DNA of 64,000 bases from an uncultured Acidobacteriia bacterium. GTDB lineage: Bacteria > Acidobacteriota > Terriglobia > Bryobacterales > Bryobacteraceae. Both the position numbers and the translations under genes were made by a program. Below, piece by piece: positions 1 to 64,000 of this stretch; position 1 is the stretch's first letter, and each line of letters begins with the position of its first letter. The notes beneath the pieces were generated by a model. The model was not told where the DNA came from, ran no database searches, and saw only the letters and a list, made by a program, of their open reading frames with translations. Location of the stretch: NCBI GenBank assembly GCA_903851195.1, contig CAINNJ010000004.1, positions 62,001 to 126,000 of the forward strand, in the 5' to 3' direction.

Positions 1-1
1 G

Positions 2-1999
2 GTTGCGGCGCGAATCGGCACGAACAAAGACGGCTGGGGGTCGTTTCAGGAGATCACGTTCGATTACACGATCGGCGGGGGATCGAGAACGGCGGCGATC
101 CGGGTCTACGACTCGCGGCCCACGGTGTTGTTTTCCGTGACCTGGAACAGCGCAGCGGCGAATGCTTCGCCGTTTCCCGTGATTTCTTCGTATCCGTCAA
201 CGCTCTCGCATCTGGCGTTCAACGGCGAGTTCGCGCCGGCGGATTTTATCGATCTGCTGCCTGACAGCCCGTGGGCGTACTTCGACAGCATGGGGGAAAC
301 CTTCATTCTGTCGCCGACGACGAATTTCATGACGGCGTCGATGAACCGGCGGGCGGACAACTCGATCGGCGCGGGAATCTCTTCGAAAATCGCGACGCTG
401 CCGGCGGGTTTCACGCACCGGACGGCGCTGGTGTACGGCAAGGGCATCAACGCGACGTTCGATACCTGGGGTTCGGCACTGACCAGCCTGAAGGGGAAGA
501 AACGGCCGGGGAACGATGCGGATCCGCTGCTGAAATCGGTGAGCTACTGGACGGACAACGGCGCGGCTTACTATTACAACGCGGGCGGGCCTTCCTATAC
601 GGACACGCTGAAGGCCGTGCGGACCGAATTCGCGGACAAGGGGATCCGGCTGGGCTCGATGCAGCTGGACAGCTGGTGGTATCCGAAGGGGCCGGACAAC
701 AGCTGGTCGAGTCATTCCGGAATCTGGACGTATACGGCTTCTCCGGCGCTTTTTCAGGCGGATCTGGGCGGATTTCAGACCGGGTTGAAGACGCCGCTGG
801 TGACGCACGCGCGGTGGATCGACGCGAACAGCCCGTACCGGTCGAAATATGCGATTTCGGGCAATGTGGCCACGGATCCGAAGTACTGGGAAGATACGGC
901 CACCTATCTGAAGGCCTCCGGAGTTTCGACTTACGAACAGGACTGGCTGGCGGAGCAGGCGCACACGGATTTCAATCTGACGGATCCGGAAGCGTTTCTG
1001 GACGGGATGGCGGCTTCGATGGCGAAGCGCGGGATCACGATTCAGTACTGCATGGCGGCGCCCGGTCATTTTCTGCAAAGCACCAATTACGGCAATGTCA
1101 CGACAATCCGGGCGAGCCAGGACCGGTTCCGGCGGGAGATCTGGACCAACTTTTTCTACAGCTCGCGGCTGGCTTCCGCGCTTGGCGTGTGGCCGTTTAC
1201 CGATGTCCTGATGAGTTCGGAGACGAACAATCTGATCGCGGCGACGCTGTCGGCGGGTCCGGTGGGAATCGGCGACGCTTTGGGGAATATCTCGAAGGGC
1301 AATCTGATTCGGGCGGTCCGGGCGGACGGCGTGATCGTGAAGCCGGACGTGGCGGCGACGCCGGTGGACAGCGTGATGCAGAACGACGCGCTGGGGATCG
1401 ACGTGCCGATGGTGGTGGCTTCGCATTCGGACTTCGGGGCCGGGCTGCGAACGTACTACCTGTTCGCGTATGTCCGGGGAGCGAACAAGACCATCACGAT
1501 CGATCCGGCCACGTACGGTATCAGCGGAGCCGCTTATTTCTACGATGCGCTGCAGGAATCCGGACGGCTGATTAACCCACACTCTCCCGTGACGTTCGAT
1601 CTGGCGGGCGACGCCGGGTATTACGTGCTGGCGCCGGTGGGGAAAAGCGGCATCGCGATGCTGGGCGATAAGGGGAACTTCGTCAGCATGGGGAAGAAGC
1701 GCGTGTCGGCGTTTCAGGATACGGGCGAGGCGGAAATTACGGTCAACTTCGCGGCGGGCGAGGGGATGCGGACGATCTACGGCTTCGCGCCTTATCCGGT
1801 GCTGGCTACGGCGCTGACGGGGTCTTCGAGCGGGATGACGTGGGATGAAACGTCGCAGATTTTCACGCTGAATCTGCACCAGGCGGGGGGCAAGGCGAAG
1901 GTGCAGATCAGTGTCTCGGCGCCGGCGGCGAAGCCCGTGGGATGTCTGATCAAGTGTTCCGGCGGGGGCGCGGCGCCGGTGCCGGGCGCCGGACAGTAA
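2..1999 (+). CDS. GH-D clan-like (GH36/GH27-type) glycoside hydrolase, 5' partial
   Basis: The frame is open from base 2 of the window, so the true start lies upstream; the GTG at 125 is only the first possible internal start. About 665 residues are visible. The middle part looks like a beta/alpha barrel: an LDSWW segment near residue 183 (counted from base 125), then YEQDWL at about 270-275 (candidate nucleophile Asp codon at 941-943) and RASQDRF near base 1110-1130 (candidate acid/base Asp). The order and spacing resemble clan GH-D alpha-galactosidases, but I cannot assign a family or substrate. The C-terminal 150 residues look all-beta, ending in a Gly/Pro-rich tail with two Cys. The export signal would be outside the window. 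The stop is 3 nt from the convergent next gene. Glycosidase fold is likely, activity is inference. Confidence 0.6.
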   Translation, partial: VAARIGTNKDGWGSFQEITFDYTIGGGSRTAAIRVYDSRPTVLFSVTWNSAAANASPFPVISSYPSTLSHLAFNGEFAPADFIDLLPDSPWAYFDSMGETFILSPTTNFMTASMNRRADNSIGAGISSKIATLPAGFTHRTALVYGKGINATFDTWGSALTSLKGKKRPGNDADPLLKSVSYWTDNGAAYYYNAGGPSYTDTLKAVRTEFADKGIRLGSMQLDSWWYPKGPDNSWSSHSGIWTYTASPALFQADLGGFQTGLKTPLVTHARWIDANSPYRSKYAISGNVATDPKYWEDTATYLKASGVSTYEQDWLAEQAHTDFNLTDPEAFLDGMAASMAKRGITIQYCMAAPGHFLQSTNYGNVTTIRASQDRFRREIWTNFFYSSRLASALGVWPFTDVLMSSETNNLIAATLSAGPVGIGDALGNISKGNLIRAVRADGVIVKPDVAATPVDSVMQNDALGIDVPMVVASHSDFGAGLRTYYLFAYVRGANKTITIDPATYGISGAAYFYDALQESGRLINPHSPVTFDLAGDAGYYVLAPVGKSGIAMLGDKGNFVSMGKKRVSAFQDTGEAEITVNFAAGEGMRTIYGFAPYPVLATALTGSSSGMTWDETSQIFTLNLHQAGGKAKVQISVSAPAAKPVGCLIKCSGGGAAPVPGAGQ

Positions 2000-2002
2000 G
2001 AG

Positions 2003-2929
2003 CTACAGTTCAAAGCGTTCGGTGACGCCGGACTGATTGACCAGATAGATGGAGGGGCCGGTTACCGCGATGGCCACCGGCTGAAATCCGTGACCGAACT
2101 GCAGGCGATGTTCGGCGAGGATCCGGCCCTGCAGATCGGCTTTCAAGACGGTGTCGCCGGTCAGCAGATAGACGGCATCGGCGTCGGTGGAGACGGCCGT
2201 TACCGGATAAGGTTTCGGCAGGTGCACGACGGAACCGCGATGCGTTTTCGGATCGACGATCAGCATGTCGCCGGATTGGCGGTCCATCAGCAGAATTTCT
2301 CCGTTCGAGGCCATGGTTGCGAAGGCGAATCTGACGGGCGGGTCGAGGCGGACTTCGGTTTTCTTCTGAAACTGACCGTTCGCGGCGATGCCGAAATACA
2401 GGATCTGCCCGGGATATACGCGCAGGACGATCTCGTCGTTACCCGCGGCCAAAGGGACCACGGGACGGAGCAGGCGCAGGTGTTCCAGATGCTCGCCGGC
2501 GGGCGTGTAGAGGTCCATATCCGTGTAATTTTCGGGACCGGAATGGAATTTTCCGGTGACGGGCCGGGAGGGAAGCGCGTTGCCGAGTTCGGTATAGGCG
2601 CCAAACGCCTGGTTCGGTCCGGCGGAGAGCAACCAGACGTTTCCATCCGGGCGCGGGAGCGCGCCGTAGATCTGCGCATGGACGGAGGCGAGGTCGGAAC
2701 GGGCGTGCAGGATGCGTCCGTTCGGATCGGCGCTGGTGAGCGCGGCGAAGTTTTCTCCGATAGTGACCAGAGTCAGCCCGGTGGGCGTCGCCGAGAGCGT
2801 GAGACGGACGCGAGCGTGACGGGACAGTTTGAGTCCGGCGTGGAGATCGAATTCGGCTGCCGGAGTGAGAACCCGGTCTTGCGGGAAGACTAAGGAGGCG
2901 GCAGCCAGAACCAGCAGGAGGCGCACCAT
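2003..2929 (-). CDS. secreted propeller-like protein of unknown function
   Basis: This encodes 308 residues. The ATG at 2929 is chosen because it opens directly into a signal peptide (MVRLLLVLAAASLVFPQ), whereas the longer frame to 3070 would run into argS. A TAAAAT hexamer lies 7 nt before the ATG, suggesting a leaderless start. The mature part has repeating segments of the kind 'NGEILLMDRQSGDMLIVD' and 'TDADAVYLLTGDTVLKADLQG', about 40-45 residues apart, which read like blades of a beta-propeller that reports or binds something outside the cytoplasm. No catalytic motif was recognised. It is divergent from argS with 39 nt between starts, and convergent with the glycosidase. Function unknown. 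Confidence 0.75.
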   Translation of the reverse strand: MVRLLLVLAAASLVFPQDRVLTPAAEFDLHAGLKLSRHARVRLTLSATPTGLTLVTIGENFAALTSADPNGRILHARSDLASVHAQIYGALPRPDGNVWLLSAGPNQAFGAYTELGNALPSRPVTGKFHSGPENYTDMDLYTPAGEHLEHLRLLRPVVPLAAGNDEIVLRVYPGQILYFGIAANGQFQKKTEVRLDPPVRFAFATMASNGEILLMDRQSGDMLIVDPKTHRGSVVHLPKPYPVTAVSTDADAVYLLTGDTVLKADLQGRILAEHRLQFGHGFQPVAIAVTGPSIYLVNQSGVTERFEL

Positions 2930-2936
2930 ACCCTTA

Positions 2937-2959
2937 ATTTTAGTCCCGCCCGCTATACT
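2937..2959. promoter_or_regulatory. back-to-back -10 elements for argS and the secreted protein
   Basis: In the 39-nt divergent gap, TATACT (2954-2959, + strand) lies 9 nt before the argS GTG, and TAAAAT (2942 to 2937, - strand) lies 7 nt before the ATG at 2929. Neither gene has a Shine-Dalgarno at useful spacing. No convincing -35 is seen for either. Confidence 0.5.
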
Positions 2960-2968
2960 CAAATTTCC

Positions 2969-4933
2969 GTGTTTCATATTCAGGAAAAGCAAATTCAAAC
3001 CGCGTTTCGGGATCTCGTGCGTATCCGCTTCGGCGTGGAAGCGGAGATTGTGATCGAGCAGCCGAAGCAATCGTCCTTTGGCGAACTCGCGCTGCCGGTC
3101 GCGTTCCAGCTGGCGAAAGCGCTGAAGCAGGCTCCGAAGAAGATTGCGGCGGATCTCGTGGAGGCGGCGGGTGCGATGCCTGGTGTCGCTTCGCTGGAGG
3201 TTGCGGGCAACGGGTATATCAACGTTCGCTTCGACCGTGGGGCGTATGGCGCGGGGTTACTGGCGGGCGAGGGCGAGCAACCGGCGGCGGCAGCGGGAAA
3301 GACGGTGGTGGAGCACACCAACATCAATCCGAACAAGGCCGCGCATATAGGGCATTTGCGGAACGCGGTGCTGGGCGATACGTTCGTGCGGATGCTGCGG
3401 GCGCTGGGGCATCAGGTCGAGGTGCAGAACTACATCGACAACACCGGCGTGCAGGTGGCCGATGTGGTGGTTGGCTTCCACTTTCTGGAGCAGAAGACGC
3501 CGGCGGAAGTAGCGGCGCTGATTGCGCCCGAAGAGCCCGGGAGTCTTCGTTTCGACTACCTCTGCTGGGATCTTTACGCGCGCACGTCGCAGTATTACAA
3601 AGATCATCCGGAAGCGCTGGCATGGCGGGCGGCGACGCTGCATGAGATCGAAGCGAACCACGGTCCGCTGGCGGAGATGGCGCACCTGGTGGCGGACGCG
3701 ATCGTCAATCTGCATCTGGCGACCATGCTGCGGCTGAATATTCAGTACGACGTGCTGCCCCGGGAGAGCGAGATTCTGCATCTGCAGTTCTGGGCGTCCG
3801 CGTTTGAGCTGCTGAAGGACCGCAAGGCGATTTATCTCGAAGAAGAAGGCAAGAACAAGGGCTGCTGGGTGATGCCGTCGTCGGCGTTCCGTGGCGAAGG
3901 CGACGCCAACGAAGACAGTAAGGTGATTGTGCGCTCGAACGGTACGGTGACTTACGTCGGGAAAGATATCGCTTATCAGCTCTGGAAGTTCGGGCTGCTG
4001 GGGAAGGATTTTTATTACCACCCGCTGACCCGCTACACGGACGGGCACGATGTGTGGGTTTCGGCCGATACGCCGCAACCGCGGCCCGCGCCGGCGTTCG
4101 GGAAGGCGACGCGCGTATACAACGTAATCGACACCCGGCAATCGTATCTGCAGGATGTGGTGGTGGCGGGGTTGCGGGCGCTGGGTTTCGACGCGCAGGC
4201 GGAGCAATCGATTCATTTCAGCTATGAGATGGTGGCGCTCTCGCCGCGCTGCTGCGCGGACCTGGGGATCGAGCTTTCCGAAGAAGACGCGCGGCGTCCT
4301 TACGTGGAAGTTTCCGGGCGAAAAGGCCTGGGCGTGAAGGCGGACGATCTGATGGACAAGCTGATCGAAAGCGCGCTGGGCGAGGTGGCGTCGCGACATC
4401 CGGAAGACAATCCGGTGGCGCAGCAGGCGGTCGCGGTGGAAATCGCGATGGGCGCCCTGCGGTATTTTCTGCTGAAGTTCACGCGGAATACGGTGATCGC
4501 GTTCGATTTCCAGGAGGCGCTGAGTTTCGAGGGCGAGACCGGTCCCTACGTGCAGTATGCGGCGGTGCGGGCGGGGCGGATTCTGAACAAGCTGGAAGAA
4601 CGCGGGGAAACGCTGCCGGATTTCCGGGCGGAACTGAGCCGCGAAGCGATGGCGCGGCAACTGGAGAACGAGGATTGCTGGCAGGTTCTGCTGGCGGCTT
4701 CGCGGGCGGGCTCGGCGCTGGAGCGGGCCGTCACGGCCGGGGAGCCGGCGCATATGGCGAGGTACGCTTTCCAGTTGGCGCAGGAGTTCAGCAACTTCTA
4801 CCAGCGCTTCAAGGTGCTGGACGAGCCGGATCGCGAGCGCCGGACCTTCCTGTTGTGGATGACCGAGTTCTTCGCTCTGCAACTGAAGCGGACGCTGTCG
4901 ATCCTGGGGATCGCCGTGCCCGCATACATGTAG
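2969..4933 (+). CDS. argS: arginyl-tRNA synthetase
   Basis: Class I aminoacyl-tRNA synthetase that charges tRNA-Arg with arginine in the cytoplasm. The 654-residue length is normal for the long form. An N-terminal additional domain (about 1-100) precedes the catalytic domain, which opens with HTNINPNKAAHIGHLRNA near residue 113, carrying the HIGH signature. The KMSK-equivalent loop is the usual ArgRS variant (GRKGLGVKADDL, about 450-462), and the C-terminal third is the helical anticodon-binding DALR domain. The start is GTG at 2969, with a -10-like TATACT 9 nt upstream and no Shine-Dalgarno, so translation is probably leaderless. coaX follows after 3 nt, so the two are co-transcribed. Confidence 0.96.
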   Translation: MFHIQEKQIQTAFRDLVRIRFGVEAEIVIEQPKQSSFGELALPVAFQLAKALKQAPKKIAADLVEAAGAMPGVASLEVAGNGYINVRFDRGAYGAGLLAGEGEQPAAAAGKTVVEHTNINPNKAAHIGHLRNAVLGDTFVRMLRALGHQVEVQNYIDNTGVQVADVVVGFHFLEQKTPAEVAALIAPEEPGSLRFDYLCWDLYARTSQYYKDHPEALAWRAATLHEIEANHGPLAEMAHLVADAIVNLHLATMLRLNIQYDVLPRESEILHLQFWASAFELLKDRKAIYLEEEGKNKGCWVMPSSAFRGEGDANEDSKVIVRSNGTVTYVGKDIAYQLWKFGLLGKDFYYHPLTRYTDGHDVWVSADTPQPRPAPAFGKATRVYNVIDTRQSYLQDVVVAGLRALGFDAQAEQSIHFSYEMVALSPRCCADLGIELSEEDARRPYVEVSGRKGLGVKADDLMDKLIESALGEVASRHPEDNPVAQQAVAVEIAMGALRYFLLKFTRNTVIAFDFQEALSFEGETGPYVQYAAVRAGRILNKLEERGETLPDFRAELSREAMARQLENEDCWQVLLAASRAGSALERAVTAGEPAHMARYAFQLAQEFSNFYQRFKVLDEPDRERRTFLLWMTEFFALQLKRTLSILGIAVPAYM

Positions 4934-4936
4934 CTC

Positions 4937-5701
4937 ATGCTGCTGGCTCTGGACGCGGGAAACACGAATATCACGATCGGCATCTTCCGGGATGGCGAAC
5001 TGGCCGATCATCGCCGCTTGCGCACGGTGCGCGAGCAGACCTCCGACGAGTGGGGCATCCTGCTGATGAGCCTGCTGCGCTATGCGTCGCTCGACCCGGC
5101 GGAGGTGAACGGGATCATCGTATCGTCCGTGGTGCCGCCCCTGAACAGCGCGCTGGCGGAGATGGCACAGCGGTATTTTCGGCTGGATGCGATGTTCGTG
5201 ACGGCGAGCACGGATACGGGGCTGACCATTCTCTACGACAATCCCGGGGAAGTGGGCGCCGACCGCATTGTGAACAGTGTGGCGGCGCTGCACCAGTATG
5301 GCGGGCCGTGCGTGATTGTGGACCTGGGCACGGCGATTACTTTCGACGCCATTTCGGCGAAAGCGGAGTATCTGGGCGGGATTATCGCGGCGGGTATCGG
5401 CATTTCGGCGGAAGCGCTGTTCAGCCGGACGGCGCGGCTGCCGCTGGTGGATTTCCGGAAGCCGCGAAATGTGATCGGGACCAATACCGTGGCGAGCATG
5501 CAGTCCGGGCTGTTTTACGGGGCGATCGGCGCGATCGACGGGATTATCGAACGGCTGGTGCAGGAACTGGGTCCGGATACCAGAACGATCGCGACGGGCG
5601 GCCAGGCGCAGCTGATCGCGGGCGGTTCACGCTACATCCGGCACGTGGACGAGAATCTGACACTGGAAGGTTTGCGGCTGATCTGGGAACGCGCGCATTG
5701 A
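4937..5701 (+). CDS. coaX: type III pantothenate kinase
   Basis: Catalyses ATP-dependent phosphorylation of pantothenate, the first step of coenzyme A synthesis, in the cytoplasm. It has 254 residues, typical for CoaX. The ASKHA-fold motifs are visible: phosphate-1 loop LDAGNTNITIG at the N-terminus, the GADRIVN motif near residue 106, and the DLGTAITFD phosphate-2 motif near 129. The type III enzyme is the form used by many Acidobacteriota instead of CoaA and is not feedback inhibited by CoA. It lies 3 nt after argS and 16 nt before the next gene, so it is most likely expressed from the argS promoter. Confidence 0.96.
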   Translation: MLLALDAGNTNITIGIFRDGELADHRRLRTVREQTSDEWGILLMSLLRYASLDPAEVNGIIVSSVVPPLNSALAEMAQRYFRLDAMFVTASTDTGLTILYDNPGEVGADRIVNSVAALHQYGGPCVIVDLGTAITFDAISAKAEYLGGIIAAGIGISAEALFSRTARLPLVDFRKPRNVIGTNTVASMQSGLFYGAIGAIDGIIERLVQELGPDTRTIATGGQAQLIAGGSRYIRHVDENLTLEGLRLIWERAH

Positions 5702-5717
5702 AGCCGGTGTCAGCGCC

Positions 5718-6404
5718 GTGAGCGAGAGTTTCCACAACTACTTCAACTACTTCACGGAAATCGAGGAGCATTTTCAGAAAGCCCGCGGCACGGCTTTGTT
5801 TTTGCTCTCGCCGCTGGACTGGGCTCTCATCGAGACGTGGAAAAACGGCGGCGTTCCGCTGGAAGCGGTGCTGCGCGGCATCGACGCGGCGTTTGAGAAA
5901 TGGCGGGCGAAGAAGTCGCGGGCGCAGCAGGTGAATTCCCTGGCGTTCTGTTCCCAGGCGGTGATGGTGGAAGCGCAGCGAATGGCCGACGCCGGTCAGG
6001 CTCGTCCGAAGCCGGAAGAAACGGCGGCGCCCTTCGCGGGAGACGAGATACGCCGGTATCTGGAGCGGAATTCGGAGAAAATTCGGGCAACCGGCGTGCC
6101 GGAATACGGAGTTATCTCGGATTCACTGGATCAGATAATTACGGATATCGACGTTCTGAGCGCGGATCTGGAGAGTCTGGAACAGCGACTCACGATTCTG
6201 GAGCAGAAACTGGTGGCGTTCGCGCGGACGCGGCAGACGGAAGAGCAGTCTTTGGCGTCGAGGAAAGAGCTCGATGTCTACTTACGCCCCTATCGGGCGA
6301 GGATGACCGCTCCGCAGATCGCGATGCTGGAAGCGCAGTTTCTGGAACGGTCCACGCTGGAATCGGCTGGTTTGCCAAGGTTGAGCCTGTTTTACCTGTG
6401 CTGA
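5718..6404 (+). CDS. conserved hypothetical coiled-coil protein
   Basis: This 228-residue protein matches no family I can name. It has no signal peptide or membrane span. The N-terminal half (about 1-90) is mixed helical, with an aromatic-rich opening (FHNYFNYFTEIEEHF). Residues about 130-190 form a Leu-heptad coiled coil (around LSADLESLEQRLTILEQKL). The C-terminal end again looks helical. It starts with GTG 16 nt after coaX and is the last gene of the argS operon. The arrangement 'effector half plus coiled coil' would suit a scaffold or DNA-associated protein, but that is speculation. Confidence 0.75.
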   Translation: MSESFHNYFNYFTEIEEHFQKARGTALFLLSPLDWALIETWKNGGVPLEAVLRGIDAAFEKWRAKKSRAQQVNSLAFCSQAVMVEAQRMADAGQARPKPEETAAPFAGDEIRRYLERNSEKIRATGVPEYGVISDSLDQIITDIDVLSADLESLEQRLTILEQKLVAFARTRQTEEQSLASRKELDVYLRPYRARMTAPQIAMLEAQFLERSTLESAGLPRLSLFYLC

Positions 6405-6482
6405 AAGTAGGCAGAATCTCCCATTTTTAGTTAAGCGTTTCCGACTGAAGAAACGTGACATGAGGAAAACGTAATAAAACAT

Positions 6483-6498
6483 CGTGACATACATCACG
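6483..6498. promoter_or_regulatory. CRP/FNR-family-type operator palindrome
   Basis: CGTGA-N6-TCACG is a perfect dyad, extended to ATCGTGA/TCACGAT (6481-6500). It matches the CRP-family layout TGTGA-N6-TCACA except for the outermost bases. A half copy, CGTGACAT, recurs at 6454-6461, 29 bp upstream. The site lies at the AT-rich 5' edge of the putative RNA gene, so it probably controls that transcript. No CRP/FNR-family gene is in this window. Confidence 0.5.
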
Positions 6499-6554
6499 AT
6501 TCATGATATTTTTCTAAGGAAGGTTAACGTTTGAATACGAATGGCGTGACCGGG

Positions 6555-6756
6555 TCGAAACACATTCGGTGTTACTCCGTCATAATTAAGTGGTAGGGGA
6601 AATCCGATCCCCAAAGGTTTACCGAGTGGGCTACTACTGGCGCGATTTTCGTGCATACAGAATAAGTGGCCCAGCCAACGGACGCACTCCTCCGAGCGTA
6701 CCGCTGGTTCTTTGGTGAAGCGGCAGGCGCCATCCTCCGAGCGCCTGCCGTTTTTT
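6555..6756 (+). ncRNA. putative structured small RNA with two anti-SD hairpin loops
   Basis: Successive hairpins can be drawn by hand: AACAC/GTGTT (6559-6573); GGTA+GGGG paired with CCCC and TACC across a 7-nt bulge (6592-6623); TGGGC/GCCCA (6627-6673) enclosing GCGCGA/TCGTGC (6640-6654); a bulged stem-loop (6671-6707); and the terminator hairpin (6721-6750) with its T tract. The outer pairs of the third and fourth elements share bases, so they are alternatives. The last two hairpins carry near-identical 10-nt loops, ACTCCTCCGA and CATCCTCCGA, exposing UCCUCC, the complement of a Shine-Dalgarno. I do not recognise an Rfam class. The 5' end is a guess. It could instead be a leader, but the terminator lies 74 nt before the next start. 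Confidence 0.5.
6721..6756 (+). terminator. intrinsic (rho-independent) terminator
   Basis: A perfect 10-bp inverted repeat, CGGCAGGCGC (6721-6730) and GCGCCTGCCG (6741-6750), encloses a 10-nt loop and is followed by TTTTTTG. It is the only textbook U-tract terminator seen in the window, and it closes the putative RNA gene on the + strand. Confidence 0.85.
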
Positions 6757-6771
6757 GTTGGTGCCTCGCAT

Positions 6772-6822
6772 GATAGAAATGGCGCCGCGCACGGTGGAAG
6801 TGGCGCCGCGCACGATAGAATA
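6772..6822 (+). promoter_or_regulatory. 21-bp tandem repeat promoter region of the DUF1549 gene
   Basis: Two 21-bp units (6772-6792, 6793-6813) differ at 3 positions and share TGGCGCCGCGCAC. A third partial copy begins at 6814 with GATAGAAT. The A-rich starts of the units read as -10-like hexamers TAGAAA, TGGAAG and TAGAAT; the last (6816-6821) is 8 nt before the ATG at 6830. A period of 21 bp is two helical turns, as expected for stacked sites on one DNA face. Confidence 0.5.
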
Positions 6823-6829
6823 CGACCGT

Positions 6830-8869
6830 ATGCGTCGGACATCGGCTCTCGTTGTTTTCTCCCTGCTTCTGGTGCTCGCGCCACGCGTGCCTGCCGGGTC
6901 CGCCACGGATAGCGCGAAGCTGGCGCCGCTGGGTAAGTACACGGAGGCGGAGAGGCGGCACTGGTCGTTTCTGCCGCGCCGGAATCCGGTAGTTCCCGCG
7001 TTCACGCAGGCGGCGGATCAGGCCTGGACGAAGAATCCGGTGGACGCGTTTGTGCTGGCGCGGATGCGGAAAGAGACTCTCGGTCACGCGCCGCGCGCGG
7101 ATCGCAGAACCCTGCTCCGGCGGGTCACGTTCGATCTGACGGGATTGCCGCCGACACCTGCCGAAATCGCGTCTTTTCTGAACGACCAGTCACCGCAGGC
7201 GTGGGAAAAGGTGGTGGAGCGTCTGCTCGCCAGTCCGCATTACGGGGAGCATTGGGGCAAGCACTGGCTGGATGTGGTGCGGTTCGCGGAGACGGAAGGT
7301 TATGAGTACGATAACTTCCGGCCGGACGCGTGGCGCTATCGCGACTATGTGATCCGCGCATTTAATAATGACAAGCCGTTCGACCGGTTTGTGCAGGAAC
7401 AGATCGCGGGCGATGAGATCGCGCCCGCGGAAGAGGAAACGCTGATCGCGGCGGGGTTTAATCGTCTGGGCCCGGTGCGGCGCAATGCCGGCAACCAGCT
7501 TGTGGCGAGCAGCCGGAACGAGCAACTTACGGAGATGACGAACATCGTGGGCGCCGGCATTTTGGGCGTCACGCTGGGCTGCGCGCGCTGCCATGACCAT
7601 AAGTTCGACGGCTTCCGGCAAAGCGATTATTACCGGGTGCAGGCGTTCTTCGCGGCGCTGCAGCCGAACGATCTGATCCTCGCGCCCGAAGCCGAGCAAA
7701 AGGCGTGGACGGCGAAGGCGACTCCGCTGCAGGTGGAAGTGGGCAAGCTGCAGAAGGAGATCGCCGCCGCAACCAAGGCGGGGATGCCGACCGCGGACCT
7801 GATGGCGAAGCTGGATGAGGCGCAGGACCGGTTGCCGGCTCCGCTGCCTTCGCTGTTCACCGTGAAAGACGATCCGGCAAACAAAGCTCCAATTCATCTG
7901 TTGCCGCGCGGGGATTACGAGCATCCGGGCGATCGGGTGGGCATGCGTGTGCCTGGCGTGCTGTTGCCTCCGGACGCGCCGGAACTGCCGGACGATCTGG
8001 CGAAACCGCGCGAGGCACTGGCGCAGTGGCTGACGGATCCGCGCAATCCACTGACGGCGCGCGTGATGGTGAACCGGATCTGGGCGAATCACTTCGGGCG
8101 CGGCATCGTCGCCACGCCGAACGATTTCGGGCGCATGGGTGAACAGCCGGTGGATCCGGACCTGCTGGATTATCTGGCGAACCGGTTCGTGCAGGAAGGC
8201 TGGAGCGTGAAGCAGATGCAGCGGCTGATTCTGCTGAGCAATACGTATCAGCAGGCGTCGTTGCCCGGGCCCGCTGGCATGGAGAAGGATCCGGATGCGC
8301 GGTATCTTTCGCGGTTTCCCCGGCAGCGGCTGGATGCCGAACAGATTCGCGATGCCATGATCGCGGTGGCGGGGCGGCTCAATGAGAAGCAGGGCGGACC
8401 GGGCGTGATGGTGCCGATCGAGAAGGATCTGGCGCAGGCGATGTATAAGCCGTCGCAGTGGGTTCCCGCGAAGGATTCCGCCGAGTTCAACCGCCGCAGC
8501 GTGTACCTGCTGTATAAGCGCAATTTCGAACTGCCGTTCATGCAGGCGTTTGATGCGCCCGATATGGCCGGGAGTTGTCCGCGGCGGGAATCGAGCACGC
8601 ACGCTCCGCAGGCGCTGGAACTGCTGAACGGCGATCTGGCGAACGGGATGGCGAAGGCTCTGGCGGCGCGACTGGCGGCGGAAGCCGGTCCGGATCACCG
8701 GAAGCAGATCCTGCTGGCTTATGAGCTGGTAGCGGGGCGCGCGCCCCGGCCGGCGGAGATGCAGATGGCGATGCGGTTTCTGAGTGTCGACGCAACGGCT
8801 GAAGGGAAGGCGCGGGAGCAGTTCGCGCTGGCGATGTTCAATCTGAATTCGTTTTTGTATGTGAACTAA
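6830..8869 (+). CDS. DUF1549/DUF1553 (PSD1) secreted protein lacking the N-terminal cytochrome domain
   Basis: Encodes 679 residues from ATG 6830, chosen because it starts a signal peptide (MRRTSALVVFSLLLVLAPRVPAG); the frame upstream to 6755 runs through the repeat promoter. After a short WSF linker comes the DUF1549 domain (about 55-260), with DLTGLPPTPAEI, GEHWGKHWLDVVRFAETEG and the CARCHDHK motif, a CxxCH that may bind haem. DUF1553 follows (about 390-650), with ARVMVNRIWANHFGRGIV and DAEQIRDAM. The paralogue at 29215-31803 has an extra N-terminal cytochrome c domain that is absent here. These proteins are always paired with DUF1501 proteins, and here the partner starts 1 nt downstream. 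Their biochemical role is not established. Confidence 0.9.
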   Translation: MRRTSALVVFSLLLVLAPRVPAGSATDSAKLAPLGKYTEAERRHWSFLPRRNPVVPAFTQAADQAWTKNPVDAFVLARMRKETLGHAPRADRRTLLRRVTFDLTGLPPTPAEIASFLNDQSPQAWEKVVERLLASPHYGEHWGKHWLDVVRFAETEGYEYDNFRPDAWRYRDYVIRAFNNDKPFDRFVQEQIAGDEIAPAEEETLIAAGFNRLGPVRRNAGNQLVASSRNEQLTEMTNIVGAGILGVTLGCARCHDHKFDGFRQSDYYRVQAFFAALQPNDLILAPEAEQKAWTAKATPLQVEVGKLQKEIAAATKAGMPTADLMAKLDEAQDRLPAPLPSLFTVKDDPANKAPIHLLPRGDYEHPGDRVGMRVPGVLLPPDAPELPDDLAKPREALAQWLTDPRNPLTARVMVNRIWANHFGRGIVATPNDFGRMGEQPVDPDLLDYLANRFVQEGWSVKQMQRLILLSNTYQQASLPGPAGMEKDPDARYLSRFPRQRLDAEQIRDAMIAVAGRLNEKQGGPGVMVPIEKDLAQAMYKPSQWVPAKDSAEFNRRSVYLLYKRNFELPFMQAFDAPDMAGSCPRRESSTHAPQALELLNGDLANGMAKALAARLAAEAGPDHRKQILLAYELVAGRAPRPAEMQMAMRFLSVDATAEGKAREQFALAMFNLNSFLYVN

Positions 8870-8870
8870 T

Positions 8871-10289
8871 ATGGCCGAACATATTCGATTTACCCGGAAT
8901 CGCCGGGAGTTCCTGACGGATGCGTTTTGCGGATTTGGCTCCATCGCGGCGGCGGACCTGCTGCTGCGGAGTGAGGCACGGGCGGCGACGACGAATCCTC
9001 TGGCTCCCAAACCGCCGCATCTGCAGGCCAGAGCGAAAGCGGCGGTGTTCCTGTTCATGGCCGGCGGGCCGAGCCATATGGAGACCTACGATCCGAAGCC
9101 TCTGCTCAACCAGCTGAACGGGCAGAAAAGGCCGGCGGCGTTTGGCGAGGCGAAATACCAGTTTCTGAACGATGCGTCGCGTCTGCTGGGCACGAAGCGC
9201 ACGTTCCAGCGATACGGCAAGAGCGGGATCGAGGTGTCCGATCTGTTTCCGCATACCGCGCAGTGCGTCGACGATATGGCGGTGATCCGCTCGGTGCATG
9301 GCGACATGGTGGTGCACTCGGCGGCGCAGTACCAGATGTTCACGGGGCGCATTTTACCGGGGTTCCCGAGTATCGGTTCGTGGCTGCTGTACGGGCTGGG
9401 GTCGGAGAGCGAGTCGCTGCCGGGCTATGTTGTGATGCCGGATCCCAAAGGCGCGCTGGAAGCGGGACAGCCGATGTACGGGAACGGCTTCCTGCCGGCG
9501 GTGTACCAGCCGACGACGTTCCGTCCGGGCGACCGGCCGGTGCTGAATCTGGATCTGCCAAAGGGCGTTTCGCGGGAGGACCGCGTGAAGACGCTGAACC
9601 TGATCAAGGGCCTCGATAAAGCGGACATGCGGCCCGGCGATCAGGAGCTCGAAGCGCGGCTGAACTCGTACGATCTCGCGTTCAAGATGCAGACGGAGGC
9701 TCCCGAGGTTTTCGATCTGTCGAAGGAATCGGCGAAAACGCTGGAGATGTATGGAATCGGCGAGCCGAAGACGGACGACTACGGGCGGCGGTTACTGCTG
9801 ACGCGGCGGCTGATCGAGAAGGGCGTGCGGTTCGTGGCGCCGATATCGGGCGGCGGTCCGGGCGTGCTGCAGTGGGACGCGCATGACGATATCGAGGAGA
9901 ATCATCTGCGGATGGCGGCGCAGACGGATAAGCCGGTGGCGGGTTTTCTCCAGGATCTAAAGCAGCGGGGACTGCTGGACACGACGCTCGTGGTGTGGGG
10001 CGGCGAGTTCGGCCGGTCGCCGGAATCGCAGGGGAGCAAGGGCCGCGATCATCATAATCTGGGCTTCAGCATGTGGATGGCGGGCGGCGGGGTGAAGGGC
10101 GGCACCGTGGTGGGCGCGACCGATGAGATCGGTCTAAACGCCATCAAAGATCCGTATCATCTGCGCGATGTGCACACGACGATTCTGCACCAGATGGGGC
10201 TCAATCAGGATGCGCTGAGTTTCCTGCACCAGGGGCGGCGCGAGCGCCTGACGGAAGTGCGCGGCAACGTGATCACGCAGATCGTGTAG
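8871..10289 (+). CDS. DUF1501 secreted protein (alkaline-phosphatase-superfamily fold)
   Basis: This is the 472-residue partner of the upstream DUF1549/1553 gene. A twin-arginine-like signal (NRREFLTDAFCGFGSIAAADLL, about 9-30) suggests export of a folded, possibly metal-loaded protein. Typical DUF1501 landmarks are AVFLFMAGGPSHMETYDPKP (about 58-77), a mid-protein WDAHDDIEENH, and the C-terminal GGEFGRSPESQ and GRDHHN motifs with likely metal ligands. The start is 1 nt after the preceding stop, so translation is coupled. The gene ends 4 nt before dnaE2, an unusual neighbour. Confidence 0.9.
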   Translation: MAEHIRFTRNRREFLTDAFCGFGSIAAADLLLRSEARAATTNPLAPKPPHLQARAKAAVFLFMAGGPSHMETYDPKPLLNQLNGQKRPAAFGEAKYQFLNDASRLLGTKRTFQRYGKSGIEVSDLFPHTAQCVDDMAVIRSVHGDMVVHSAAQYQMFTGRILPGFPSIGSWLLYGLGSESESLPGYVVMPDPKGALEAGQPMYGNGFLPAVYQPTTFRPGDRPVLNLDLPKGVSREDRVKTLNLIKGLDKADMRPGDQELEARLNSYDLAFKMQTEAPEVFDLSKESAKTLEMYGIGEPKTDDYGRRLLLTRRLIEKGVRFVAPISGGGPGVLQWDAHDDIEENHLRMAAQTDKPVAGFLQDLKQRGLLDTTLVVWGGEFGRSPESQGSKGRDHHNLGFSMWMAGGGVKGGTVVGATDEIGLNAIKDPYHLRDVHTTILHQMGLNQDALSFLHQGRRERLTEVRGNVITQIV

Positions 10290-10293
10290 GAGA

Positions 10294-13200
10294 ATGCCGT
10301 CGCCGTACGTTGAGCTGCACGCCCGGTCGGCCTTCAGCTTTCTGCGCGGCGCCTGCGTGCCGGAGGACTACATCGCCGTGGCGGCGGCGCAGGGCGCGCA
10401 GGCGATGGCGCTGACGGACGTGGACGGCGTCTACGGCTCCGCGCGATTCCACAAAGCAGCCGGGAAACACCAGATCCAGGCGCATCTGGGCGCGGAGATT
10501 TCGGCGTGGGATAAGAGCCGTTATACGCTGCTGGTGAAGACTCGCCCGGGGTATCAGAACCTTTGCCGGCTGGTGACGCGCATGAAGCTGCGCGCGGGGA
10601 CCAAGAACCCGAAGCCGGGGCTGGAGCCCGCCGCGACGGCCGACGATCTGGCGGAATTTTCCGACGGGCTGCTGTGCCTGACCGGCGGTGAAGAGGGTCC
10701 GCTGGCGCACCGGATGTCGAAGGCGACGCTCGATCAGCTGACCGGGATTTTCGGGCGCGACAATGTTTACGTCGAACTGCAGCGGCATCTGAATCGCGAA
10801 GAGGAAGCGCGGAATCAGGCGGCGATTGAACTGGCGCGGTCGGCGCAGTTGCCGCTCGTCGCCACCAATGGCGTTTGTCTGGCGGGGAAGACGCAACGGC
10901 AGGTGATGGACGTGTTCACATGCCTGCAAAACAAGGTCACGCTGGCGGAGGCGGGTCGGCTGCTATCGCTGAATTCGGAGCGCTATCTGAAAAGCGGCGC
11001 GCAGATGGTGCGGCTGTTCGCGGATCTGCCGGAGGCGATCGCGAATACGCAGGAGATCTCCTCGCGGCTGGAATTCACGCTGAAAGATCTGGGCTATCAG
11101 TTTCCGGATTATCCGCTGCCGCCAGGGGAAACCGTATCGTCCTATTTGTGGAAGCTCACCGATGCCGGGGCGCGCTGGCGCTACAAGCCCTATCACGAGG
11201 CGGCGCAGGCGCAGATCGCGAAAGAACTGCGCCTGATCGAAAAGCTGGGGCTGGGCGGCTATTTCCTGATCGTCTGGGACATTGTGCGGTTTTGCCGCGA
11301 AGAGGGGATTTTGTGTCAGGGGCGCGGCTCGGCGGCGAACAGCGCGGTTTGTTATGCGCTGGGGATCACGGCGGTGGATCCGGTGGGGATGGAACTGCTG
11401 TTCGAGCGGTTTCTGTCGGAAGAGCGAGGGGAGTGGCCCGATATCGATATCGACCTGCCGAGCGGCGAACAGCGGGAACGGGCGATCCAGTATGTGTATG
11501 AGCGCTACGGAAAACACGGCGCGGCCATGACGGCGAACGTGATCACGTATCGCGGAAAGCTCGCGGCGCGCGAGGCGGGCAAGGTGCTGGGGTTCGATGT
11601 CCAGACGCTGGATAAGATTTCGAGTCTGTCGTCGCGATGGGGCTGGACGGGTGGCGACGAAGAAGCGGAGCGGCGGTTTCGGGAGGCGGGACTGGATCCG
11701 CAAAATCACCGGGTGCGGAATTTCATCAATGTCGTGACGAACCTGCAGGATTTGCCGCGCCATTTGGGGCAGCATTCGGGAGGCATGGTGATCTGCCAGG
11801 GCCGGCTGGATACGGTGGTGCCGCTGGAACCCGCGTCGATGCCGGGGCGCGTGGTAGTGCAGTGGGACAAGGAAGACTGCGCGGACCTGGGGCTCATCAA
11901 AGTGGATCTGCTGGGGCTGGGGATGATGGCGGCGCTGGAGGATTGCCTGGTGCTGATCCGCAACCACTGGAAGGAAGAGATCGACCTGGGGCAGTTGCCG
12001 CAGAACGATCCGAAGGTTTATAAGACGCTGCAGAAGGGCGACACCATCGGGATGTTTCAGGTGGAGAGCCGGGCGCAGCAGGCCACACTGCCGAGGCTGC
12101 GTCCGGAGACGTTTTACGACCTGGTGGTGGAGGTGGCGCTGATCCGTCCGGGGCCGATTGTGGGGCAGATGGTGCATCCGTATCTGAACCGGCGGGCGAA
12201 GCGGGAAGAGGTGGATCCGCTGCATCCGCTGCTGGAGCCGGTTTTGCGGCGGACACTGGGCGTCCCGCTGTTTCAGGAGCAGTTGCTGAAAATGGCCATG
12301 ATCGCGGCGAATTTTTCCGGCGGCGAGGCGGAGGAACTGCGGCGCGCGATGGGCTTCAAGCGGTCCGAGTCGCGGATGAAGGAGATCGAGGTCAAGCTGC
12401 GCGCCGGGATGGAGCGGAACGGCATTACGGGGGAGACGGCGGATAAGATCGTGCTTTCGATAACCTCGTTCGCGCTGTATGGCTTTCCGGAGTCGCACGC
12501 GGCGAGTTTTGCGCTGCTGGCGTATGCGAGCGCGTGGTTCAAGTGTCATTACCTCGCCGCGTTTACCTGCGCTTTGTTGAACAATCAACCAATGGGATTT
12601 TATTCGCCCGCCGTGTTGGTGAAAGACGCGCAGCGGCACGGCCTGCGTGTGCTGCCGGTGGATGTGAATGCGTCGGACTGGAACTGCACCATCGAAGGCG
12701 AGGCGCATCATCTGCGGCTGGGACTTCGGTATGTGCGCGGGCTGCGGGCCGAGTCCGGAATGGCCATTGCGGCCGCGAAGCCGTTTCGGGATGTGGACGA
12801 GCTGGCGCGGCGCGTGCCGGAACTGCGCAAGAACGAGCTGGAAATGCTGGCGGGAACCGGCGCGCTGGCGAAGCTGGGGACGGCGCATCGGCGGGATGCG
12901 CTGTGGAAAGCCGGGCGCGCGGGGAGGCCGGTCGGGCCACTGCTCGAAGAGGTGCCGGAGACTAGCGTGGACGCGCCTTTGGAACAGATGACGGATGCGG
13001 AGCGGCTGGGCGCGGATTACTTCGGGACGGGGCTCACGGTGGGGCGGCATCCGATGCATTTCCGGCGCGCAGAGATGGACGCGCTCGGGGTGACGCGGGC
13101 GGCGGACCTGGCAGGGCTGCGGAACGGCTGGCTGGTGAAGGTGGCGGGAGCGGTAATCGTGCGGCAGCGGCCGGGAACAGCGAAGGGGATTGTGTTCGTC

Positions 13201-13404
13201 AGTCTGGAAGACGAATCGGGCATCTTCAATACGGTGGTGATGCCCGATGTCTTCGACAAGTACCGGCTGACGTTGTTAACGGAGCCGTATCTGCTGATCG
13301 ACGGCAAGGTGCAGAATGTGGATGGAGTCATCCACATTCTGGCGCGCAGTGTGCAACGGGTGGAGCCGCTCTCCCCGGTCGCGGGATCGCACGACTTCCA
13401 TTAA
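10294..13404 (+). CDS. dnaE2: error-prone DNA polymerase III alpha subunit (DnaE2/ImuC)
   Basis: A C-family polymerase of 1036 residues, the size and sequence style of DnaE2 rather than replicative DnaE1; its family role is translesion synthesis in the SOS mutasome. The PHP domain is at the N-terminus, but its metal motifs are eroded: HARS where DnaE2 enzymes usually have HxHS, and TDVDG for TDHDG. Polymerase-site aspartates are visible in PDIDIDLPSGEQRE (about 382-395) and IKVDLLGLGMMAAL (about 535). An OB-fold with FVSLEDESGIFNTVV closes the C-terminus. AGGAGA sits just before the ATG, a real Shine-Dalgarno for this in-operon start. The usual imuA/imuB partners and any LexA box are not in this window. 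Confidence 0.92.
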   Translation: MPSPYVELHARSAFSFLRGACVPEDYIAVAAAQGAQAMALTDVDGVYGSARFHKAAGKHQIQAHLGAEISAWDKSRYTLLVKTRPGYQNLCRLVTRMKLRAGTKNPKPGLEPAATADDLAEFSDGLLCLTGGEEGPLAHRMSKATLDQLTGIFGRDNVYVELQRHLNREEEARNQAAIELARSAQLPLVATNGVCLAGKTQRQVMDVFTCLQNKVTLAEAGRLLSLNSERYLKSGAQMVRLFADLPEAIANTQEISSRLEFTLKDLGYQFPDYPLPPGETVSSYLWKLTDAGARWRYKPYHEAAQAQIAKELRLIEKLGLGGYFLIVWDIVRFCREEGILCQGRGSAANSAVCYALGITAVDPVGMELLFERFLSEERGEWPDIDIDLPSGEQRERAIQYVYERYGKHGAAMTANVITYRGKLAAREAGKVLGFDVQTLDKISSLSSRWGWTGGDEEAERRFREAGLDPQNHRVRNFINVVTNLQDLPRHLGQHSGGMVICQGRLDTVVPLEPASMPGRVVVQWDKEDCADLGLIKVDLLGLGMMAALEDCLVLIRNHWKEEIDLGQLPQNDPKVYKTLQKGDTIGMFQVESRAQQATLPRLRPETFYDLVVEVALIRPGPIVGQMVHPYLNRRAKREEVDPLHPLLEPVLRRTLGVPLFQEQLLKMAMIAANFSGGEAEELRRAMGFKRSESRMKEIEVKLRAGMERNGITGETADKIVLSITSFALYGFPESHAASFALLAYASAWFKCHYLAAFTCALLNNQPMGFYSPAVLVKDAQRHGLRVLPVDVNASDWNCTIEGEAHHLRLGLRYVRGLRAESGMAIAAAKPFRDVDELARRVPELRKNELEMLAGTGALAKLGTAHRRDALWKAGRAGRPVGPLLEEVPETSVDAPLEQMTDAERLGADYFGTGLTVGRHPMHFRRAEMDALGVTRAADLAGLRNGWLVKVAGAVIVRQRPGTAKGIVFVSLEDESGIFNTVVMPDVFDKYRLTLLTEPYLLIDGKVQNVDGVIHILARSVQRVEPLSPVAGSHDFH

Positions 13405-13405
13405 T

Positions 13406-13421
13406 TCGGCATTTACGCCGA
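13406..13421. terminator. hairpin between convergent dnaE2 and osmC stops
   Basis: TCGGC-(6 nt)-GCCGA is a perfect 5-bp hairpin placed between the dnaE2 TAA (13402-13404) and across the osmC TAA (complement of 13413-13415). There is no T tract. It resembles the hairpins at the 27.8 kb and 49.75 kb convergent junctions and may act on both strands. Confidence 0.35.
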
Positions 13422-13841
13422 GACGAGATCGCTGGTGACCGTGATGGTGGTCTTGTAGAGCTTCGAGACCGGGCAGCCGGTCTCGGCGTTCTTCACGGCC
13501 GCGTCGAAATCTTCCTTCGAGGCGCCGGGAACAACGGCTTTCAGGCTCATGTGGCTCTCCGTGATTTCGAAGCCGCTTTCCTTCTTTTCGAGCGTGATGG
13601 TGCACTCGGTGTCGAGACTGGTCGCGGTGAGACCTTTCTGCAGCAGCTGGCCGGAGAGCGCCATGGTGAAGCAGCCGGCGTGCGCGGCGGCGAGCAGTTC
13701 TTCGGGGTTGGTTCCTTTGCCGTCTTCAAAACGGGCGTGGAAGGAGTAAGACGTTGCGTTCAGCGTGTGACTTGCCGTGGTGATGTTGCCGGCGCCGTTT
13801 TTCAGATCGCCTTCCCAGTGTGCCTGTGCGGTGCGTTTCAT
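13413..13841 (-). CDS. OsmC/Ohr-family peroxiredoxin
   Basis: Encodes 142 residues from ATG 13841 ([13 protein letters not shown]); the longer frame to 14033 overlaps the kinase gene and has no matching homology. OsmC proteins are cytoplasmic thiol peroxidases that reduce organic hydroperoxides using two cysteines. Both are present: [11 protein letters not shown] (Cys57) and TGCPVSKLY (Cys123). The opening 'KRTAxAxWxGDLKxGxG' is typical of the OsmC subgroup induced by osmotic or stationary-phase stress, rather than Ohr. It is convergent with dnaE2 (8 nt) and lies downstream of the histidine kinase on the same strand, with 76 nt between. Confidence 0.92.
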
Positions 13842-13917
13842 AGTTGTGTTCGATGCCTTTCGTGTTTGGATGCCTCTGAATCGGGAAATGCTTCGCGGAA
13901 GTTTTCGCGAGACGGTA

Positions 13918-15834
13918 TCAGGCGGGCAGCAGGCTGGCGAGCTTCGCGAGAAGAGCATCGGGGCTGAATGGTTTCTGCAGGAAGGCGGCGGAGTTTCCGG
14001 TATCCCGCAGCAGATTTCCCAGATTCGGGGCATGGCCGGAGATGAACAGAACGCGCGTGCGGGGGCGGATTTGGGACAGACGGGTCGCGAGTTCGGGGCC
14101 CTCCATGTCGGGCATGGTGACGTCCGTGATCAGAACGTCGATCTCTCCGGTGTGAGATGCCGCTTTCTGCAGGGCCTCGCTCCCGCCTGCCGCCGTTAGC
14201 ACGGAATGTCCCTCATCGGCCAGAAAAGATCCCAGCAGTTCCGGCAGGCCGGGCTCATCGTCCACCAGGAGAATCGTTTTTCCCGGCGCCGCGGAAACCT
14301 TGCGAACGGGCTGCGCTTCCGGTTCGTCCGCCTCGGATTCCACCTGCGGGAGCAGGATTTCAAAAATGGCTCCGGCGCCACTGGCGCTTTGCAGCGAGAT
14401 CTGCCCGCCCGCGGTGGTCACGATGCCGTAGGCGATGGACAGGCCCAGACCGTTGCCCTCCGCTTTGGTGGTGAAGAAAGGATCGAAAATGTGCGCGGCG
14501 ATTTCGGGGGGAATTCCGGGGCCGTTATCGGCGACAAGAATCCTCGCGAACCCGAGATGCCGGCTGGTGGAGACAAGAATGACGCCGGAATCCCCCAGCG
14601 CGTCCCGGGCGTTCAGAATCAGGTTCATCATGACCTGGCTGAACTGACCGGAATTGATCTGCACCTTGCCGGCCTCTTCGTGGAAGAACGTTTCGAGGCG
14701 GATCCGGTTTCCGACGCCACCGCGCAGCATTTCCACGATGGAGCTCACCGCGTGGTTGACGTCGAGAGATTCGGCGGGCAGCACCCGGTTGCCGCTGAGA
14801 GTCAGCATCTGCTGGGAAATGACGGCGGCGTTCCTGGCGGCGCCGAGGATTCTCTCCAGAAAATCCGCCCGGGGCGCCGGATCGGCGGCGGAATCGGCCA
14901 GACTTTTGCGCAAACGTTCGCCGTAACCGAGGATTATCGCGAGAAGGTTGTTGAAATCGTGAGCGACGCCTCCGGCCACGCGACCCACGGCGATCATTTT
15001 CTGATTGTGCGCGCGCTGCTGTTCCTCGCGGAGCCTGACCGTGATGTCGCGAAGGGTGACGACGGCGCCGGCAACGCCCGCGTCCGGCGAACTCACGATA
15101 ATCTCCCCTTCCACCGGGACATTCGCGCTTCGCTGTGTATGTAACTGGCAGCCGCCCGGAATCGGAGTATTGGTGTCGCTCCGCATGGCCGATTGCGCGA
15201 GGCTTTCGAGTGAAAGCGGCGCCTGCGACTGCGTCAGCAGGATGACCTCATCGAGCAAAGCGCCGGTCAGGGTATCGGCATTGAGGCCCAGCATCCGCTC
15301 GGCGGCCGGATTACTCAGACACAGGCGGCAGTTCCGGTCGATCACGATCGTCAGATCCGAACTCGAACGGAGCGCGGAAGAAAGCCAGCTTTCCCGCTGG
15401 CGAAGTCTCATCTCGGTCCGATGGCGGTCGATGGCAAGTTCGATGACGCTGCGCAGGGCGTCGAGACGGAATGGCTTGACGACGTAGCCGAAGGGACCCG
15501 TGCGTTTGGCTCGATCGAGCGTGTTCTCATCGGCATGGCCGGTCAGGAAGACGACCGGCAGGTCGAGGCGTTTGCGGATTTCGGCCGCGGTCTCAATGCC
15601 GTCGAGGCGATGGCTGAGAGAAATATCCATCAGGATGAGATCGGGCAGGGTTGGATCGGGGCTGGTATCGAGGAGCAGGGACAGCGCTTCCTCGCCGGAA
15701 CCCACCACGGCGGCGATCCGGTAATCGCATTTCGTCAGGAGATTCTTCAGAAGGCCCGCGACCTCGGCATCGTCTTCGACGACCAGGATGCGGGGTCGTT
15801 CGCGGAGCGCCGGGGGCTGGATCACGCTGGACAC
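13918..15834 (-). CDS. hybrid histidine kinase with two receiver domains (REC-PAS-HisKA-HATPase-REC)
   Basis: A 638-residue soluble signalling protein, GTG start. Domain order: REC 14-130 (phosphoacceptor Asp70 in LILMDIS, Lys120), PAS about 150-265, HisKA with His292 in [11 protein letters not shown], HATPase with N box [11 protein letters not shown]1 DNGPGIPP and G2 GNGLGLSI, then a second REC at 520-637 (Asp571 in LITDVTMPD). The 'AHDFNN' H-box is typical of hybrid kinases regulating by phosphorelay. There is no transmembrane segment, so input comes through the first REC (from another kinase) and the PAS domain. No output regulator is adjacent; osmC is the only co-oriented neighbour. Confidence 0.95.
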
Positions 15835-16169
15835 TTAGTAATGTGATCTATGTTACTCCTGTGCCACGGACTCATTGCTGCACAAGAGCGGGGCCGGATT
15901 TAGTCCGGGGATTAATGCCCTGGAATTCTGCGGCGTGAGCGGAGCTAAAAGGCTCAACAAAAAGAGAAGAGCGCCGTATTTATCTGTCTTTGCCGTACCT
16001 AAGTAACTCATATGGAAATTTAAGGCGAGACGATTGTCTGCAATCAGACGGTGGCCTTCCAAAACACGCCGTTTGAATTATGAGAAATACGGCCGTCAAT
16101 GTTAGGGTGAGAAAGATTCTTCGCACCCGGTTTTGAGAAAGAAAACCGACTCGCGCATTCAAATACCTT
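15835..16169. other. 335-nt divergent intergenic region with 5' leader hairpins
   Basis: No gene is supported. At the kinase end there is a half-match to a CRP consensus (AATGTGATCTA at 15840-15850), without a good second half. Around 16030-16050, GATTG/CAATC and GTCTG/CAGAC form two mutually exclusive small hairpins. At 16105-16148 two adjacent hairpins precede the surface-protein gene (listed separately). The stretch is less GC-rich than flanking genes. Confidence 0.6.
16105..16148 (+). other. tandem leader hairpins with GAGAAAG loops
   Basis: GGGTG (16105-16109) pairs with CACCC (16124-16128), and CGGTTTT (16128-16134) pairs perfectly with AAAACCG (16142-16148). Both loops contain GAGAAAGA (16109-16116, 16135-16142). 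They end 21 nt before the ATG at 16170, which has no Shine-Dalgarno. A leader with a protein- or RNA-binding role is possible. Confidence 0.4.
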
Positions 16170-18323
16170 ATGTATAAAATTCTTGTTTTGCCGTGCTGCA
16201 TTCTTATGGGCGTATTGTCCGCGGCCGGCACCGATCTGACTCTGGGTTCGGCGGTGGTCAATCCGGGCGGCAATGCGTCGCTCGGTCTCGCGCTGACGGT
16301 GAGCGGCACGGCGCCGGCGGGCGTGCAGTGGGGAGTCAGCTACTTACCGGCGCAGATTTCGAGTCTTTCCATTACCGCCGGAACCGCCACCACGGCCGCC
16401 GGCAAGACCCTCTCGTGTTCCTCGGGCACGGGCGCGGCTACCTGTCTGATTGCGGGACTGAACGCGACGGCGATCGGGACCGGCAACGTGGCGACGCTGA
16501 ACGCCACGCTCGCTCCCGGCGTGTCCTCCGCGTCGATTCAGATTGTGCGGGCGACCGGGGCGGACGCGGGAGCAAAACGACTCACGTTCACCACCGTATC
16601 CGGCGGAACGCTCAATGCGCCGGCGCTGCTTTCGCTTGGCTGCACTCCGACGGCGTTGATCGCGGGCGCGAAGAGCACCTGCGTGGTGACGCTCTCGCAG
16701 AGCGCGCCGGCGGGCGGCGCGGTCATCGGGTTAACCAGCAACAGCGGCCTGCTGACGGCGCCGGCTTCCGTCGCGGTCGCGGCGGGCTCGACAACGGCGA
16801 ATTTTACAGTGACGGCGGCCGGCACAATTCCCTCAAATCAGAACGCCGTTGTGTCCGCGAATTTCGGAGGCGTTTCGCAAACGGCCACGCTGGCGCTGAC
16901 TGCCGCACCGGCGGCGCTGGTTTCCTCACTGACATGCAGTCCGGCGAGTCTTGCCGCGGGAGGCGCGAGCACGTGTGTTGTCGGCCTGAGTTCCGCCGCG
17001 CCCGCCGGGGGCACCAGTGTGACCGTGACGAGCAATAATGGCCTGCTCACGGTGCCGGGTTCGGTGACGATTGCCGCGGGCGCCAGCAGCGGCACCTTCA
17101 AGGCGACGGCGGGAACGGCGATTCCGAATAACCAGAACGCCAGTGTGACCGCGACATCGGGCGCGAGTTCGCAGAGCGCGACGATCGCTCTGACCGCGAA
17201 TGCGCCGGGCGTTCTTTCGGGTATCAGCTGCAGTCCGGTTCGGTTGGGACCGGGCCAGACGAGCAGTTGCACGGTGAGTCTGAAAGCGGCGGCAAGCGGC
17301 AACGGCGTCGCGGTTTCGCTGCAGAGCAACAGTTCGTCGCTTACGGTTCCCGGGGCGGTGACCGTGCCGTCCGGCTCCACCGGCGCTTCGTTCAACGCGG
17401 TGGCCGGGGCGTTTTCCGGCACGCAGGCCGCGGTGATTACGGCGGCGCTCAACGGCGTTTCGGCAACGGCGACTCTCACGCTGCGGAACAGAACGCAGAG
17501 CGGCGCCGCGACTTCGACGGCTACCACGATGTCCGCCGTGAAAGTGCAGTGCGCGGCGGGGTCCGTTGCGCCGGGTGGACGCTCGACGTGTGAACTGACG
17601 GTGCCGTCAAATTCGTCGCCGATGGCTGTGGAACTGGCGAGCAGCAGCGCTCAGGTCCATGTGCCGGAGGTGGTGGTCACGAGACCGTCGCAAACCAGTC
17701 TGACCTTTGAAGCCGAGAGCGATCCCTCCGCGGGCGCGGGGCCGGTGACGCTTTCGGCGACACTCGGCGATTCCACCACGGAGAGCACATTGCAGATCAT
17801 GGACAACACGGCCGACAACGCGGCGAACGCGGAGGCGCCGCCCGCGGCAACCCCGTGCGCAAAGGGCGAAGGGCACGGCATGGCTGTTGCGCAGATCCGT
17901 GGAAAGGCCGTTCCGATGATGGCCTGTGCGGGTTCGGGGGCCGGCGAAATCGGCCTGCTCAGTGTTACTGGACAGAGTCAGGGATTGATCTCGTTCGCGG
18001 GAACGCGGGAACTCGCGATGCAGCGCAACAATCGCCTGGACGGGTATCCGGCTCAACCCGGCGACGAGATTGTCATCAGCGCGACGGGAAACGATTTATC
18101 GCTCGATCCGTCGTCGATGCTGCTGAAGATCAGCGATGTTTACGTGCCGGTGGAATCCGTTCAGCCGGCGGCGGATCGGCAGGGCATCTATGAACTGCGC
18201 GTCCATGTGCCGGCCGCGATGACGTTCGGAGAAGTTCCCGTGCAGTTGCAGGTGCTGTTGCCGGGCGGTCGTCAGGTCGTCAGCAACAGCGTGACCGCGG
18301 TTTTCGAAGCGGCGCGGGATTAA
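16170..18323 (+). CDS. secreted Ig-like repeat protein with cohesin-like and TIGR03437-like domains
   Basis: 717 residues with a signal peptide (1-19). Residues about 20-135 resemble the cohesin-like beta fold seen in bacterial surface proteins (opening TDLTLGSAVVNPGGNASLGL). Then come three clear repeats of about 92 residues at 154-245, 251-343 and 350-440, and a diverged fourth at 455-545. Each opens with a Cys pair spaced 13 residues (for example CTPTALIAGAKSTC), likely a disulfide, and ends in a beta strand (SQTATLALTA). The C-terminal 600-713 matches the pattern of the TIGR03437 domain of Solibacter-type proteins (GDEIVISATG, GIYELRVHVPA). It is probably cell-surface or extracellular and binding rather than enzymatic. 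No SD is visible. Confidence 0.8.
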   Translation: MYKILVLPCCILMGVLSAAGTDLTLGSAVVNPGGNASLGLALTVSGTAPAGVQWGVSYLPAQISSLSITAGTATTAAGKTLSCSSGTGAATCLIAGLNATAIGTGNVATLNATLAPGVSSASIQIVRATGADAGAKRLTFTTVSGGTLNAPALLSLGCTPTALIAGAKSTCVVTLSQSAPAGGAVIGLTSNSGLLTAPASVAVAAGSTTANFTVTAAGTIPSNQNAVVSANFGGVSQTATLALTAAPAALVSSLTCSPASLAAGGASTCVVGLSSAAPAGGTSVTVTSNNGLLTVPGSVTIAAGASSGTFKATAGTAIPNNQNASVTATSGASSQSATIALTANAPGVLSGISCSPVRLGPGQTSSCTVSLKAAASGNGVAVSLQSNSSSLTVPGAVTVPSGSTGASFNAVAGAFSGTQAAVITAALNGVSATATLTLRNRTQSGAATSTATTMSAVKVQCAAGSVAPGGRSTCELTVPSNSSPMAVELASSSAQVHVPEVVVTRPSQTSLTFEAESDPSAGAGPVTLSATLGDSTTESTLQIMDNTADNAANAEAPPAATPCAKGEGHGMAVAQIRGKAVPMMACAGSGAGEIGLLSVTGQSQGLISFAGTRELAMQRNNRLDGYPAQPGDEIVISATGNDLSLDPSSMLLKISDVYVPVESVQPAADRQGIYELRVHVPAAMTFGEVPVQLQVLLPGGRQVVSNSVTAVFEAARD

Positions 18324-19186
18324 CAGACTTTTTCGAAAGCATGCCGTGTGCGCAGACCACCGGCACAGGCGAAGACATCCAGAGCCTGTTCATAGAGCGC
18401 GGGTGTGATCCGATGATCGCCGGACCACGTGCCGAGTTTCTGGTAGCGCGCGATGGCGGCCGCGAGGGCGCTGAGACTGACGCCCGGGAAGAACTCCGCT
18501 TCCCGCTCGGCCACGTCGTGCGCCGGCGCCGATCGCACCCATTCGCGTGCCTGCCGGAAGGCCTCGGCGAAAGGTTCGAAAGACTCCGAGGCAAGGAAAT
18601 CGCGGGAACAACAGAGCGTGCTGAAGGCGACCTCCGGCATGGAAGCGCCCACGGACATCACGCTCCAGCCTGCGCCATCCTCTTCGAGCAGTTCCGGACC
18701 GGGTGCCTGCAGGTGAATATAATCGCCCTCGCCGGCGCGGAAGGCTTCCGACATCTGTTCGGGCGTGCCGCGATCGAGCACCGTGATCTTCGACCAATCC
18801 ACCTGATTCACGTGCGCAGCGTAACGCAGCATGGCGAGAGGCTGACCGCCGTGATCGGCAAGCAGGGTGCTGCCTTCGAGATCCTTCCACCGGAAGGCCT
18901 GGTCCCGGTGGCGGCCGGCCAGGAAGAAGCCATCGCGGCGGTTGATGAGAGCGAAGTGGACCGGCAGCGGTGAGATGTCGTTGTCAAGCGGTTGCCAGTT
19001 GGAGGAGACAGCCGACTGCATGATATCGACAACGCCATCGCGAATCAGTTCGTGGGAGCGCTGACCGGGCTGCAACACGGAATAGCCGGCGGTGAAACCC
19101 GCCTTTTCCAGAAAGCCCGCGGAGATCACCGAGAGCAGTGGACTGTAGAAAGCGGAATGCCGCGAGGCCATGATGCGCAGGTGCAT
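18320..19186 (-). CDS. orphan NMT1/THI5-like substrate-binding protein without signal peptide
   Basis: 288 residues from ATG 19186 (MHLRIMASRHSAFYSPLL). The fold cues are those of SsuA/THI5-type periplasmic binding proteins: an opening strand, GFTAGYSVLQPGQRSHELIRDGVVDIMQSAVSS (small-ligand binding loop), WKDLEGSTLLADHGG, and a C-terminal helical lobe. There is no signal peptide and no neighbouring permease or ATPase, so it is likely cytosolic: a sensor, a scavenger or an enzyme built on this fold. A -10-like TAACAT on the minus strand lies 7 nt before the ATG. Its stop codon overlaps that of the convergent surface-protein gene (TTAA, 18320-18323). Confidence 0.75.
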   Translation of the reverse strand: MHLRIMASRHSAFYSPLLSVISAGFLEKAGFTAGYSVLQPGQRSHELIRDGVVDIMQSAVSSNWQPLDNDISPLPVHFALINRRDGFFLAGRHRDQAFRWKDLEGSTLLADHGGQPLAMLRYAAHVNQVDWSKITVLDRGTPEQMSEAFRAGEGDYIHLQAPGPELLEEDGAGWSVMSVGASMPEVAFSTLCCSRDFLASESFEPFAEAFRQAREWVRSAPAHDVAEREAEFFPGVSLSALAAAIARYQKLGTWSGDHRITPALYEQALDVFACAGGLRTRHAFEKVC

Positions 19187-19204
19187 ACCCCTTATGTTAG
19201 TTAC
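19187..19204. promoter_or_regulatory. 18-bp divergent promoter with overlapping -10 boxes
   Basis: Only 18 bp separate the two start codons. They contain TATGTT (19193-19198, + strand), 6 nt before the FUSC ATG, and TAACAT (complement of 19194-19199), 7 nt before the binding-protein ATG. If both are real, the boxes overlap by 5 bp and the transcripts are leaderless and mutually exclusive. The -35 regions would lie inside the opposite genes, where I see no strong match. Confidence 0.5.
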
Positions 19205-21340
19205 ATGGCTCCCGAACCGGCCCGCGTGCGGCCACTGACCGCGTTCTGGCGTACACTGACGCGCTATGAAGCGGCGAAGATCGTGCCGGAAATCGCCATC
19301 CGGAACACGATCGGCTTCACGGCCGCTGTGTTGCTGGGCACGGCTATCGGCGGTGCCCCTGCGGGCGTGGTGGCGGGCACCGGGGCGCTGAATATTTCCT
19401 TTTCCGACAGCCGCGATCCTTACGTGCTGCGAGCCGGCCGGATGCTGCTTGCCGCTGTGCTGACCGGGCTGGCCGTGACGCTGGGATCGCTCTCCGGGCA
19501 CAGCAATCTGTCGGCTGTAGCGATTGCGACGGTGTGGGCGTTTTCGGCGGGCATGCTGGTGGCGTTGGGAACGCAGGCGGGAGATCTGGGCGTGATCTCG
19601 CTGGTGACCATCGTGGTGTTCGCGGCCCGGCCATTGCCGCCGGTGCAGGCCGCCCAGGTGGGCCTGCTGGCGCTGGGCGGCGGATTACTGCAGACGCTGC
19701 TCTCGATTGCGCTCTGGCCCATCCGGCGTTATGAACCGGAGCGCCGCATTGTGGCCGCGCTGTACCGGGCGCTGGCGGGGGTGGCCCGCGAGCCCACGCC
19801 GCCCTCGAAGACGCCGCCCAACAGCGATCAGTTTTCCGATGCGCAGGACGCGCTGGCGTCACTGAGCCGGGATCGCACGCCCGACGGCGAACGGCTGGTG
19901 TTCCTGCTGAATCAGGCGGAACGCATGCGGCTGTCCCTGCTCAATCTGGGGCGTCTATACAGGCGAATCGGGCGGGATCCGCATGGGGCCGCGGCGTCAC
20001 ACGCACTGCTGCAGATTTTCCGGGCCGCGGCGCTGGCCCTCGATTCCATCGCGCAGGGCGTGCCGGAGGGCAAGGCCAGCGGCAACGTGCAGCCGTTTCA
20101 GGAAGCGCTGCAGCATTTCCCCGGGCAGACGGTCGGGGCGCATTCCACATTTTTCGCGGCCTTAATACGAGACGCCCGGCAACAACTGGACGCGCTCGGC
20201 GGGCAACTTCGCGCCACCACCGGCATCGCGACGCAGGCCGTTGCGAGGAACGAATCCAAAGAGCCGTGGCGGCTGCGGTTCCGCGGCCGGATGGCCAAAT
20301 TGCAGGCCAATCTGTCGCTGCACTCCACGGTGTTCCGTCATGCGTTGCGGCTCGCCGTGTGCCTCGGAGCCGGCGACGCCATCGGCCGGAGTATTCAGGT
20401 GCAGCGGACGTACTGGATTCCGATGACCATCGCCATCGTGCTGAAGCCGGATTTCACGGCGACGGTGAGCCGGGGCATTCTGCGTCTGGCCGGCACGTTC
20501 GCCGGTCTGGTGCTGGCGACCGTGCTGTTTCACTTCGTGCACGCCGGGACGGCGACGGATGTGGTGCTGCTTTCGGTGTTTATCTTTCTGCTGCGGTGGA
20601 TCGGCCCGGCGAATTACGGCATCTTCGTGACGGCGCTGAGCGCGATGGTGGTGTTGCTGATCGCACTGACAGGTGTGCCGCCGAAGGAAGTGATTTCGGC
20701 GAGGGCGATCAATACGGCCATCGGCGGCGTGCTCGCGATGATCGCGTATGCGGTTTGGCCGACGTGGGAACGCACGCTGGTGGGTCCGGCGCTGGCGGAC
20801 ATGATGGAAAATTATCGCGCTTACTTCCAGGCGGTGATCGACGCTTATAGTGACGCCCCGCCCTCCGCGATCGATGCCACGCGGGTGCGCAGCCGGCGGG
20901 CGAGATCCAATGCGGAAGCGTCGGTGGACCGGCTTAGCGCGGAGCCGGGCATCCGGCAGGAACAGGTCAATACGCTGAACGCGATCCTGGTGAATTCTCA
21001 CAGCCTGGTGCATGCGGTGATGGCGCTCGAATCCGGGTTGTACCAGACACGGAAAGCGCCGCCGCGCGAGGCGACGCGGCAGTTCGCGGCGGACGTGTGC
21101 CAGACCCTGGACGCCGTGGCGCGGGCGCTGCGGGACCGGACCGAACTGCCCTCCGACCTGCCCGATCTGCGGGAGGCGCACAACCGGATTCTGCACTCGC
21201 GAACGCCGGGCACGGACCGCTACACGCTCGTGAACATCGAGACGGACCGGATCACCACCAGCCTGAATACCGTGGTGGAGCAGGTCACGAAGTGGCTGGC
21301 TTTGTCGCGGACGCCAGGAACGCCTCGACTTTCGTCTTGA
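19205..21340 (+). CDS. FUSC-family membrane exporter (AaeB-like)
   Basis: 711 residues, read from ATG 19205; upstream frame to 18992 is a shadow of the opposite gene. FUSC proteins are inner-membrane efflux components for aromatic acids such as hydroxybenzoates. Two hydrophobic halves are seen: about 30-175 (several spans, ending ALWPIRRYEPERR) and about 375-525 (WIPMTIAIVLKPDFTATVSRGILRLAGT is the family hallmark). They are separated by a cytoplasmic helical region, and a cytoplasmic helical tail follows (525-711). No membrane-fusion partner is adjacent. It is divergent from the orphan binding protein and overlaps the convergent sigma-54 activator by 56 nt. Confidence 0.9.
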   Translation: MAPEPARVRPLTAFWRTLTRYEAAKIVPEIAIRNTIGFTAAVLLGTAIGGAPAGVVAGTGALNISFSDSRDPYVLRAGRMLLAAVLTGLAVTLGSLSGHSNLSAVAIATVWAFSAGMLVALGTQAGDLGVISLVTIVVFAARPLPPVQAAQVGLLALGGGLLQTLLSIALWPIRRYEPERRIVAALYRALAGVAREPTPPSKTPPNSDQFSDAQDALASLSRDRTPDGERLVFLLNQAERMRLSLLNLGRLYRRIGRDPHGAAASHALLQIFRAAALALDSIAQGVPEGKASGNVQPFQEALQHFPGQTVGAHSTFFAALIRDARQQLDALGGQLRATTGIATQAVARNESKEPWRLRFRGRMAKLQANLSLHSTVFRHALRLAVCLGAGDAIGRSIQVQRTYWIPMTIAIVLKPDFTATVSRGILRLAGTFAGLVLATVLFHFVHAGTATDVVLLSVFIFLLRWIGPANYGIFVTALSAMVVLLIALTGVPPKEVISARAINTAIGGVLAMIAYAVWPTWERTLVGPALADMMENYRAYFQAVIDAYSDAPPSAIDATRVRSRRARSNAEASVDRLSAEPGIRQEQVNTLNAILVNSHSLVHAVMALESGLYQTRKAPPREATRQFAADVCQTLDAVARALRDRTELPSDLPDLREAHNRILHSRTPGTDRYTLVNIETDRITTSLNTVVEQVTKWLALSRTPGTPRLSS

Positions 21341-22844
21341 CGGTCCGGCGGTCGAGTCCCAGGCGCTTCGCCGCTTCCTCCCAGGTTCCGGTCTGACGGT
21401 AGACGAGCGCCGCGTAGTGGGTGATCACCTCGTCGGCTGAAAGTTCGCAGCGGCGGAAGCTTTGAAAGAAGGGTGTGTCGGCGGGCGAATCCGGCTGCGG
21501 TGTTTCCGGAATGGGCGCGTAGGACTTGCGAATGATCACGTTGCGCACGCACTGTTCGAGTTCGCGATAGTTACCGGGCCAGGCATAGTGGGGCGGCAGA
21601 TGATCGCGCACCCAGGCTTCCACCTCGGGAAGCGAGCGCTCGGCCTCACCGTTATCGGGACCCACCGCGCGCCGCACCATGAAGAGCAGCAGGTCGCGCA
21701 ACATGGCCGGGTTGTCGTCGATCTGCTCGCGCAGGGAAGGCGTGCGGATGAGATCCGCGCAGAGCCGGTAGTAGAGATCTTCGCGAAAGTGGCCGGTGCG
21801 AATGCGCGCGTGCAGATCGCGGTTGGTGGCAGCGATGAGTTTGCCCGCGAACTCCCGGCGCGCGGTGTCGCCCACGGCGGAAAAGCCGCGCGTTTCGATG
21901 ACGCGGAGGAGTTTGACCTGAATGGAGAGATCGAGTTCGCCCAGTTCGTCGAGGAAGACGGAGCCGGCGGGCGGGCAGGCGTCGAGCCAGCCTTTGCGGT
22001 CGCCAATGGCGCCGGTGAACGCGCCGCGGCGGTGTCCGAAGAGTTCGGATTCGATCAGCGTGGGCGAGAGCGCAGCGATGTTCATGGGGATGAAGGTTTC
22101 GCCGGGCGGGTCGGCAAAGCGGAGGCGGGCGGCGTCGAAAGGAACATAGCGGGACGCGGCGATGGCGCGGGCCACCAGTTCCTTGCCGGTGCCGGAGGGG
22201 CCCGTGATCAGCGTGGGGAAGTCCTGCATGCGGCCGTAGAGAACGCGGCCATAGCGGCGCATGTCGTGCGTAAACACGGACTGCCAGACGGAGGCGCGCA
22301 GGCGCGCGGCCGGCATGGAATTGCCGACAATGCTGAAGAAGATGTGCTGGAAGGCGCGCTGCACCTGCCGGAAGCAGGCGAAGAAGTGCGCGGCCTGCGC
22401 TGCGGTTTCGAAGCGGGCGGCTTCGGGGGTGCGAGCGGTGTCCGGAAGGTAATGATGCCAGTCCTGCTCGAAGCTTTCGTAGAATCGCCAGTTGGCCGGT
22501 TTTGTCTGGTTCGCGGTGAACTCGGCGTAATAACGCTGGTACAGAAAATGGTGCACGGCGTCTTCGTAGATGGCCAGTTCGCCCGGCTGCGCGTTGGCCG
22601 CTTTGGGAAGCCGGGCACGGACTTTGTCGAGCACGGGCAGGAGCCGGGCATGGACGCGGTCGACGTTGGGCGAGGGGGCGTCGGGATTTTCGACCGAGGC
22701 GCTCCAGATGCTCTCACCGGCGACATAATCGCGGCCGAGCGCGGCGCGTTCGAAATCCGATCTTTCCGTGAGAAATGGGTTACAGTAAGCAAGCCGGGAG
22801 ACGGCGGAAAGAAACGCGCGCTCCGCATCGGTGAAGAGAGGCAC
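21285..22844 (-). CDS. sigma-54-dependent transcriptional activator
   Basis: About 519 residues. I take GTG 22844 (MPLFTDAERAFLSAV) as start because TACAAT on the minus strand (22856 to 22851) lies 6 nt before it and overlaps the alternative GTG at 22859. The N-terminal 200 residues are a helical sensory region with no domain I recognise and no REC Asp pocket. The AAA+ domain has Walker A GPSGTGKE, the sigma-54 contact loop GAFTGA (SELFGHRRGAFTGA), Walker B SVFLDELGE and an R-finger region REDLYYRL. The C-terminus has a Fis-type helix-turn-helix (TWEEAAKRLGLDRRTVKTKV). It should activate RpoN promoters; targets are unknown, possibly the neighbouring FUSC or MFS-PlsC genes. Confidence 0.92.
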   Translation of the reverse strand: MPLFTDAERAFLSAVSRLAYCNPFLTERSDFERAALGRDYVAGESIWSASVENPDAPSPNVDRVHARLLPVLDKVRARLPKAANAQPGELAIYEDAVHHFLYQRYYAEFTANQTKPANWRFYESFEQDWHHYLPDTARTPEAARFETAAQAAHFFACFRQVQRAFQHIFFSIVGNSMPAARLRASVWQSVFTHDMRRYGRVLYGRMQDFPTLITGPSGTGKELVARAIAASRYVPFDAARLRFADPPGETFIPMNIAALSPTLIESELFGHRRGAFTGAIGDRKGWLDACPPAGSVFLDELGELDLSIQVKLLRVIETRGFSAVGDTARREFAGKLIAATNRDLHARIRTGHFREDLYYRLCADLIRTPSLREQIDDNPAMLRDLLLFMVRRAVGPDNGEAERSLPEVEAWVRDHLPPHYAWPGNYRELEQCVRNVIIRKSYAPIPETPQPDSPADTPFFQSFRRCELSADEVITHYAALVYRQTGTWEEAAKRLGLDRRTVKTKVEAFLASATKPATS

Positions 22845-22850
22845 GCATAA

Positions 22851-22856
22851 ATTGTA
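22851..22856 (-). promoter_or_regulatory. -10-like hexamer of the sigma-54 activator gene
   Basis: On the minus strand TACAAT is followed by 6 nt and then the in-frame GTG at 22844. It overlaps the upstream alternative GTG, which would therefore be promoter rather than coding. Confidence 0.45.
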
Positions 22857-22903
22857 CACAGACCGGCATTTTTTGAACCCGCGGTCTTCGCGACAACTGG
22901 TAT

Positions 22904-22938
22904 CTGCATGAAAATGCAGGAAGGCCTGACTGGCAGGC
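22904..22938 (+). other. two leader hairpins before the MFS-PlsC gene
   Basis: CTGCAT-GAAA-ATGCAG (22904-22919) is a perfect 6-bp stem capped by a GNRA-type tetraloop. Four bases later, GCCTG-(5 nt)-CAGGC (22924-22938) is a perfect 5-bp stem. The gene starts 22 nt further on at 22961. They lie in the divergent gap and are oriented as a 5' untranslated leader. Confidence 0.45.
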
Positions 22939-22960
22939 GCAATGCACTAATCGAGACGAC

Positions 22961-24805
22961 ATGAAGAACAAGAACGGATACGGGTCACTGCTGGCGGACA
23001 GCCGCTTCGAGGCTTTTCTCTGGACACAGTTTCTGGGGGCGTTCAATGACAACGTCTACAAAATGATCGTGTCGATCATGGCCGTGCGCGTGGCCGGCGC
23101 GGCGACGGGCAGCCGCTATCTCGCGATCGCGGGCGCGGTGTTCGTGATCCCGTTCCTGTTGTTCGCGGGCCATGCCGGACAACTGGCGGACCGCTATTCG
23201 AAAACGCGCGTGCTGCAGGTGACGAAGGCGTTCGAGCCCGTGGCGATGGTGATGGGCATCGTCGCGCTGATGAGCGGGCGCATCGATCTGCTGCTGGTCG
23301 TTTTGTTTCTTCTCGCCACGCAGGCGAACTTCTTCAGTCCGGCGAAATACGGGATCCTGCCGGAGATGGTGACCGAGGCGGATTTGTCGCGCGCTAACGG
23401 GCTGCTGGAACTGACGACGTTCGTGGCGATCGTGATCGGCACCAGTTTCGGGACCTTTCTCTACGAACGGTGGCAGGGGCAGCCGGCGACGATGGGGCTG
23501 GTGCTGCTGGCCATCGCGGTGGTGGGGTCCCTGTGCAGCCTGCACATTCGCAAAGTGCCGGCGGCGGGCGGGCGCGAACCTTTTCACCTGAACCCGTTCC
23601 ACGAGATTGTGGCCGGTTCGCGGGAGATTCTGAAGGACCGCGGGATGGCGCTGTGCGTGGCGGGCAACGCCTGGTTCTGGTTTGTCGGGGCGCTGTTTCA
23701 GCTGGCGTTGCTGCTGATGGGAAAAGAGTCGCTGCATGTGTCGGAGACGCAGGTGGGGCTGCTGGTGACGGCGCTGGCGGCGGGGATCGGCGTGGGCAGC
23801 GTCGCGGCGGGCACGCTCTCGGGGAAACGGATTGAGCTGGGACTGGCGCCGCTGGGCTCGCTGCTGATGGGCGTCTTCGGCGTGCTGCTGGGGCTGACGA
23901 CGAACTACACGCACGCACTGTGGTGGTTGATCGGGCTGGGCGCGGCGGCGGGGCTTTTCGCGGTGCCGCTGAATGCCTGGCTGCAGGAAAAGGCGGGGGC
24001 GCGGGAAAAGGGGCGGATCCTCTCGACGAATAACTTCGTGAGTATGGTGGGCGTGATCGGCGCGTCCGGCGTATTGTGGCTGCTGCACGACGTGATGCAC
24101 TGGAGCGCGGGAGCGATCGCGGCGGCGGCGGGCGTGGTGATGGTGATCGGGTCGTTCGGCGTGGTGGCAACGATGCCGCTTGTCACGTTCCGCTTCCTTA
24201 TGCGATGTATCGTCAACGTGCTGTTTTCGGTGGAAGTGGAGGGAGCGGAAAACATCCCCGCAACGGGCGGGGCGCTGCTCGCCGCGAATCATATGAGCTA
24301 CGCGGACGCGCTGTTCGTCGGGCTTTCGACGCCGCGCACGGCACGGTTCATGATGCGGCGGATCTTTTACGAAATGCCGGTGGGGCGGCACTTCTTCCGA
24401 ATGCTGAAGGCGATTCCGGTGGAGACGAACACGCCCCGCGCGATTACGGTGGCTCTGCGCGACGCGCACGATCTGCTGGAACAGGGGCAACTGGTCGCGA
24501 TCTTTCCGGAGGGGCACATCACGCTGGATGGAGAAATCCGGGAGTTCAAGCGCGGGTTTGAACGCATGGTGCGCGGGTTGGACGTGCCGGTGATTCCGAT
24601 CGGGCTTCATGGCGCGTGGGGGCATCCGTTCAGTTGTAAGGGCGGGGATGCGTTCCGGAGTTGGGAGAAGCTGTGGCGTCCGCGCATCACGGTCCGGGTG
24701 GGAGCGCCGATTCACGGGCCGGTTACGCCGGAGGAACTGCGGCAGGCGGTGATGGAGTTGGTGCCCGGGGAACAGGCGAACCGGCGAGTCGCCGTGACGG
24801 TCTGA
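22961..24805 (+). CDS. MFS transporter fused to PlsC 1-acylglycerophosphate acyltransferase
   Basis: 614 residues. Residues about 15-410 form a 12-helix MFS domain resembling the lysophospholipid flippase LplT (opening FLGAFNDNVYKMIVS). Residues about 420-610 form a PlsC domain with NHMSYAD (HX4D catalytic box, His near 444) and FPEGHITLDGEIREFKRGFERM (acceptor binding). The arrangement resembles Aas-type proteins that flip lysophospholipids to the cytoplasmic face and re-acylate them, but there is no third acyl-ACP synthetase domain, so the acyl donor must be supplied by another enzyme. It is followed 24 nt later by the DUF2339 gene. Structured leader upstream. Confidence 0.93.
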   Translation: MKNKNGYGSLLADSRFEAFLWTQFLGAFNDNVYKMIVSIMAVRVAGAATGSRYLAIAGAVFVIPFLLFAGHAGQLADRYSKTRVLQVTKAFEPVAMVMGIVALMSGRIDLLLVVLFLLATQANFFSPAKYGILPEMVTEADLSRANGLLELTTFVAIVIGTSFGTFLYERWQGQPATMGLVLLAIAVVGSLCSLHIRKVPAAGGREPFHLNPFHEIVAGSREILKDRGMALCVAGNAWFWFVGALFQLALLLMGKESLHVSETQVGLLVTALAAGIGVGSVAAGTLSGKRIELGLAPLGSLLMGVFGVLLGLTTNYTHALWWLIGLGAAAGLFAVPLNAWLQEKAGAREKGRILSTNNFVSMVGVIGASGVLWLLHDVMHWSAGAIAAAAGVVMVIGSFGVVATMPLVTFRFLMRCIVNVLFSVEVEGAENIPATGGALLAANHMSYADALFVGLSTPRTARFMMRRIFYEMPVGRHFFRMLKAIPVETNTPRAITVALRDAHDLLEQGQLVAIFPEGHITLDGEIREFKRGFERMVRGLDVPVIPIGLHGAWGHPFSCKGGDAFRSWEKLWRPRITVRVGAPIHGPVTPEELRQAVMELVPGEQANRRVAVTV

Positions 24806-24829
24806 AGAACAAATCCGGGAGACACGGCC

Positions 24830-27808
24830 ATGGAAATTCTTGTCGTTCTTTTGTTCTTTGCAGTGCTCGCGTATGGGTTGCACCTGCGGGCGCAAATCGA
24901 AGCTCTGACCGAGCGGGTGTGGATGCTGGAGCAGACGCAGACGCAGCCACGGGCGGTGAAGGTGGCGGAGCCGGCAGCGCCGGTCGAGGTGGCGGTGACG
25001 GTGCAAGCGCCGGCGGTCGCGCGAGAGGTGGTCGGGCCCCCGCCGGTGCCGCAGCCCCCTCCCTTACCGCGGCCCGCGCCGGCACAGCAGCAGGAAGTCC
25101 TGCCGGGACCGGGTTTATCGGACCGGTTGCGCGGCTGGCTGGGCGATGAGGAGTGGGAAAGCCTGGTCGGCGGCAGCTTGTTAAACAAGCTGGGCGCGCT
25201 GATTCTGGTGATCGGGATTGCGCTGTTCCTGGGTTTTTCGTTCTCCCACATGAGCGCCGGGGGACGCGCCGGTGTCGCGCTGCTGGTCAGCGTTGCGGTG
25301 CTGGGAACGGGAGTCGTGGTGGAGCGGCGCGATCGCTATCGGGTGTTCGCGAGGGGGCTGATCGGCGCGGGCTGGGCGGGGTTGTACGCGACGTCTTACG
25401 CGGCGTGGGCGCTGCCGGCGGCACGAGTCATCGAAGATCCGCTGATCGGTTCGGTGGTCATGCTGGCTGTAGCGTGCGGAATGATCGCGCACGCGCTGCG
25501 ATATGGTTCGCAGGCGATTACGGGTGTGGCGTATTTTGCAGCATTCGCGGCGCTTGCCGCCACCCCGTCGAGTCCGTTCGCGGTGGTGAGTCTGATTCCC
25601 CTGGCGGGATCGATCCTCTGGCTTTCCGCCCGATACGAGTGGTACTCGATGCCGCTGTTCGGACTGGCGGCGACCTATCTGACCTGTATCTCGCGGGGCA
25701 ACTCCGGAGCGCCCCTGGAGCAGACGCAGCCCTTGTTTCTGACGTACTGGCTGCTGTTCGACGGCTTCGACCTGCTGCGCACGCGGCGGCGTGTGGTGAC
25801 CGGGGGCGTGGAATGGATTTACCCGGTGAACTTCGTGGCGTTCGTGGCGCTGTCTTACCTTGCGTGGGCGCACCAGGCGCCTGGTGAGTTGTGGATGGCG
25901 GCGACCGGAGGCGCGATCCTGCTGCTGACCGATGCGATCGCGCGCGGCTTCCTGCGCCCGCCCTCGTCGTTCAGCGAAGAGGATAACTTCGCGGTCCGAT
26001 TGCGCGCAGGCAGTTATGAGGCATCGGTTTTCCTCTCGGCGGTGCTGGGCGGGCTGGCGATTGTGGCGCGCGTGCCCGGCGTCTGGATGAGCGCGGGCCT
26101 GGCGCTGGAGGCGGAAATCCTGTATCTGGCCGGCGTGCGGCTCAACCTCGCGTTCCTGCGGCGTCTGGGGATGACGGCGTTCGTTCACTCACTGCTGCGA
26201 ATGGGCGAATGGCAGTTTCCGTGGCAGCGATCCGAGGTGTTCGGGCGCGCGATCTGGAACTGGAGCCCGCCGGCACTGCTGCACGCGGTGTTGTTCTATG
26301 GCAATCGTGCGCTGCGAAGCCCGAATGTCGCCATGAGTTCCGTGGCGGCGATGCTGGTGGCCGCGGTGATCGGTTTCGAAGCGCCGCCGGCGTATGTGGG
26401 GTGCGCGTGGATCCTGTACGGACTGATTCTGTTCGAAGCGGGATTGCGCCGGGCGGCCATCGAGTTCCGTGTTCAGGCTTATGCGCTGCTGACGGCGGGC
26501 GTGCTGGCATCGGCTACGCGTACTGAGTGGCTGCCGCTGGCGTTGAGTCTGGCGGGTGTTTACGGATGCGCGCTGCGGACGCGCTGGCTGGAATTTGACG
26601 AGCGGGAAGGCCTGGGCTTCGGCAGCAGCGGCGCGGCCGTGTTGCTGGCCGCGGTGCTGATCTGGCGCGAGACGCCGATCGGGTACGTGGGCCTGGCGTG
26701 GTGCGGCCTGGCGCTGGTGATTCTGGAACTGGGCGCGCGGCGATTGCCGCCGTGGATTCGCGTGTTCTTCGGTCCCGCGGGCGGGTTGGCCGTGCTGGCG
26801 GTGGTGGGCACGCACGCCGAGGATTTCACGAAATTTCCGGCGTCGGAAGCCGTGTGGATCTCCTTCTTCGGCGCGGCCGGACTGGCGTGGATCGCGGCGG
26901 CGCGGACGTGGAACCGCGAGGTGGAGCGCCAGATTTGCGCCGGGGTGGGAACGGCTCTGCTGCTGGCCGCAACGTGGCTGGTGACGCCCGACCCCTGGGT
27001 GACGGTAGTCTGGACCGCGATCGCTTTGTGGGTGCTCGAAACCGGACCGCTCCGGTATATCGCGGCCGGTGCTTTCGCCGTGATCTATATCCGGCTTTTC
27101 TCTTTCGATCTGGAGCATACCAGACTTCTTTCCATGCCGCCGGCAATTGCGGGGCTGTATTGTCTCTGGCATCGCTCCCGGCATGAAGAAGCGGAAGCGC
27201 GCGGGATTCTGTGGGCGGCGGCGCTGCCGCTGTTCGCGCTGATCGTGGCGCAGGCGGAACTGACGAATGCGGCGCCCTGGTGGATGGCGGTATCGTTGGC
27301 GCTGTTCTTCCTGTCCTTCCGGTGCGGTATGCCGGATCTGCGCGTGCAGAGCGGACTGTTCGCGCTGGCCGCGTTCGGAACGGCGATAATCTTTGACGCC
27401 ATGTCGCGGGAGCTTTGGCAGTCCTGCGTGGTCGTGGCGGCGCTGTACGCCGGACAGTGGCTCGCTCGGCTCTATGCAGACGAGCACGGCAACACGGCGT
27501 TTTCAGCTCTGGCAACGGTGCTGTTATGCGCCCTGCTCTACGGGCAGGTGTCGGGCGGCATGCTGACCGTCTCCTGGGGGCTGGAATCCCTGGCACTCCT
27601 CGCCACCGGTTTCGCGGCGCGCGAGCGAATCCTGCGGCTGCAGGGGCTGGCGCTGATCCTGCTGTGCATCCTCAAACTGTTCCTGTACGACCTGCGGAAT
27701 CTGGAAACGCTGTACCGGATCCTGTCCTTCGTGGCGCTTGGCCTGATTCTGCTGGCGGTGTCGTGGATCTACACGCGGTTCAAAGACCACATCCGGAAGC
27801 TGCTGTAA
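24830..27808 (+). CDS. DUF2339 polytopic membrane protein
   Basis: 992 residues. The N-terminus has one membrane segment, a short coiled coil (HLRAQIEALTERVWMLEQT) and a Pro/Val-rich linker (about 45-95). The signature ESLVGGSLLNKLGALILVIGIALFLGFSFSH follows at about 110-140, with roughly 25 hydrophobic segments to the end. This is the DUF2339 layout. The function of the family is not known. A GGGAG Shine-Dalgarno lies before the ATG, in keeping with an internal operon position 24 nt after the MFS-PlsC gene, so an envelope or lipid-related role is possible. Its stop codon lies in the loop of a perfect hairpin. Confidence 0.88.
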   Translation: MEILVVLLFFAVLAYGLHLRAQIEALTERVWMLEQTQTQPRAVKVAEPAAPVEVAVTVQAPAVAREVVGPPPVPQPPPLPRPAPAQQQEVLPGPGLSDRLRGWLGDEEWESLVGGSLLNKLGALILVIGIALFLGFSFSHMSAGGRAGVALLVSVAVLGTGVVVERRDRYRVFARGLIGAGWAGLYATSYAAWALPAARVIEDPLIGSVVMLAVACGMIAHALRYGSQAITGVAYFAAFAALAATPSSPFAVVSLIPLAGSILWLSARYEWYSMPLFGLAATYLTCISRGNSGAPLEQTQPLFLTYWLLFDGFDLLRTRRRVVTGGVEWIYPVNFVAFVALSYLAWAHQAPGELWMAATGGAILLLTDAIARGFLRPPSSFSEEDNFAVRLRAGSYEASVFLSAVLGGLAIVARVPGVWMSAGLALEAEILYLAGVRLNLAFLRRLGMTAFVHSLLRMGEWQFPWQRSEVFGRAIWNWSPPALLHAVLFYGNRALRSPNVAMSSVAAMLVAAVIGFEAPPAYVGCAWILYGLILFEAGLRRAAIEFRVQAYALLTAGVLASATRTEWLPLALSLAGVYGCALRTRWLEFDEREGLGFGSSGAAVLLAAVLIWRETPIGYVGLAWCGLALVILELGARRLPPWIRVFFGPAGGLAVLAVVGTHAEDFTKFPASEAVWISFFGAAGLAWIAAARTWNREVERQICAGVGTALLLAATWLVTPDPWVTVVWTAIALWVLETGPLRYIAAGAFAVIYIRLFSFDLEHTRLLSMPPAIAGLYCLWHRSRHEEAEARGILWAAALPLFALIVAQAELTNAAPWWMAVSLALFFLSFRCGMPDLRVQSGLFALAAFGTAIIFDAMSRELWQSCVVVAALYAGQWLARLYADEHGNTAFSALATVLLCALLYGQVSGGMLTVSWGLESLALLATGFAARERILRLQGLALILLCILKLFLYDLRNLETLYRILSFVALGLILLAVSWIYTRFKDHIRKLL

Positions 27809-27818
27809 GCTTCCGGAT
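27791..27818. terminator. bidirectional hairpin at convergent stops
   Basis: ATCCGGAAGC (27791-27800) and GCTTCCGGAT (27809-27818) form a perfect 10-bp stem with an 8-nt loop that contains the TAA of the DUF2339 gene. The last arm base is also the first base of the opposite gene's stop. No T tract follows on either strand. Confidence 0.6.
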
Positions 27819-29209
27819 CAGCCGAGGATTTCCTGCACCACGTTACCGGCGACATCCGTGAGACGGAAATCGCGGCCGCTGTATCGGTACGTCAGTTTCG
27901 TGTGATCGAAGCCCATCAGGTGCAGGATGGTGGCGTGGAGATCGTGAATGTGGACGGGCTTCTCCACCGCTTTGAAGCCGAAGTCGTCGGTGGCGCCATG
28001 GACGTAGCCGCGTTTGATGCCGCCACCCGCGAGCACGGTGGAAAAGCCGTGACTGTTGTGGTCACGGCCGTTCTGCACCTTGACCAGGCCGCTGACTTCC
28101 ACAACCGGAGTGCGCCCGAACTCACCGCTGAGGATCACCAGGGTTTCATCGAGCAGACCGCGCAGTTTGAGGTCTTCGAGCAGCGCCGCCACGGGGCCGT
28201 CCGTGTCGCGCGCGAGCCTCTTGTGACTCATGATGTCGTCATGGCTGTCCCAAGGCTGTGAGTTGCCGTGATAGACCTGCACCATGCGAACGCCCTTCTC
28301 GATGAGGCGGAGGGACATGAGGCAGCCGCGGCCGAAATCGCTGTCGCCGTAACGGGCGCGGACTTTCTCCGGTTCTTTCGAGATATCGAAAACGTCGGGG
28401 GCTTCCGACTGCATGCGGAAAGCGATCTCCGCCGCCTGGATGCTGGCCTCGAGTTCGCGGTCCTGTCCGGCGCGCTGCAGATGGAGCTTGTTCAGTTCGC
28501 CGAGTAAGTCGAGCTGGCGGCGCTGCTCGGTCAGAGATAACTCGGGATTTCGGATATACTGCACCAGTTTGTCCGGAGTCTTCTCGTTATTGGGAATGTA
28601 AGTTCCCTGGTAGACGGCGGGCAGAAAGGTGGACGCCCAGAGTTGGGGTCCGATAACCGGGAAGCCAGGGCACAGCACGACAAAACCGGGCAGGTTCTGG
28701 TTTTCCGAGCCCAGACCGTAAGTCAGCCAGGATCCCATGGAAGGGCGCCCGACCTGCTTATCGCCCGTGTTCATGAGCAGCAGGGACGGCTCGTGGTTGG
28801 GCCGGTCCGTATACATGGAACGGATGACGCAGCAATCGTCGATGCGGGAGCCGATTTTCGAAAAGATATCGCTGACTTCGATGCCGCTTTGGCCATACTT
28901 TTTAAACCCGAAGGGCGATTTCAGCAGGTTGCCGGTCTTGCGCTCGGTCTTCAGATTGCCGGCGGGCATGGGCTTGCCGTCGTACTTATCGAGCATCGGC
29001 TTGGGGTCGAAGGTATCCACCTGCGAGGGGCCGCCGTTGAGGAAAAGAAAGATAACGCGTTTCGCTTTGGCCGGGAAGTGGGGCGCTTTGGGGGCCAGCG
29101 GATTGGATTCGATGGAGGGCCCAACGGACGCCGCGCCCGCCAGTTGGGCAAACGCGGTCATCCCGAAGCCGGTTCCGAAGGTCTTGAGGCAATCCCGTCT
29201 GGTCATCAT
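27818..29209 (-). CDS. DUF1501 secreted protein (second copy)
   Basis: 463 residues from ATG 29209, one codon before a second Met. The twin-arginine signal TRRDCLKTFGTGFGMTAFAQLAGAA points to Tat export. Landmarks equal those of the copy at 8871-10289: VIFLFLNGGPSQVDTFDPKP, QPWDSHDDIMSHKR, LSGEFGRTPVVE, and NGRDHNSHGFS with probable metal ligands. The fold belongs to the alkaline-phosphatase superfamily; substrate unknown. It starts 5 nt after the stop of the upstream PSD1 gene on the same strand, so the pair is co-transcribed. Compared with the first copy, the gene order (DUF1549 then DUF1501) is the same. Confidence 0.9.
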   Translation of the reverse strand: MMTRRDCLKTFGTGFGMTAFAQLAGAASVGPSIESNPLAPKAPHFPAKAKRVIFLFLNGGPSQVDTFDPKPMLDKYDGKPMPAGNLKTERKTGNLLKSPFGFKKYGQSGIEVSDIFSKIGSRIDDCCVIRSMYTDRPNHEPSLLLMNTGDKQVGRPSMGSWLTYGLGSENQNLPGFVVLCPGFPVIGPQLWASTFLPAVYQGTYIPNNEKTPDKLVQYIRNPELSLTEQRRQLDLLGELNKLHLQRAGQDRELEASIQAAEIAFRMQSEAPDVFDISKEPEKVRARYGDSDFGRGCLMSLRLIEKGVRMVQVYHGNSQPWDSHDDIMSHKRLARDTDGPVAALLEDLKLRGLLDETLVILSGEFGRTPVVEVSGLVKVQNGRDHNSHGFSTVLAGGGIKRGYVHGATDDFGFKAVEKPVHIHDLHATILHLMGFDHTKLTYRYSGRDFRLTDVAGNVVQEILG

Positions 29210-29214
29210 GTTGG

Positions 29215-31803
29215 TTAGTCCAGAAACTGAAATTCGTTGGAGGTCAATAAGACCTGTGTGTATTCCGCCCACGCCTGCTCGGCATGAGTTCCCTGCCCCG
29301 CAAGAAAAGCCAGGCCCAGCTTCTTTTCCTGCGGGCTGGGCGCGCGCTGGAAGAGTAACTGATAGGCGTCGTCGATACGTTTGGCGTCGTCGCCGCGGAG
29401 GCGGGCGGCTACGGCTTTGGCCTGGGCGATCACCCAGTCGTTATTCATGAAGTACAGGCGCTGCGGCGGCACGTTGGTGGCGTTGCGCTGTTCGCTGGTG
29501 TTGTTGGGATTGGGAAAATCGAAGAGCGCGAAATCCGACTCCAGTTTGCGGCGGCTCACGAAGCTGTAAACGGTGCGGCGGAAATCGTCTTTACCCAGGT
29601 GAACGGCCAGGCCGCCGGGACGGAGGTCGAGTTTCCCGGAGACCTGCAGCAGGTCGTCGCGAAGCGTTTCGGCATCCAGGCGCTGGCGGTTAAAGCGCCA
29701 GACCAGGCGGTTATCGGGATCGGCCGCGAGATTCTTTTCGTTCGGTTCGGCGCTGGCCTGGTAAGTGGCCGATAACATGATCGCGCGGTGCAGTTTCTTA
29801 ATCGACCAGCCGTCCTTGACGAAAGTGGCGGCAAGATAGTCGAGTAACTCGGGATGGCTGGGGCGATCGCCCTGCGCGCCGAAGTTACTGGGGGTGCGGA
29901 CCAGGCCCTGACCGAAGTGGTGCTGCCAGACGCGATTGACGAAAACGCGGGCGGTGAGCGGATTCGCGGGATCGGCAATGGCGTCGGCGAGTTCCAGACG
30001 TCCCGAGCCCTGGCTGAAGCGTTTCGGATCGCCGGTCGTCAGCACGGAAACGAAGTGGGGTGGGGCCGGCGCGCCCGGATTATTCCGGTCCCCGCGCAGC
30101 CAGATCTTCTGCACGTCCAGCTTCTTCTTATCTTCGATGATCTGCAGATACGGGTATTCCGGCGGCATCGCTTTCTTCAGCGTGGCGAGTTCTTCGTGCA
30201 GTTGCAGCTGGTGTTCTTTCCACGGTCCCGCGAGGAAGCGATCGATCTTGCCATCGCCGAAATGCAGCAGGCCGCGCTCACCGAAGACGTTGTCCCAAAG
30301 GAAGAAGCGGTCGCGATCCATGGAGACCAGGTTGGCCTGGCTCAGGTCGTTGCGGTTCGGATTCAGGCCGAGCGTGATGTGGTTCTTGTCGTCGACCAGT
30401 TTCTTCTCAGCGCTGACTTTGATCAGCAGGGCCTGAAATTCCGTCGCGGCGGTCCTGCGTTCTTCCGGAGTCTTAGCCGCGAACCACGCTTTGAGAAAGG
30501 GATGGTCTTTATCGGGAGAAGACAGGTACTTCTTCCACTTGCCGCGCACGTCGTCGTCGAGCGCTTTGTCCGTAGCGTCTCCCGCCACATCGAGCATGTA
30601 AGCGCTGGTGCGGGTGGCGAGGATTTCGGCCAGACTGTCCGCCTGCGACTTGACGAAAGCGTCGAGATCTTTCTTTTTATCGTCCGCTTTCTGCTTCGCC
30701 GCCTGGTAAGCGTCCACCTGCTCTTTGGGCGCGAGAGGCGACTGGCCCAGATTTGTATTCGCGAAGATGCCGAGCAGCGAGTAATAATCGGCCTGCGGAA
30801 TGGGATCGAACTTATGGTCATGGCATTGCGCGCAGGCGACGGTGAGGCCGAGGAAGCCGCGGGTGGTGGCGTCCACGCGATCATCCTGCATTTCCGGACT
30901 CAGGGCGTAAAAGCCCAGGCCGGCGATGTACTTGTCTTTATCGGGAAGCTGATCGCCCGCGATCTGTGCCCTGACGAAAGTGTTGTAGGGCATGTCGGAA
31001 TTGAAGGCGTCGATGACCCAGTCGCGGTAGCGGAACGAGTTGGCGTAAGGCTCATCCTCGGTGGAGTTCAGCTTATCGTCCGAATAACGCGCGATATCGA
31101 GCCAGTAACGGCCCCAGCGCTCCCCGTAACGCGGGGATGCGAGCAACGAATCAACCACTTTCGCGAAGGCATCGGGAGATTTGTCGCGAGTAAACGCTTC
31201 CACCTGTTCGGCGGTCGGCGGCAGGCCGGTCAGATCCAGATAAGCCCGGCGGATGAGAGTCCGGCGATCCGCGGGTCTTACCGGAGCCAGGTTCTTTTCT
31301 TCGAGTTTCGCGAGGATAAAGCGGTCCAGATCATTGTGCGCCCACTTTGTGTCTTTGACTTTGGGCGGCGTGACCTGCGCGACCGGTTTAAACGACCAGA
31401 ACGCACGCTGCTCCTGACTGATCACGTATTTGGGCGGCGCCGGTGCGGCGCCCGCGGGCCAGACAGCGCCCGCCTTAATCCACGTGGCCACCGCGTCGAT
31501 CTGTTCGTCTTTGAGCTTGCCGCCGGGCGGCATTTTGAGCCGCGGATGCGTCTGGCGCAGGGCCTGGATGAGGAGGCTTCCGTCGGGATTTCCGGGCACG
31601 ATAGCCGGACCCGATTTTCCGCCGGCCATCAGGTGTTCGCGCGAGTCGAGTTGCAGACCGCCGGACTTCGAATCCGTATGGCACGAATAGCACTTCGACG
31701 CCAGCAGCGGTCGAACGTTGAGTTCGAAATACTCCGCCGGGTTACCTTGTTCGGCGGCGCCGGCTAGAGAGGCAAACGCGGCAATGAGACTCAGCAGTTT
31801 CAT
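29215..31803 (-). CDS. PSD1 protein with N-terminal cytochrome c domain (PSCyt1-DUF1549-DUF1553)
   Basis: 862 residues. After a signal peptide (1-16), the planctomycete-type cytochrome domain carries CYSCH (Cys38, Cys41, His42) with a distal LKMPPGGKL Met region. DUF1549 follows at about 150-360, with DLTGLPPTAEQV, GERWGRYWLDIARYSDD and a second CAQCHDHKFDP motif. A Lys/Asp-rich middle (about 370-560) is longer than in the paralogue. DUF1553 ends the protein (ARVFVNRVWQHHFGQGLV, LDAETLRDD). Two CxxCH sites suggest a periplasmic dihaem protein. A TAGAAT hexamer lies 11 nt before the ATG on the minus strand. Confidence 0.92.
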   Translation of the reverse strand: MKLLSLIAAFASLAGAAEQGNPAEYFELNVRPLLASKCYSCHTDSKSGGLQLDSREHLMAGGKSGPAIVPGNPDGSLLIQALRQTHPRLKMPPGGKLKDEQIDAVATWIKAGAVWPAGAAPAPPKYVISQEQRAFWSFKPVAQVTPPKVKDTKWAHNDLDRFILAKLEEKNLAPVRPADRRTLIRRAYLDLTGLPPTAEQVEAFTRDKSPDAFAKVVDSLLASPRYGERWGRYWLDIARYSDDKLNSTEDEPYANSFRYRDWVIDAFNSDMPYNTFVRAQIAGDQLPDKDKYIAGLGFYALSPEMQDDRVDATTRGFLGLTVACAQCHDHKFDPIPQADYYSLLGIFANTNLGQSPLAPKEQVDAYQAAKQKADDKKKDLDAFVKSQADSLAEILATRTSAYMLDVAGDATDKALDDDVRGKWKKYLSSPDKDHPFLKAWFAAKTPEERRTAATEFQALLIKVSAEKKLVDDKNHITLGLNPNRNDLSQANLVSMDRDRFFLWDNVFGERGLLHFGDGKIDRFLAGPWKEHQLQLHEELATLKKAMPPEYPYLQIIEDKKKLDVQKIWLRGDRNNPGAPAPPHFVSVLTTGDPKRFSQGSGRLELADAIADPANPLTARVFVNRVWQHHFGQGLVRTPSNFGAQGDRPSHPELLDYLAATFVKDGWSIKKLHRAIMLSATYQASAEPNEKNLAADPDNRLVWRFNRQRLDAETLRDDLLQVSGKLDLRPGGLAVHLGKDDFRRTVYSFVSRRKLESDFALFDFPNPNNTSEQRNATNVPPQRLYFMNNDWVIAQAKAVAARLRGDDAKRIDDAYQLLFQRAPSPQEKKLGLAFLAGQGTHAEQAWAEYTQVLLTSNEFQFLD

Positions 31804-31814
31804 GCGATGGCCTT

Positions 31815-31820
31815 ATTCTA
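31815..31820 (-). promoter_or_regulatory. -10-like hexamer of the PSD1 gene
   Basis: TAGAAT on the minus strand lies 11 nt before the ATG at 31803, identical to the hexamer before the other PSD1 gene (6816-6821). The leader would be about 4 nt. Confidence 0.45.
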
Positions 31821-31856
31821 TCGGACTCGCCGCGCGCCGCGGTTAACGTTTTAGCC

Positions 31857-32990
31857 CTATAGATTGCCGCGCGCGGCCTGCTCGCGTTCAATCGCCTCAA
31901 AGAGAGCTTTGATGTTGCCCTTGCCGAAACCGCGGCTCCCTTTGCGCTGGATGATCTCAAAGAAGAGCGTGGGACGGTCGGTCACGGGCCGGGTGAAGAT
32001 CTGCAGCAGATACCCCTCGTCGTCGCGGTCGGCCAGAATGCCCAGGCGCGCCAGTTCGTCGAACGATTCCTCGATCGGGCCGACGCGGGAACGCAGTCCC
32101 TCATAATACGCGGCGGGGGTGCCGATGAACTCCACGCCGTGATCGCGCAGGGTGTTGACGGTCTGAATGATATCGTCGGTCGCCATGGCGAGATGCTGCA
32201 CGCCGGGGCCGGCGTAGTAATCCAGATACTCTTCGATCTGCGATTTGCGGCGGCCCCGCGCGGGCTCATTGACCAGCACTTTGACGCGGCCGTTGCCGTT
32301 CGCCATCACCTTCGACATGAGCGACGAGTATTCGGTGGTGATCTGCTTGTCGTCGAAGTGCTGGTAGAGATGGAAGCCCATCACGTCGCGATAAAAATCG
32401 ACCCAGTGATTCATGTCGCCCCAGCCGACGTTGCCGACGATGTGATCGATGTAGCGCAGACCAGCGTTGCGGGCGAGCGGGTCGGGAAGCGGGCAGGCGC
32501 GGAAGCCGGGAAGAAAGGCTCCGGTGTAACGTTGCCGCTCGATGAACGAATGCGTCACGTCCCCATAGACGGCGATGGAAGCGGTGCGGACTTCGCCCTC
32601 TTCGTCGCGAAACGTCTGCGGCGCCTGCACGCTGTGGGCTCCGCGGGCAGTAGCGGCCAGCCAGGCAGCTTCCGCGTCGTCCACCAGAAAAGCCACGTCC
32701 CGTACGCCGTCACCGTGGCGCAGGACATGGTCGGCGATCTCGTGGTCTCCGCCCAAAGCCGAAGTGAAGACGAAGCAGATTTTGCCCTGCCGGACCACCC
32801 AGGAGGCGCGGTCGCGGCAGCCGGTTTCCGGGCCCCGGTACGCGATGAGTTCCATACCGAAGGCCGCGCGATAGAAGAAGGCGGCCTGTTTCGCGTTGCC
32901 GACGCGGAATTCCAGATGGTCGGTGCCGTTGAGGGGAAGGAAATCTTCCGTCATCGTGGCGGACGGAGAGGTCGAAGAGATTAGCTGCAT
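31857..32990 (-). CDS. hppD: 4-hydroxyphenylpyruvate dioxygenase
   Basis: Fe(II) dioxygenase that converts 4-hydroxyphenylpyruvate to homogentisate in tyrosine breakdown. 377 residues with two vicinal-oxygen-chelate halves. The three iron ligands are recognisable: His in YIDHIVGNV, His in VQHLAMATDD, and Glu in LFFEIIQRKG. The C-terminal GSRGFGKGNIKALFEAIEREQ helix gates the active site. The start at 32990 overlaps the upstream aminotransferase stop by 10 nt; a second Met at 32954 (MTEDFLPLNGTDHLEF) is equally plausible. Transcribed together with the aminotransferase, which can provide its keto-acid substrate. Homogentisate dioxygenase is not in the window. Confidence 0.95.
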   Translation of the reverse strand: MQLISSTSPSATMTEDFLPLNGTDHLEFRVGNAKQAAFFYRAAFGMELIAYRGPETGCRDRASWVVRQGKICFVFTSALGGDHEIADHVLRHGDGVRDVAFLVDDAEAAWLAATARGAHSVQAPQTFRDEEGEVRTASIAVYGDVTHSFIERQRYTGAFLPGFRACPLPDPLARNAGLRYIDHIVGNVGWGDMNHWVDFYRDVMGFHLYQHFDDKQITTEYSSLMSKVMANGNGRVKVLVNEPARGRRKSQIEEYLDYYAGPGVQHLAMATDDIIQTVNTLRDHGVEFIGTPAAYYEGLRSRVGPIEESFDELARLGILADRDDEGYLLQIFTRPVTDRPTLFFEIIQRKGSRGFGKGNIKALFEAIEREQAARGNL

Positions 32991-34102
32991 AGCAGAGACT
33001 CCTGTTGCAGAATCCGGCTCATGGCCGAGATCAGTTGGTTGTTGTCGTCGGGCGTCCCGATGGTGATGCGCACACCGTTGGGAACGCCGAAAGCGCGGAG
33101 TGGACGGACGATAATTCCCGCCTGCAGCAGGTTTTCGACCACACCCTCGGCGGATTGTGCATCGGGCCAGAGCGTCATGATGAAGTTGGCGCAGGAGGGC
33201 AGGGTGTGGATGCCGAGCGATTGCAGTTCGCGTGTGACCAGGGCGAGTCCGGCCGCGTTGGCATCGAGAGTAGCGGCCAGCCACCCGGTGTCTTCCAGAG
33301 CGGCGATGGCGGCGGCCTCGGCCAGGCTCGAAGGCTCGAAAGGCAGCTTGACCTTCAGCAGGTTCGAGATCAGGGTCTCGTGGGCGAAGCCATAGCCGAT
33401 GCGGGCGCCGGCGAGGCCATACGCCTTCGAAAACGTGCGCAGCGTGATGACGTTGTCGTGGCGGTAGAACAGGGAGTCCGGATACTCGGCACGATGGCTC
33501 ACGTATTCGTAATAGGCCTCATCCAGAATGATGAGCACGCGTTCCGGAATGCGCGAATGAAAGGCTTCGAACTCCGTTCGGGTGAAGATGGTGCCGGTCG
33601 GACTATTCGGATTGGCCAGGTAGATGATTTTGGTTCTTTCGTTGACTGCGCCGGCCAGGCGGAGCGGATCGATCCGCCAGTTGAGAAGAGGCACCGTCCG
33701 ATACGTCACGCCGCGCGATTGCGCGAGGACGCGAAAACCGATGAAGGTGGGCTCCGCCGTGAGCACCTCGTCGCCGTCGCAGAGGAACGTGCGGATGATG
33801 TTCGAGAGGATGCCTTCCGAGCCACTGCCCGTAATCACGTTTTCGGGCCGCACGCCGAACCGGGCGGCAAGCGCCGTGCGCAGTTCTTTGCCGCCGGAGG
33901 GGTACTGGCCCAGCGTACTTAGCGCGGCGGAGATGGCGCGTAAAGCGTGGGGAGACGGCCCCAGCGGGTTTTCGTTCGAGCCGAGTTTGACGGCGCGTTC
34001 CAGGCCATACTCGCGGCAGACCTCGGCGGCGGACCGGCCAGCCTGGTAAGGAGCGAGCGTTTCTATATAAGAAGGTACGAGAGGCACGGCAGCACTTCCC
34101 AC
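32981..34102 (-). CDS. HisC-type (aromatic/histidinol-phosphate) aminotransferase
   Basis: 373-residue fold-type I PLP enzyme. PLP lysine in TFSKAYGLAGARIGYG, the LGSNENPLGPSP substrate/PLP region, and NPNSPTGT are all present. By sequence it belongs to the HisC family, which also includes aromatic amino acid aminotransferases. No other his gene is near, and its stop overlaps hppD, so transamination of tyrosine or phenylalanine is the better reading. The start is GTG 34102; TGTACAGT overlaps it on the minus strand and may be a -10, in which case the in-frame GTG at 34087 would be the real start. Confidence 0.9.
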   Translation of the reverse strand: MGSAAVPLVPSYIETLAPYQAGRSAAEVCREYGLERAVKLGSNENPLGPSPHALRAISAALSTLGQYPSGGKELRTALAARFGVRPENVITGSGSEGILSNIIRTFLCDGDEVLTAEPTFIGFRVLAQSRGVTYRTVPLLNWRIDPLRLAGAVNERTKIIYLANPNSPTGTIFTRTEFEAFHSRIPERVLIILDEAYYEYVSHRAEYPDSLFYRHDNVITLRTFSKAYGLAGARIGYGFAHETLISNLLKVKLPFEPSSLAEAAAIAALEDTGWLAATLDANAAGLALVTRELQSLGIHTLPSCANFIMTLWPDAQSAEGVVENLLQAGIIVRPLRAFGVPNGVRITIGTPDDNNQLISAMSRILQQESLLCS

Positions 34103-34345
34103 TGTACACCACTTCAGGGTGGGTCTACATTCGCGCGCGTCTGCTGCCGATGGTTATATAGCGGAAGGCAAGGTTCTCCGGGCGGGCCAAGTCTGTTACT
34201 AATGGAACTGCGTACCGGTGTGCCGCCCGAGAGATGGAAATGGCCTACTCATTTCCGGGGAAGCTGTTCATTTTCCGGAAGATGGGGGGAAATAGATTTT
34301 CCGGTGTTCCAGAGAGTATGCTGGTTTGGGTGAGAATTTAACAGA

Positions 34346-35197
34346 ATGAGTCAACGCTCGGTTCTCTTCATCAGCGCCGATCAGCCGGCTGCTTCCAAAG
34401 TGGAAGCCGCCGCGCGCGAAGGATTTTCCGGGGAACAGGAATGGGTGCGCGTGGAAGCCCTGTTCGACGGGCTGCGCTGTCTGCAGGAACGATCGTTCGA
34501 TCTGATTCTTTCCGACCTGTTTCTGCCGGACGGACAAGGTCTGGCCACCCTGCGGCACCTGCAGCAACACGCGCCGCAGACGCCGGTGATTGCGTTCTGC
34601 CATGCCGGGGACCGGGATACCGGCGTGACCGCGGTGCGCAAGGGCGCTTTCGACTTCTTCTGTTACGAGGATTTCGACGCGGGGAATCTGCAGAAATCGA
34701 TCGAGGCCGCCATGAGCCACGGCCGGGTGGAAGCGGAGAAGAAGGCCGCCGCGGAACGGCGCAACAACGCGCGTTTTCCGTGCCGGCTCGCCGTCAGCTA
34801 TCAAACGCTGGAGCATCCGATTCTTTCCGGACAGGGAACCAGCGAGACCCTGAACATCAGCAGTAAGGGTTTGCTGTTTACCAGCAACGAACTCTTCCAG
34901 GCGGGTCAGCTGGTGCAGGTTTCGCTCGACTGGCCGGCGCGTCTGGAGAACCAGATTCCGCTGAAACTGGTGGCGGAAGGCCGCATTGTCCGGAATGCGA
35001 ACGGCCAGACGGCCATGACGATCGACAAGTACGAGTTCCGGACCCGGCGGGTCCCGGCGAACCCGGCCGCCGCAACAGGCGGAGGGAAACCGACTTTTTC
35101 AAGCCGCCCGACAGAGACGGCGCCACGAACGATTTCCCAGCCGGGTACGGCGGCGGGTGGAAGGACGAAGGGCGCTACGGAGCGCCGGCCCGTCTGA
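34346..35197 (+). CDS. REC-PilZ response regulator (c-di-GMP receptor)
   Basis: 283 residues. The REC domain (1-120) has the phosphoacceptor Asp57 in LILSDLFLPD, but the conserved switch Lys is replaced (FFCYEDFD), so phosphorylation signalling may be altered. The PilZ domain (about 137-235) has the c-di-GMP motifs RNNAR (139-143) and NISSKG. The last 50 residues are a Pro/Thr/Gly-rich disordered tail. The protein should couple phosphorelay input to c-di-GMP. It lies 30 nt before a LuxR-type regulator and 6 kb from a c-di-GMP-metabolising enzyme. The 243-nt gap upstream (34103-34345) has repeated ATTTTCCGG elements and nothing else I recognise. Confidence 0.92.
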   Translation: MSQRSVLFISADQPAASKVEAAAREGFSGEQEWVRVEALFDGLRCLQERSFDLILSDLFLPDGQGLATLRHLQQHAPQTPVIAFCHAGDRDTGVTAVRKGAFDFFCYEDFDAGNLQKSIEAAMSHGRVEAEKKAAAERRNNARFPCRLAVSYQTLEHPILSGQGTSETLNISSKGLLFTSNELFQAGQLVQVSLDWPARLENQIPLKLVAEGRIVRNANGQTAMTIDKYEFRTRRVPANPAAATGGGKPTFSSRPTETAPRTISQPGTAAGGRTKGATERRPV

Positions 35198-35227
35198 CCG
35201 ACTCGCATCGCGTAACCCGGAGGGCAT

Positions 35228-35938
35228 TTGCCACGAACAGTTCTTGTCAGCGACCAGCCCGTGCTGCTGCGCGGTCTGTCGCATGTCCTGCAAAGCCGGG
35301 GCTTTGAGACGGCCGAGTGCACCGGAGTGGAGAACATCCCGGACTGCCTGCGCGCGGGCGCGGTTCCGGATCTGACTGTTCTCGATCTTACCGGGTGTCT
35401 GAATTTCGGAAGTCTGATCGACATTCACCGCAAAATTCCGTGGTGTCCCGTGGTGTTGTGGTCGGACCGGCTGCCCCTCGAACTCATCTTCAAAACGCTG
35501 GAGTATGGCGTCCGCGGGATTGTTTCCCGGAAATCCGAACCGCAACGGTTCTGCGATGCGCTCCGCAGAGTCTGCGCCGGCGAGATGGAAATCGCCTTTG
35601 CGGCCGTGCCCGCCGGTCCTGCCGAGCCGTTCCCGCAGACACCGCTGACGGCCCGGGAGCGGGAGATCGTCGCCTGTCTGCGCCGGGGGCTGCGGAACCG
35701 GGAAATCGCGGAGGAGATGAACATTACGGAGGGCACCGTAAAGATCTACCTGTTCCGGCTGTTTAAGAAGATGGGCGTGAAGAATCGCTTCGAACTGGTC
35801 AGCAGTGGCGTGCTGCCGCCTGGGCCACTTACGGCGGAGGGAATTCCGGGCCCGCCGCTTCCGGGCCAGGCACTTCCGGTTCAAGCGGCGAAGAAGACCG
35901 CAGGTCCCGGGGCATCGCGGCCACCAGAGCCTGCGTGA
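35228..35938 (+). CDS. NarL/LuxR-family response regulator
   Basis: 236 residues, TTG start. REC domain at 1-115, with the probable phospho-Asp in LTVLDLTG; the acidic pair at the N-terminus is weak (VLVSDQP), so phosphorylation is uncertain. The LuxR HTH at about 138-200 has LTAREREIVACLRRGLRNREIAEEMNITEGTVKIYLFRLFKKMGVKNR, a full match to the family pattern. A Pro/Gly-rich tail of about 38 residues follows. The gene follows the REC-PilZ gene by 30 nt and its tail overlaps the convergent ABC ATPase gene by 110 nt. Target genes are unknown. Confidence 0.92.
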   Translation: MPRTVLVSDQPVLLRGLSHVLQSRGFETAECTGVENIPDCLRAGAVPDLTVLDLTGCLNFGSLIDIHRKIPWCPVVLWSDRLPLELIFKTLEYGVRGIVSRKSEPQRFCDALRRVCAGEMEIAFAAVPAGPAEPFPQTPLTAREREIVACLRRGLRNREIAEEMNITEGTVKIYLFRLFKKMGVKNRFELVSSGVLPPGPLTAEGIPGPPLPGQALPVQAAKKTAGPGASRPPEPA

Positions 35939-36680
35939 ACGGGTGACGGGGCGAGTGAAAGATCTGCGCCGGCGCGCCGGATTCCACCAGGCCGCCTTCA
36001 TGCAGAATCTCTACCCGATCGCTCAGTGCCGCCACCGAGAGCAGGTCGTGGGAAATGAAGAGAATCGCGGTGCCCAGCCGGCGGTTCAGGTCGCGAAACA
36101 GCCGGAGCACCGCCGCCTGGGTGATGGCGTCGAGAGCGCTGGTGGGTTCATCGGCCAGCAGCAGCGCCGGTTTGTGCATGATGGCGAGAGCGATGAGCAG
36201 CCGTTGCCCCTGTCCGGTGGAAAGCTCGCCGGCGCGCTGGTTCAGAAATCCGGACGTGCCGGGTAACCGCACGCTTTCGAGCAGCGAGGCGAACGCATCT
36301 TCCGGGGGCTTTGCGGTGGCATGAGCCCGCCAGGTTTCCCGGAGCAGGGTGCTCACCTTCAGTTTCGGATTCAGCGCCGCGGCAGGGCTTTGCGGCACGT
36401 AGCCAATCCGGTTGCCGCGGATGCCGCGCATGGCCGCCCCGCTGAGCCCGGTGAGTTCCCTGCCCTCCAGCACAATGCTCCCCGTGACGGCGCCGCCGCG
36501 GTATTCCAGCAGCCGCAGCAGCGCCATGGCGAGCGTGCTCTTGCCGGAACCGCTCAGCCCGATCAGGGAGACAATCTGGCCAGGATCGATCGCGGCATGC
36601 ACTTCGCGCAACACAACGTGGGCGCCATACCGGGCTGTAAGGCGGAATTCCAGAACGGGCTTTACCGGAGCCGCAGCCAT
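35829..36680 (-). CDS. oligopeptide/dipeptide ABC transporter ATP-binding protein
   Basis: 283 residues from ATG 36680; the frame beyond is a shadow. Walker A GLSGSGKST, Q-loop YVPQSP, signature ELSTGQGQRLLIA (a Gly-to-Thr change from the usual LSGGQ), Walker B LLLADEPTSALD and H-loop ISHDL are all present, and FHSPRHPFTQAL is the DppD/OppD family tail motif. The usual importer has two ATPases (D and F); only one is encoded here, so it probably works as a homodimer or with a subunit from elsewhere. Last gene of the five-gene operon that begins with the GGDEF/HD-GYP protein; its start overlaps the binding protein by 19 nt. Confidence 0.93.
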   Translation of the reverse strand: MAAAPVKPVLEFRLTARYGAHVVLREVHAAIDPGQIVSLIGLSGSGKSTLAMALLRLLEYRGGAVTGSIVLEGRELTGLSGAAMRGIRGNRIGYVPQSPAAALNPKLKVSTLLRETWRAHATAKPPEDAFASLLESVRLPGTSGFLNQRAGELSTGQGQRLLIALAIMHKPALLLADEPTSALDAITQAAVLRLFRDLNRRLGTAILFISHDLLSVAALSDRVEILHEGGLVESGAPAQIFHSPRHPFTQALVAAMPRDLRSSSPLEPEVPGPEAAGPEFPPP

Positions 36681-38284
36681 TCCACATTCCAGAGAACCTG
36701 CGGCGGCGCAACGGCCGGCTGCGCACCTTGCAGGGCGGGCGAGATGGCGCAGAGATAATCCGGATTCACCAGATAAATCAGAGGCACTTCGGCGACGACG
36801 ATACGCTGCACCTCGTCGATCGCCTTCTTGCGGACTTCCCGGGAACCCTCGGTCGCCTGCTTCAGTTCCAGTTCGTCGATACGAGCTTCCCACGGCGTCG
36901 CGGGCGATTTCTGCAGCGGCGCCCAGGCATGCTGCGGGCCGGAACTGAGCCAGACGTTCTTCTCGAGCAGGGGGTCGAGTTCCACGTTGGTAAAGCCGAG
37001 GATCGCGGCCTCGTAATCGTACGATTTGCCGATGCGGTCCATCAGGGAGTTGAACTCGAGCGGCACGAAGTTCACGCGAATGCCGATTTTGAGCAGGTCG
37101 GACTGGACGATTTGCGCGAGTCGCTCACGGGCGCTATTGCCGGAATTGGTGACCAGAGAGAACTCGACCGCATGGCCGCCGCGGTCTTTCAGAACACCGT
37201 CGCGCAGCGCGAAACCCTCGGACGCCAGAAGTTTGAGAGCCTCGGCCGGATCCGTGGCGAGCGGCTTCAGCTCTTTGTTGAACCAAAACCGATTGGCCGG
37301 TGAAATGGGACCGGCGGCGGCGTGCGCACTGCCGCCATAGACGATCCGCACCATATCGTCGCGGTGAACCGCGTGGCTGATGGCCCGGCGAAACACCGTG
37401 GAAGTGAACCATTTGCGCTTCCATTCCGGCAGCGTTTTGGCGGCATTCTGATTGAACCAGAGGAACTGCGAGTCCAGAGAGGGACCGAGGTTGCGGGCGG
37501 CACCCGGCCTCTCCTTTTGCAGACGGCTGAAATTGTCGGGATCCACGCGGTTGATCAGGTGCAACTCGCCGCGCAGGAAACGGGTGAGTTCAATGTCTTT
37601 GTTCTGCTGGATGTCGAGCCGGACGGAATCGAGATACGGGAGCGGGTGGCCGGCCTGGTCGCGCTTCCAGTAGTTCGGATTGCGCCGGAGACGGATAAAA
37701 TCGCCGCGATGGAATTCGGCGATATAGAACGGGCCGGCGGAGGCGGGCAGTTTCCCGGTTTTGACGAAGGCCGGGTCGGCGAGGCGGGGATCGGCAATCC
37801 CCAGACCGTCGAAAAGACTTTCGAAGCCCGGTTTTGGCGTTTTATAGCGGATGGTGAGACTGACGGGCGAAGTCACGCGGATTTCCGGAATGCCTTCGGC
37901 GGAGCGCAGGGTATCGCCAGCCGGCGAGGGCTGCTTCGGGTCCAGAGCGCGCTCCAGGGTATGGCCCACCTCGACGGCGGTCAGCGGCGTGCCATCGGAG
38001 AACTTCAGCCCGGGCCGAAGCTGAAAGGTCAGTGCGCGGCCGCCCTCGTTGAGGTTCCACGACGCGGCCAGTTCCGGCTCCAGGTTACCGGAGACGCGAT
38101 TCACCCGAACCAGCACGCCCGCCGTGAGATAGCGGACGATCTCGGCGTTACTCTCTTCGACGTGGAGGGGATCGAACGAGCCGGGGTCCGCGGCAATGGC
38201 GAAGCGCAGTTCATTCGGAACCGCGGGGCCGCTGGCGGCAACGGCGGAGAAGGTGAACAGGAGGGCGAGCGCGAAGCGTTTCAT
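36662..38284 (-). CDS. peptide ABC transporter substrate-binding protein (SBP family 5)
   Basis: 540 residues with a signal peptide (MKRFALALLFTFSAVAASG); the ATG at 38284 fits this and overlaps the permease stop by 4 nt. SBP_bac_5 landmarks: GSFDPLHVEESNAEIVRYLTAGV, LEPELAASWNLNEGGRALTFQLRPGLKFSDGTPLTA, and FRRAISHAVHRDDMVRIVYGG. No lipobox Cys, so it is a soluble periplasmic protein. Family members bind di- or oligopeptides, or other ligands such as nickel or opines; the ligand cannot be inferred. Confidence 0.94.
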   Translation of the reverse strand: MKRFALALLFTFSAVAASGPAVPNELRFAIAADPGSFDPLHVEESNAEIVRYLTAGVLVRVNRVSGNLEPELAASWNLNEGGRALTFQLRPGLKFSDGTPLTAVEVGHTLERALDPKQPSPAGDTLRSAEGIPEIRVTSPVSLTIRYKTPKPGFESLFDGLGIADPRLADPAFVKTGKLPASAGPFYIAEFHRGDFIRLRRNPNYWKRDQAGHPLPYLDSVRLDIQQNKDIELTRFLRGELHLINRVDPDNFSRLQKERPGAARNLGPSLDSQFLWFNQNAAKTLPEWKRKWFTSTVFRRAISHAVHRDDMVRIVYGGSAHAAAGPISPANRFWFNKELKPLATDPAEALKLLASEGFALRDGVLKDRGGHAVEFSLVTNSGNSARERLAQIVQSDLLKIGIRVNFVPLEFNSLMDRIGKSYDYEAAILGFTNVELDPLLEKNVWLSSGPQHAWAPLQKSPATPWEARIDELELKQATEGSREVRKKAIDEVQRIVVAEVPLIYLVNPDYLCAISPALQGAQPAVAPPQVLWNVEWLRLR

Positions 38285-39105
38285 CGTAAAGATACAGGGG
38301 AAGATTCGGGGGAAATATCCGGGGACGTTTGCAGACATTCGATGCAGATCATGACCAGAATCAGAAGCGCCAGCGGCGCGAGCACCCACGGATTCGCCCG
38401 CACGACGTCGGGGTGTTGCAGGTCTTGAATCAGGTTACCCCAGGAAGGCAGCGGAGGCGCTACGCCCAGACCGAGCAGGCCCAGGTTGGCCTCGGAAAGA
38501 ATATAGACGGGCACCAGGATGCGAAGTTGCGCGAGGGCGAGAGAACGCAGGTGGGGCCAGCCATGCACCAGAACGATCCGCCAGGTGCGCATGCCGGAGG
38601 TTTGGGCCTGCAGGACCCAGCCGGAATCGCGCAGTTGTTGCATGGCCGCCGTAAAGACGCGGGCAGGCACGGCCCATCCCGAGACGCCCATGAGCCCAAA
38701 CGTTAGAATCACGGAGGTGGAGGGCGAAGTGTTCAGCGGAAGTTCCGCTCTCAGGATGATGTAGAGGAAGAGCCACGGCAGAGAAAGCGAGATCGTGGTG
38801 AAGCCGGAGACGGCCGGGGCGGCGAGCGGCACGCGCCAGACCGCCGGCAGGGAGAGCAGAAGCGCCAGCACGACGGAGAGCAGGGCGGCGGCGGGGACCA
38901 GCAGAACCGAGACGCGTGTGCCGTAGAGGAGCCGGGAGAAGCGGTCGCGGCCGAGTTCGTCGGTGCCCATCGGCGAGTGCCGGTCGGGCGGCGCGTTCGT
39001 CTTTTCGCGGTCCTGATAATCGTACGGGGCCGGCGCGATCGCGGGCGCGAGCAGGGCGATGGCCGCGACGGCAAGCAGCACTGCCAGGGCAAGCCGCTGG
39101 ATCAT
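38281..39105 (-). CDS. peptide ABC transporter permease (DppC-like)
   Basis: 274 residues, about 6 membrane spans. The short periplasmic segment with HSPMGTDELGRDRFSRLLYGTRVSV is the DppC/OppC hallmark. The EAA loop region is near LRDSGWVLQAQTSGMRTWRIVLVHGWPHL, followed by EANLGLLGLGVAPPLPSWG. It overlaps DppB (upstream) and the SBP (downstream) by 4 nt each, indicating translational coupling. Confidence 0.93.
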   Translation of the reverse strand: MIQRLALAVLLAVAAIALLAPAIAPAPYDYQDREKTNAPPDRHSPMGTDELGRDRFSRLLYGTRVSVLLVPAAALLSVVLALLLSLPAVWRVPLAAPAVSGFTTISLSLPWLFLYIILRAELPLNTSPSTSVILTFGLMGVSGWAVPARVFTAAMQQLRDSGWVLQAQTSGMRTWRIVLVHGWPHLRSLALAQLRILVPVYILSEANLGLLGLGVAPPLPSWGNLIQDLQHPDVVRANPWVLAPLALLILVMICIECLQTSPDISPESSPVSLR

Positions 39106-39962
39106 GCTTTCCCTCCGTCCGCCAGTTCGCCCATTGTCTGGACGAAAGCGACCAGAAACGTCACGATCAGGGCGAGGCCAGCGACCAGTGGCAGGTCGCG
39201 GGCCAGCGCCGCCTTCCAGGCGAGTTGTCCGATGCCCGGGACGTCGCAGAGCGCCTCAACCGGAATCAGGAGGCCGAAAGCCTGCATGAGGGCGACACCG
39301 GCGAGCGCGAACCATTGCGGCGCGGCGGCGCCCAGAATATAACGAAACACCAGGCTCCCGGGCCGGACGCCGCGGGCGCGGGCAGCCAGCAGCGCCGGCG
39401 AGGATAACAGGTCTTCGAGCAGTGTCCGCATGGTGCCGAAGACACGGGGAAGAAGCGCGATAGCCATGGTGAGAGGCAGCGGCGCTTCCGCGAAGAAAAA
39501 AGCCAGAGCCAGCACCGCCGGGGGAATGGCCAGCAGTAATCCGCTCAGACCGGAGGCGAACAGACTCAAGCCCGCCCTGCGGGGCCAGACGGCCAGCCAG
39601 GCGAGGATTCCGCCGAAGAACAGGCCTCCGAGCGTGCCGCCGGCGAGCAGGCGCGCGCTCACGGGCGCCCGGTCCCGAAGAAGTTCGGTGACCGGAGCAT
39701 GGAAGGATTCAGACTGCCCGAAATCGCCCCGCGCCGCGGCAAGCAGGTACCGCGCGTAGAACACGGGCAAACGGTTCTCCCGCTCGCGCCGGGCGTGCAT
39801 GGCAGCCAGAGTCGCGGCGTCGATACGCGGGTTCCAGGCGTTTTCGTCGACGTCGAAGCCGGGACTGTAGCGAACCAGCGCGGCAGCGGCCAGACCGCCG
39901 AGCAACACCACCCCGGCGAGGCTCAGCAGGCTTCGGCCGACCCGTGCGGCGAGGGAGATCAC
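39102..39962 (-). CDS. peptide ABC transporter permease (DppB-like)
   Basis: 286 residues, about 6 membrane spans. DppB/OppB cues: N-terminal span, a periplasmic loop with LPVFYARYLLAAARGDFGQS, and an EAA-like loop SPALLAARARGVRPGSLVFRYILGAAAPQ. Near the C-terminus is LIPVEALCDVPGIGQLAWKA. Overlaps the GGDEF/HD-GYP stop by 4 nt and DppC by 4 nt. Confidence 0.92.
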   Translation of the reverse strand: MISLAARVGRSLLSLAGVVLLGGLAAAALVRYSPGFDVDENAWNPRIDAATLAAMHARRERENRLPVFYARYLLAAARGDFGQSESFHAPVTELLRDRAPVSARLLAGGTLGGLFFGGILAWLAVWPRRAGLSLFASGLSGLLLAIPPAVLALAFFFAEAPLPLTMAIALLPRVFGTMRTLLEDLLSSPALLAARARGVRPGSLVFRYILGAAAPQWFALAGVALMQAFGLLIPVEALCDVPGIGQLAWKAALARDLPLVAGLALIVTFLVAFVQTMGELADGGKA

Positions 39963-42469
39963 GGGTGAGCGGCCGAGATGAGAGACTCGTCGAGTCCCGC
40001 AAACGGCGCGGCCTTGTCTTCCCCGGCCGAAAGCAGGGCCGGCACCCCCGCTGATCTCTTGCGCAACCTCTTGCTTTTGTACATCCGCCGATCCGACTCG
40101 GCCAGAAGCTCTTCGGCGTCCGACCCGTCGTCGGGGTAGAACGCGACGCCCACGCTCATCGAGAGGGAACAGGGGTCCGGAGTCGTCGAACCGGCCTCCC
40201 GCGCGATGGCCCGCAGTCCCTCGATAATGGCCTCAAGGCGCAGGGCGTCGGGTTGCGGCAGCCCGGAGGCGGCGCTCCGCTGCGGCATGGGAATCAGCAG
40301 GACGAACTCGTCGCCTCCCATGCGCGCCACATAATCGTCGTCCTGGCATTGTTCCCGCAGTCCGTGCGCGATAAACCGGAGAACCTTGTTGCCTTCGAGA
40401 TGGCCAAACCGGTCGTTCACCTGTTTAAAGCCGTCCAGATCGCAGACCACCACGGCGAGGGAAGAGCCTTCGCGCTGGGCGCGGGTCAGTTCCCGGTCGA
40501 GCGTCATGAACAGAGACCGCGCATTCGGCAGGCTGGTGAGGTAATCGGTCGCGATGGAAGTTTCCAGCATGCGGTTGTTCAGGGCATTCTCGATCGCGAG
40601 CGCCACTTTGGAGCTGATCGCAATCAGGATGCGGAGGTTTTCCTTGCTGAACGCATCCCGTTCGGCGCGATAAAGGGCGAGCACGCCAACAGAGCCATTG
40701 ACGCCGTTGAGCGGCACCGCCAGCGCGGCGCGGAGCGTGGAATAGCGAGTCGGGTCGTTGAGATAACCGGCTTCCACCGACGGATTGCCGTTCAGGATCG
40801 GTTTGTTGTTCTCCGCGACCCAGCCGGAAAGGCCCTGCCCAACGGGTATCTCAATCGCCGTGAACAGCCGCATGTTCTCGCCGCTGACGTAGTCGGGAAT
40901 CAGTTTGTCGTCGCGCCGGACATAAATCGCGATGGTCTCGTAAGGGATCAGCCGCTTCAGACGCACGGCGACGAAGGCGAGTGCCTCCTGCAGGCTGAGA
41001 GACGAGCCCAGATCCTGGGTGAGTTCGTAGAGCATCTGCGCTTCCTGCGTGGCCGCGGCGATGGAGGACAGCGGGTCGAGCGAACCCACGGCGGCAGGAA
41101 GGAGTTCGGGCTCGGTGGATTCGGCAAACCCGGTAGCGGGGGCGAGGCCGTGACGGATCTTCACGTCCATGGAAAGCTTGATCTTTTCGCCGCCGCTGCT
41201 GATCGCCTTCTGCTCCAGTTCCACATACCGGCGCCGGATGATATCGACGATGGTGGGGTCGAAACTCTTGCCGGATTCCGCGGCTACGATGGACATCGCC
41301 TGATCGAGCGGGAGCGCGCGCCGGTACTGCCGATCGGAGGCCAGCGCATCGAAACAATCGACGACGGAGAGGATGCGCGCGCCCAGAGGAATGTCTTCGC
41401 CGGCGAGGCCGAACGGGTACCCGGAGCCATCCCATTTCTCATGGTGAGCGCGCACGATCGGCACCACGGGATAGGGAAACTTCACTTCCTCCAGAATTTC
41501 GGCGCCCACCAGCGGATGGATCTTCATCTTGTCGAACTCTTCGGGAGTGAGCCTTCCCGGTTTCGAGATGATGTGTTCGGGCACGGCCAGTTTGCCGATA
41601 TCGTGCAGCAGCGCGGCAGCCTGCAGGGCGTCCAGATCGTTCTGCGCCATGCCGATTTCCCTGCCGATTTCGAGGGCGTAAACGCGGACGCGCTGCAGAT
41701 GCTCGTGCGTGGTGGCGTCCTTGGCCTCAATGGCGAGCGCGAGAGCTTCGATGGTCCGGAGGTGAAGGCCCGCAATCTCCTCGACGTGGACTTTGTCCTT
41801 TTCCAGACGGTCGATGTACATGCGGTAAGAGCGGTAAATGAAGTAGACCAGAGGAAAGAGGACAAGTGCCGCCTGCCAGCCTTCCTGATGGCTGAGAACC
41901 ACGATCAGCCAGGCGACGGAGGCCGCTGCCATGTGATACGGCAGAACCCAAAAGTAAGTGGAATGCCACGTTTTGTAAATGGACTTTCTTTCGGTCAGTC
42001 CGATCACACCGGCTACCAGAACCGTGTTGACCAGGTAGTAGGTGAGCGCGGCCAGACCGAGGCGGATCGGGTGAACATCCCCCATCAGGTGGCGGAGGGC
42101 GCCGTGGAACACGCTGTGCGCCGCGATCACGGCAAGACAGATGGCGAAAACGCTGAACGCGATCTGGACTGCCTTCGGACGAACTCTCGGACGCCAGAGA
42201 CACTGGACGAGAATGCCGCCCGTCCCGAGAAGAATCGCCTCCGGAAGGCTGAACATGACGATCCCGACCAGGATGAAGAGAAAGTTAACCGACAGGGTCG
42301 CAAAGACCATCGGCAGCCGGACTTTCATTCCGGAAGTGAGGATAGTTACAAGGAAGTAAAGCCAAAACTGAATCGGGTCAGCCGACGAAAATCGCGCGAG
42401 TTCCAGTGCGAGCCCCAGGCTCCCGGACGCGAGAACCGCAGCGATGTATAGTTTAGCCCGTATCGGCAT
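39959..42469 (-). CDS. membrane HD-GYP / GAF / GGDEF cyclic-di-GMP enzyme
   Basis: 836 residues. An N-terminal membrane domain (about 1-215, 6-7 spans) precedes an HD-GYP phosphodiesterase with HDIGK (289-293) and HHEKWDGSGYP (342-352). A GAF domain follows (about 465-630), then a GGDEF diguanylate cyclase with an intact GGDEF (718-722). Both making and breaking of c-di-GMP are thus possible; no RxxD inhibitory site was identified with confidence. It is the first gene of an operon with the peptide importer, overlapping DppB by 4 nt, so the signal may be linked to peptide uptake. TACAAT on the minus strand (42492 to 42487) lies 17 nt before the ATG. Confidence 0.94.
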   Translation of the reverse strand: MPIRAKLYIAAVLASGSLGLALELARFSSADPIQFWLYFLVTILTSGMKVRLPMVFATLSVNFLFILVGIVMFSLPEAILLGTGGILVQCLWRPRVRPKAVQIAFSVFAICLAVIAAHSVFHGALRHLMGDVHPIRLGLAALTYYLVNTVLVAGVIGLTERKSIYKTWHSTYFWVLPYHMAAASVAWLIVVLSHQEGWQAALVLFPLVYFIYRSYRMYIDRLEKDKVHVEEIAGLHLRTIEALALAIEAKDATTHEHLQRVRVYALEIGREIGMAQNDLDALQAAALLHDIGKLAVPEHIISKPGRLTPEEFDKMKIHPLVGAEILEEVKFPYPVVPIVRAHHEKWDGSGYPFGLAGEDIPLGARILSVVDCFDALASDRQYRRALPLDQAMSIVAAESGKSFDPTIVDIIRRRYVELEQKAISSGGEKIKLSMDVKIRHGLAPATGFAESTEPELLPAAVGSLDPLSSIAAATQEAQMLYELTQDLGSSLSLQEALAFVAVRLKRLIPYETIAIYVRRDDKLIPDYVSGENMRLFTAIEIPVGQGLSGWVAENNKPILNGNPSVEAGYLNDPTRYSTLRAALAVPLNGVNGSVGVLALYRAERDAFSKENLRILIAISSKVALAIENALNNRMLETSIATDYLTSLPNARSLFMTLDRELTRAQREGSSLAVVVCDLDGFKQVNDRFGHLEGNKVLRFIAHGLREQCQDDDYVARMGGDEFVLLIPMPQRSAASGLPQPDALRLEAIIEGLRAIAREAGSTTPDPCSLSMSVGVAFYPDDGSDAEELLAESDRRMYKSKRLRKRSAGVPALLSAGEDKAAPFAGLDESLISAAHP

Positions 42470-42693
42470 AGGCCGGAAACAGGTTCATTGTATCATCGCC
42501 AGGCTGCTAAAGAATTGAAAACCCAGCGGATCTGGTACTCCGTTCGGAACCGGGGCGACCTCGGAAAAACACCTGGAGAAACGGTTTCCGTGCCGGAGCG
42601 CCCCGAAACGGAACCGGCCGTTAACCGGGCTGTCCACTGACGGTAGCATTGACAAGTGAGCGATTTCACACCGATCATGAAGAACTACTCTCG

Positions 42694-43773
42694 ATGAGCG
42701 CTTTCGGCGATGACTTTCCCCCTCACGGAGCCGAAAGCCTGAGCGGGCTTGTGTCCGGCCCGAAGGCGGACCCTCCCTGTCCCCGGCGCGAGGACACGGA
42801 GAAATCCGATTCCCGACCCCATTACGCGGAATTTCTCGGCCTCCCGGCGGTGATTGCTTCGCCTGCGATGCGCCGTCTGATGAGCACCGTGGAGAAGATC
42901 GCGCGCACGGATGCGCCGGTTCTCATCACGGGGGAAAGCGGCACGGGCAAAGAGGTGGTGGCGCGGGCGATTCACCATTTTCCCCCCCGGTGTTCCCGGG
43001 CGTTCGTCGATGTCAACTGTGCCGCCTTGCCGGAAAACCTGATGGAAAGCGAGCTTTTCGGCTATGAAAAGGGCGCCTTCAGCGGTGCCGACGCGATCAA
43101 GCCAGGCTTCTTCGAGACGGCCCATGGCGGAACGCTTTTCCTCGACGAGATTGGTGAACTGGATCCGCGCATGCAGGCCAAACTGCTGCGCGCGCTGGAC
43201 GGCCAGCCTTACTACCGCTTGGGCGGGACAAAGAAGATCGTCGCGGAACCGAGAGTGGTGGCGGCCACGAACCTGCCCCTGGCCCAGGCGCTCGAAAGCG
43301 GGAAGTTCCGGCGCGATCTCTACCATCGGCTCGACGTGTTTCAGCTGCGGATTCCGCCGCTGCGCAACCGGGTGGAGGATATCGGGCCGCTCTGCCAGTT
43401 GTTCCTGCGCAATTCGGGGATTTCCCTCGGCGAGGACGCATTGGCCATTCTGGAAGAGTATTCCTGGCCCGGTAATATTCGGGAACTGCGAAACGTGCTG
43501 ACCCGGGCCGCGCTGTTCGTCAACGGCGACCAGATTCGGGCCAACGATCTGCCTCTCGAACTGGCGTGCGGGGAAGCGCACCCGGGCGAAGGCGAATACT
43601 CGCTGACCGATCTGGAGCAGCAGACCATTTTCCGTGTGCTGGCTCAGACCAACGGCCACCAGCAGAAAGCGGCGGAATTGCTGGGCATCTCGCGACGAAC
43701 GCTTATCCGCAAACTCAAGACCTACCGCAGCCACGCGAGGACGTCCGCAAAGCCGGCGCACCGGCCTTCGTAG
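42694..43773 (+). CDS. sigma-54-dependent activator with GAFSGA loop
   Basis: 359 residues from ATG 42694. A TTG at 42649 is in frame, but it is the first codon of a TTGACA, a likely -35, so I prefer the ATG. A 60-residue unstructured N-terminus replaces any sensor domain. AAA+ motifs: Walker A GESGTGKE, Walker B TLFLDEIGE, R-finger RRDLYHRL. The sigma-54 contact loop reads GAFSGA instead of GAFTGA, a conservative change. The C-terminal Fis-type HTH is QKAAELLGISRRTLIRKL. It is divergent from the c-di-GMP/peptide operon with 224 nt between, and is a candidate regulator of it, though no -24/-12 box was found by eye. Confidence 0.9.
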   Translation: MSAFGDDFPPHGAESLSGLVSGPKADPPCPRREDTEKSDSRPHYAEFLGLPAVIASPAMRRLMSTVEKIARTDAPVLITGESGTGKEVVARAIHHFPPRCSRAFVDVNCAALPENLMESELFGYEKGAFSGADAIKPGFFETAHGGTLFLDEIGELDPRMQAKLLRALDGQPYYRLGGTKKIVAEPRVVAATNLPLAQALESGKFRRDLYHRLDVFQLRIPPLRNRVEDIGPLCQLFLRNSGISLGEDALAILEEYSWPGNIRELRNVLTRAALFVNGDQIRANDLPLELACGEAHPGEGEYSLTDLEQQTIFRVLAQTNGHQQKAAELLGISRRTLIRKLKTYRSHARTSAKPAHRPS

Positions 43774-43780
43774 GACCCTA

Positions 43781-43786
43781 TATAAT
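43781..43786 (+). promoter_or_regulatory. -10 hexamer TATAAT of the esterase gene
   Basis: A perfect TATAAT lies 9 nt before the ATG at 43796. There is no Shine-Dalgarno and no clear -35. The transcript would start at or within about 3 nt of the ATG. Confidence 0.6.
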
Positions 43787-43795
43787 CCTTGCGGT

Positions 43796-45040
43796 ATGTC
43801 CAAAACGCAAAACTGTTTAGTAGCCGGGCTGTGTTTCCTGTGGAGCGCGGGTGCGTTCGCGCAGCCGGGGCCGGCCCGGGGCGGCGGACCGGTGAAGTCT
43901 CCCGAGGTGGCCGCGGACGGCCGCGTGACTTTTCGGCTGCGCGCGCCCAATGCGAAAGAAGTGGCGGTAACCGGTCTGGCGCCGGGTCAGCGACTGGCGA
44001 TGCAGAAAGACGAGCAGGGCGTCTGGAGCGTGACCACGGAAGCACTGAAGCCCGATATGTACGGCTACATGTTCAGTGTCGACGGCGCGAACTTTAACGA
44101 CCCGGGCAACGCCGCTTTCAAGACCGCCATGTTCGGCGCGGGACAGAGTCTGGTCCACGTGCCGGGGCCTGTCAGCTGGGAGCCCGCTCCGGGCATCGCG
44201 CGGGGCGCCGTGGCACACCATTTCTATCATTCCGCACTGATCGGCGACGACCGCGACTTTTACGTCTACACACCGCCGAATTATGAGCCCAACAGGAAGG
44301 AACCGTATCCTGTCCTCTACCTGCTGCATGGTCTGGGCGACGACGCCTATGGCTGGATCAGCGCCGGGGCGGCGAATGTGATTCTCGATAACCTGATCGC
44401 GCAGGGAAAAGCCAAACCGATGATCATGGTGAATACTCTGGGCTACGGCGTCGCCAACATGCTGTCGGATGGACGCGGCGGACGCGGCGGCGGGCCGGGA
44501 GTGATCGGCGGCGACAGGATGATCCCGCAGTTCACGCAGGCCGTGCTCGACGAAGTGATGCCGCAGGTGGAGAAGCAGTACCGGGTCACGAAGGATCGCG
44601 CCGAAAGGGCTGTAGCCGGGCTTTCGATGGGCGGCGCGGAAGCGCTGTTCACCGGGCTCAATCATCAGGATAAGTTCGCGTGGGTCGCTTCGTTCAGCGG
44701 CGCGTTCGTGATGTGGCCGGGCGCGGTGAATCCGAATGCGCCTGCGCCGGCCGCCGGTGGTGGCCGGGGCGGACGGCCTTCGCTCGATGAAGCTGTTTTC
44801 GCGAAAAACTTCCCCGGTCTCACGGCGAAGACGAACTCGCAGCTCAAAATGCTCTACATCGCCTGTGGCACGGATGACGGACTGATCGGCGTCAATCGTC
44901 AGTTCAAAGACTGGCTGAAGGCGAAGGACATCAAATTCACGGACGTGGAAGTGCCCGGCATGGCGCACGTCTGGCCCCTGTGGCGGCAGAACCTGACGGA
45001 GATCGCGCCGCTGCTGTTTCAGGCAAAGACAGGCAAGTAA
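43796..45040 (+). CDS. secreted esterase (CE1/esterase D-like) with E-set domain
   Basis: 414 residues from ATG 43796, which opens a signal peptide (1-23). Residues about 35-115 look like a CBM48/E-set beta domain (VTFRLRAPNAKEVAVTGL). The alpha/beta-hydrolase has the oxyanion region YLLHGLGDD, nucleophile elbow GLSMGG, a CGTDDGL acidic loop and a C-terminal His (GMAHVWPLW). This is the arrangement of feruloyl/acetyl xylan esterases. Two Gly/Arg-rich insertions (GRGGRGGGPG, GGGRGGRP) are unusual. The stop lies in the first unit of a 16-bp tandem repeat. The substrate is presumably plant polysaccharide esters, by family. Confidence 0.9.
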   Translation: MSKTQNCLVAGLCFLWSAGAFAQPGPARGGGPVKSPEVAADGRVTFRLRAPNAKEVAVTGLAPGQRLAMQKDEQGVWSVTTEALKPDMYGYMFSVDGANFNDPGNAAFKTAMFGAGQSLVHVPGPVSWEPAPGIARGAVAHHFYHSALIGDDRDFYVYTPPNYEPNRKEPYPVLYLLHGLGDDAYGWISAGAANVILDNLIAQGKAKPMIMVNTLGYGVANMLSDGRGGRGGGPGVIGGDRMIPQFTQAVLDEVMPQVEKQYRVTKDRAERAVAGLSMGGAEALFTGLNHQDKFAWVASFSGAFVMWPGAVNPNAPAPAAGGGRGGRPSLDEAVFAKNFPGLTAKTNSQLKMLYIACGTDDGLIGVNRQFKDWLKAKDIKFTDVEVPGMAHVWPLWRQNLTEIAPLLFQAKTGK

Positions 45041-45072
45041 AAAGACAGGCAAGTAAAAAGGCAGTCGAGTAA
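45025..45072 (+). repeat. three 16-bp tandem repeats spanning the esterase stop
   Basis: AAAGACAGGCAAGTAA occurs twice exactly (45025-45040, 45041-45056), and a third copy differs at 3 positions (45057-45072). Each unit ends in TAA. Because 16 is not a multiple of 3, the three TAA codons (45038, 45054, 45070) fall in all three frames. Confidence 0.85.
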
Positions 45073-45156
45073 GAAGTACGCGCTTTCACAACGAAGGGCT
45101 TCGGCAATCGCCGCGTCGCTTCCGGTTTCGGATACCATGAGGCCGAGGCATACGCG

Positions 45157-45429
45157 ATGATAAATCCCAACGTGATGCGCGCGGTCGGAGAAGCGCTCGA
45201 AGCCCACAACGTGCAGCCGAAGCCGGACGAGCACATGGCGGACGCCGCGGCACGGGCACTGGGCGTCTCCCCCGCGCAGTCGAAGGTCTGGCTCGATGCG
45301 CTCGATGAGGGCTGTCCCGTGGAAGAGGCCAATCGCCGCGCGGGAATCGTGAGTCATGACGAGAACGCGCCGGTGCTGATGTCCGTGGCGCGCGCCATCG
45401 GCCGTTTCGCCGGACAGATCGCCGGCTGA
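45157..45429 (+). CDS. small hypothetical protein
   Basis: 90 residues, no signal peptide and no membrane span; predicted soluble and helical. Composition is ordinary for a cytoplasmic protein, with an alanine-rich centre (DAAARALGVSPAQSKVWLDAL) and a C-terminal amphipathic helix (VLMSVARAIGRFAGQIAG). I do not recognise the family. GAGG stands 11 nt before the ATG, a weak ribosome site. It lies between the esterase repeats and a small lipoprotein gene, all on one strand. Confidence 0.6.
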   Translation: MINPNVMRAVGEALEAHNVQPKPDEHMADAAARALGVSPAQSKVWLDALDEGCPVEEANRRAGIVSHDENAPVLMSVARAIGRFAGQIAG

Positions 45430-45455
45430 TTCCGTTTGGGTGTCGACATGCTCAG

Positions 45456-45761
45456 ATGCGGACGATGGGTCTGCAAAACCGGGCATTTCGGGCGACCGCC
45501 GGCGCTTTATTGGTATTGACAGCAGCGCTGGCGGGCTGCGAATCTCCGCGGCAGCGGGAAGCCGAGCATCGTCAGGCTGTGGAAGACCGGAGTTCTCCGG
45601 CTTACAAAGCGGGTGAGGCGGCGAACAAAGTCGCGCGGGAGGCGGGTCGGGCCGCCGCGGTGGCGGAGCGCAAGCTGGAAGAAGGAGCGCGCAAGGCCAG
45701 AGAGGGCTGGAAAGAGGAAAACCGGAAACAACGGGAGAAGGAACGCGAACGCAATCCCTGA
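45456..45761 (+). CDS. small lipoprotein with charged coiled-coil tail
   Basis: 101 residues. The lipobox LTAALAGC places the lipidated Cys at about residue 28. The mature part is an uninterrupted, strongly charged helix rich in Ala, Glu, Lys and Arg. It resembles small envelope lipoproteins of the Lpp kind in layout only; no homology is claimed. ATG 45456, or the next in-frame ATG 9 nt later. Starts 26 nt after the preceding gene. Confidence 0.65.
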   Translation: MRTMGLQNRAFRATAGALLVLTAALAGCESPRQREAEHRQAVEDRSSPAYKAGEAANKVAREAGRAAAVAERKLEEGARKAREGWKEENRKQREKERERNP

Positions 45762-45800
45762 TTTGTTCAGGGACGTGCACAATGGATTGCCGTCCGGCGC

Positions 45801-45806
45801 TAGACT
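45801..45806 (+). promoter_or_regulatory. -10-like hexamer of the NTF2-like gene
   Basis: TAGACT ends 7 nt before the ATG at 45814, which has no Shine-Dalgarno; consistent with a leaderless transcript. Confidence 0.45.
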
Positions 45807-45813
45807 GGGCGGT

Positions 45814-46278
45814 ATGCGCTTGCTTCCCGTTCTTCTGTTGGCCTTTTCGATGACCGCCTCCGCGGAAGACATCGCCGAGGAAAAAAACGTCGTCGCCGTA
45901 GTACAGAAACTGTTCGACGCCATGGCCGCGCATGACGCGGAAGCCGCCCGCGCCGTCACCATTCCCGACGGTCGCGTGATGGCCGTGCGCGGGACCGGTA
46001 AACCATCCAACATCTCTCTTGAGGAGTTCGCTGCCCGACTTTCCACGGCAAAGCAGAAATATCTGGAACGGATGTGGAATCCGAAAGTGCTGCTTCGCGG
46101 GGGCATTGCTCAGGTCTGGGCGGATTACGATTTTCATTTCGACGGAAAATTTACCCACTGCGGCATCGATTCGTTTGGCCTGATTAAAACCACGGATGGC
46201 TGGAAAATCTCGGCGGTGTCCTACACGGTGGAGACGACTGGTTGCCAGCCGAGTCCGCTCGGCACGCCTGGAAATTAG
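45814..46278 (+). CDS. secreted NTF2-like (SnoaL/DUF4440-type) protein
   Basis: 154 residues from ATG 45814 (signal peptide MRLLPVLLLAFSMTASA); the frame back to 45613 overlaps the lipoprotein gene. The opening helix VVQKLFDAMAAHDAEAARAV, the central VWADYDFHFDGKFTHCGIDSFGLIKTTDGWKISAVSYT and the beta-sheet pattern are typical of NTF2-like cone-shaped pockets, which bind small ligands or act as isomerases or dehydratases. There is no partner enzyme; the ligand is unknown. The next 153 nt (46279-46431) to speA hold no gene. Confidence 0.75.
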   Translation: MRLLPVLLLAFSMTASAEDIAEEKNVVAVVQKLFDAMAAHDAEAARAVTIPDGRVMAVRGTGKPSNISLEEFAARLSTAKQKYLERMWNPKVLLRGGIAQVWADYDFHFDGKFTHCGIDSFGLIKTTDGWKISAVSYTVETTGCQPSPLGTPGN

Positions 46279-46431
46279 CGGCTCGCGTCTTCCGGATAGA
46301 GCGCCGGAAAAACACGAAAGTTTTTCTTGCCCTCGTCTCCAATCCGAAGGACACTGAAATTTCAACGGCGCGGATCGCGGTCCGGCGTGTCTTTTCTCGT
46401 ATTCATCAGATTGTAAGAGGGTTCAAAAGAG

Positions 46432-48381
46432 TTGGAAAAAAACGGTCGCAAAGGTTCAATCGTCCTCGAGCCCACGGAGCGCTGGTCGGCGCAGGACGCC
46501 AGAGAATTGTTCGATGTTGCCAGTTGGGGAAAAGGATACTTTTCGGTCAGCGATGGCGGTCATGTGCTGGTGCATCCGGAAAAAGATCCGGCGCGCAGTA
46601 TCAATCTGAAGGAACTCGTCGACACCCTGGTGCTTCGCGGCATTCAGCTGCCGATTCTCATCCGCTTTGCCGAAATTCTGAAGCACCGCCTGGGCGAGTT
46701 GCACGAGGCGTTCGACACCGCCATTCGCGAACACAAATACAACGGCGGCTACCAGTGCGTTTACCCGATTAAGGTCAACCAGCAGCGGCAGGTCGTCGAA
46801 GAGGTTCTGGAGTTTGGCAAGCCGTTCAAATTCGGCCTCGAGGCGGGTTCCAAGCCCGAACTGCTCGCCGTGATGGCGCTGGCGGATAACGAAACTCCCA
46901 TCATCTGCAACGGTTTCAAAGACGACGAATACATCGAAATGGCCATGCTGGCCCAGAAGATCGGGCGCAAGATCATTCCGGTGGTGGAGAAGTACACGGA
47001 GCTGGCGCTCATCCGGAAGTACGCGGAACGGGTCGGCGTGCGGCCCATGATCGGGATCCGCGCGAAGCTCGCCGCGCGCGGTTCGGGGCGCTGGAAGGGT
47101 TCGGGCGGCTACCGGTCGAAGTTCGGCCTGAGCACCACCGAAGTCATGAAGGCACTGCTGGAACTGCAGACGTGGGGCATGGCGGACTGCCTGAAGCTGC
47201 TGCACTTCCACCTGGGCAGCCAGATCACCAATATCCGTCAGGTGAAGGGCGCGGTCAACGAAGCCGCCCGGCTGTATGCGGAGTTGTGGCGCGTCGGCGC
47301 AACCGGTCTGCAGTATCTGGACGTGGGCGGCGGCTTGGGCATCGATTATGACGGTTCGCAGACGGACTTCGAATCGAGCGTCAATTACACCCTGCAGGAA
47401 TACGCGAACGACGTCATTTACCACGCGCAAAACGTTTGCGACGAGACGAACGTGCCGCATCCGACGATCATCACGGAGAGCGGCCGCGCCATCGCGGCGT
47501 ATCACAGCGTGCTCGTGTTCAACGTGCTGGGCGTCTCCGGTCTGGGCGAAGAAGAGGCCCCGCAGGATCTGCCTCCCGATCCGGAACAGCCGCTCATCGA
47601 TCTTCAGGAAACCTTCCGTTCCGTCAACTCGCGCAATCTGCTGGAGGCGTATCACGATGCCCAGCAGGCGCTCGATTCGTCGCTGAATCTGTTCAGTCTG
47701 GGCTATCTGCCGCTCGACCAGCGCTGCATCGCCGAAAATCTTTTCTGGGCCATCTGCCGGAAAGTTTCGAAGATGGCGCGCGAACTCGACTTCTTCCCGG
47801 AAGAACTCGAGGGCCTGGACGCGATGCTGTCCGACACCTACTTCTGCAACTTTTCGCTCTTCCAGAGCATGCCGGACAGTTGGGCGATCAAGCAACTGTT
47901 CCCCATCATGCCGGTGCATCGCCTGGATGAGAGGCCGACCCATCACGCCGTGCTCGGCGATATCACCTGCGATTCCGATGGCAAGGTGGATCAGTTCATC
48001 GACCGGCGCGATGTGAAGAAAACTCTGGCGCTGCATGAGTACGACGGTTCGGATTACTACCTGGCGTCGTTCCTGGTAGGTGCGTACCAGGAGATTCTGG
48101 GCGACCTGCACAACCTCTTTGGCGATACCAACGCGGTCCATGTCCGGCTAAGCCCTTCGGGTGAAGTGATCCTGGATGAGGTCATCAAGGGCGACACGGT
48201 CCGGGAAGTGCTGGATTATGTGCAGTTTAAGACCGATTCCCTGGTGACCAAACTCCGTCGCAGCGTCGAAGATGCCGTTCGCGAAGGACGGTTGGGGTAT
48301 GAAGAATCCGGGCGCCTGCTGCGCTTCTATGAAGAAGGGCTTCACGGATATACCTATCTGGAAGACCCTCACGAGAGGTAA
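46432..48381 (+). CDS. speA: biosynthetic arginine decarboxylase
   Basis: Converts arginine to agmatine for polyamine synthesis, with PLP and Mg2+. 649 residues, near the usual 630-660. Fold-type III PLP barrel: PLP-lysine in YPIKVNQQRQVVEE (about 106), HLGSQ near 262, GGGLGIDYDGSQT near 300, and the C-terminal beta domain with DSDGKVDQFID. The start is TTG 46432 (MEKNGRKGS); no other upstream in-frame start fits. No agmatine ureohydrolase or N-carbamoylputrescine amidase is nearby, so the pathway continues elsewhere. Confidence 0.95.
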   Translation: MEKNGRKGSIVLEPTERWSAQDARELFDVASWGKGYFSVSDGGHVLVHPEKDPARSINLKELVDTLVLRGIQLPILIRFAEILKHRLGELHEAFDTAIREHKYNGGYQCVYPIKVNQQRQVVEEVLEFGKPFKFGLEAGSKPELLAVMALADNETPIICNGFKDDEYIEMAMLAQKIGRKIIPVVEKYTELALIRKYAERVGVRPMIGIRAKLAARGSGRWKGSGGYRSKFGLSTTEVMKALLELQTWGMADCLKLLHFHLGSQITNIRQVKGAVNEAARLYAELWRVGATGLQYLDVGGGLGIDYDGSQTDFESSVNYTLQEYANDVIYHAQNVCDETNVPHPTIITESGRAIAAYHSVLVFNVLGVSGLGEEEAPQDLPPDPEQPLIDLQETFRSVNSRNLLEAYHDAQQALDSSLNLFSLGYLPLDQRCIAENLFWAICRKVSKMARELDFFPEELEGLDAMLSDTYFCNFSLFQSMPDSWAIKQLFPIMPVHRLDERPTHHAVLGDITCDSDGKVDQFIDRRDVKKTLALHEYDGSDYYLASFLVGAYQEILGDLHNLFGDTNAVHVRLSPSGEVILDEVIKGDTVREVLDYVQFKTDSLVTKLRRSVEDAVREGRLGYEESGRLLRFYEEGLHGYTYLEDPHER

Positions 48382-48431
48382 TACCCCTACTTTATTCACG
48401 GCCTGATAACGAAATTGTCACGGAGTTGTCA

Positions 48432-48437
48432 TATACT
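48432..48437 (+). promoter_or_regulatory. -10 hexamer with preceding TTGTCA direct repeats
   Basis: TATACT ends 6 nt before the ATG at 48444. Upstream, TTGTCA occurs at 48415-48420 and 48426-48431, an 11-bp-spaced direct repeat abutting the -10, so it may be a regulator site rather than a -35. Confidence 0.45.
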
Positions 48438-48443
48438 CCGGAC

Positions 48444-49751
48444 ATGGGCCGCACTGCACTTTCCGCGGGAGTGTCAATCGCGTTGCTGGCGAGTCAGGCG
48501 CTGGCCTGCGACAGCAGTTCCGGCGAGAATCTGTTCCGCCGGGGCGATTTCGAGGGTGCAGCCGCTTCGTTTCAGGCTGCGCTCACGGCCGATTCCCGCT
48601 GCGCGCGGGCGTACTGGGGTCTGGGGCGGACGGAACTCGTGCAGTTCCATCGCAAGACGGCGCGGTACCTGTTTGCGAGAGCTTACGGGCTGAATCCGCG
48701 TGACCCGGATATCATTCTTTCCTACCTGGAATTCGTCACCGAACCCGAAAGCCGGAGCACGCTGTTACGGAACGTCGTGTTGCTGACGCAGCGGTCGGAC
48801 CCGCGGAGGGCACAGGAAGCCCTGGGCGTGCTGGAGTTCGAAACCCGGACTCGCGGGGTGGCGCTCGGCCGGCTGGTCAGTCCTTACCGGGCGTACGCCA
48901 TTCCGTTGTCCTGGTTTCAGCCGGCAGACCCACGCCCGGTCGGTTTGCTGTTGCCCGTTGTCATCAACAAAGGCAAAGCGCTGCGGTTGCTGCTCGACAC
49001 CGGAGCGCGCGGAATCACGATCGGCTCGAAGGCGGCGCGGTCACTGGACCTGCATCCCCTTGCGGAGGCCGGAATCGGCGGACTGGGAAGCGCCGGACCG
49101 GTGAACGCAACCGTTACCGTGGCGAAATCCGTGGCGGTTGGCGATTTGCGTCTGGAGAACTGCGTGGTGGAAGTGACGCGGGACGCCCTGACGGAAGGCG
49201 CGGACGGCGTGATCGGCATGAATGTGTTCGAGGCGTTCCGGATTCGCCTCAATGCGCGCAACCGAACCCTCGAACTGATGCCTTTCGCGGACCAGACCCC
49301 TGCGGTTGAATACGTGGCGAATCCCTGGATGGACTATGACCGGTCGGCCGCTCTGGCCGCGGCTTCCGGGGCGCCTGCCTACCGCGCCGGGCACTTCCTG
49401 CTGGTGCGGACGAAGGTCTATGAGCGGGAAGGCCTGTTTCTGGTGGATACCGGGTCCGCCGTCACGTCGCTTTCGCGCGATTTCGCGCCTGTTTCGGCAC
49501 AACGCGACGGCACGAGGTCGCTGCGCGGTGCGGCCGGAGCCGTGCCGGATGCCATTCGCATCTCACCCGTGACGCTGGAGATTGCCGGCAGAACGTTCGT
49601 GGACCGGGAGACGGTTTCGATGGATCTGGCCGAGATCAGCCAGCGGCAGGGCGTGCGGATTTCCGGTATTCTGGGCTACCCTGCCATGAGCCGCGCCCCG
49701 GTCACGTTCAACTATCGCGACGGTCTGGTCGATCTGGGCGAACCGCACTGA
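48444..49751 (+). CDS. secreted TPR protein with two retropepsin-like aspartic protease lobes
   Basis: 435 residues. ATG 48444 starts the signal peptide (MGRTALSAGVSIALLASQALAC) and is 6 nt after a TATACT; the frame to 48426 is promoter. Residues about 25-130 form TPR-like helices (ENLFRRGDFEGAAASFQAALTAD). Two aspartyl-protease lobes follow: DTG at 185-187 (LLLDTGARGITI) and DTG at 335-337 (LVDTGSAVTSL), each with a later hydrophobic-hydrophobic-Gly motif (ADGVIGMN, SGILGYP). Most bacterial retropepsin-like proteins have one lobe and dimerise; two lobes in one chain mimic pepsin. Whether it is active is not shown by sequence alone. Its stop is within a palindrome. Confidence 0.85.
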   Translation: MGRTALSAGVSIALLASQALACDSSSGENLFRRGDFEGAAASFQAALTADSRCARAYWGLGRTELVQFHRKTARYLFARAYGLNPRDPDIILSYLEFVTEPESRSTLLRNVVLLTQRSDPRRAQEALGVLEFETRTRGVALGRLVSPYRAYAIPLSWFQPADPRPVGLLLPVVINKGKALRLLLDTGARGITIGSKAARSLDLHPLAEAGIGGLGSAGPVNATVTVAKSVAVGDLRLENCVVEVTRDALTEGADGVIGMNVFEAFRIRLNARNRTLELMPFADQTPAVEYVANPWMDYDRSAALAAASGAPAYRAGHFLLVRTKVYEREGLFLVDTGSAVTSLSRDFAPVSAQRDGTRSLRGAAGAVPDAIRISPVTLEIAGRTFVDRETVSMDLAEISQRQGVRISGILGYPAMSRAPVTFNYRDGLVDLGEPH

Positions 49752-49767
49752 CAGTTCGCGTCAGTGC
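49745..49767. terminator. palindromic hairpin pairing two convergent stop codons
   Basis: GCACTGAC (49745-49752) and GTCAGTGC (49760-49767) form a perfect 8-bp stem with a 7-nt loop. The TGA of the protease gene (49749-49751) lies in one arm and the TGA of hemA (complement of 49761-49763) in the other. No T tract. Confidence 0.55.
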
Positions 49768-51020
49768 TGCAGATGGAAAACCTTGCGGATGAGTTCGATC
49801 GCCTGATTGCCTTCGGGCTGGCCCGCGTTGCGGCGCAGTTCTGAAATCGGCCCGTGGGCGATCTTGTTGATGATGGACTTCGTCATCTGCTCGATCTGCT
49901 GCTGCTGCTCCGGCGTGAGACCGGGCATGCGGCGAAGCGTCCGAAGCACTTCCGCGGCGCGGATTTCTTCCAGCTGTTCCTGCAGACTGATGATGGTGGG
50001 AGTGACCTGTTCCAGCTTCAGGCGCGACATCATCGCTTCCACTTCCTGGAAGACAATCGCTTCGGCCTGCTCGGCCTGTTTGGTGCGCTCCTGGATGTTG
50101 GCGTTGACAACGCCTTCCAGATCGTCCACGTCGTAGAGGAAGGCGCCCTCCACTTCGTTGACGGCGGGGTCGATATTGCGTGGCACCGCGATGTCGATCA
50201 GGAACATGGGCCGGTTCTTGCGCTGCGCGATCACCCGCTGCATGTCGTCGCGATTCAGGATGTAATGCGGCGCGCCGCTCGAAGCGATCACGATATCCAC
50301 TTCGTGCAGCATGGCCGGAAAGCGGGTGTATTCGATGGCTTTGCCGTTGAAGATTTTCGCCAGGTCCTCGGCACGGGAAAGCGTCCGGTTGGTGACCCAG
50401 ATGCGGCTGGCTCCGGAGCGGTGCAGATGTTTGGCGGCGAGTTCACCCATCTTTCCCGAGCCGATGATCAGGACCGTCTGGCCCTTCAGCGAGCCGAAGA
50501 TGCGGCGCGCGAGTTCCACCGCCGCGTAACTCACCGAGACCGCCATCTGGCCGATGCCCGTTTCGGAGCGAACGCGCTTCGCCACGTTGAAGGCGCGGGT
50601 GAGAACGGTTTCCAGCAGGCCCCCGACGGAGCCTTCGGTCTTCGCCGCGGCATAGGCAGCTTTGAGCTGGCCGAGAATCTGCGGTTCGCCCACCACCATG
50701 GAATCCAGACTGGCGGCCACGCGGAACATGTGCTGGATCGCCTCGCGGGATTCGAGCCGGTAGATATGGCCGTCGAAAATGGCGGCGGACCCCTGCCAGG
50801 CCTGCAGGAACTGATCGACGATGACGCCCGGCTCGATGTGGTCCGGGGAGGAAAGCAGAAATTCCACGCGGTTGCAGGTGGACAGCACGACGGCTTCCGA
50901 CGCGCCCATCTTCTGGAACTCCTGCAGCGCGTGCGGAATGCTGCCTTCCGGAATGGCGAGTTTCTCGCGCAGATGAACCGGGGCTGTTTTGTGGCTCAGG
51001 CCAGTGAGAAGCAACCTCAT
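49761..51020 (-). CDS. hemA: glutamyl-tRNA reductase
   Basis: First committed step of the C5 tetrapyrrole pathway: NADPH reduction of glutamyl-tRNA to glutamate-1-semialdehyde. 419 residues from ATG 51020 (MRLLLTGLSHKTAPV); the longer frame overlaps ccsA. Nucleophile Cys49 in VLSTCNRVEF; EPQILGQLKAAYAAA; the NADPH domain with LIIGSGKMGELAAKHL; and a helical dimerisation tail. Overlaps the upstream ccsA-like gene by 4 nt (translational coupling). The usual hemC/hemD/hemB genes are not downstream. Confidence 0.97.
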   Translation of the reverse strand: MRLLLTGLSHKTAPVHLREKLAIPEGSIPHALQEFQKMGASEAVVLSTCNRVEFLLSSPDHIEPGVIVDQFLQAWQGSAAIFDGHIYRLESREAIQHMFRVAASLDSMVVGEPQILGQLKAAYAAAKTEGSVGGLLETVLTRAFNVAKRVRSETGIGQMAVSVSYAAVELARRIFGSLKGQTVLIIGSGKMGELAAKHLHRSGASRIWVTNRTLSRAEDLAKIFNGKAIEYTRFPAMLHEVDIVIASSGAPHYILNRDDMQRVIAQRKNRPMFLIDIAVPRNIDPAVNEVEGAFLYDVDDLEGVVNANIQERTKQAEQAEAIVFQEVEAMMSRLKLEQVTPTIISLQEQLEEIRAAEVLRTLRRMPGLTPEQQQQIEQMTKSIINKIAHGPISELRRNAGQPEGNQAIELIRKVFHLQH

Positions 51021-51835
51021 TGCAGCAGCCGTTTCTGCAGCTGCGCGTGGGCCAGCCACGTGATCATGCAGCAGGCGAGGGCGACGATGGAGAGGATCGC
51101 GGTCTTGCGGCCACGCCATCCCGCGCTCACCCGGAAGAAGACCAGCGCGAGGTAGACGGCCCAGGTGATGAACGAAATCGCGACACGGGGTTCACCGATC
51201 CAGCGCGTGCCCATGCCGACGAAAGCCCAGATGATCACGATCACCATCCCGATGGTCAGAAAAGCGAAGCCGAGGCCGAGCGATTTGGAGATCAGGTCGT
51301 CCAGCGTGCCAAGCGGAGGCAGCATGCGGTAAAACGAGTTGGTCTGCTTGCGTTTAAGCTGCTTTTCCTGCACCAGGTAAACGACCGCGGAAGCGGCGGT
51401 AAACAGCAGCGCCGCGTAACCCGCCAGCGAGGCGGCGACGTGCACCACCAGCAAGGTATTCCCCATCACCGGATTCGACCACGGCGAGACCGGGTTGCGC
51501 AGCGCGCCCACCAGCGTCATTACGAAAACCAGCGGAAAGATGAAAACGCTCAGGCTGCCGGCTTTATAGCGGTAATAAATCGCCAGAAACGCGGCCGTGA
51601 TGATGAAGGCGCAGAACGACATGGTCTGAAAAATGTCGTTGACCGGCAACTGGTGCTGCGCCAGCCCCTGCTCCACGATCGAGACCAGATGGAACAGGGC
51701 GCCGAGGCCGAATGCCGAAAGGGCGATGCGGAACAGGGCTTCGCGGCGGCGTACGACCGTGATAATGGCGTCGAGCAGCCCGATCGAATAGAGGCACGCG
51801 GCTACCCGGAGCCAAAGAACGCTGGATTCTCCCAT
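51017..51835 (-). CDS. CcsA/HemX-type cytochrome c assembly membrane protein
   Basis: 272 residues with about 8 membrane spans, in the CcsA/CcmC/HemX family of haem-handling membrane proteins. The tryptophan-rich haem motif is reduced to NPVSPWSNPVMG and WAFVGMGTRWIGEPR; conserved His residues sit in GALFHLVSIVE and LLVVHVAASLAGY. Its position immediately before hemA, with a 4-nt overlap, is the classic hemX-hemA arrangement, where HemX tunes GluTR levels, although it could also serve in cytochrome c maturation. A haem lyase partner (ResB) is not in the window. Confidence 0.88.
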   Translation of the reverse strand: MGESSVLWLRVAACLYSIGLLDAIITVVRRREALFRIALSAFGLGALFHLVSIVEQGLAQHQLPVNDIFQTMSFCAFIITAAFLAIYYRYKAGSLSVFIFPLVFVMTLVGALRNPVSPWSNPVMGNTLLVVHVAASLAGYAALLFTAASAVVYLVQEKQLKRKQTNSFYRMLPPLGTLDDLISKSLGLGFAFLTIGMVIVIIWAFVGMGTRWIGEPRVAISFITWAVYLALVFFRVSAGWRGRKTAILSIVALACCMITWLAHAQLQKRLLQ

Positions 51836-51877
51836 TGTTATGGATTGCTCTACCAGTATAGATGTGAGAATAGGGTT

Positions 51878-52390
51878 ATGGCTGTCACCGAGCTGGTCCC
51901 TGTAAAAGAGTACATGGCGACCACTTACGAGCCGGACCGCGAGTATGTGGAAGGGCGGTTAGTCGAGAGGCATGTGGGGGAACGGGATCATAGTCTTTTG
52001 CAGTATCAGATTGCGAAGCTGCTGGATCAGCGCGGGTTGATCCCGTTCACGGAGCTTCGGGTGCAAGTGGCCGCGCAACGATTTCGGATTCCCGACGTGG
52101 CCGCGGAGCGCGAGATGCCCGAAACCCGGTTCCTGCGAACACCGCCGTTGATAGCCGTGGAGATTCTGTCGAGGGAAGATCGGGCTGGGGAGATTGCGGA
52201 CAAGATCGACGACTATCTGGCGTTCGGTATCCCGAATATCTGGCTGGTGGATCCTCGGCGCCGCCACGTCATGGTGTACAGTTCCGCCGGCGCGCGTCTG
52301 TGCACCGGCGAAGTGGCGACAACAGACGGGACAGTGGTGATTCCGCTCAAAGAGATCTTCGGGCGCCTGCCCGCCGCGGCCAAGGAATGA
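51878..52390 (+). CDS. Uma2-family (DUF820) PD-(D/E)XK endonuclease-like protein
   Basis: 170 residues from ATG 51878; the longer frame back to 51020 is a shadow of ccsA. Uma2 pattern: EPDREYVEGRLVERHVGERDHS near the start, RIPDVAAE (catalytic Asp) and VEILSREDRAGEIADKIDDY with the E-x-S/L nuclease core, then GIPNIWLVDPRRRHVMVY. The nuclease fold is established for the family by structure; biological role is not. Its TGA overlaps the mtaB ATG (ATGA, 52387-52390), so the two are co-translated. Confidence 0.9.
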   Translation: MAVTELVPVKEYMATTYEPDREYVEGRLVERHVGERDHSLLQYQIAKLLDQRGLIPFTELRVQVAAQRFRIPDVAAEREMPETRFLRTPPLIAVEILSREDRAGEIADKIDDYLAFGIPNIWLVDPRRRHVMVYSSAGARLCTGEVATTDGTVVIPLKEIFGRLPAAAKE

Positions 52391-53676
52391 CTCGCTTTTT
52401 CGTGCAGAACTTCGGCTGTCGCGCCACCCAGGCGGACGGCGCGGCGCTGGAAGCGCAACTGGCCGGTCGGGGTCTCCGCAGTGTGGAAGAGCGCGCCGAG
52501 GCCGATCTCGTGATCCTGAACACCTGCACCGTCACTGCCGAAGCCGACAGCGACGCGCGGTCCACCATCCGCCGCGTGCATCGGGAAAACCCCGGCGCGC
52601 GCATTCTGGTGACGGGCTGCTATGCGCAGCGGGCTCCCGACGAGTTATCCGCCATGCCGGGTGTCGAGTGGGTGATGGGCAATTCCCACAAGTCGCAAAT
52701 CGCGGAACTGGTGGCGGGCGACACCCTCTACCACGGGCAGATTCTGAACAGCGATATCTTTCAGACCAGCGACATTCTCACGGCGCCGATTCTCGATTCC
52801 ACCGGCGACCGGACGCGGCCCAACCTGAAGATCCAGGACGGCTGCCACAATCGTTGTTCCTTCTGCGTGATCCCGTTCGTGCGCGGCAAGAGCCGTTTCG
52901 TGGATGCCGATCAGGTAGTGGAACAGGTGCGGTCTCTGGCCTCGCGCTACAAGGAAGTGGTGCTTTCCGGCATCAATTTGGGGCGCTGGGGCCGCGGCGA
53001 CGGCAGCACGATGCGCCTGCCGGATCTGCTGCGCCGGCTGCTGGCGGAAACGGACATGGCGCGGCTGCGGCTCAGTTCGGTGGAGCCGATGGATTTCTCC
53101 GACGATCTGCTGGGCCTGATGGCGGATTCGCCGCGCATCGCGAAGCACGTCCATGCGCCGCTGCAATCGGGGTCCGACGCCATTCTGCGCAAAATGCACC
53201 GCAAATATCGTCCCCGGCACTATGCGGACCGGCTGGAAAAAGCGCGCCGTCTGATGCCGGACGCGGCCATCGGCGCCGATGTGATGACCGGCTTCCCCGG
53301 AGAAACAGACGAATTATTCGAGGAATCGCGCCGTTTCATCGAGTCGATGCCCTACACGTACCTGCACGTCTTCACGTATTCCGAACGTCCCGGCACGCCC
53401 GCCGCGGAGATGGCGGGTTCGGTTCCCGTGGCCGCGCGCAAAGAGCGCAACAAGATTCTGCGCGATCTGGCGGCTTCGAAAAACAGGGCGTTTCGGGAGG
53501 GCATGCTGGGGCGTGAAGTGACCGCCGTGACCATTGAACCGCTGGGCCTCGCGCTGACGGAAAACTACATCAAGGCGCAGATGGATCTGCCCTACACGCC
53601 GAACCGGCTGGTCCGGCTGCGGCCGCGCGCGCTGACCGAACAGGGCGTGAGCGCGGCGGTGCTGGGAGAGTTGTAG
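52387..53676 (+). CDS. mtaB: tRNA t6A37 methylthiotransferase MtaB
   Basis: Radical-SAM enzyme that adds a methylthio group to t6A37 of tRNAs reading ANN codons. 429 residues, ATG 52387 overlapping the Uma2 stop by 4 nt. The N-terminal UPF0004 domain has the three auxiliary-cluster cysteines (NFGCRATQ, NTCTVT, VTGCYAQ). The radical-SAM motif GCHNRCSFCVIPFVRGKSR follows, then HAPLQSGSDAILRKMHRKY and a C-terminal TRAM domain. The short N-terminal signature 'FGCRATQADG' and lack of RimO or MiaB features favour MtaB. Confidence 0.94.
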   Translation: MTRFFVQNFGCRATQADGAALEAQLAGRGLRSVEERAEADLVILNTCTVTAEADSDARSTIRRVHRENPGARILVTGCYAQRAPDELSAMPGVEWVMGNSHKSQIAELVAGDTLYHGQILNSDIFQTSDILTAPILDSTGDRTRPNLKIQDGCHNRCSFCVIPFVRGKSRFVDADQVVEQVRSLASRYKEVVLSGINLGRWGRGDGSTMRLPDLLRRLLAETDMARLRLSSVEPMDFSDDLLGLMADSPRIAKHVHAPLQSGSDAILRKMHRKYRPRHYADRLEKARRLMPDAAIGADVMTGFPGETDELFEESRRFIESMPYTYLHVFTYSERPGTPAAEMAGSVPVAARKERNKILRDLAASKNRAFREGMLGREVTAVTIEPLGLALTENYIKAQMDLPYTPNRLVRLRPRALTEQGVSAAVLGEL

Positions 53677-53687
53677 ACGGGCGCCCG

Positions 53688-54644
53688 ATGAAGAACGATC
53701 CGATTGAAGGCGCCATGGCGCGCCTCGACGGGGTGGATCCGCACTCCGCCGAGGGCAAAAAACAACTGCAGAAAGCGCTGGAGTCGAAGTTCAGCCTGGT
53801 TGGCGCGAAGGCCGCGCGCATCGCCGGAGACGCTCTGGCGGGAGATCTCACCCAGCCGCTGGTCTCCGCCTTCGCGCGGCTGCTGGCGCGGGGCGCGGAG
53901 GGCGACAAAGGCTGCGTCGCGCTCACCGATATCGCCCGCGCGCTGGTGAAGCTCGACTACGACGACGCCGACCTGTTCCGCCGCGGCATGAAGCACATCC
54001 AGATGGAAGCGACCTGGGGCGGCTCCGTGGATGTGGCCGCGGAGTTGCGGGCGGTTTGCGCGATGGGCCTCGCCAACAGCCGGGATCCGAAAAAGCTTCA
54101 TGCCATGGCGGAACTGCTGGCCGATAAGGAATGGCCTGCGCGGGCCGGAGCGGTGCGGGCCATCGCGGTGGTGGGTTCGGAGTCGGCCGCGCTGCTGCTG
54201 CGTTACAAGGCGCTGGTGGGCGATCGCGAACCCGATGTGCTCTCGGAAAGCCTTTCCGGCCTGCTGCTCGTGGAAGGCGCCGAAGCGTTGCCGCTGGTGG
54301 GAAGAATCGCGGAATCGCAGGATCAGGAAGTGCGCGAGGCGGCGATTCTGGCCCTTGGCGCGAGCCGCCGCCCCGACGCCATCGAATGGCTGACCGCACG
54401 TTTTACGCGCGTGGCGGATGCCGATACGAAGAAGTGCATCGTGCTGGCTCTGGCCAGTTCCCGGACCGAAGCGGCGATGGATTTCGTGCTGGGCATCATC
54501 CGCACCGCGAGCGCTCCCACGGCCATAATGGCAATTTCCGCGATGTCGGTTTATCGCGACGATCCCCGGCTGCGGCAGGCCATCGAGGCGGCCGCGCAGA
54601 GCCGGGAAGACGGCGCGGCGGTGCTGCGGGCGGGGCGATTTTAG
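53688..54644 (+). CDS. HEAT-like repeat protein
   Basis: 318 residues, no signal or membrane span. From about residue 100 the sequence is a run of helical pairs of about 30 residues (for example KLHAMAELLADKEWPARAGAVRAIAVVG, and DQEVREAAILALGASRRPDAIEWL), the pattern of HEAT/PBS-lyase-type repeats that serve as protein-binding scaffolds. The N-terminal 90 residues are a different helical domain. It lies 11 nt after mtaB and 2 nt before an ABC exporter, so they are one transcript. Role unknown; a partner in the same operon is possible. Confidence 0.8.
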   Translation: MKNDPIEGAMARLDGVDPHSAEGKKQLQKALESKFSLVGAKAARIAGDALAGDLTQPLVSAFARLLARGAEGDKGCVALTDIARALVKLDYDDADLFRRGMKHIQMEATWGGSVDVAAELRAVCAMGLANSRDPKKLHAMAELLADKEWPARAGAVRAIAVVGSESAALLLRYKALVGDREPDVLSESLSGLLLVEGAEALPLVGRIAESQDQEVREAAILALGASRRPDAIEWLTARFTRVADADTKKCIVLALASSRTEAAMDFVLGIIRTASAPTAIMAISAMSVYRDDPRLRQAIEAAAQSREDGAAVLRAGRF

Positions 54645-54646
54645 GC

Positions 54647-56452
54647 ATGGAAGAAGAAGTTCTCGGGAAAGTCTATGACGCGCGGCTGATGAGCCGGCTG
54701 CTGCGCTACATGCGGCCTTACCGGCGCAACGTGCTGGGCGCGCTGGCCTGCCTGATCGCCTATTCCGTGCTCCAGGTTTGCGCGCCGCTGCTGACGAAGA
54801 CGGCCATCGACCGGTACATCACGGTGAACGGCCCCGACGCCTGGGCGGGCCTGACGCGCATTTCCCTGCTCTATTTCCTGGTGCTGGTGGGGACGTTTCT
54901 GTGCGATTTCGGCGAGACGTGGCTGATGCAGGTGACCGGCCAGTACTCCATGTTCGATCTGCGGCGGGATCTGATGGCGCATCTGCAAAAGCTGGATCTG
55001 GCCTATTACGATCAAAATCCGGTCGGCCGCATGCTCACGCGTGTCACCACCGATGTGGACGCGCTCAATGACATGTTCACCTCCGGCATCGTAACCATCG
55101 TGGGCGACGTGCTGACGCTCTCGTTTATCGTGATCGCGATGCTGCGGCTCAGCGTGCCGCTCACCGCGCTGATGCTGGCCGTGATGCCGCTGGTGATCGT
55201 GGCGACCTGGCTGTTCCGGCGTACCGTGTCGGTGAACTACCGGAAGATCCGCGTGGCCGTGGCGCGCATTAATTCCTACCTGCAGGAACACATCGTCGGC
55301 ATCGTGGTGCTGCAATTGTTCAATCGCGAACAGCGCAGTGAAGCCGAGTTCAGCGAGATCAACCGGCAGCACATGGAAGCTTATAAGAACACCGTGACGG
55401 CCTATGGCTGGTTCTATCCGGTGGTCGAGTTTCTTTCGTATTTGTCGTTGGCGGGCATTCTCACGTATGGCGGGTTCCGGGTGCGCGGCGGGCCGTCGAT
55501 CGGGATCCTGGTCGCCTTCCTGCAGTTCGGTCTGCGCTTCTTCCGCCCGATTCAGGATCTGAGCGAAAAGTACAACATCCTGCAGGGCGCCATGGCGGCG
55601 GCGGAGCGGGTGTTCAAACTCCTCGATACGCAGGCGGGAATCGTGACGCCGGACGGCCCGGTCGCGTTTCCCGATGAGACCGGGCCCATCGAGTTCGACC
55701 ACGTCTGGTTCGCGTACGCCGGGGAAGACTGGGTATTGCGAGATGTGAGCTTCAGGATCGACCCGGGCGAGACCGTGGCAATCGTGGGCCATACCGGCGC
55801 GGGCAAGACCACCATCATCAGTCTGGTGCTGCGCTTCTACGATGTGCAGCGCGGGGCCGTGAAAGTGGGCGGTATCGACGTGAAGCAACTGGATCCCGTG
55901 GCTCTGCGGCGGCGCTTCGGCGTGGTGCTGCAGGATCCGCACCTGTTCGCCGGCACCATCGGCGAAAATATCCGGCTGGGCACCGAAGGCATCGAAGACG
56001 AGCACGTGGAAGCCGCGGCCGCACAGGTCAATCTGACCGCGTTTATTCGCTCTTTGCCGGAAGGTTTCAATCAGCCGGTGCATGAGCGCGGGGCGTCGTT
56101 ATCCACCGGGCAGAAGCAGCTGATCAGTTTCGCGCGGGCGCTGGCCCACCGTCCGAAATACCTGATTCTGAACGAAGCGACATCCAGCGTGGACACCGAC
56201 ACCGAGATGCGCGTGCGGGAGGCGCTGGGTCGCATGGTGGAGGGACGAACCGCCATCATCATCGCGCACCGTCTTTCCACGATTCAGCAGGCGGACCGGA
56301 TCTTCGTGATGCACAAAGCGCAGTTGCGGGAGGCGGGAACGCACCAGCAGCTGCTCGGTCTGCGGGGCATCTACTGGCGTCTTTATCAGCTCCAGTACAA
56401 GGATCAGGAACTGCGGGGCGCGCCGGCGCTGACGCCGCAGCAGGTGACTTAA
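54647..56452 (+). CDS. ABC exporter half-transporter with Asn in Walker B
   Basis: 601 residues: six-helix type I exporter domain (about 20-320) plus nucleotide-binding domain (345-580). Walker A GHTGAGKTT (about 381-389), Q-loop VLQDPH, signature LSTGQKQ, H-loop AHRLS. Walker B reads YLILNEATSSVD: the metal-binding Asp at 509 is Asn (codon AAC, 56171-56173), one base from GAC, while the catalytic Glu510 is intact. That substitution normally weakens ATP hydrolysis, so the pump may be slow, regulated, or this allele unusual. MsbA/LmrA-like by layout; substrate unknown. ATG 54647 follows the HEAT gene by 2 nt. Confidence 0.92.
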   Translation: MEEEVLGKVYDARLMSRLLRYMRPYRRNVLGALACLIAYSVLQVCAPLLTKTAIDRYITVNGPDAWAGLTRISLLYFLVLVGTFLCDFGETWLMQVTGQYSMFDLRRDLMAHLQKLDLAYYDQNPVGRMLTRVTTDVDALNDMFTSGIVTIVGDVLTLSFIVIAMLRLSVPLTALMLAVMPLVIVATWLFRRTVSVNYRKIRVAVARINSYLQEHIVGIVVLQLFNREQRSEAEFSEINRQHMEAYKNTVTAYGWFYPVVEFLSYLSLAGILTYGGFRVRGGPSIGILVAFLQFGLRFFRPIQDLSEKYNILQGAMAAAERVFKLLDTQAGIVTPDGPVAFPDETGPIEFDHVWFAYAGEDWVLRDVSFRIDPGETVAIVGHTGAGKTTIISLVLRFYDVQRGAVKVGGIDVKQLDPVALRRRFGVVLQDPHLFAGTIGENIRLGTEGIEDEHVEAAAAQVNLTAFIRSLPEGFNQPVHERGASLSTGQKQLISFARALAHRPKYLILNEATSSVDTDTEMRVREALGRMVEGRTAIIIAHRLSTIQQADRIFVMHKAQLREAGTHQQLLGLRGIYWRLYQLQYKDQELRGAPALTPQQVT

Positions 56453-56461
56453 AATAAGAGG

Positions 56462-56941
56462 ATGCGAGAGCTTCTTTACCTGCCGGATCTGCTGGCCGGT
56501 ATCACTCTGGAAGCGGGTCCGAACGGTCTGCGCGCCATCCGCTTCGGGCAGCGCATGATGGAGGATTCGCCCGGCCCCATTGTAATCGCCGCGGAGCAAC
56601 AGTTGCGCGAATACATGGCGGGAGAACGGGCGGTTTTCGACCTTCCGCTCGATCCCACCGGGACGCCCTTCCAGCTGGAAGTCTGGGCCGCGCTGGCGCA
56701 GATCCCTTACGGCGTGACCAGCAGTTATCGCGATATCGCGATTGCGGTCCGGCGGCCCAAAGGGTTTCAGGCGATCGGACAGGCGAACACACGGAATCCG
56801 CTGCCGGTGATTGTGCCGTGTCACCGGGTGATCAACGCGGATGGGTCCATGGGCGGTTATGGCGGCGGCCTCGACCGCAAGCGGCAGCTACTCGATCTGG
56901 AACGAACTTATGCTCAGCGATTCGGCAAGACAGCAGCTTGA
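56462..56941 (+). CDS. ogt: methylated-DNA--protein-cysteine methyltransferase
   Basis: Suicide repair protein that takes O6-methyl from guanine. 159 residues, the size of Ogt/MGMT. The active-site IVPCHRVI motif and the helix-turn-helix RRPKGFQAIGQANTRNP with Arg finger are present, as is YGGGLDRKRQLLDLE. The start is ATG 56462; AAGAGG precedes it directly, and a TAAAAT hexamer sits 6 nt upstream, so it may be either SD-led or leaderless. Downstream phyH overlaps by 32 nt. Confidence 0.95.
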   Translation: MRELLYLPDLLAGITLEAGPNGLRAIRFGQRMMEDSPGPIVIAAEQQLREYMAGERAVFDLPLDPTGTPFQLEVWAALAQIPYGVTSSYRDIAIAVRRPKGFQAIGQANTRNPLPVIVPCHRVINADGSMGGYGGGLDRKRQLLDLERTYAQRFGKTAA

Positions 56942-57671
56942 AGAACAGGGATTTCTGATTTTGCCGGGATTTCTGTCGGCGGATGAGGTCGCGGGTTTCA
57001 ACGAACGCGTGGAGCAACTCTTCGCGGAGGAAGGCGACCAGGCCGGCAGCGAATTCAAGAATGAGCCCGGCGCGCGGCGGATCGCCAACGCGGTGGATAA
57101 GGGCGGGATCTTCGAGAAGGTGATCGAGACGCCGGAAGTGCTGGAAGGCATCGAGGCGGTGCTGGGTCCGGACTTCAAGCTGAGCAGTCTGAACGTGCGC
57201 TCGGCCAGTCCCCACAACAAGACCGCGCAGCCGTTGCACGTGGACAGCGGCGCGCTGCCGGATAAGGACGGCTACTCGGTGTGCAATTCCGTGTGGATGC
57301 TGGACGATTTCACGGAACACAACGGGGCGCTGCGGGTGGTGCCGGGATCGCACCGGTGGGGCCGCGCGCCCGAGCCCGGTGCAAAGCCGGAGGGTGAGAT
57401 TCTCGTCACCGGCAAGGCGGGCACGGTGGTGATTATGAACTCGCATCTCTGGCATGGCGGGAGCGAAAATTTTACGGACCACCAGCGCCGCGCCATGCAT
57501 GTGTACTACACACGCGGGGACAAGCCGCAGCAGCAGTATCAGAAGCGTCTGGTGCGTCCGGAAGTGCAGGCGCGGCTGAGTCCGCTGGGGCGGAAGCTGT
57601 TGGCCTTGGACGATCCGCGGAACGATGAGCTGAGCGCGCGGGGATCGGGCGCCAGCGGATTCATGAAATAG
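56910..57671 (+). CDS. phytanoyl-CoA dioxygenase-family (PhyH) oxygenase
   Basis: 253 residues from ATG 56910 (MLSDSARQQLEEQGFLILPGFLS), overlapping ogt by 32 nt. This is a 2-oxoglutarate/Fe(II) oxygenase. Iron ligands are recognisable as HVD in PLHVDSGALPD and a distal His in SHLWHGGSENFTDHQRRAMHVYY, with Arg close by as the 2-oxoglutarate ligand. The double-stranded beta-helix pattern and GALRVVPGSHRWG are typical of PhyH. Bacterial PhyH enzymes hydroxylate very diverse substrates, so no substrate is inferred. The position beside ogt might hint at AlkB-like chemistry, but the sequence is not AlkB. Confidence 0.88.
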   Translation: MLSDSARQQLEEQGFLILPGFLSADEVAGFNERVEQLFAEEGDQAGSEFKNEPGARRIANAVDKGGIFEKVIETPEVLEGIEAVLGPDFKLSSLNVRSASPHNKTAQPLHVDSGALPDKDGYSVCNSVWMLDDFTEHNGALRVVPGSHRWGRAPEPGAKPEGEILVTGKAGTVVIMNSHLWHGGSENFTDHQRRAMHVYYTRGDKPQQQYQKRLVRPEVQARLSPLGRKLLALDDPRNDELSARGSGASGFMK

Positions 57672-57675
57672 ATCG

Positions 57676-57897
57676 TCAGTAAGGCAACCCTTTCGCTCCG
57701 AACTGGCATTCAGGACATTTTCGGAGGTGGCAATCTGAACCGTTCGCTCCGTATTCGTTCCCGCACATGCCGCACTTCAAAACGTAAACGTACTGGCCAT
57801 AATCGGTACCGGCTTTGCCAGTCGGGCGCAACACGGTTTGTCGATTGCGATTTGTGTATCCGGGTTGACACGTCGGAGCTTCGGATCTTCGGGGCAT
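57676..57897 (-). CDS. small zinc-ribbon protein
   Basis: 73 residues from ATG 57897 on the minus strand; the longer frame to 58350 overlaps the AddB-like gene and has no sense. The C-terminal 40 residues hold CGMC and CPEC, a Cys4 zinc ribbon in YVYVLKCGMCGNEYGANGSD, followed by a C-terminal GLPY. I know this 'EYGANGSD...CPxCQ...GLPY' pattern as a conserved short domain in many bacteria, but no function is established to my knowledge. The N-terminal 33 residues are basic and probably disordered. Its stop is 4 nt from convergent phyH. An AATATT hexamer lies 7 nt before the ATG. Confidence 0.75.
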   Translation of the reverse strand: MPRRSEAPTCQPGYTNRNRQTVLRPTGKAGTDYGQYVYVLKCGMCGNEYGANGSDCHLRKCPECQFGAKGLPY

Positions 57898-57979
57898 CGT
57901 CGGGAATATTTCACTCGCAGTGCTAAGGTAAAGAGGTGTTCCGCAGTATTCCCCTTTTGTTCGCCCTTCTGGCAGTCCC

Positions 57980-60655
57980 ATGCGCCTAATCCGCGGCGCG
58001 CCCGGCACCGGCAGAACCTCGCTCGTTTTTCGTGAGTTCAAAGCGGCTTTACGCAGCGGCCGGCGCGACATGCGTCTGGTCGTTCCCACGGCCACGCTGG
58101 TGCGGCATTTCCAGCATGAACTGGCTCGCGATGGCGCGGTGTTGCCGCCGGGCTCGGTCATTTCCCTGAGTCGCTTCGCCTTTGAGCGGGCGCCGGACTG
58201 CCGCCTGGTCCCGGACGGGCTGCTGCGCGCCATTGTGCGCGACGCTCTGCGGCGTCTGCAACCAGCCGAATTCGCCGAAGTGTCGGGCACCGAAGGCATG
58301 ACGTCCACGCTGTTAGAGACCATCGCACTCTTCGAAAACGCCGGCTGCACGGTGGATCAACTCAGCACCATCGGCCGCAGGCTGACGCCGCATGGAAAAG
58401 CTTTCGGAAAAATCTGGCGCGAGGTGGACCGGGCCGTCGCAGCCGCGGGTTATCACTCGCGCGTGCAGGTGCTGCGTGCCGCCGCCGCGAACACCACGCG
58501 CATTCCGGTGTGGATGGACGGCTTCCTGAACTTCAGTCCGGCCGAACGCGAGTGGATCGCCGCGCTGGCGAAATCCTGCGATCTGACGCTGACGTTGAGC
58601 GACGCGCGCGGCGCGGATGAGATCCGCCGCTTCGCCCTTTCATTGGGCGCCGAAGAGCGTCTGCTGACCGGCGCGGCGCGCAGACCCGGCGCGACAATCG
58701 TCGCGGCGACATCGCCCGAACGGGAAGCCGATGAGATCGCGCGGCGGATTCTTTCGGCTCGCGCGGCGGGCACGGAGTTCCGTGAGATCGGCGTGGCGCT
58801 GCGCGACGCGTCGTCCTATTTACCGCTGCTGCAGGGCACGCTGGAGCGGTTCGGCATCCCGGCGCGATTCTATTTCGCCGCACCTCTGCGCCGGCATCCG
58901 GCAGCCGTGTTTCTCGGCGGTCTGGTGCAGAATGTTCTGACCGGCTGGGAGTTCGGCGCGGCGCTCGAAACGCTGCAGGCGCACCCGGCCTGGGGAAGCA
59001 GCGCGGCATTCGACCGCTTCGATTTCAAGGTCCGCGAAGCCATGCCGGGAGCGGGCGCCACCGCGCTGCTGGCGCTCTGCGAAGAAGATTTTACGAAGCG
59101 GCTGAGTGCCTGTCTGGCCCTCGACACGTGGCGCGACGATGTCGCAAGACCCCGCGACTGGGCGCATCGCCTGGAGCAGATGGCCGAGCGCCTGTATCGC
59201 CCGGGCATGCTCACGCCGGCGGCCGATCACACCGCGCTCGCCATGGAACGTAGCCAGACCGCGGCGCTCGGCGCGTGGGTGGATTCGGTCTCGTCCGCGA
59301 CCGCGTTCTGGGCGGATCAGGAAGCGCCGGTCTCTCTCGCCGATTTCTGGCGCGTGGCGGAGGAAACGCTGCAAAGCGCTTCCGTCCCGCTGGCCGACGA
59401 CCGGCGGGACGTGGTCCACGTGATGAGCGTCTACGAAGCGCGCCAGTGGGATGTTTCCATGCTCTTCGTCTGCGGCATGACGGATCGCGATTTCCCGAAG
59501 CGGAACCCGCCGAATCTGTTGTTCCCGGACGGCGATATCGAACCGTTGCGCAAGGCCGGCATTCCGCTGCGCAAGGCTGCCGATCAGGATCGCGAAGAGG
59601 CGCACCTTTGGGAAGCGCTGAAGACCCGCGCGCAGGACGCCTTGATTCTGACATATCCCGAGCACGATGCCGGGGGCCGCAGCACGCACTCCTCGCGATA
59701 TCTGACAGAAATGCAGGCCGATATCCAGACCGCCCGCCTGAGCCGCGCCACGCCCGCCGTGGTGATCGAGAGCGCCGGGCTGGCGGGCCATATCGAACCG
59801 CCCGATCTGCTCAACGGCCTCGCCGCGCAGCACCGGCGCATCAGTCTCACGGCGCTCGAAGACCTGACGCAGTGTCGGTTCAAATTCTTCGCGGGCCGCA
59901 CGCTGAACCTGCGTGCGCGTCCGGAACGCCCGCAGGAACGCCTGCAGCCGAAGATCACCGGTCTGATTCTCCACGAAGCGCTGGAAGCCTGGCTCAACAA
60001 CAATCGCCAGGGAGATTTCGTGGATCTCTTCGAAACCGCGTTCGATAAGATGGTCCGCGAAAAACACCTGCCGCCGGGCTACCGGCTGGAAGTGGAGCGT
60101 ATCAACCTTCGCGCCATCGCGGGCCGGGTGAGCGCCACGGAGCAGTGGACGCCGCTTTCTTCCGAAGCCGAAGTGGAACTGACGCTCGATTTTCCCGGCG
60201 GCATCACGGTGGCCTGCCGCGTGGACCGCATCGACCACATGTCCGAGACCGACTGCATCATCCTCGACTACAAGAGCAGCAAAACGGTGCGCGTGGAACA
60301 GATGGTGGAAAGCCAGGTCAAACTGCAGGGTCCGCTTTACGCGTTGGCGGTCCGCGAAAAACTGCACCTGAACACGCTCGCCATGATGTACGTGGCGGTG
60401 CGGGAAGACAAGCGCTTCGGCTGGGGCGAAGTGCCGGGCGCGAATCTGGAACTGAAGCCCATTCCGCCGAACTGGATCGATGCCGCGCGCGACCGCTCCA
60501 TCGAACGCATCGAGAGCTTTCTCGGCGGCGCCATTCACGCCGAACCGGCCGAGCCCGACAGCTGCCGCTGGTGCGATTTCCAGCATGGTTGCCGCGTGGA
60601 GCAGAAGGCGCTTGTCATGATCGCGGGTCACGAGCCGGTGGTGCAGGGTGATTGA
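57980..60655 (+). CDS. AddB-like helicase-nuclease subunit
   Basis: 891 residues. The N-terminus has a P-loop, but with Arg for the conserved Lys (GAPGTGRTS, residues about 6-14), so ATP hydrolysis may be lost. The middle is a UvrD-like scaffold (VHVMSVYEARQWDVSMLFVCGM resembles motif V). The C-terminus is a PD-(D/E)XK nuclease: LHEALEAWL, RVDRIDHMSETDCIILDYKSS. A Cys first in LTQCRFKF and then CRWCDFQHGC (Cx2Cx5C) make an Fe-S cage, as in AddB. Function by family: resection of double-strand breaks to load RecA. The start is ATG 57980. It overlaps the AddA-like gene by 8 nt. Confidence 0.88.
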   Translation: MRLIRGAPGTGRTSLVFREFKAALRSGRRDMRLVVPTATLVRHFQHELARDGAVLPPGSVISLSRFAFERAPDCRLVPDGLLRAIVRDALRRLQPAEFAEVSGTEGMTSTLLETIALFENAGCTVDQLSTIGRRLTPHGKAFGKIWREVDRAVAAAGYHSRVQVLRAAAANTTRIPVWMDGFLNFSPAEREWIAALAKSCDLTLTLSDARGADEIRRFALSLGAEERLLTGAARRPGATIVAATSPEREADEIARRILSARAAGTEFREIGVALRDASSYLPLLQGTLERFGIPARFYFAAPLRRHPAAVFLGGLVQNVLTGWEFGAALETLQAHPAWGSSAAFDRFDFKVREAMPGAGATALLALCEEDFTKRLSACLALDTWRDDVARPRDWAHRLEQMAERLYRPGMLTPAADHTALAMERSQTAALGAWVDSVSSATAFWADQEAPVSLADFWRVAEETLQSASVPLADDRRDVVHVMSVYEARQWDVSMLFVCGMTDRDFPKRNPPNLLFPDGDIEPLRKAGIPLRKAADQDREEAHLWEALKTRAQDALILTYPEHDAGGRSTHSSRYLTEMQADIQTARLSRATPAVVIESAGLAGHIEPPDLLNGLAAQHRRISLTALEDLTQCRFKFFAGRTLNLRARPERPQERLQPKITGLILHEALEAWLNNNRQGDFVDLFETAFDKMVREKHLPPGYRLEVERINLRAIAGRVSATEQWTPLSSEAEVELTLDFPGGITVACRVDRIDHMSETDCIILDYKSSKTVRVEQMVESQVKLQGPLYALAVREKLHLNTLAMMYVAVREDKRFGWGEVPGANLELKPIPPNWIDAARDRSIERIESFLGGAIHAEPAEPDSCRWCDFQHGCRVEQKALVMIAGHEPVVQGD

Positions 60656-63600
60656 TCTGATGACGCCCGTGCGCTCCGGGCCCAAATTCACCGCTTCGCA
60701 GCAGGAGGCGATCGAGTATCGCGCCATGGACGCCTGCGTGGTGGCAGGCCCGGGTTCGGGCAAGACCACGGTTCTGGTGGAGCGCTTCCGCAGGCTGATT
60801 GAAGACCACCGCTTCGACGTGCGCGAGATTCTCGCCATCACGTTCACCGAGAAGGCCGCGGCGAACATGAAGGCGAAGCTGGCGGAGAAGTTCGCGCATG
60901 ATCCGCTCCGTCTGCGGGATCTGGAAGGCGCCTGGGTCTCCACCATCCACGGCTTCTGCGCAAGGCTGCTCAAAGAAAACGCCATCGCGGCCGGTATCGA
61001 CCCGCGCTTCAGCGTGCTGGATGCGCGGGAGTCCGACGACATGCAGGCCGAATGCCTGAACGCCGCGCTCGACGAACTGGTGGCGGAGCGAAAGGAAGCC
61101 GCGCTGGAACTGATCGGCATCCTGCAGACGCCCTGGATTCAGGGCGATCTGAAGAGTTCGTACGACGGGATGCGCTCGGCTGGCAGGACGGTGGAGGAAA
61201 CGCGGGCGATGGCGAGTCCGCTGGCCGCCGTGACGCCTTCCGGCGCGGCTTTCGAGTTGCGGCGCCTGCTCTCCCTCTGGCCACCGCGTTTGCAACTGAC
61301 CGACGCGCGAAAGCGCCAACAGGACGAGTTGCTGGAATGGGCGCAGCGCATGGCGGAAGCCGACGACGCGCCGCTTCCCGAACTCCTGAAGCTGATCAAA
61401 GCCTGCCCGCTGCACCTGGGCCGGGTCGCCGATTCTGTCAAGACGGAGATGGCGGCGTACAAAGAGAATCTGCCGAAGTTTGCCGCGGCGGTGACGGACT
61501 CGCACACCGCACGCTATCGGGCGCTGGTCTTCGACGTCCTGACCCGCTTCGATGCGCTCTATAACGAGCGCAAGGCGCGCGCGGGCGTGCTCGATTTCAA
61601 CGATCTGGAACGTCGCAGCATCGAACTGCTGCGCCGTGACAAAACCGTGCGGGAGCGCGTGCGAGCGCAGTTCCGCCAAATCATGCTCGACGAGTTTCAG
61701 GACATCAACGAGCAGCAGGCGGAACTGATCCGGCTGATTCGCGGCGAGAATGTGTTCTTCGCCGTGGGCGATGTGAACCAGTCCATCTACGGCTTCCGGC
61801 ACGCGCAGCCGGAGATCTTTCACCGCTACCGCAAAGAGGTGGAGGACGCGGGCAAGCACTCCACCGGCCTGCTGCACAACTTCCGCAGCCGGGCGGAAAT
61901 TCTGAGCTGCGTGGAAGCGCTGCTGAATTCCACGCAGGGGATCGAGGCGCGCGAACTGGTGGCCGGCGCGTCGTTCCGCGAAAAATCGGGGTCGTCGATC
62001 GAAGTGTTTCGCGCGGTGCATGAGGATAAGGACGAAGCGTCTCTGCGCGAGGCCCGCTGGATCGCCCACCGCATTCTGCAACTGCGCGGCGAACTGGAGA
62101 TCGGTCCGCCGGAGAAGCCCGCGCGCGCGGATTTCGGCGACTTCGCGGTGCTGTGCCGCAACAGTGAATCGATGAAACCGATTCTGGACGAGTTCGACCG
62201 CGCGAAGATTCCCTATGTGTGCGGCCGGCGGCAATCGTTCCTGCTCTCGCGCGAGGGCCTGGATATTTCGGCGCTGCTGCGGGTGATCGCGAATCCGCGC
62301 GACGGCGTGGCGCTGGGGACCTTGCTGCGGTCCACTCTGGTGGGCCTCAGCGACGAGGCCCTGTTGCGGTTGAAGCTGAACGGCAACGCGGTGGGCGCGG
62401 GGCTGCGACAGCCGCTCACCGGCTTCAGCGAAGCCGATACGCGCCGCATCGAACGGTTCAACGCAGGCCTGATGCGCTGGCGCGCCGGTCAGCAGATCGT
62501 GCCGCTCGACGTGCTGATCTCGCGGGCCCTGTCCGATTGCGGTTTCGAGTGGACGCCGGGGTCTCTGGCCGGCATCAACGTGGAAGCGTTTCTGCATCTG
62601 GCGAGAACCCGCGGCAATGACCGATCATTGCTCGATTTTCTGCGCGAACTCGAAAGCATCGAGGGCGCGGTGAGCGCGGAATCCGAACTCTCCGACGCGG
62701 ACCAGGGCAATTGCGTCCAGGTGATGACGGCCCATGCCGCAAAGGGCCTGGAGTTCCCGGTCACCATTATCGCCGGCATGGAAAAGGGCACGCAGCGGAG
62801 TTCCGCCGCGATCACCTTCACGGCGGAATTCGGCCTCGGCATCAAGTGGAAAGATCCGTTCAGTGACGACGGGCTGAAAGACTCCTGGGCGCTGGCCAAC
62901 AGCGAGTATCTGAAGAAGCGCGAAAAGGATGAAATGGCGCGCCTGCTCTACGTCGCAATGACGCGCGCGGAGGAGCACCTGATTCTTTCGTACTCCGCGG
63001 GCAAACAGCGCGCGGGCGGCTGGGCGAAGTGGGTGGAAGACTATTTCGGCGCTCGGGTGAGGATTCTGGAAGAAGACCCGCCGGTGCTCACCGCCGCTGC
63101 CGCCGGTCCGCGCGAAAGGGCGGAAGTGATGGTGCTTCCCCGCCCCGTGCCGCGCGATCAGCACGACACCGCCGTGAACGTGACGTCGCTCGCGCTCTTC
63201 GCCAACTGCGCGCGCAAATATTACCTGCAGCGGTATGTGGGCTGGACTTCGGGCAGACCCGCGCGGTTCGATCCGGAGGCCGTAGCGCGAGTAGATGACG
63301 ACGGTGTTTCCGCCGCCGAACTGGGCTCTCTGGTTCACGAGGTACTGGCGGGCAAGACCGGTGAGTATCCGCCCGAAGCGCATCAACTGGCGGACGTGTT
63401 TCTGACGAGCGAACTCGGTCAACGCGCGGCCTCGGCTGTTCGCGCCGAACGCGAGTGGGATTTCATCGCGGATATCGATGGCACGCTGGTACGCGGGTCC
63501 ATCGATCTCTGGTTCGAAGAAAAAGGCACCGGTATCTGCCTGGTGGACTACAAAACCGACGCCCCGCCCGTGCGTCCCGCCGATTACGCGCCGCAGTTGG

Positions 63601-63839
63601 CGATCTACGCTCTGGCGATGGAGCGGGCTTTCGGCGTGCGTCCTGAGAAGGCGTATCTGCATTTTCTGCGGCCGAATCTGATCGCTGAAGTGCAACTGGA
63701 TCCCGAAACGCTCGCGCAGGCGCGCGACCTGATCGCGCAGTTACGAGACGCGCAGAACAGTCTTCGCTTCGACCTCAACGAAGGCGAGCACTGCAAGGCG
63801 TGTCCGTATTACCGCTCGCTCTGCCCGAGCACCGTCTGA
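60648..63839 (+). CDS. AddA-like UvrD/Rep helicase-nuclease subunit with Fe-S cage
   Basis: 1063 residues, GTG start 60648 or ATG 60660. All SF1 helicase motifs are seen: I GPGSGKTT, Ia ITFTEKAAANM, II LDEFQDINEQQAE, III GDVNQSIYGFR, V TAHAAKGLEF, and VI YVAMTRAEEHL. The C-terminal PD-(D/E)XK nuclease has LVHEVLAG and RGSIDLWFEEKGTGICLVDYKTD. Four Cys (CARKYYLQRY, then CKACPYYRSLC) frame it like an Fe-S cluster, a trait usually reported for AddB rather than AddA. It should drive ATP-dependent unwinding with the upstream subunit. It overlaps a convergent oxygenase gene by 31 nt. Confidence 0.9.
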   Translation: MIDLMTPVRSGPKFTASQQEAIEYRAMDACVVAGPGSGKTTVLVERFRRLIEDHRFDVREILAITFTEKAAANMKAKLAEKFAHDPLRLRDLEGAWVSTIHGFCARLLKENAIAAGIDPRFSVLDARESDDMQAECLNAALDELVAERKEAALELIGILQTPWIQGDLKSSYDGMRSAGRTVEETRAMASPLAAVTPSGAAFELRRLLSLWPPRLQLTDARKRQQDELLEWAQRMAEADDAPLPELLKLIKACPLHLGRVADSVKTEMAAYKENLPKFAAAVTDSHTARYRALVFDVLTRFDALYNERKARAGVLDFNDLERRSIELLRRDKTVRERVRAQFRQIMLDEFQDINEQQAELIRLIRGENVFFAVGDVNQSIYGFRHAQPEIFHRYRKEVEDAGKHSTGLLHNFRSRAEILSCVEALLNSTQGIEARELVAGASFREKSGSSIEVFRAVHEDKDEASLREARWIAHRILQLRGELEIGPPEKPARADFGDFAVLCRNSESMKPILDEFDRAKIPYVCGRRQSFLLSREGLDISALLRVIANPRDGVALGTLLRSTLVGLSDEALLRLKLNGNAVGAGLRQPLTGFSEADTRRIERFNAGLMRWRAGQQIVPLDVLISRALSDCGFEWTPGSLAGINVEAFLHLARTRGNDRSLLDFLRELESIEGAVSAESELSDADQGNCVQVMTAHAAKGLEFPVTIIAGMEKGTQRSSAAITFTAEFGLGIKWKDPFSDDGLKDSWALANSEYLKKREKDEMARLLYVAMTRAEEHLILSYSAGKQRAGGWAKWVEDYFGARVRILEEDPPVLTAAAAGPRERAEVMVLPRPVPRDQHDTAVNVTSLALFANCARKYYLQRYVGWTSGRPARFDPEAVARVDDDGVSAAELGSLVHEVLAGKTGEYPPEAHQLADVFLTSELGQRAASAVRAEREWDFIADIDGTLVRGSIDLWFEEKGTGICLVDYKTDAPPVRPADYAPQLAIYALAMERAFGVRPEKAYLHFLRPNLIAEVQLDPETLAQARDLIAQLRDAQNSLRFDLNEGEHCKACPYYRSLCPSTV

Positions 63840-64000
63840 TCGAACGCAAACAGTAACTCCTCACGCCGGGAGTAAGGACCAGGCGTATAGGCGCGCGACT
63901 GAATGCCCAACTGCGAAAGCTCCACGATCTTCCAGTCTTCGCGGTTCGTGAGGTCCCAGAAATCCACCGCGTCGTCGGCCTGAAAATCCGCTTTGGCCAT
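63809..64000 (-). CDS. C-terminal fragment of a probable Rieske ring-hydroxylating oxygenase alpha subunit
   Basis: 63 residues to the stop at 63809. The sequence FWDLTNREDWKIVELSQLGIQSRAYTPGPYSRREELLFAFDQTVLG fits the end of the alpha-subunit catalytic domain of Rieske (2Fe-2S) oxygenases, where such a 'N-Q/E-D-W-x-x-x-E/C-L-x-Q-x-G-x-x-S-x-A-Y-x-P-G-P-Y' run is typical. The ATG at 64000 is the last base of the window and is probably internal, so the gene continues beyond the edge. Which substrate family it belongs to cannot be judged. Confidence 0.55.
   Translation of the reverse strand: MAKADFQADDAVDFWDLTNREDWKIVELSQLGIQSRAYTPGPYSRREELLFAFDQTVLGQSER

Follow-up and report, generated by a model that had tools for sequence, protein, structure and literature searches.

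The question raised by this locus is whether a stretch between two protein genes of an uncultured bacterium of the Bryobacteraceae (Acidobacteriota) encodes a regulatory RNA and, if so, what the two similar hairpin loops of that RNA might bind. The stretch lies in a piece of DNA of 64,000 nt, here called the window. Both loops expose CCUCC, the core of the anti-Shine-Dalgarno (aSD) sequence. Judged from its sequence and that of its relatives, the stretch very probably makes a small regulatory RNA. The favored reading, held with moderate confidence, is a trans-acting sRNA whose CCUCC loops most likely cover the Shine-Dalgarno (SD) sites of a few SD-led messages. The features of the locus are as follows.

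4937-5701: coaX (Pan_kinase), upstream of hyp228
5718-6404, plus strand: hyp228, encoding a 228-amino-acid protein with no Pfam match; upstream neighbor, after coaX
6481-6500: CRP-like palindrome ATCGTGACATACATCACGAT, present in the window and private to this genome
6484-6512, plus strand: candidate promoter, GTGACA - 17 nt - TATTTT, with TG before the second hexamer
6519-6757, plus strand: proposed sRNA gene of about 240 nt, as estimated from the candidate promoter (5′ end) and the terminator (3′ end)
6555-6585, plus strand: 5′ element, TCGAAAC-N16-CGTCATAA, local form of a family element
6618-6719, plus strand: helix P0, 6618-6626 with 6711-6719, nine pairs, the closing helix of a three-way junction with P1 and P2
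6627-6673, plus strand: hairpin P1, 6627-6635 with 6665-6673 and inner pairs; varies in length and sequence in relatives
6674-6708, plus strand: hairpin P2, loop ACUCCUCCGA at 6686-6695, from fold and alignment
6719-6756, plus strand: hairpin P3, the intrinsic terminator, loop CAUCCUCCGA at 6731-6740, U-run from 6751
6830-10289: PSCyt2/PSD1 gene (from 6830), then a DUF1501 gene (Pfam), downstream of the RNA

Constant loops in covarying stems

The loops ACTCCTCCGA (6686-6695) and CATCCTCCGA (6731-6740) and both copies of the 11-mer TCCTCCGAGCG (6688-6698 and 6733-6743) stand in the window exactly, to the base, where an earlier sequence-only reading had placed them. By sequence alone the repeated 11-mer is just mildly unusual and constitutes weak evidence: two copies are seen against 0.13 expected, and at least two occur in 3 of 100 shuffled sequences. 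The twin-loop feature is taken as real because it is conserved, not because the 11-mer repeats. The 86-nt stretch that holds both hairpins folds with a minimum free energy (MFE) of -41.6 kcal/mol, compared with -26.6 ± 3.0 for shuffled sequences (z = -5.1), and both loops are open in its centroid fold. The second hairpin had been proposed to double as a terminator, and it does run into TTTTTT, a T-run kept in all 14 aligned sequences.

Relatives were sought by BLASTN, with positions 6405-6770 as query, in 61 genomes: the organism's own, 18 of the same genus and 42 more distant ones. Matches were found in 15, namely the own genome and 14 of the 18 congeners, and in 0 of the 42 more distant genomes. 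The alignment comprises 14 sequences including the window; a cut-off hairpin (genome G016) and the extra copies of G009 were left out. UCCUCCG is unchanged in both loops of all 14 rows, and the P2 loop columns are identical throughout. Identity is 100% and 97% in the loop columns, compared with 74% and 90% in those of the stems, and 95.3% of cells pair on the named structure. Both sides of the pair change at 11 of 23 pairs (7 of 12 in the aligned P2 helix, 4 of 11 in P3), a number reached by 0 of 500 shuffles; controls in which the partner was slid by one to three columns gave only 1-4 such pairs. A wider hairpin set (n = 45) has 92 both-side cells against a shuffled mean of 29.

It had been suggested that the stems differ in sequence while selection holds the loops, and the compensated changes around constant loops bear this out. 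The converse, variable loops on constant stems, was looked for in the same relatives and the opposite pattern was found. Departures in the loops occur in 3 of 18 complete genus copies: loop 1 reads AACCTCC in G004, and loop 2 has TTCTCC in G014 and G017, which are identical there. G-U cells outnumber A-C cells by 40 to 6 in one alignment (A2) and by 56 to 7 in another (A5); because of the 40 to 6 excess, the RNA is placed on the plus strand.

Extent and architecture of the proposed gene

The start of the feature had been put at 6671, but it begins well upstream, with the 5′ element, P0 and P1. The candidate promoter would imply a start near 6519; one instance of the promoter pattern was found where 0.5 is expected by chance, and AT-rich -10-like stretches are seen by eye at a similar place in several relatives. 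The CRP-like palindrome previously noted upstream is indeed present in the window, but it fails as a conserved control site: GTGA-N6-8-TCAC occurs in 1 of 19 genus loci, some of them shortened by contig ends, and conserved CRP control is rejected.

The family form of the 5′ element is UG(C/U)AAC - about 16 nt - CGUC(U/A), upstream of the junction. It was suggested by an EM motif search and is present in 29 of 88 loci (some of them weak matches), whereas 20 shuffles average 1.4 and never exceed 4, and the reverse strand has one occurrence; the count is partly in-sample because search and counting used the same 88 loci. The window is not among the 29, GAAAC replacing G(C/T)AAC, and its spacing by eye is that of G011. 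At the hyp228 site, five loci have a plausibly placed 5′ element and all five have CCTCC hairpins; four more pattern matches there appear by eye to be coding or due to chance, and the reverse strand gives three.

P0 and P1 come from a long fold of the window. The helix that closes the three-way junction has at least five pairs in 14 of 19 genus MFE folds, three pairs in three, and is absent from those of G008 and G016. Its register differs in three of these 14 folds, those of the window's shorter stretch, of G013 and of G004. Compensated changes in P0 are visible by eye: UUUACC/GGUGAA, UUUACC/GGUAG and UCAC/GUGA.

In several genera (for example at loci L034, L045, L047 and L048), the hairpin that corresponds to P2 looks by eye like the terminator. 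Together with the tandem hairpin pairs of G009, this suggests that the RNA may have grown by addition of hairpin modules.

Distribution in the Bryobacteraceae

Two covariance models were used: R2, which describes the two-hairpin pair and was built from 14 genus genomes, and R3, which covers just the terminator hairpin and draws on 45 family sequences. R2 matches 19 of 19 genus genomes, 18 of them convincingly, although 14 of the 19 had built the model; G004, G018, G014 and G017, which had not, match at E-values from 3e-16 to 1e-9. The match in G016 (E = 8e-4) is probably a false place; a contig end truncates the true copy of this genome. In the family, 68 of 150 genomes match R2; 66 of the 69 rows of matches outside the genus were inspected, and CCTCC is present in 64. 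A phylum draw gave matches in 3 of 396 genomes, namely the own genome, a second member of the family and a genome from elsewhere; the latter two matches are without CCTCC.

R3 matches 27 of 41 family genomes, 26 at E≤2e-5 and with a single match in all but one, and finds no match in the other 14. Fourteen of the 41 genomes had supplied sequences to the model; of the 27 that had not, 12 match at E≤2e-5. In an order draw, 17 of 21 family genomes have an R3 match. It is at E≤2e-5 in 16 of them, including 13 of the 18 not used in the model. Three of 20 genomes of other families also match, at E of about 3e-4 and without CCUCC. In a phylum draw, besides the own genome, 5 of 39 genomes match R3, all at E above 1e-4. 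Outside the family, R3 thus finds no match at E≤2e-5 in 59 genomes (20 of other families of the order, 39 of the phylum). Eight weak matches were inspected: six (L237, L238, L239, L243, L246 and L247) have no CCUCC loop, and the extracts of the other two, L244 and L245, may have missed the match. Filters were stricter for R2 over the 150 and 396 genomes and for R3 over the 41 family genomes and the order draw than for R2 over the 19 genus genomes and for the R3 phylum draw.

Because both models contain the loops, part of the family-wide constancy of the loops comes from the search itself. This bias bears less on the 5′ element and on the genus set, which BLASTN had found. Of the 88 loci, 43 have a single CCTCC in their last 165 nt, 38 have two and 7 have three, and not every occurrence need sit in a loop.

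Each model has one match in the own genome, and a genome-wide search for CCTCCGA-N4-26-TTTTT gave 8 matches against 15 for the backward control; no further copy was found by these searches. Elsewhere, G009 carries tandem extra hairpin pairs at two contig ends (L003:55-295, reverse strand, and L017:1-235), and up to three CCTCC motifs per stretch are seen in L026, L028, L042, L063, L078 and L090. The first three of these loci have two neighbor genes in common, which we take to be MoaB-like and HAD-like.

Comparison with known RNAs

Membership of a known family was judged by a cmscan score at or above the curated Rfam gathering score. No Rfam family reaches its threshold in the window, in positions 6400-6860 or in the 20 homologous loci scanned. 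The rhizobial ar14 type had been named as a comparison, and an apt one: ar14 (RF02344; NfeR1 of Sinorhizobium) is the best Rfam match in the window, at 27.9 bits against a gathering score of 58.8 (E = 0.0022 in a 461-base search). Among 20 homologous loci it scores 36.6 and 36.3 bits in L185 and L186, all below the gathering score, and has no match at E≤5 in the other 18. The likeness lies in CCUCC-type aSD motifs in exposed hairpin loops, including that of the last hairpin, which is a terminator. Differences are the loop sequence, UCCUCCGA in the window RNA and CCUCCUCCC in ar14, the three-way junction, the 5′ element and the phylum of origin. NfeR1 is described as a 123-nt Hfq-independent transcript that silences ntrB via redundant aSD motifs (PMC10746234), and PMC3927594 describes rhizobial sRNAs of three and four hairpins in which the loops read CCUCCUCCC and the stems vary.

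The CcsR or cuckoo RNAs (Rhodobacter RS0680a and its relatives; RFMSmelA075 and A099 of Rhizobiales) consist of two to four hairpin modules whose loops carry aSD motifs and whose stems vary (PMC3927594). The window RNA likewise has aSD loops on tandem modules whose stems have diverged, and G009 has extra hairpin pairs. The CcsR1 model scores at best 22.5 bits (L185), compared with a gathering score of 65.3, and CcsR has no match at E≤5 in positions 6400-6860. CcsR/cuckoo RNAs are reported in several copies per genome (PMC3927594), whereas the window RNA nearly always has one match per genome. Rhodobacter CcsR RNAs are co-transcribed with a DUF1127 protein, as described in PMC10253847; the upstream neighbor of the window RNA is in contrast the 228-amino-acid protein without a Pfam match.

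Candidate non-coding RNAs of Acidobacteria, Acido-1 (RF01686), Acido-Lenti-1 (RF01687) and Solibacter-1, are listed in PMC2864571. The comparison with Rfam had been proposed to include Acido-1. The window has no match to Acido-1 or Acido-Lenti-1 at the gathering score, and positions 6400-6860 have none at E≤5. Solibacter-1 carries no Rfam accession in the table of that paper (Weinberg et al., 2010); it could be related to the window RNA.

AbcR1/2, CyaR and RNAIII gave no match at Rfam thresholds. Their architecture differs from that of the window RNA. Each has a partial aSD motif in a loop, and this motif pairs with ribosome sites (PMC3927594). Other weak Rfam matches are Qrr and STnc390 in the window and RT-1, PyrR204 and Cis2_sRNA elsewhere in the loci. 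The weak matches of the homologues include ar14, ar7 and CcsR1, which are alphaproteobacterial or CCUCCUCCC-motif RNAs, and this fits similarity of design rather than shared descent. By analogy, the window RNA may work like the alphaproteobacterial anti-SD sRNAs (ar14/NfeR1, CcsR), although its scores stay below the threshold for membership. Searches of the literature library used listed no description of the window RNA.

Shine-Dalgarno sites and the possible action of the loops

SD usage was counted crudely, from the naive starts of the longest open reading frames in 800 kb of the own genome (contig C4, L248-L287). GGAGG precedes 8 of 501 first starts, compared with 5 in the control; the corresponding figures are 28 and 15 for AGGA and 12 and 2 for AGGAG. 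When any early start is counted, GGAGG is found 17 times against 18. The same count in 50 kb of Escherichia coli K-12 gives AGGA at 14 of 41 starts against 1, and GGAGG at 3 against 0. By this crude count, SD motifs look rare in the 800 kb examined. With GGAGG leaders apparently rare, targets should be few, and a general blocking of SD sites would reach few genes.

In the favored reading, the RNA is an sRNA gene product of about 240 nt, single copy in nearly every carrier genome, in which the 5′ element and the P0/P1/P2 junction would precede the terminator hairpin P3. The loops of P2 and P3 are predicted to hold CCUCC open, so that each could kiss GGAGG(A). By covering SD sites they would lower the translation of a few SD-led messages, the two loops perhaps acting cooperatively and perhaps with Hfq. 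It had also been supposed that such an RNA silences GGAGG-led messages and leaves leaderless ones untouched, which it might do; leaderless genes average 13.3% in three acidobacterial genomes (PMC3160421). The rarity of GGAGG leaders and the presence of an encoded Hfq are in favor of a selective action. Hfq is encoded (93.6 bits) and the RNA ends in a hairpin and U-run, as far as sequence goes a precondition of an Hfq-dependent sRNA only. NfeR1, the best-studied analogue, is Hfq-independent, which counts against a role for Hfq (PMC10746234).

The genome has 21 sites of the form TCGGAGGA-N2-10-ATG, compared with 7 for the backward pattern. Of 20 examined, three head an open reading frame of over 200 amino acids: a prephenate dehydratase, a response-regulator-like protein (below the Pfam cut-off) and a Sortilin-Vps10-like protein. 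This genome-wide search of TCGGAGGA sites before ATG gave no convincing target. At pre-start places in the 800 kb, GGAGGA is preceded by TC in 4 of 22 cases, by AA in 3 of 11 and by AC in 3 of 19, so that the value for TC is high, but not special.

The apparently rare use of SD sites fits the idea of selective silencing yet leaves room for another loop partner. A conserved sRNA might instead bind a protein through its loops, or kiss GGA-bearing loops, for example of a CsrA-binding RNA, and so act as a sponge or scaffold. CsrA is encoded (69.3 bits), the apparent rarity of SD sites on the 800 kb weakens a general anti-SD reading, and a flanking GA is conserved in the loops beyond what pairing with GGAGG needs. 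As the RNAalifold structure suggests, however, that GA may serve simply to shut the loop through U-A and C-G pairing, and the exposed CCUCC equals the ribosomal anti-SD core. Moreover, the rhizobial and Rhodobacter RNAs of like anatomy described so far in PMC3927594 and PMC10746234 act by blocking ribosome sites. A sponge or scaffold is considered unlikely.

Genomic context and probable independence of the gene

Four open reading frames span the region and none has a Pfam match; among the matches listed, their similarity in the genus loci is limited to short segments at the hairpins, some of them interrupted by stops. The earlier view that no protein gene explains the region holds, and a protein-coding explanation is rejected, similarity among the matches listed being confined to the hairpins. 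By eye, two units GAA(A/G)TGGCGCCGCGCACG are seen at 6776-6793 and 6797-6814, in the gap that separates the sRNA from the PSCyt2/PSD1 gene.

The protein encoded by hyp228 is conserved in 13 aligned sequences, with an invariant YFNYFTE near the N-terminus and LPRLSLF at the C-terminus, and has 515 relatives in named genomes. Its gene lies on the same strand directly before the RNA in the window. Of the 15 genus loci L002-L016, 11 have it next to the RNA, and two of the other four are cut by a contig end. The hairpins might thus be the terminator and 3′ UTR of a coaX-hyp228 operon, and the RNA a processed 3′ end with no promoter of its own. In other genera, hyp228 adjoins the RNA in four loci (L030, L031, L037 and L038), but in many loci other genes do, presumably encoding FabF-, GlmM-, Nramp- and MoaB-like proteins. 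In the best 80 of the 515 relatives, a CCUCC hairpin was found downstream of hyp228 at 8 loci, and none within 700 nt at the other 72, a few of which end early; an obligatory link to hyp228 is rejected. The eight loci with the hairpin are labeled uncultured Acidobacteriia (two), Bryobacteraceae (three), Terriglobia, Bryobacterales and Nevskia soli, the last label surely being wrong. For a plain terminator, moreover, neither a constant loop nor a second hairpin or 5′ element would be required. An operon 3′ end therefore appears distinctly improbable, although processing from a longer transcript may occur, by analogy with that described for CcsR (PMC10253847). Because neighbors differ elsewhere and 72 of the 80 hyp228 loci are without the hairpin, the RNA is most simply seen as an independent gene.

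A cis-acting leader or attenuator of the PSCyt2/PSD1 gene, for which the position upstream on the same strand and the terminator at the end would speak, is very improbable, as similarity to PSD1 is found in the window locus alone among 58 loci. Equally remote is a chance repeat, or ordinary terminators without loop function: the 11-mer repeat is itself mildly unlikely, and the covariation around constant loops, genus-wide presence (R2 in 19 of 19 genomes), 5′ element, single copy and family restriction, with 11 of 23 both-side pairs against 0 of 500 shuffles, reject it for practical purposes.

Significance for the Bryobacteraceae

Regulatory RNAs of the Acidobacteriota are little known, and one review gives four annotated sRNAs for the phylum (PMC9029176). 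The candidate described here is mostly single-copy and family-wide, with a clear seed and a covariance model. It is tentatively hypothesized, as a possibility short of an expectation, that it represents an unrecorded sRNA family of the Bryobacteraceae that reached anti-SD loops independently of the alphaproteobacterial families and may serve as a switch for the SD-led minority of messages while the rest are translated. Should SD-led initiation prove exceptional with curated starts as well, an anti-SD RNA would be selective by default. If the genome is truly SD-poor, this RNA would offer a test of the anti-SD loop as a selective regulator as against a general brake on translation.
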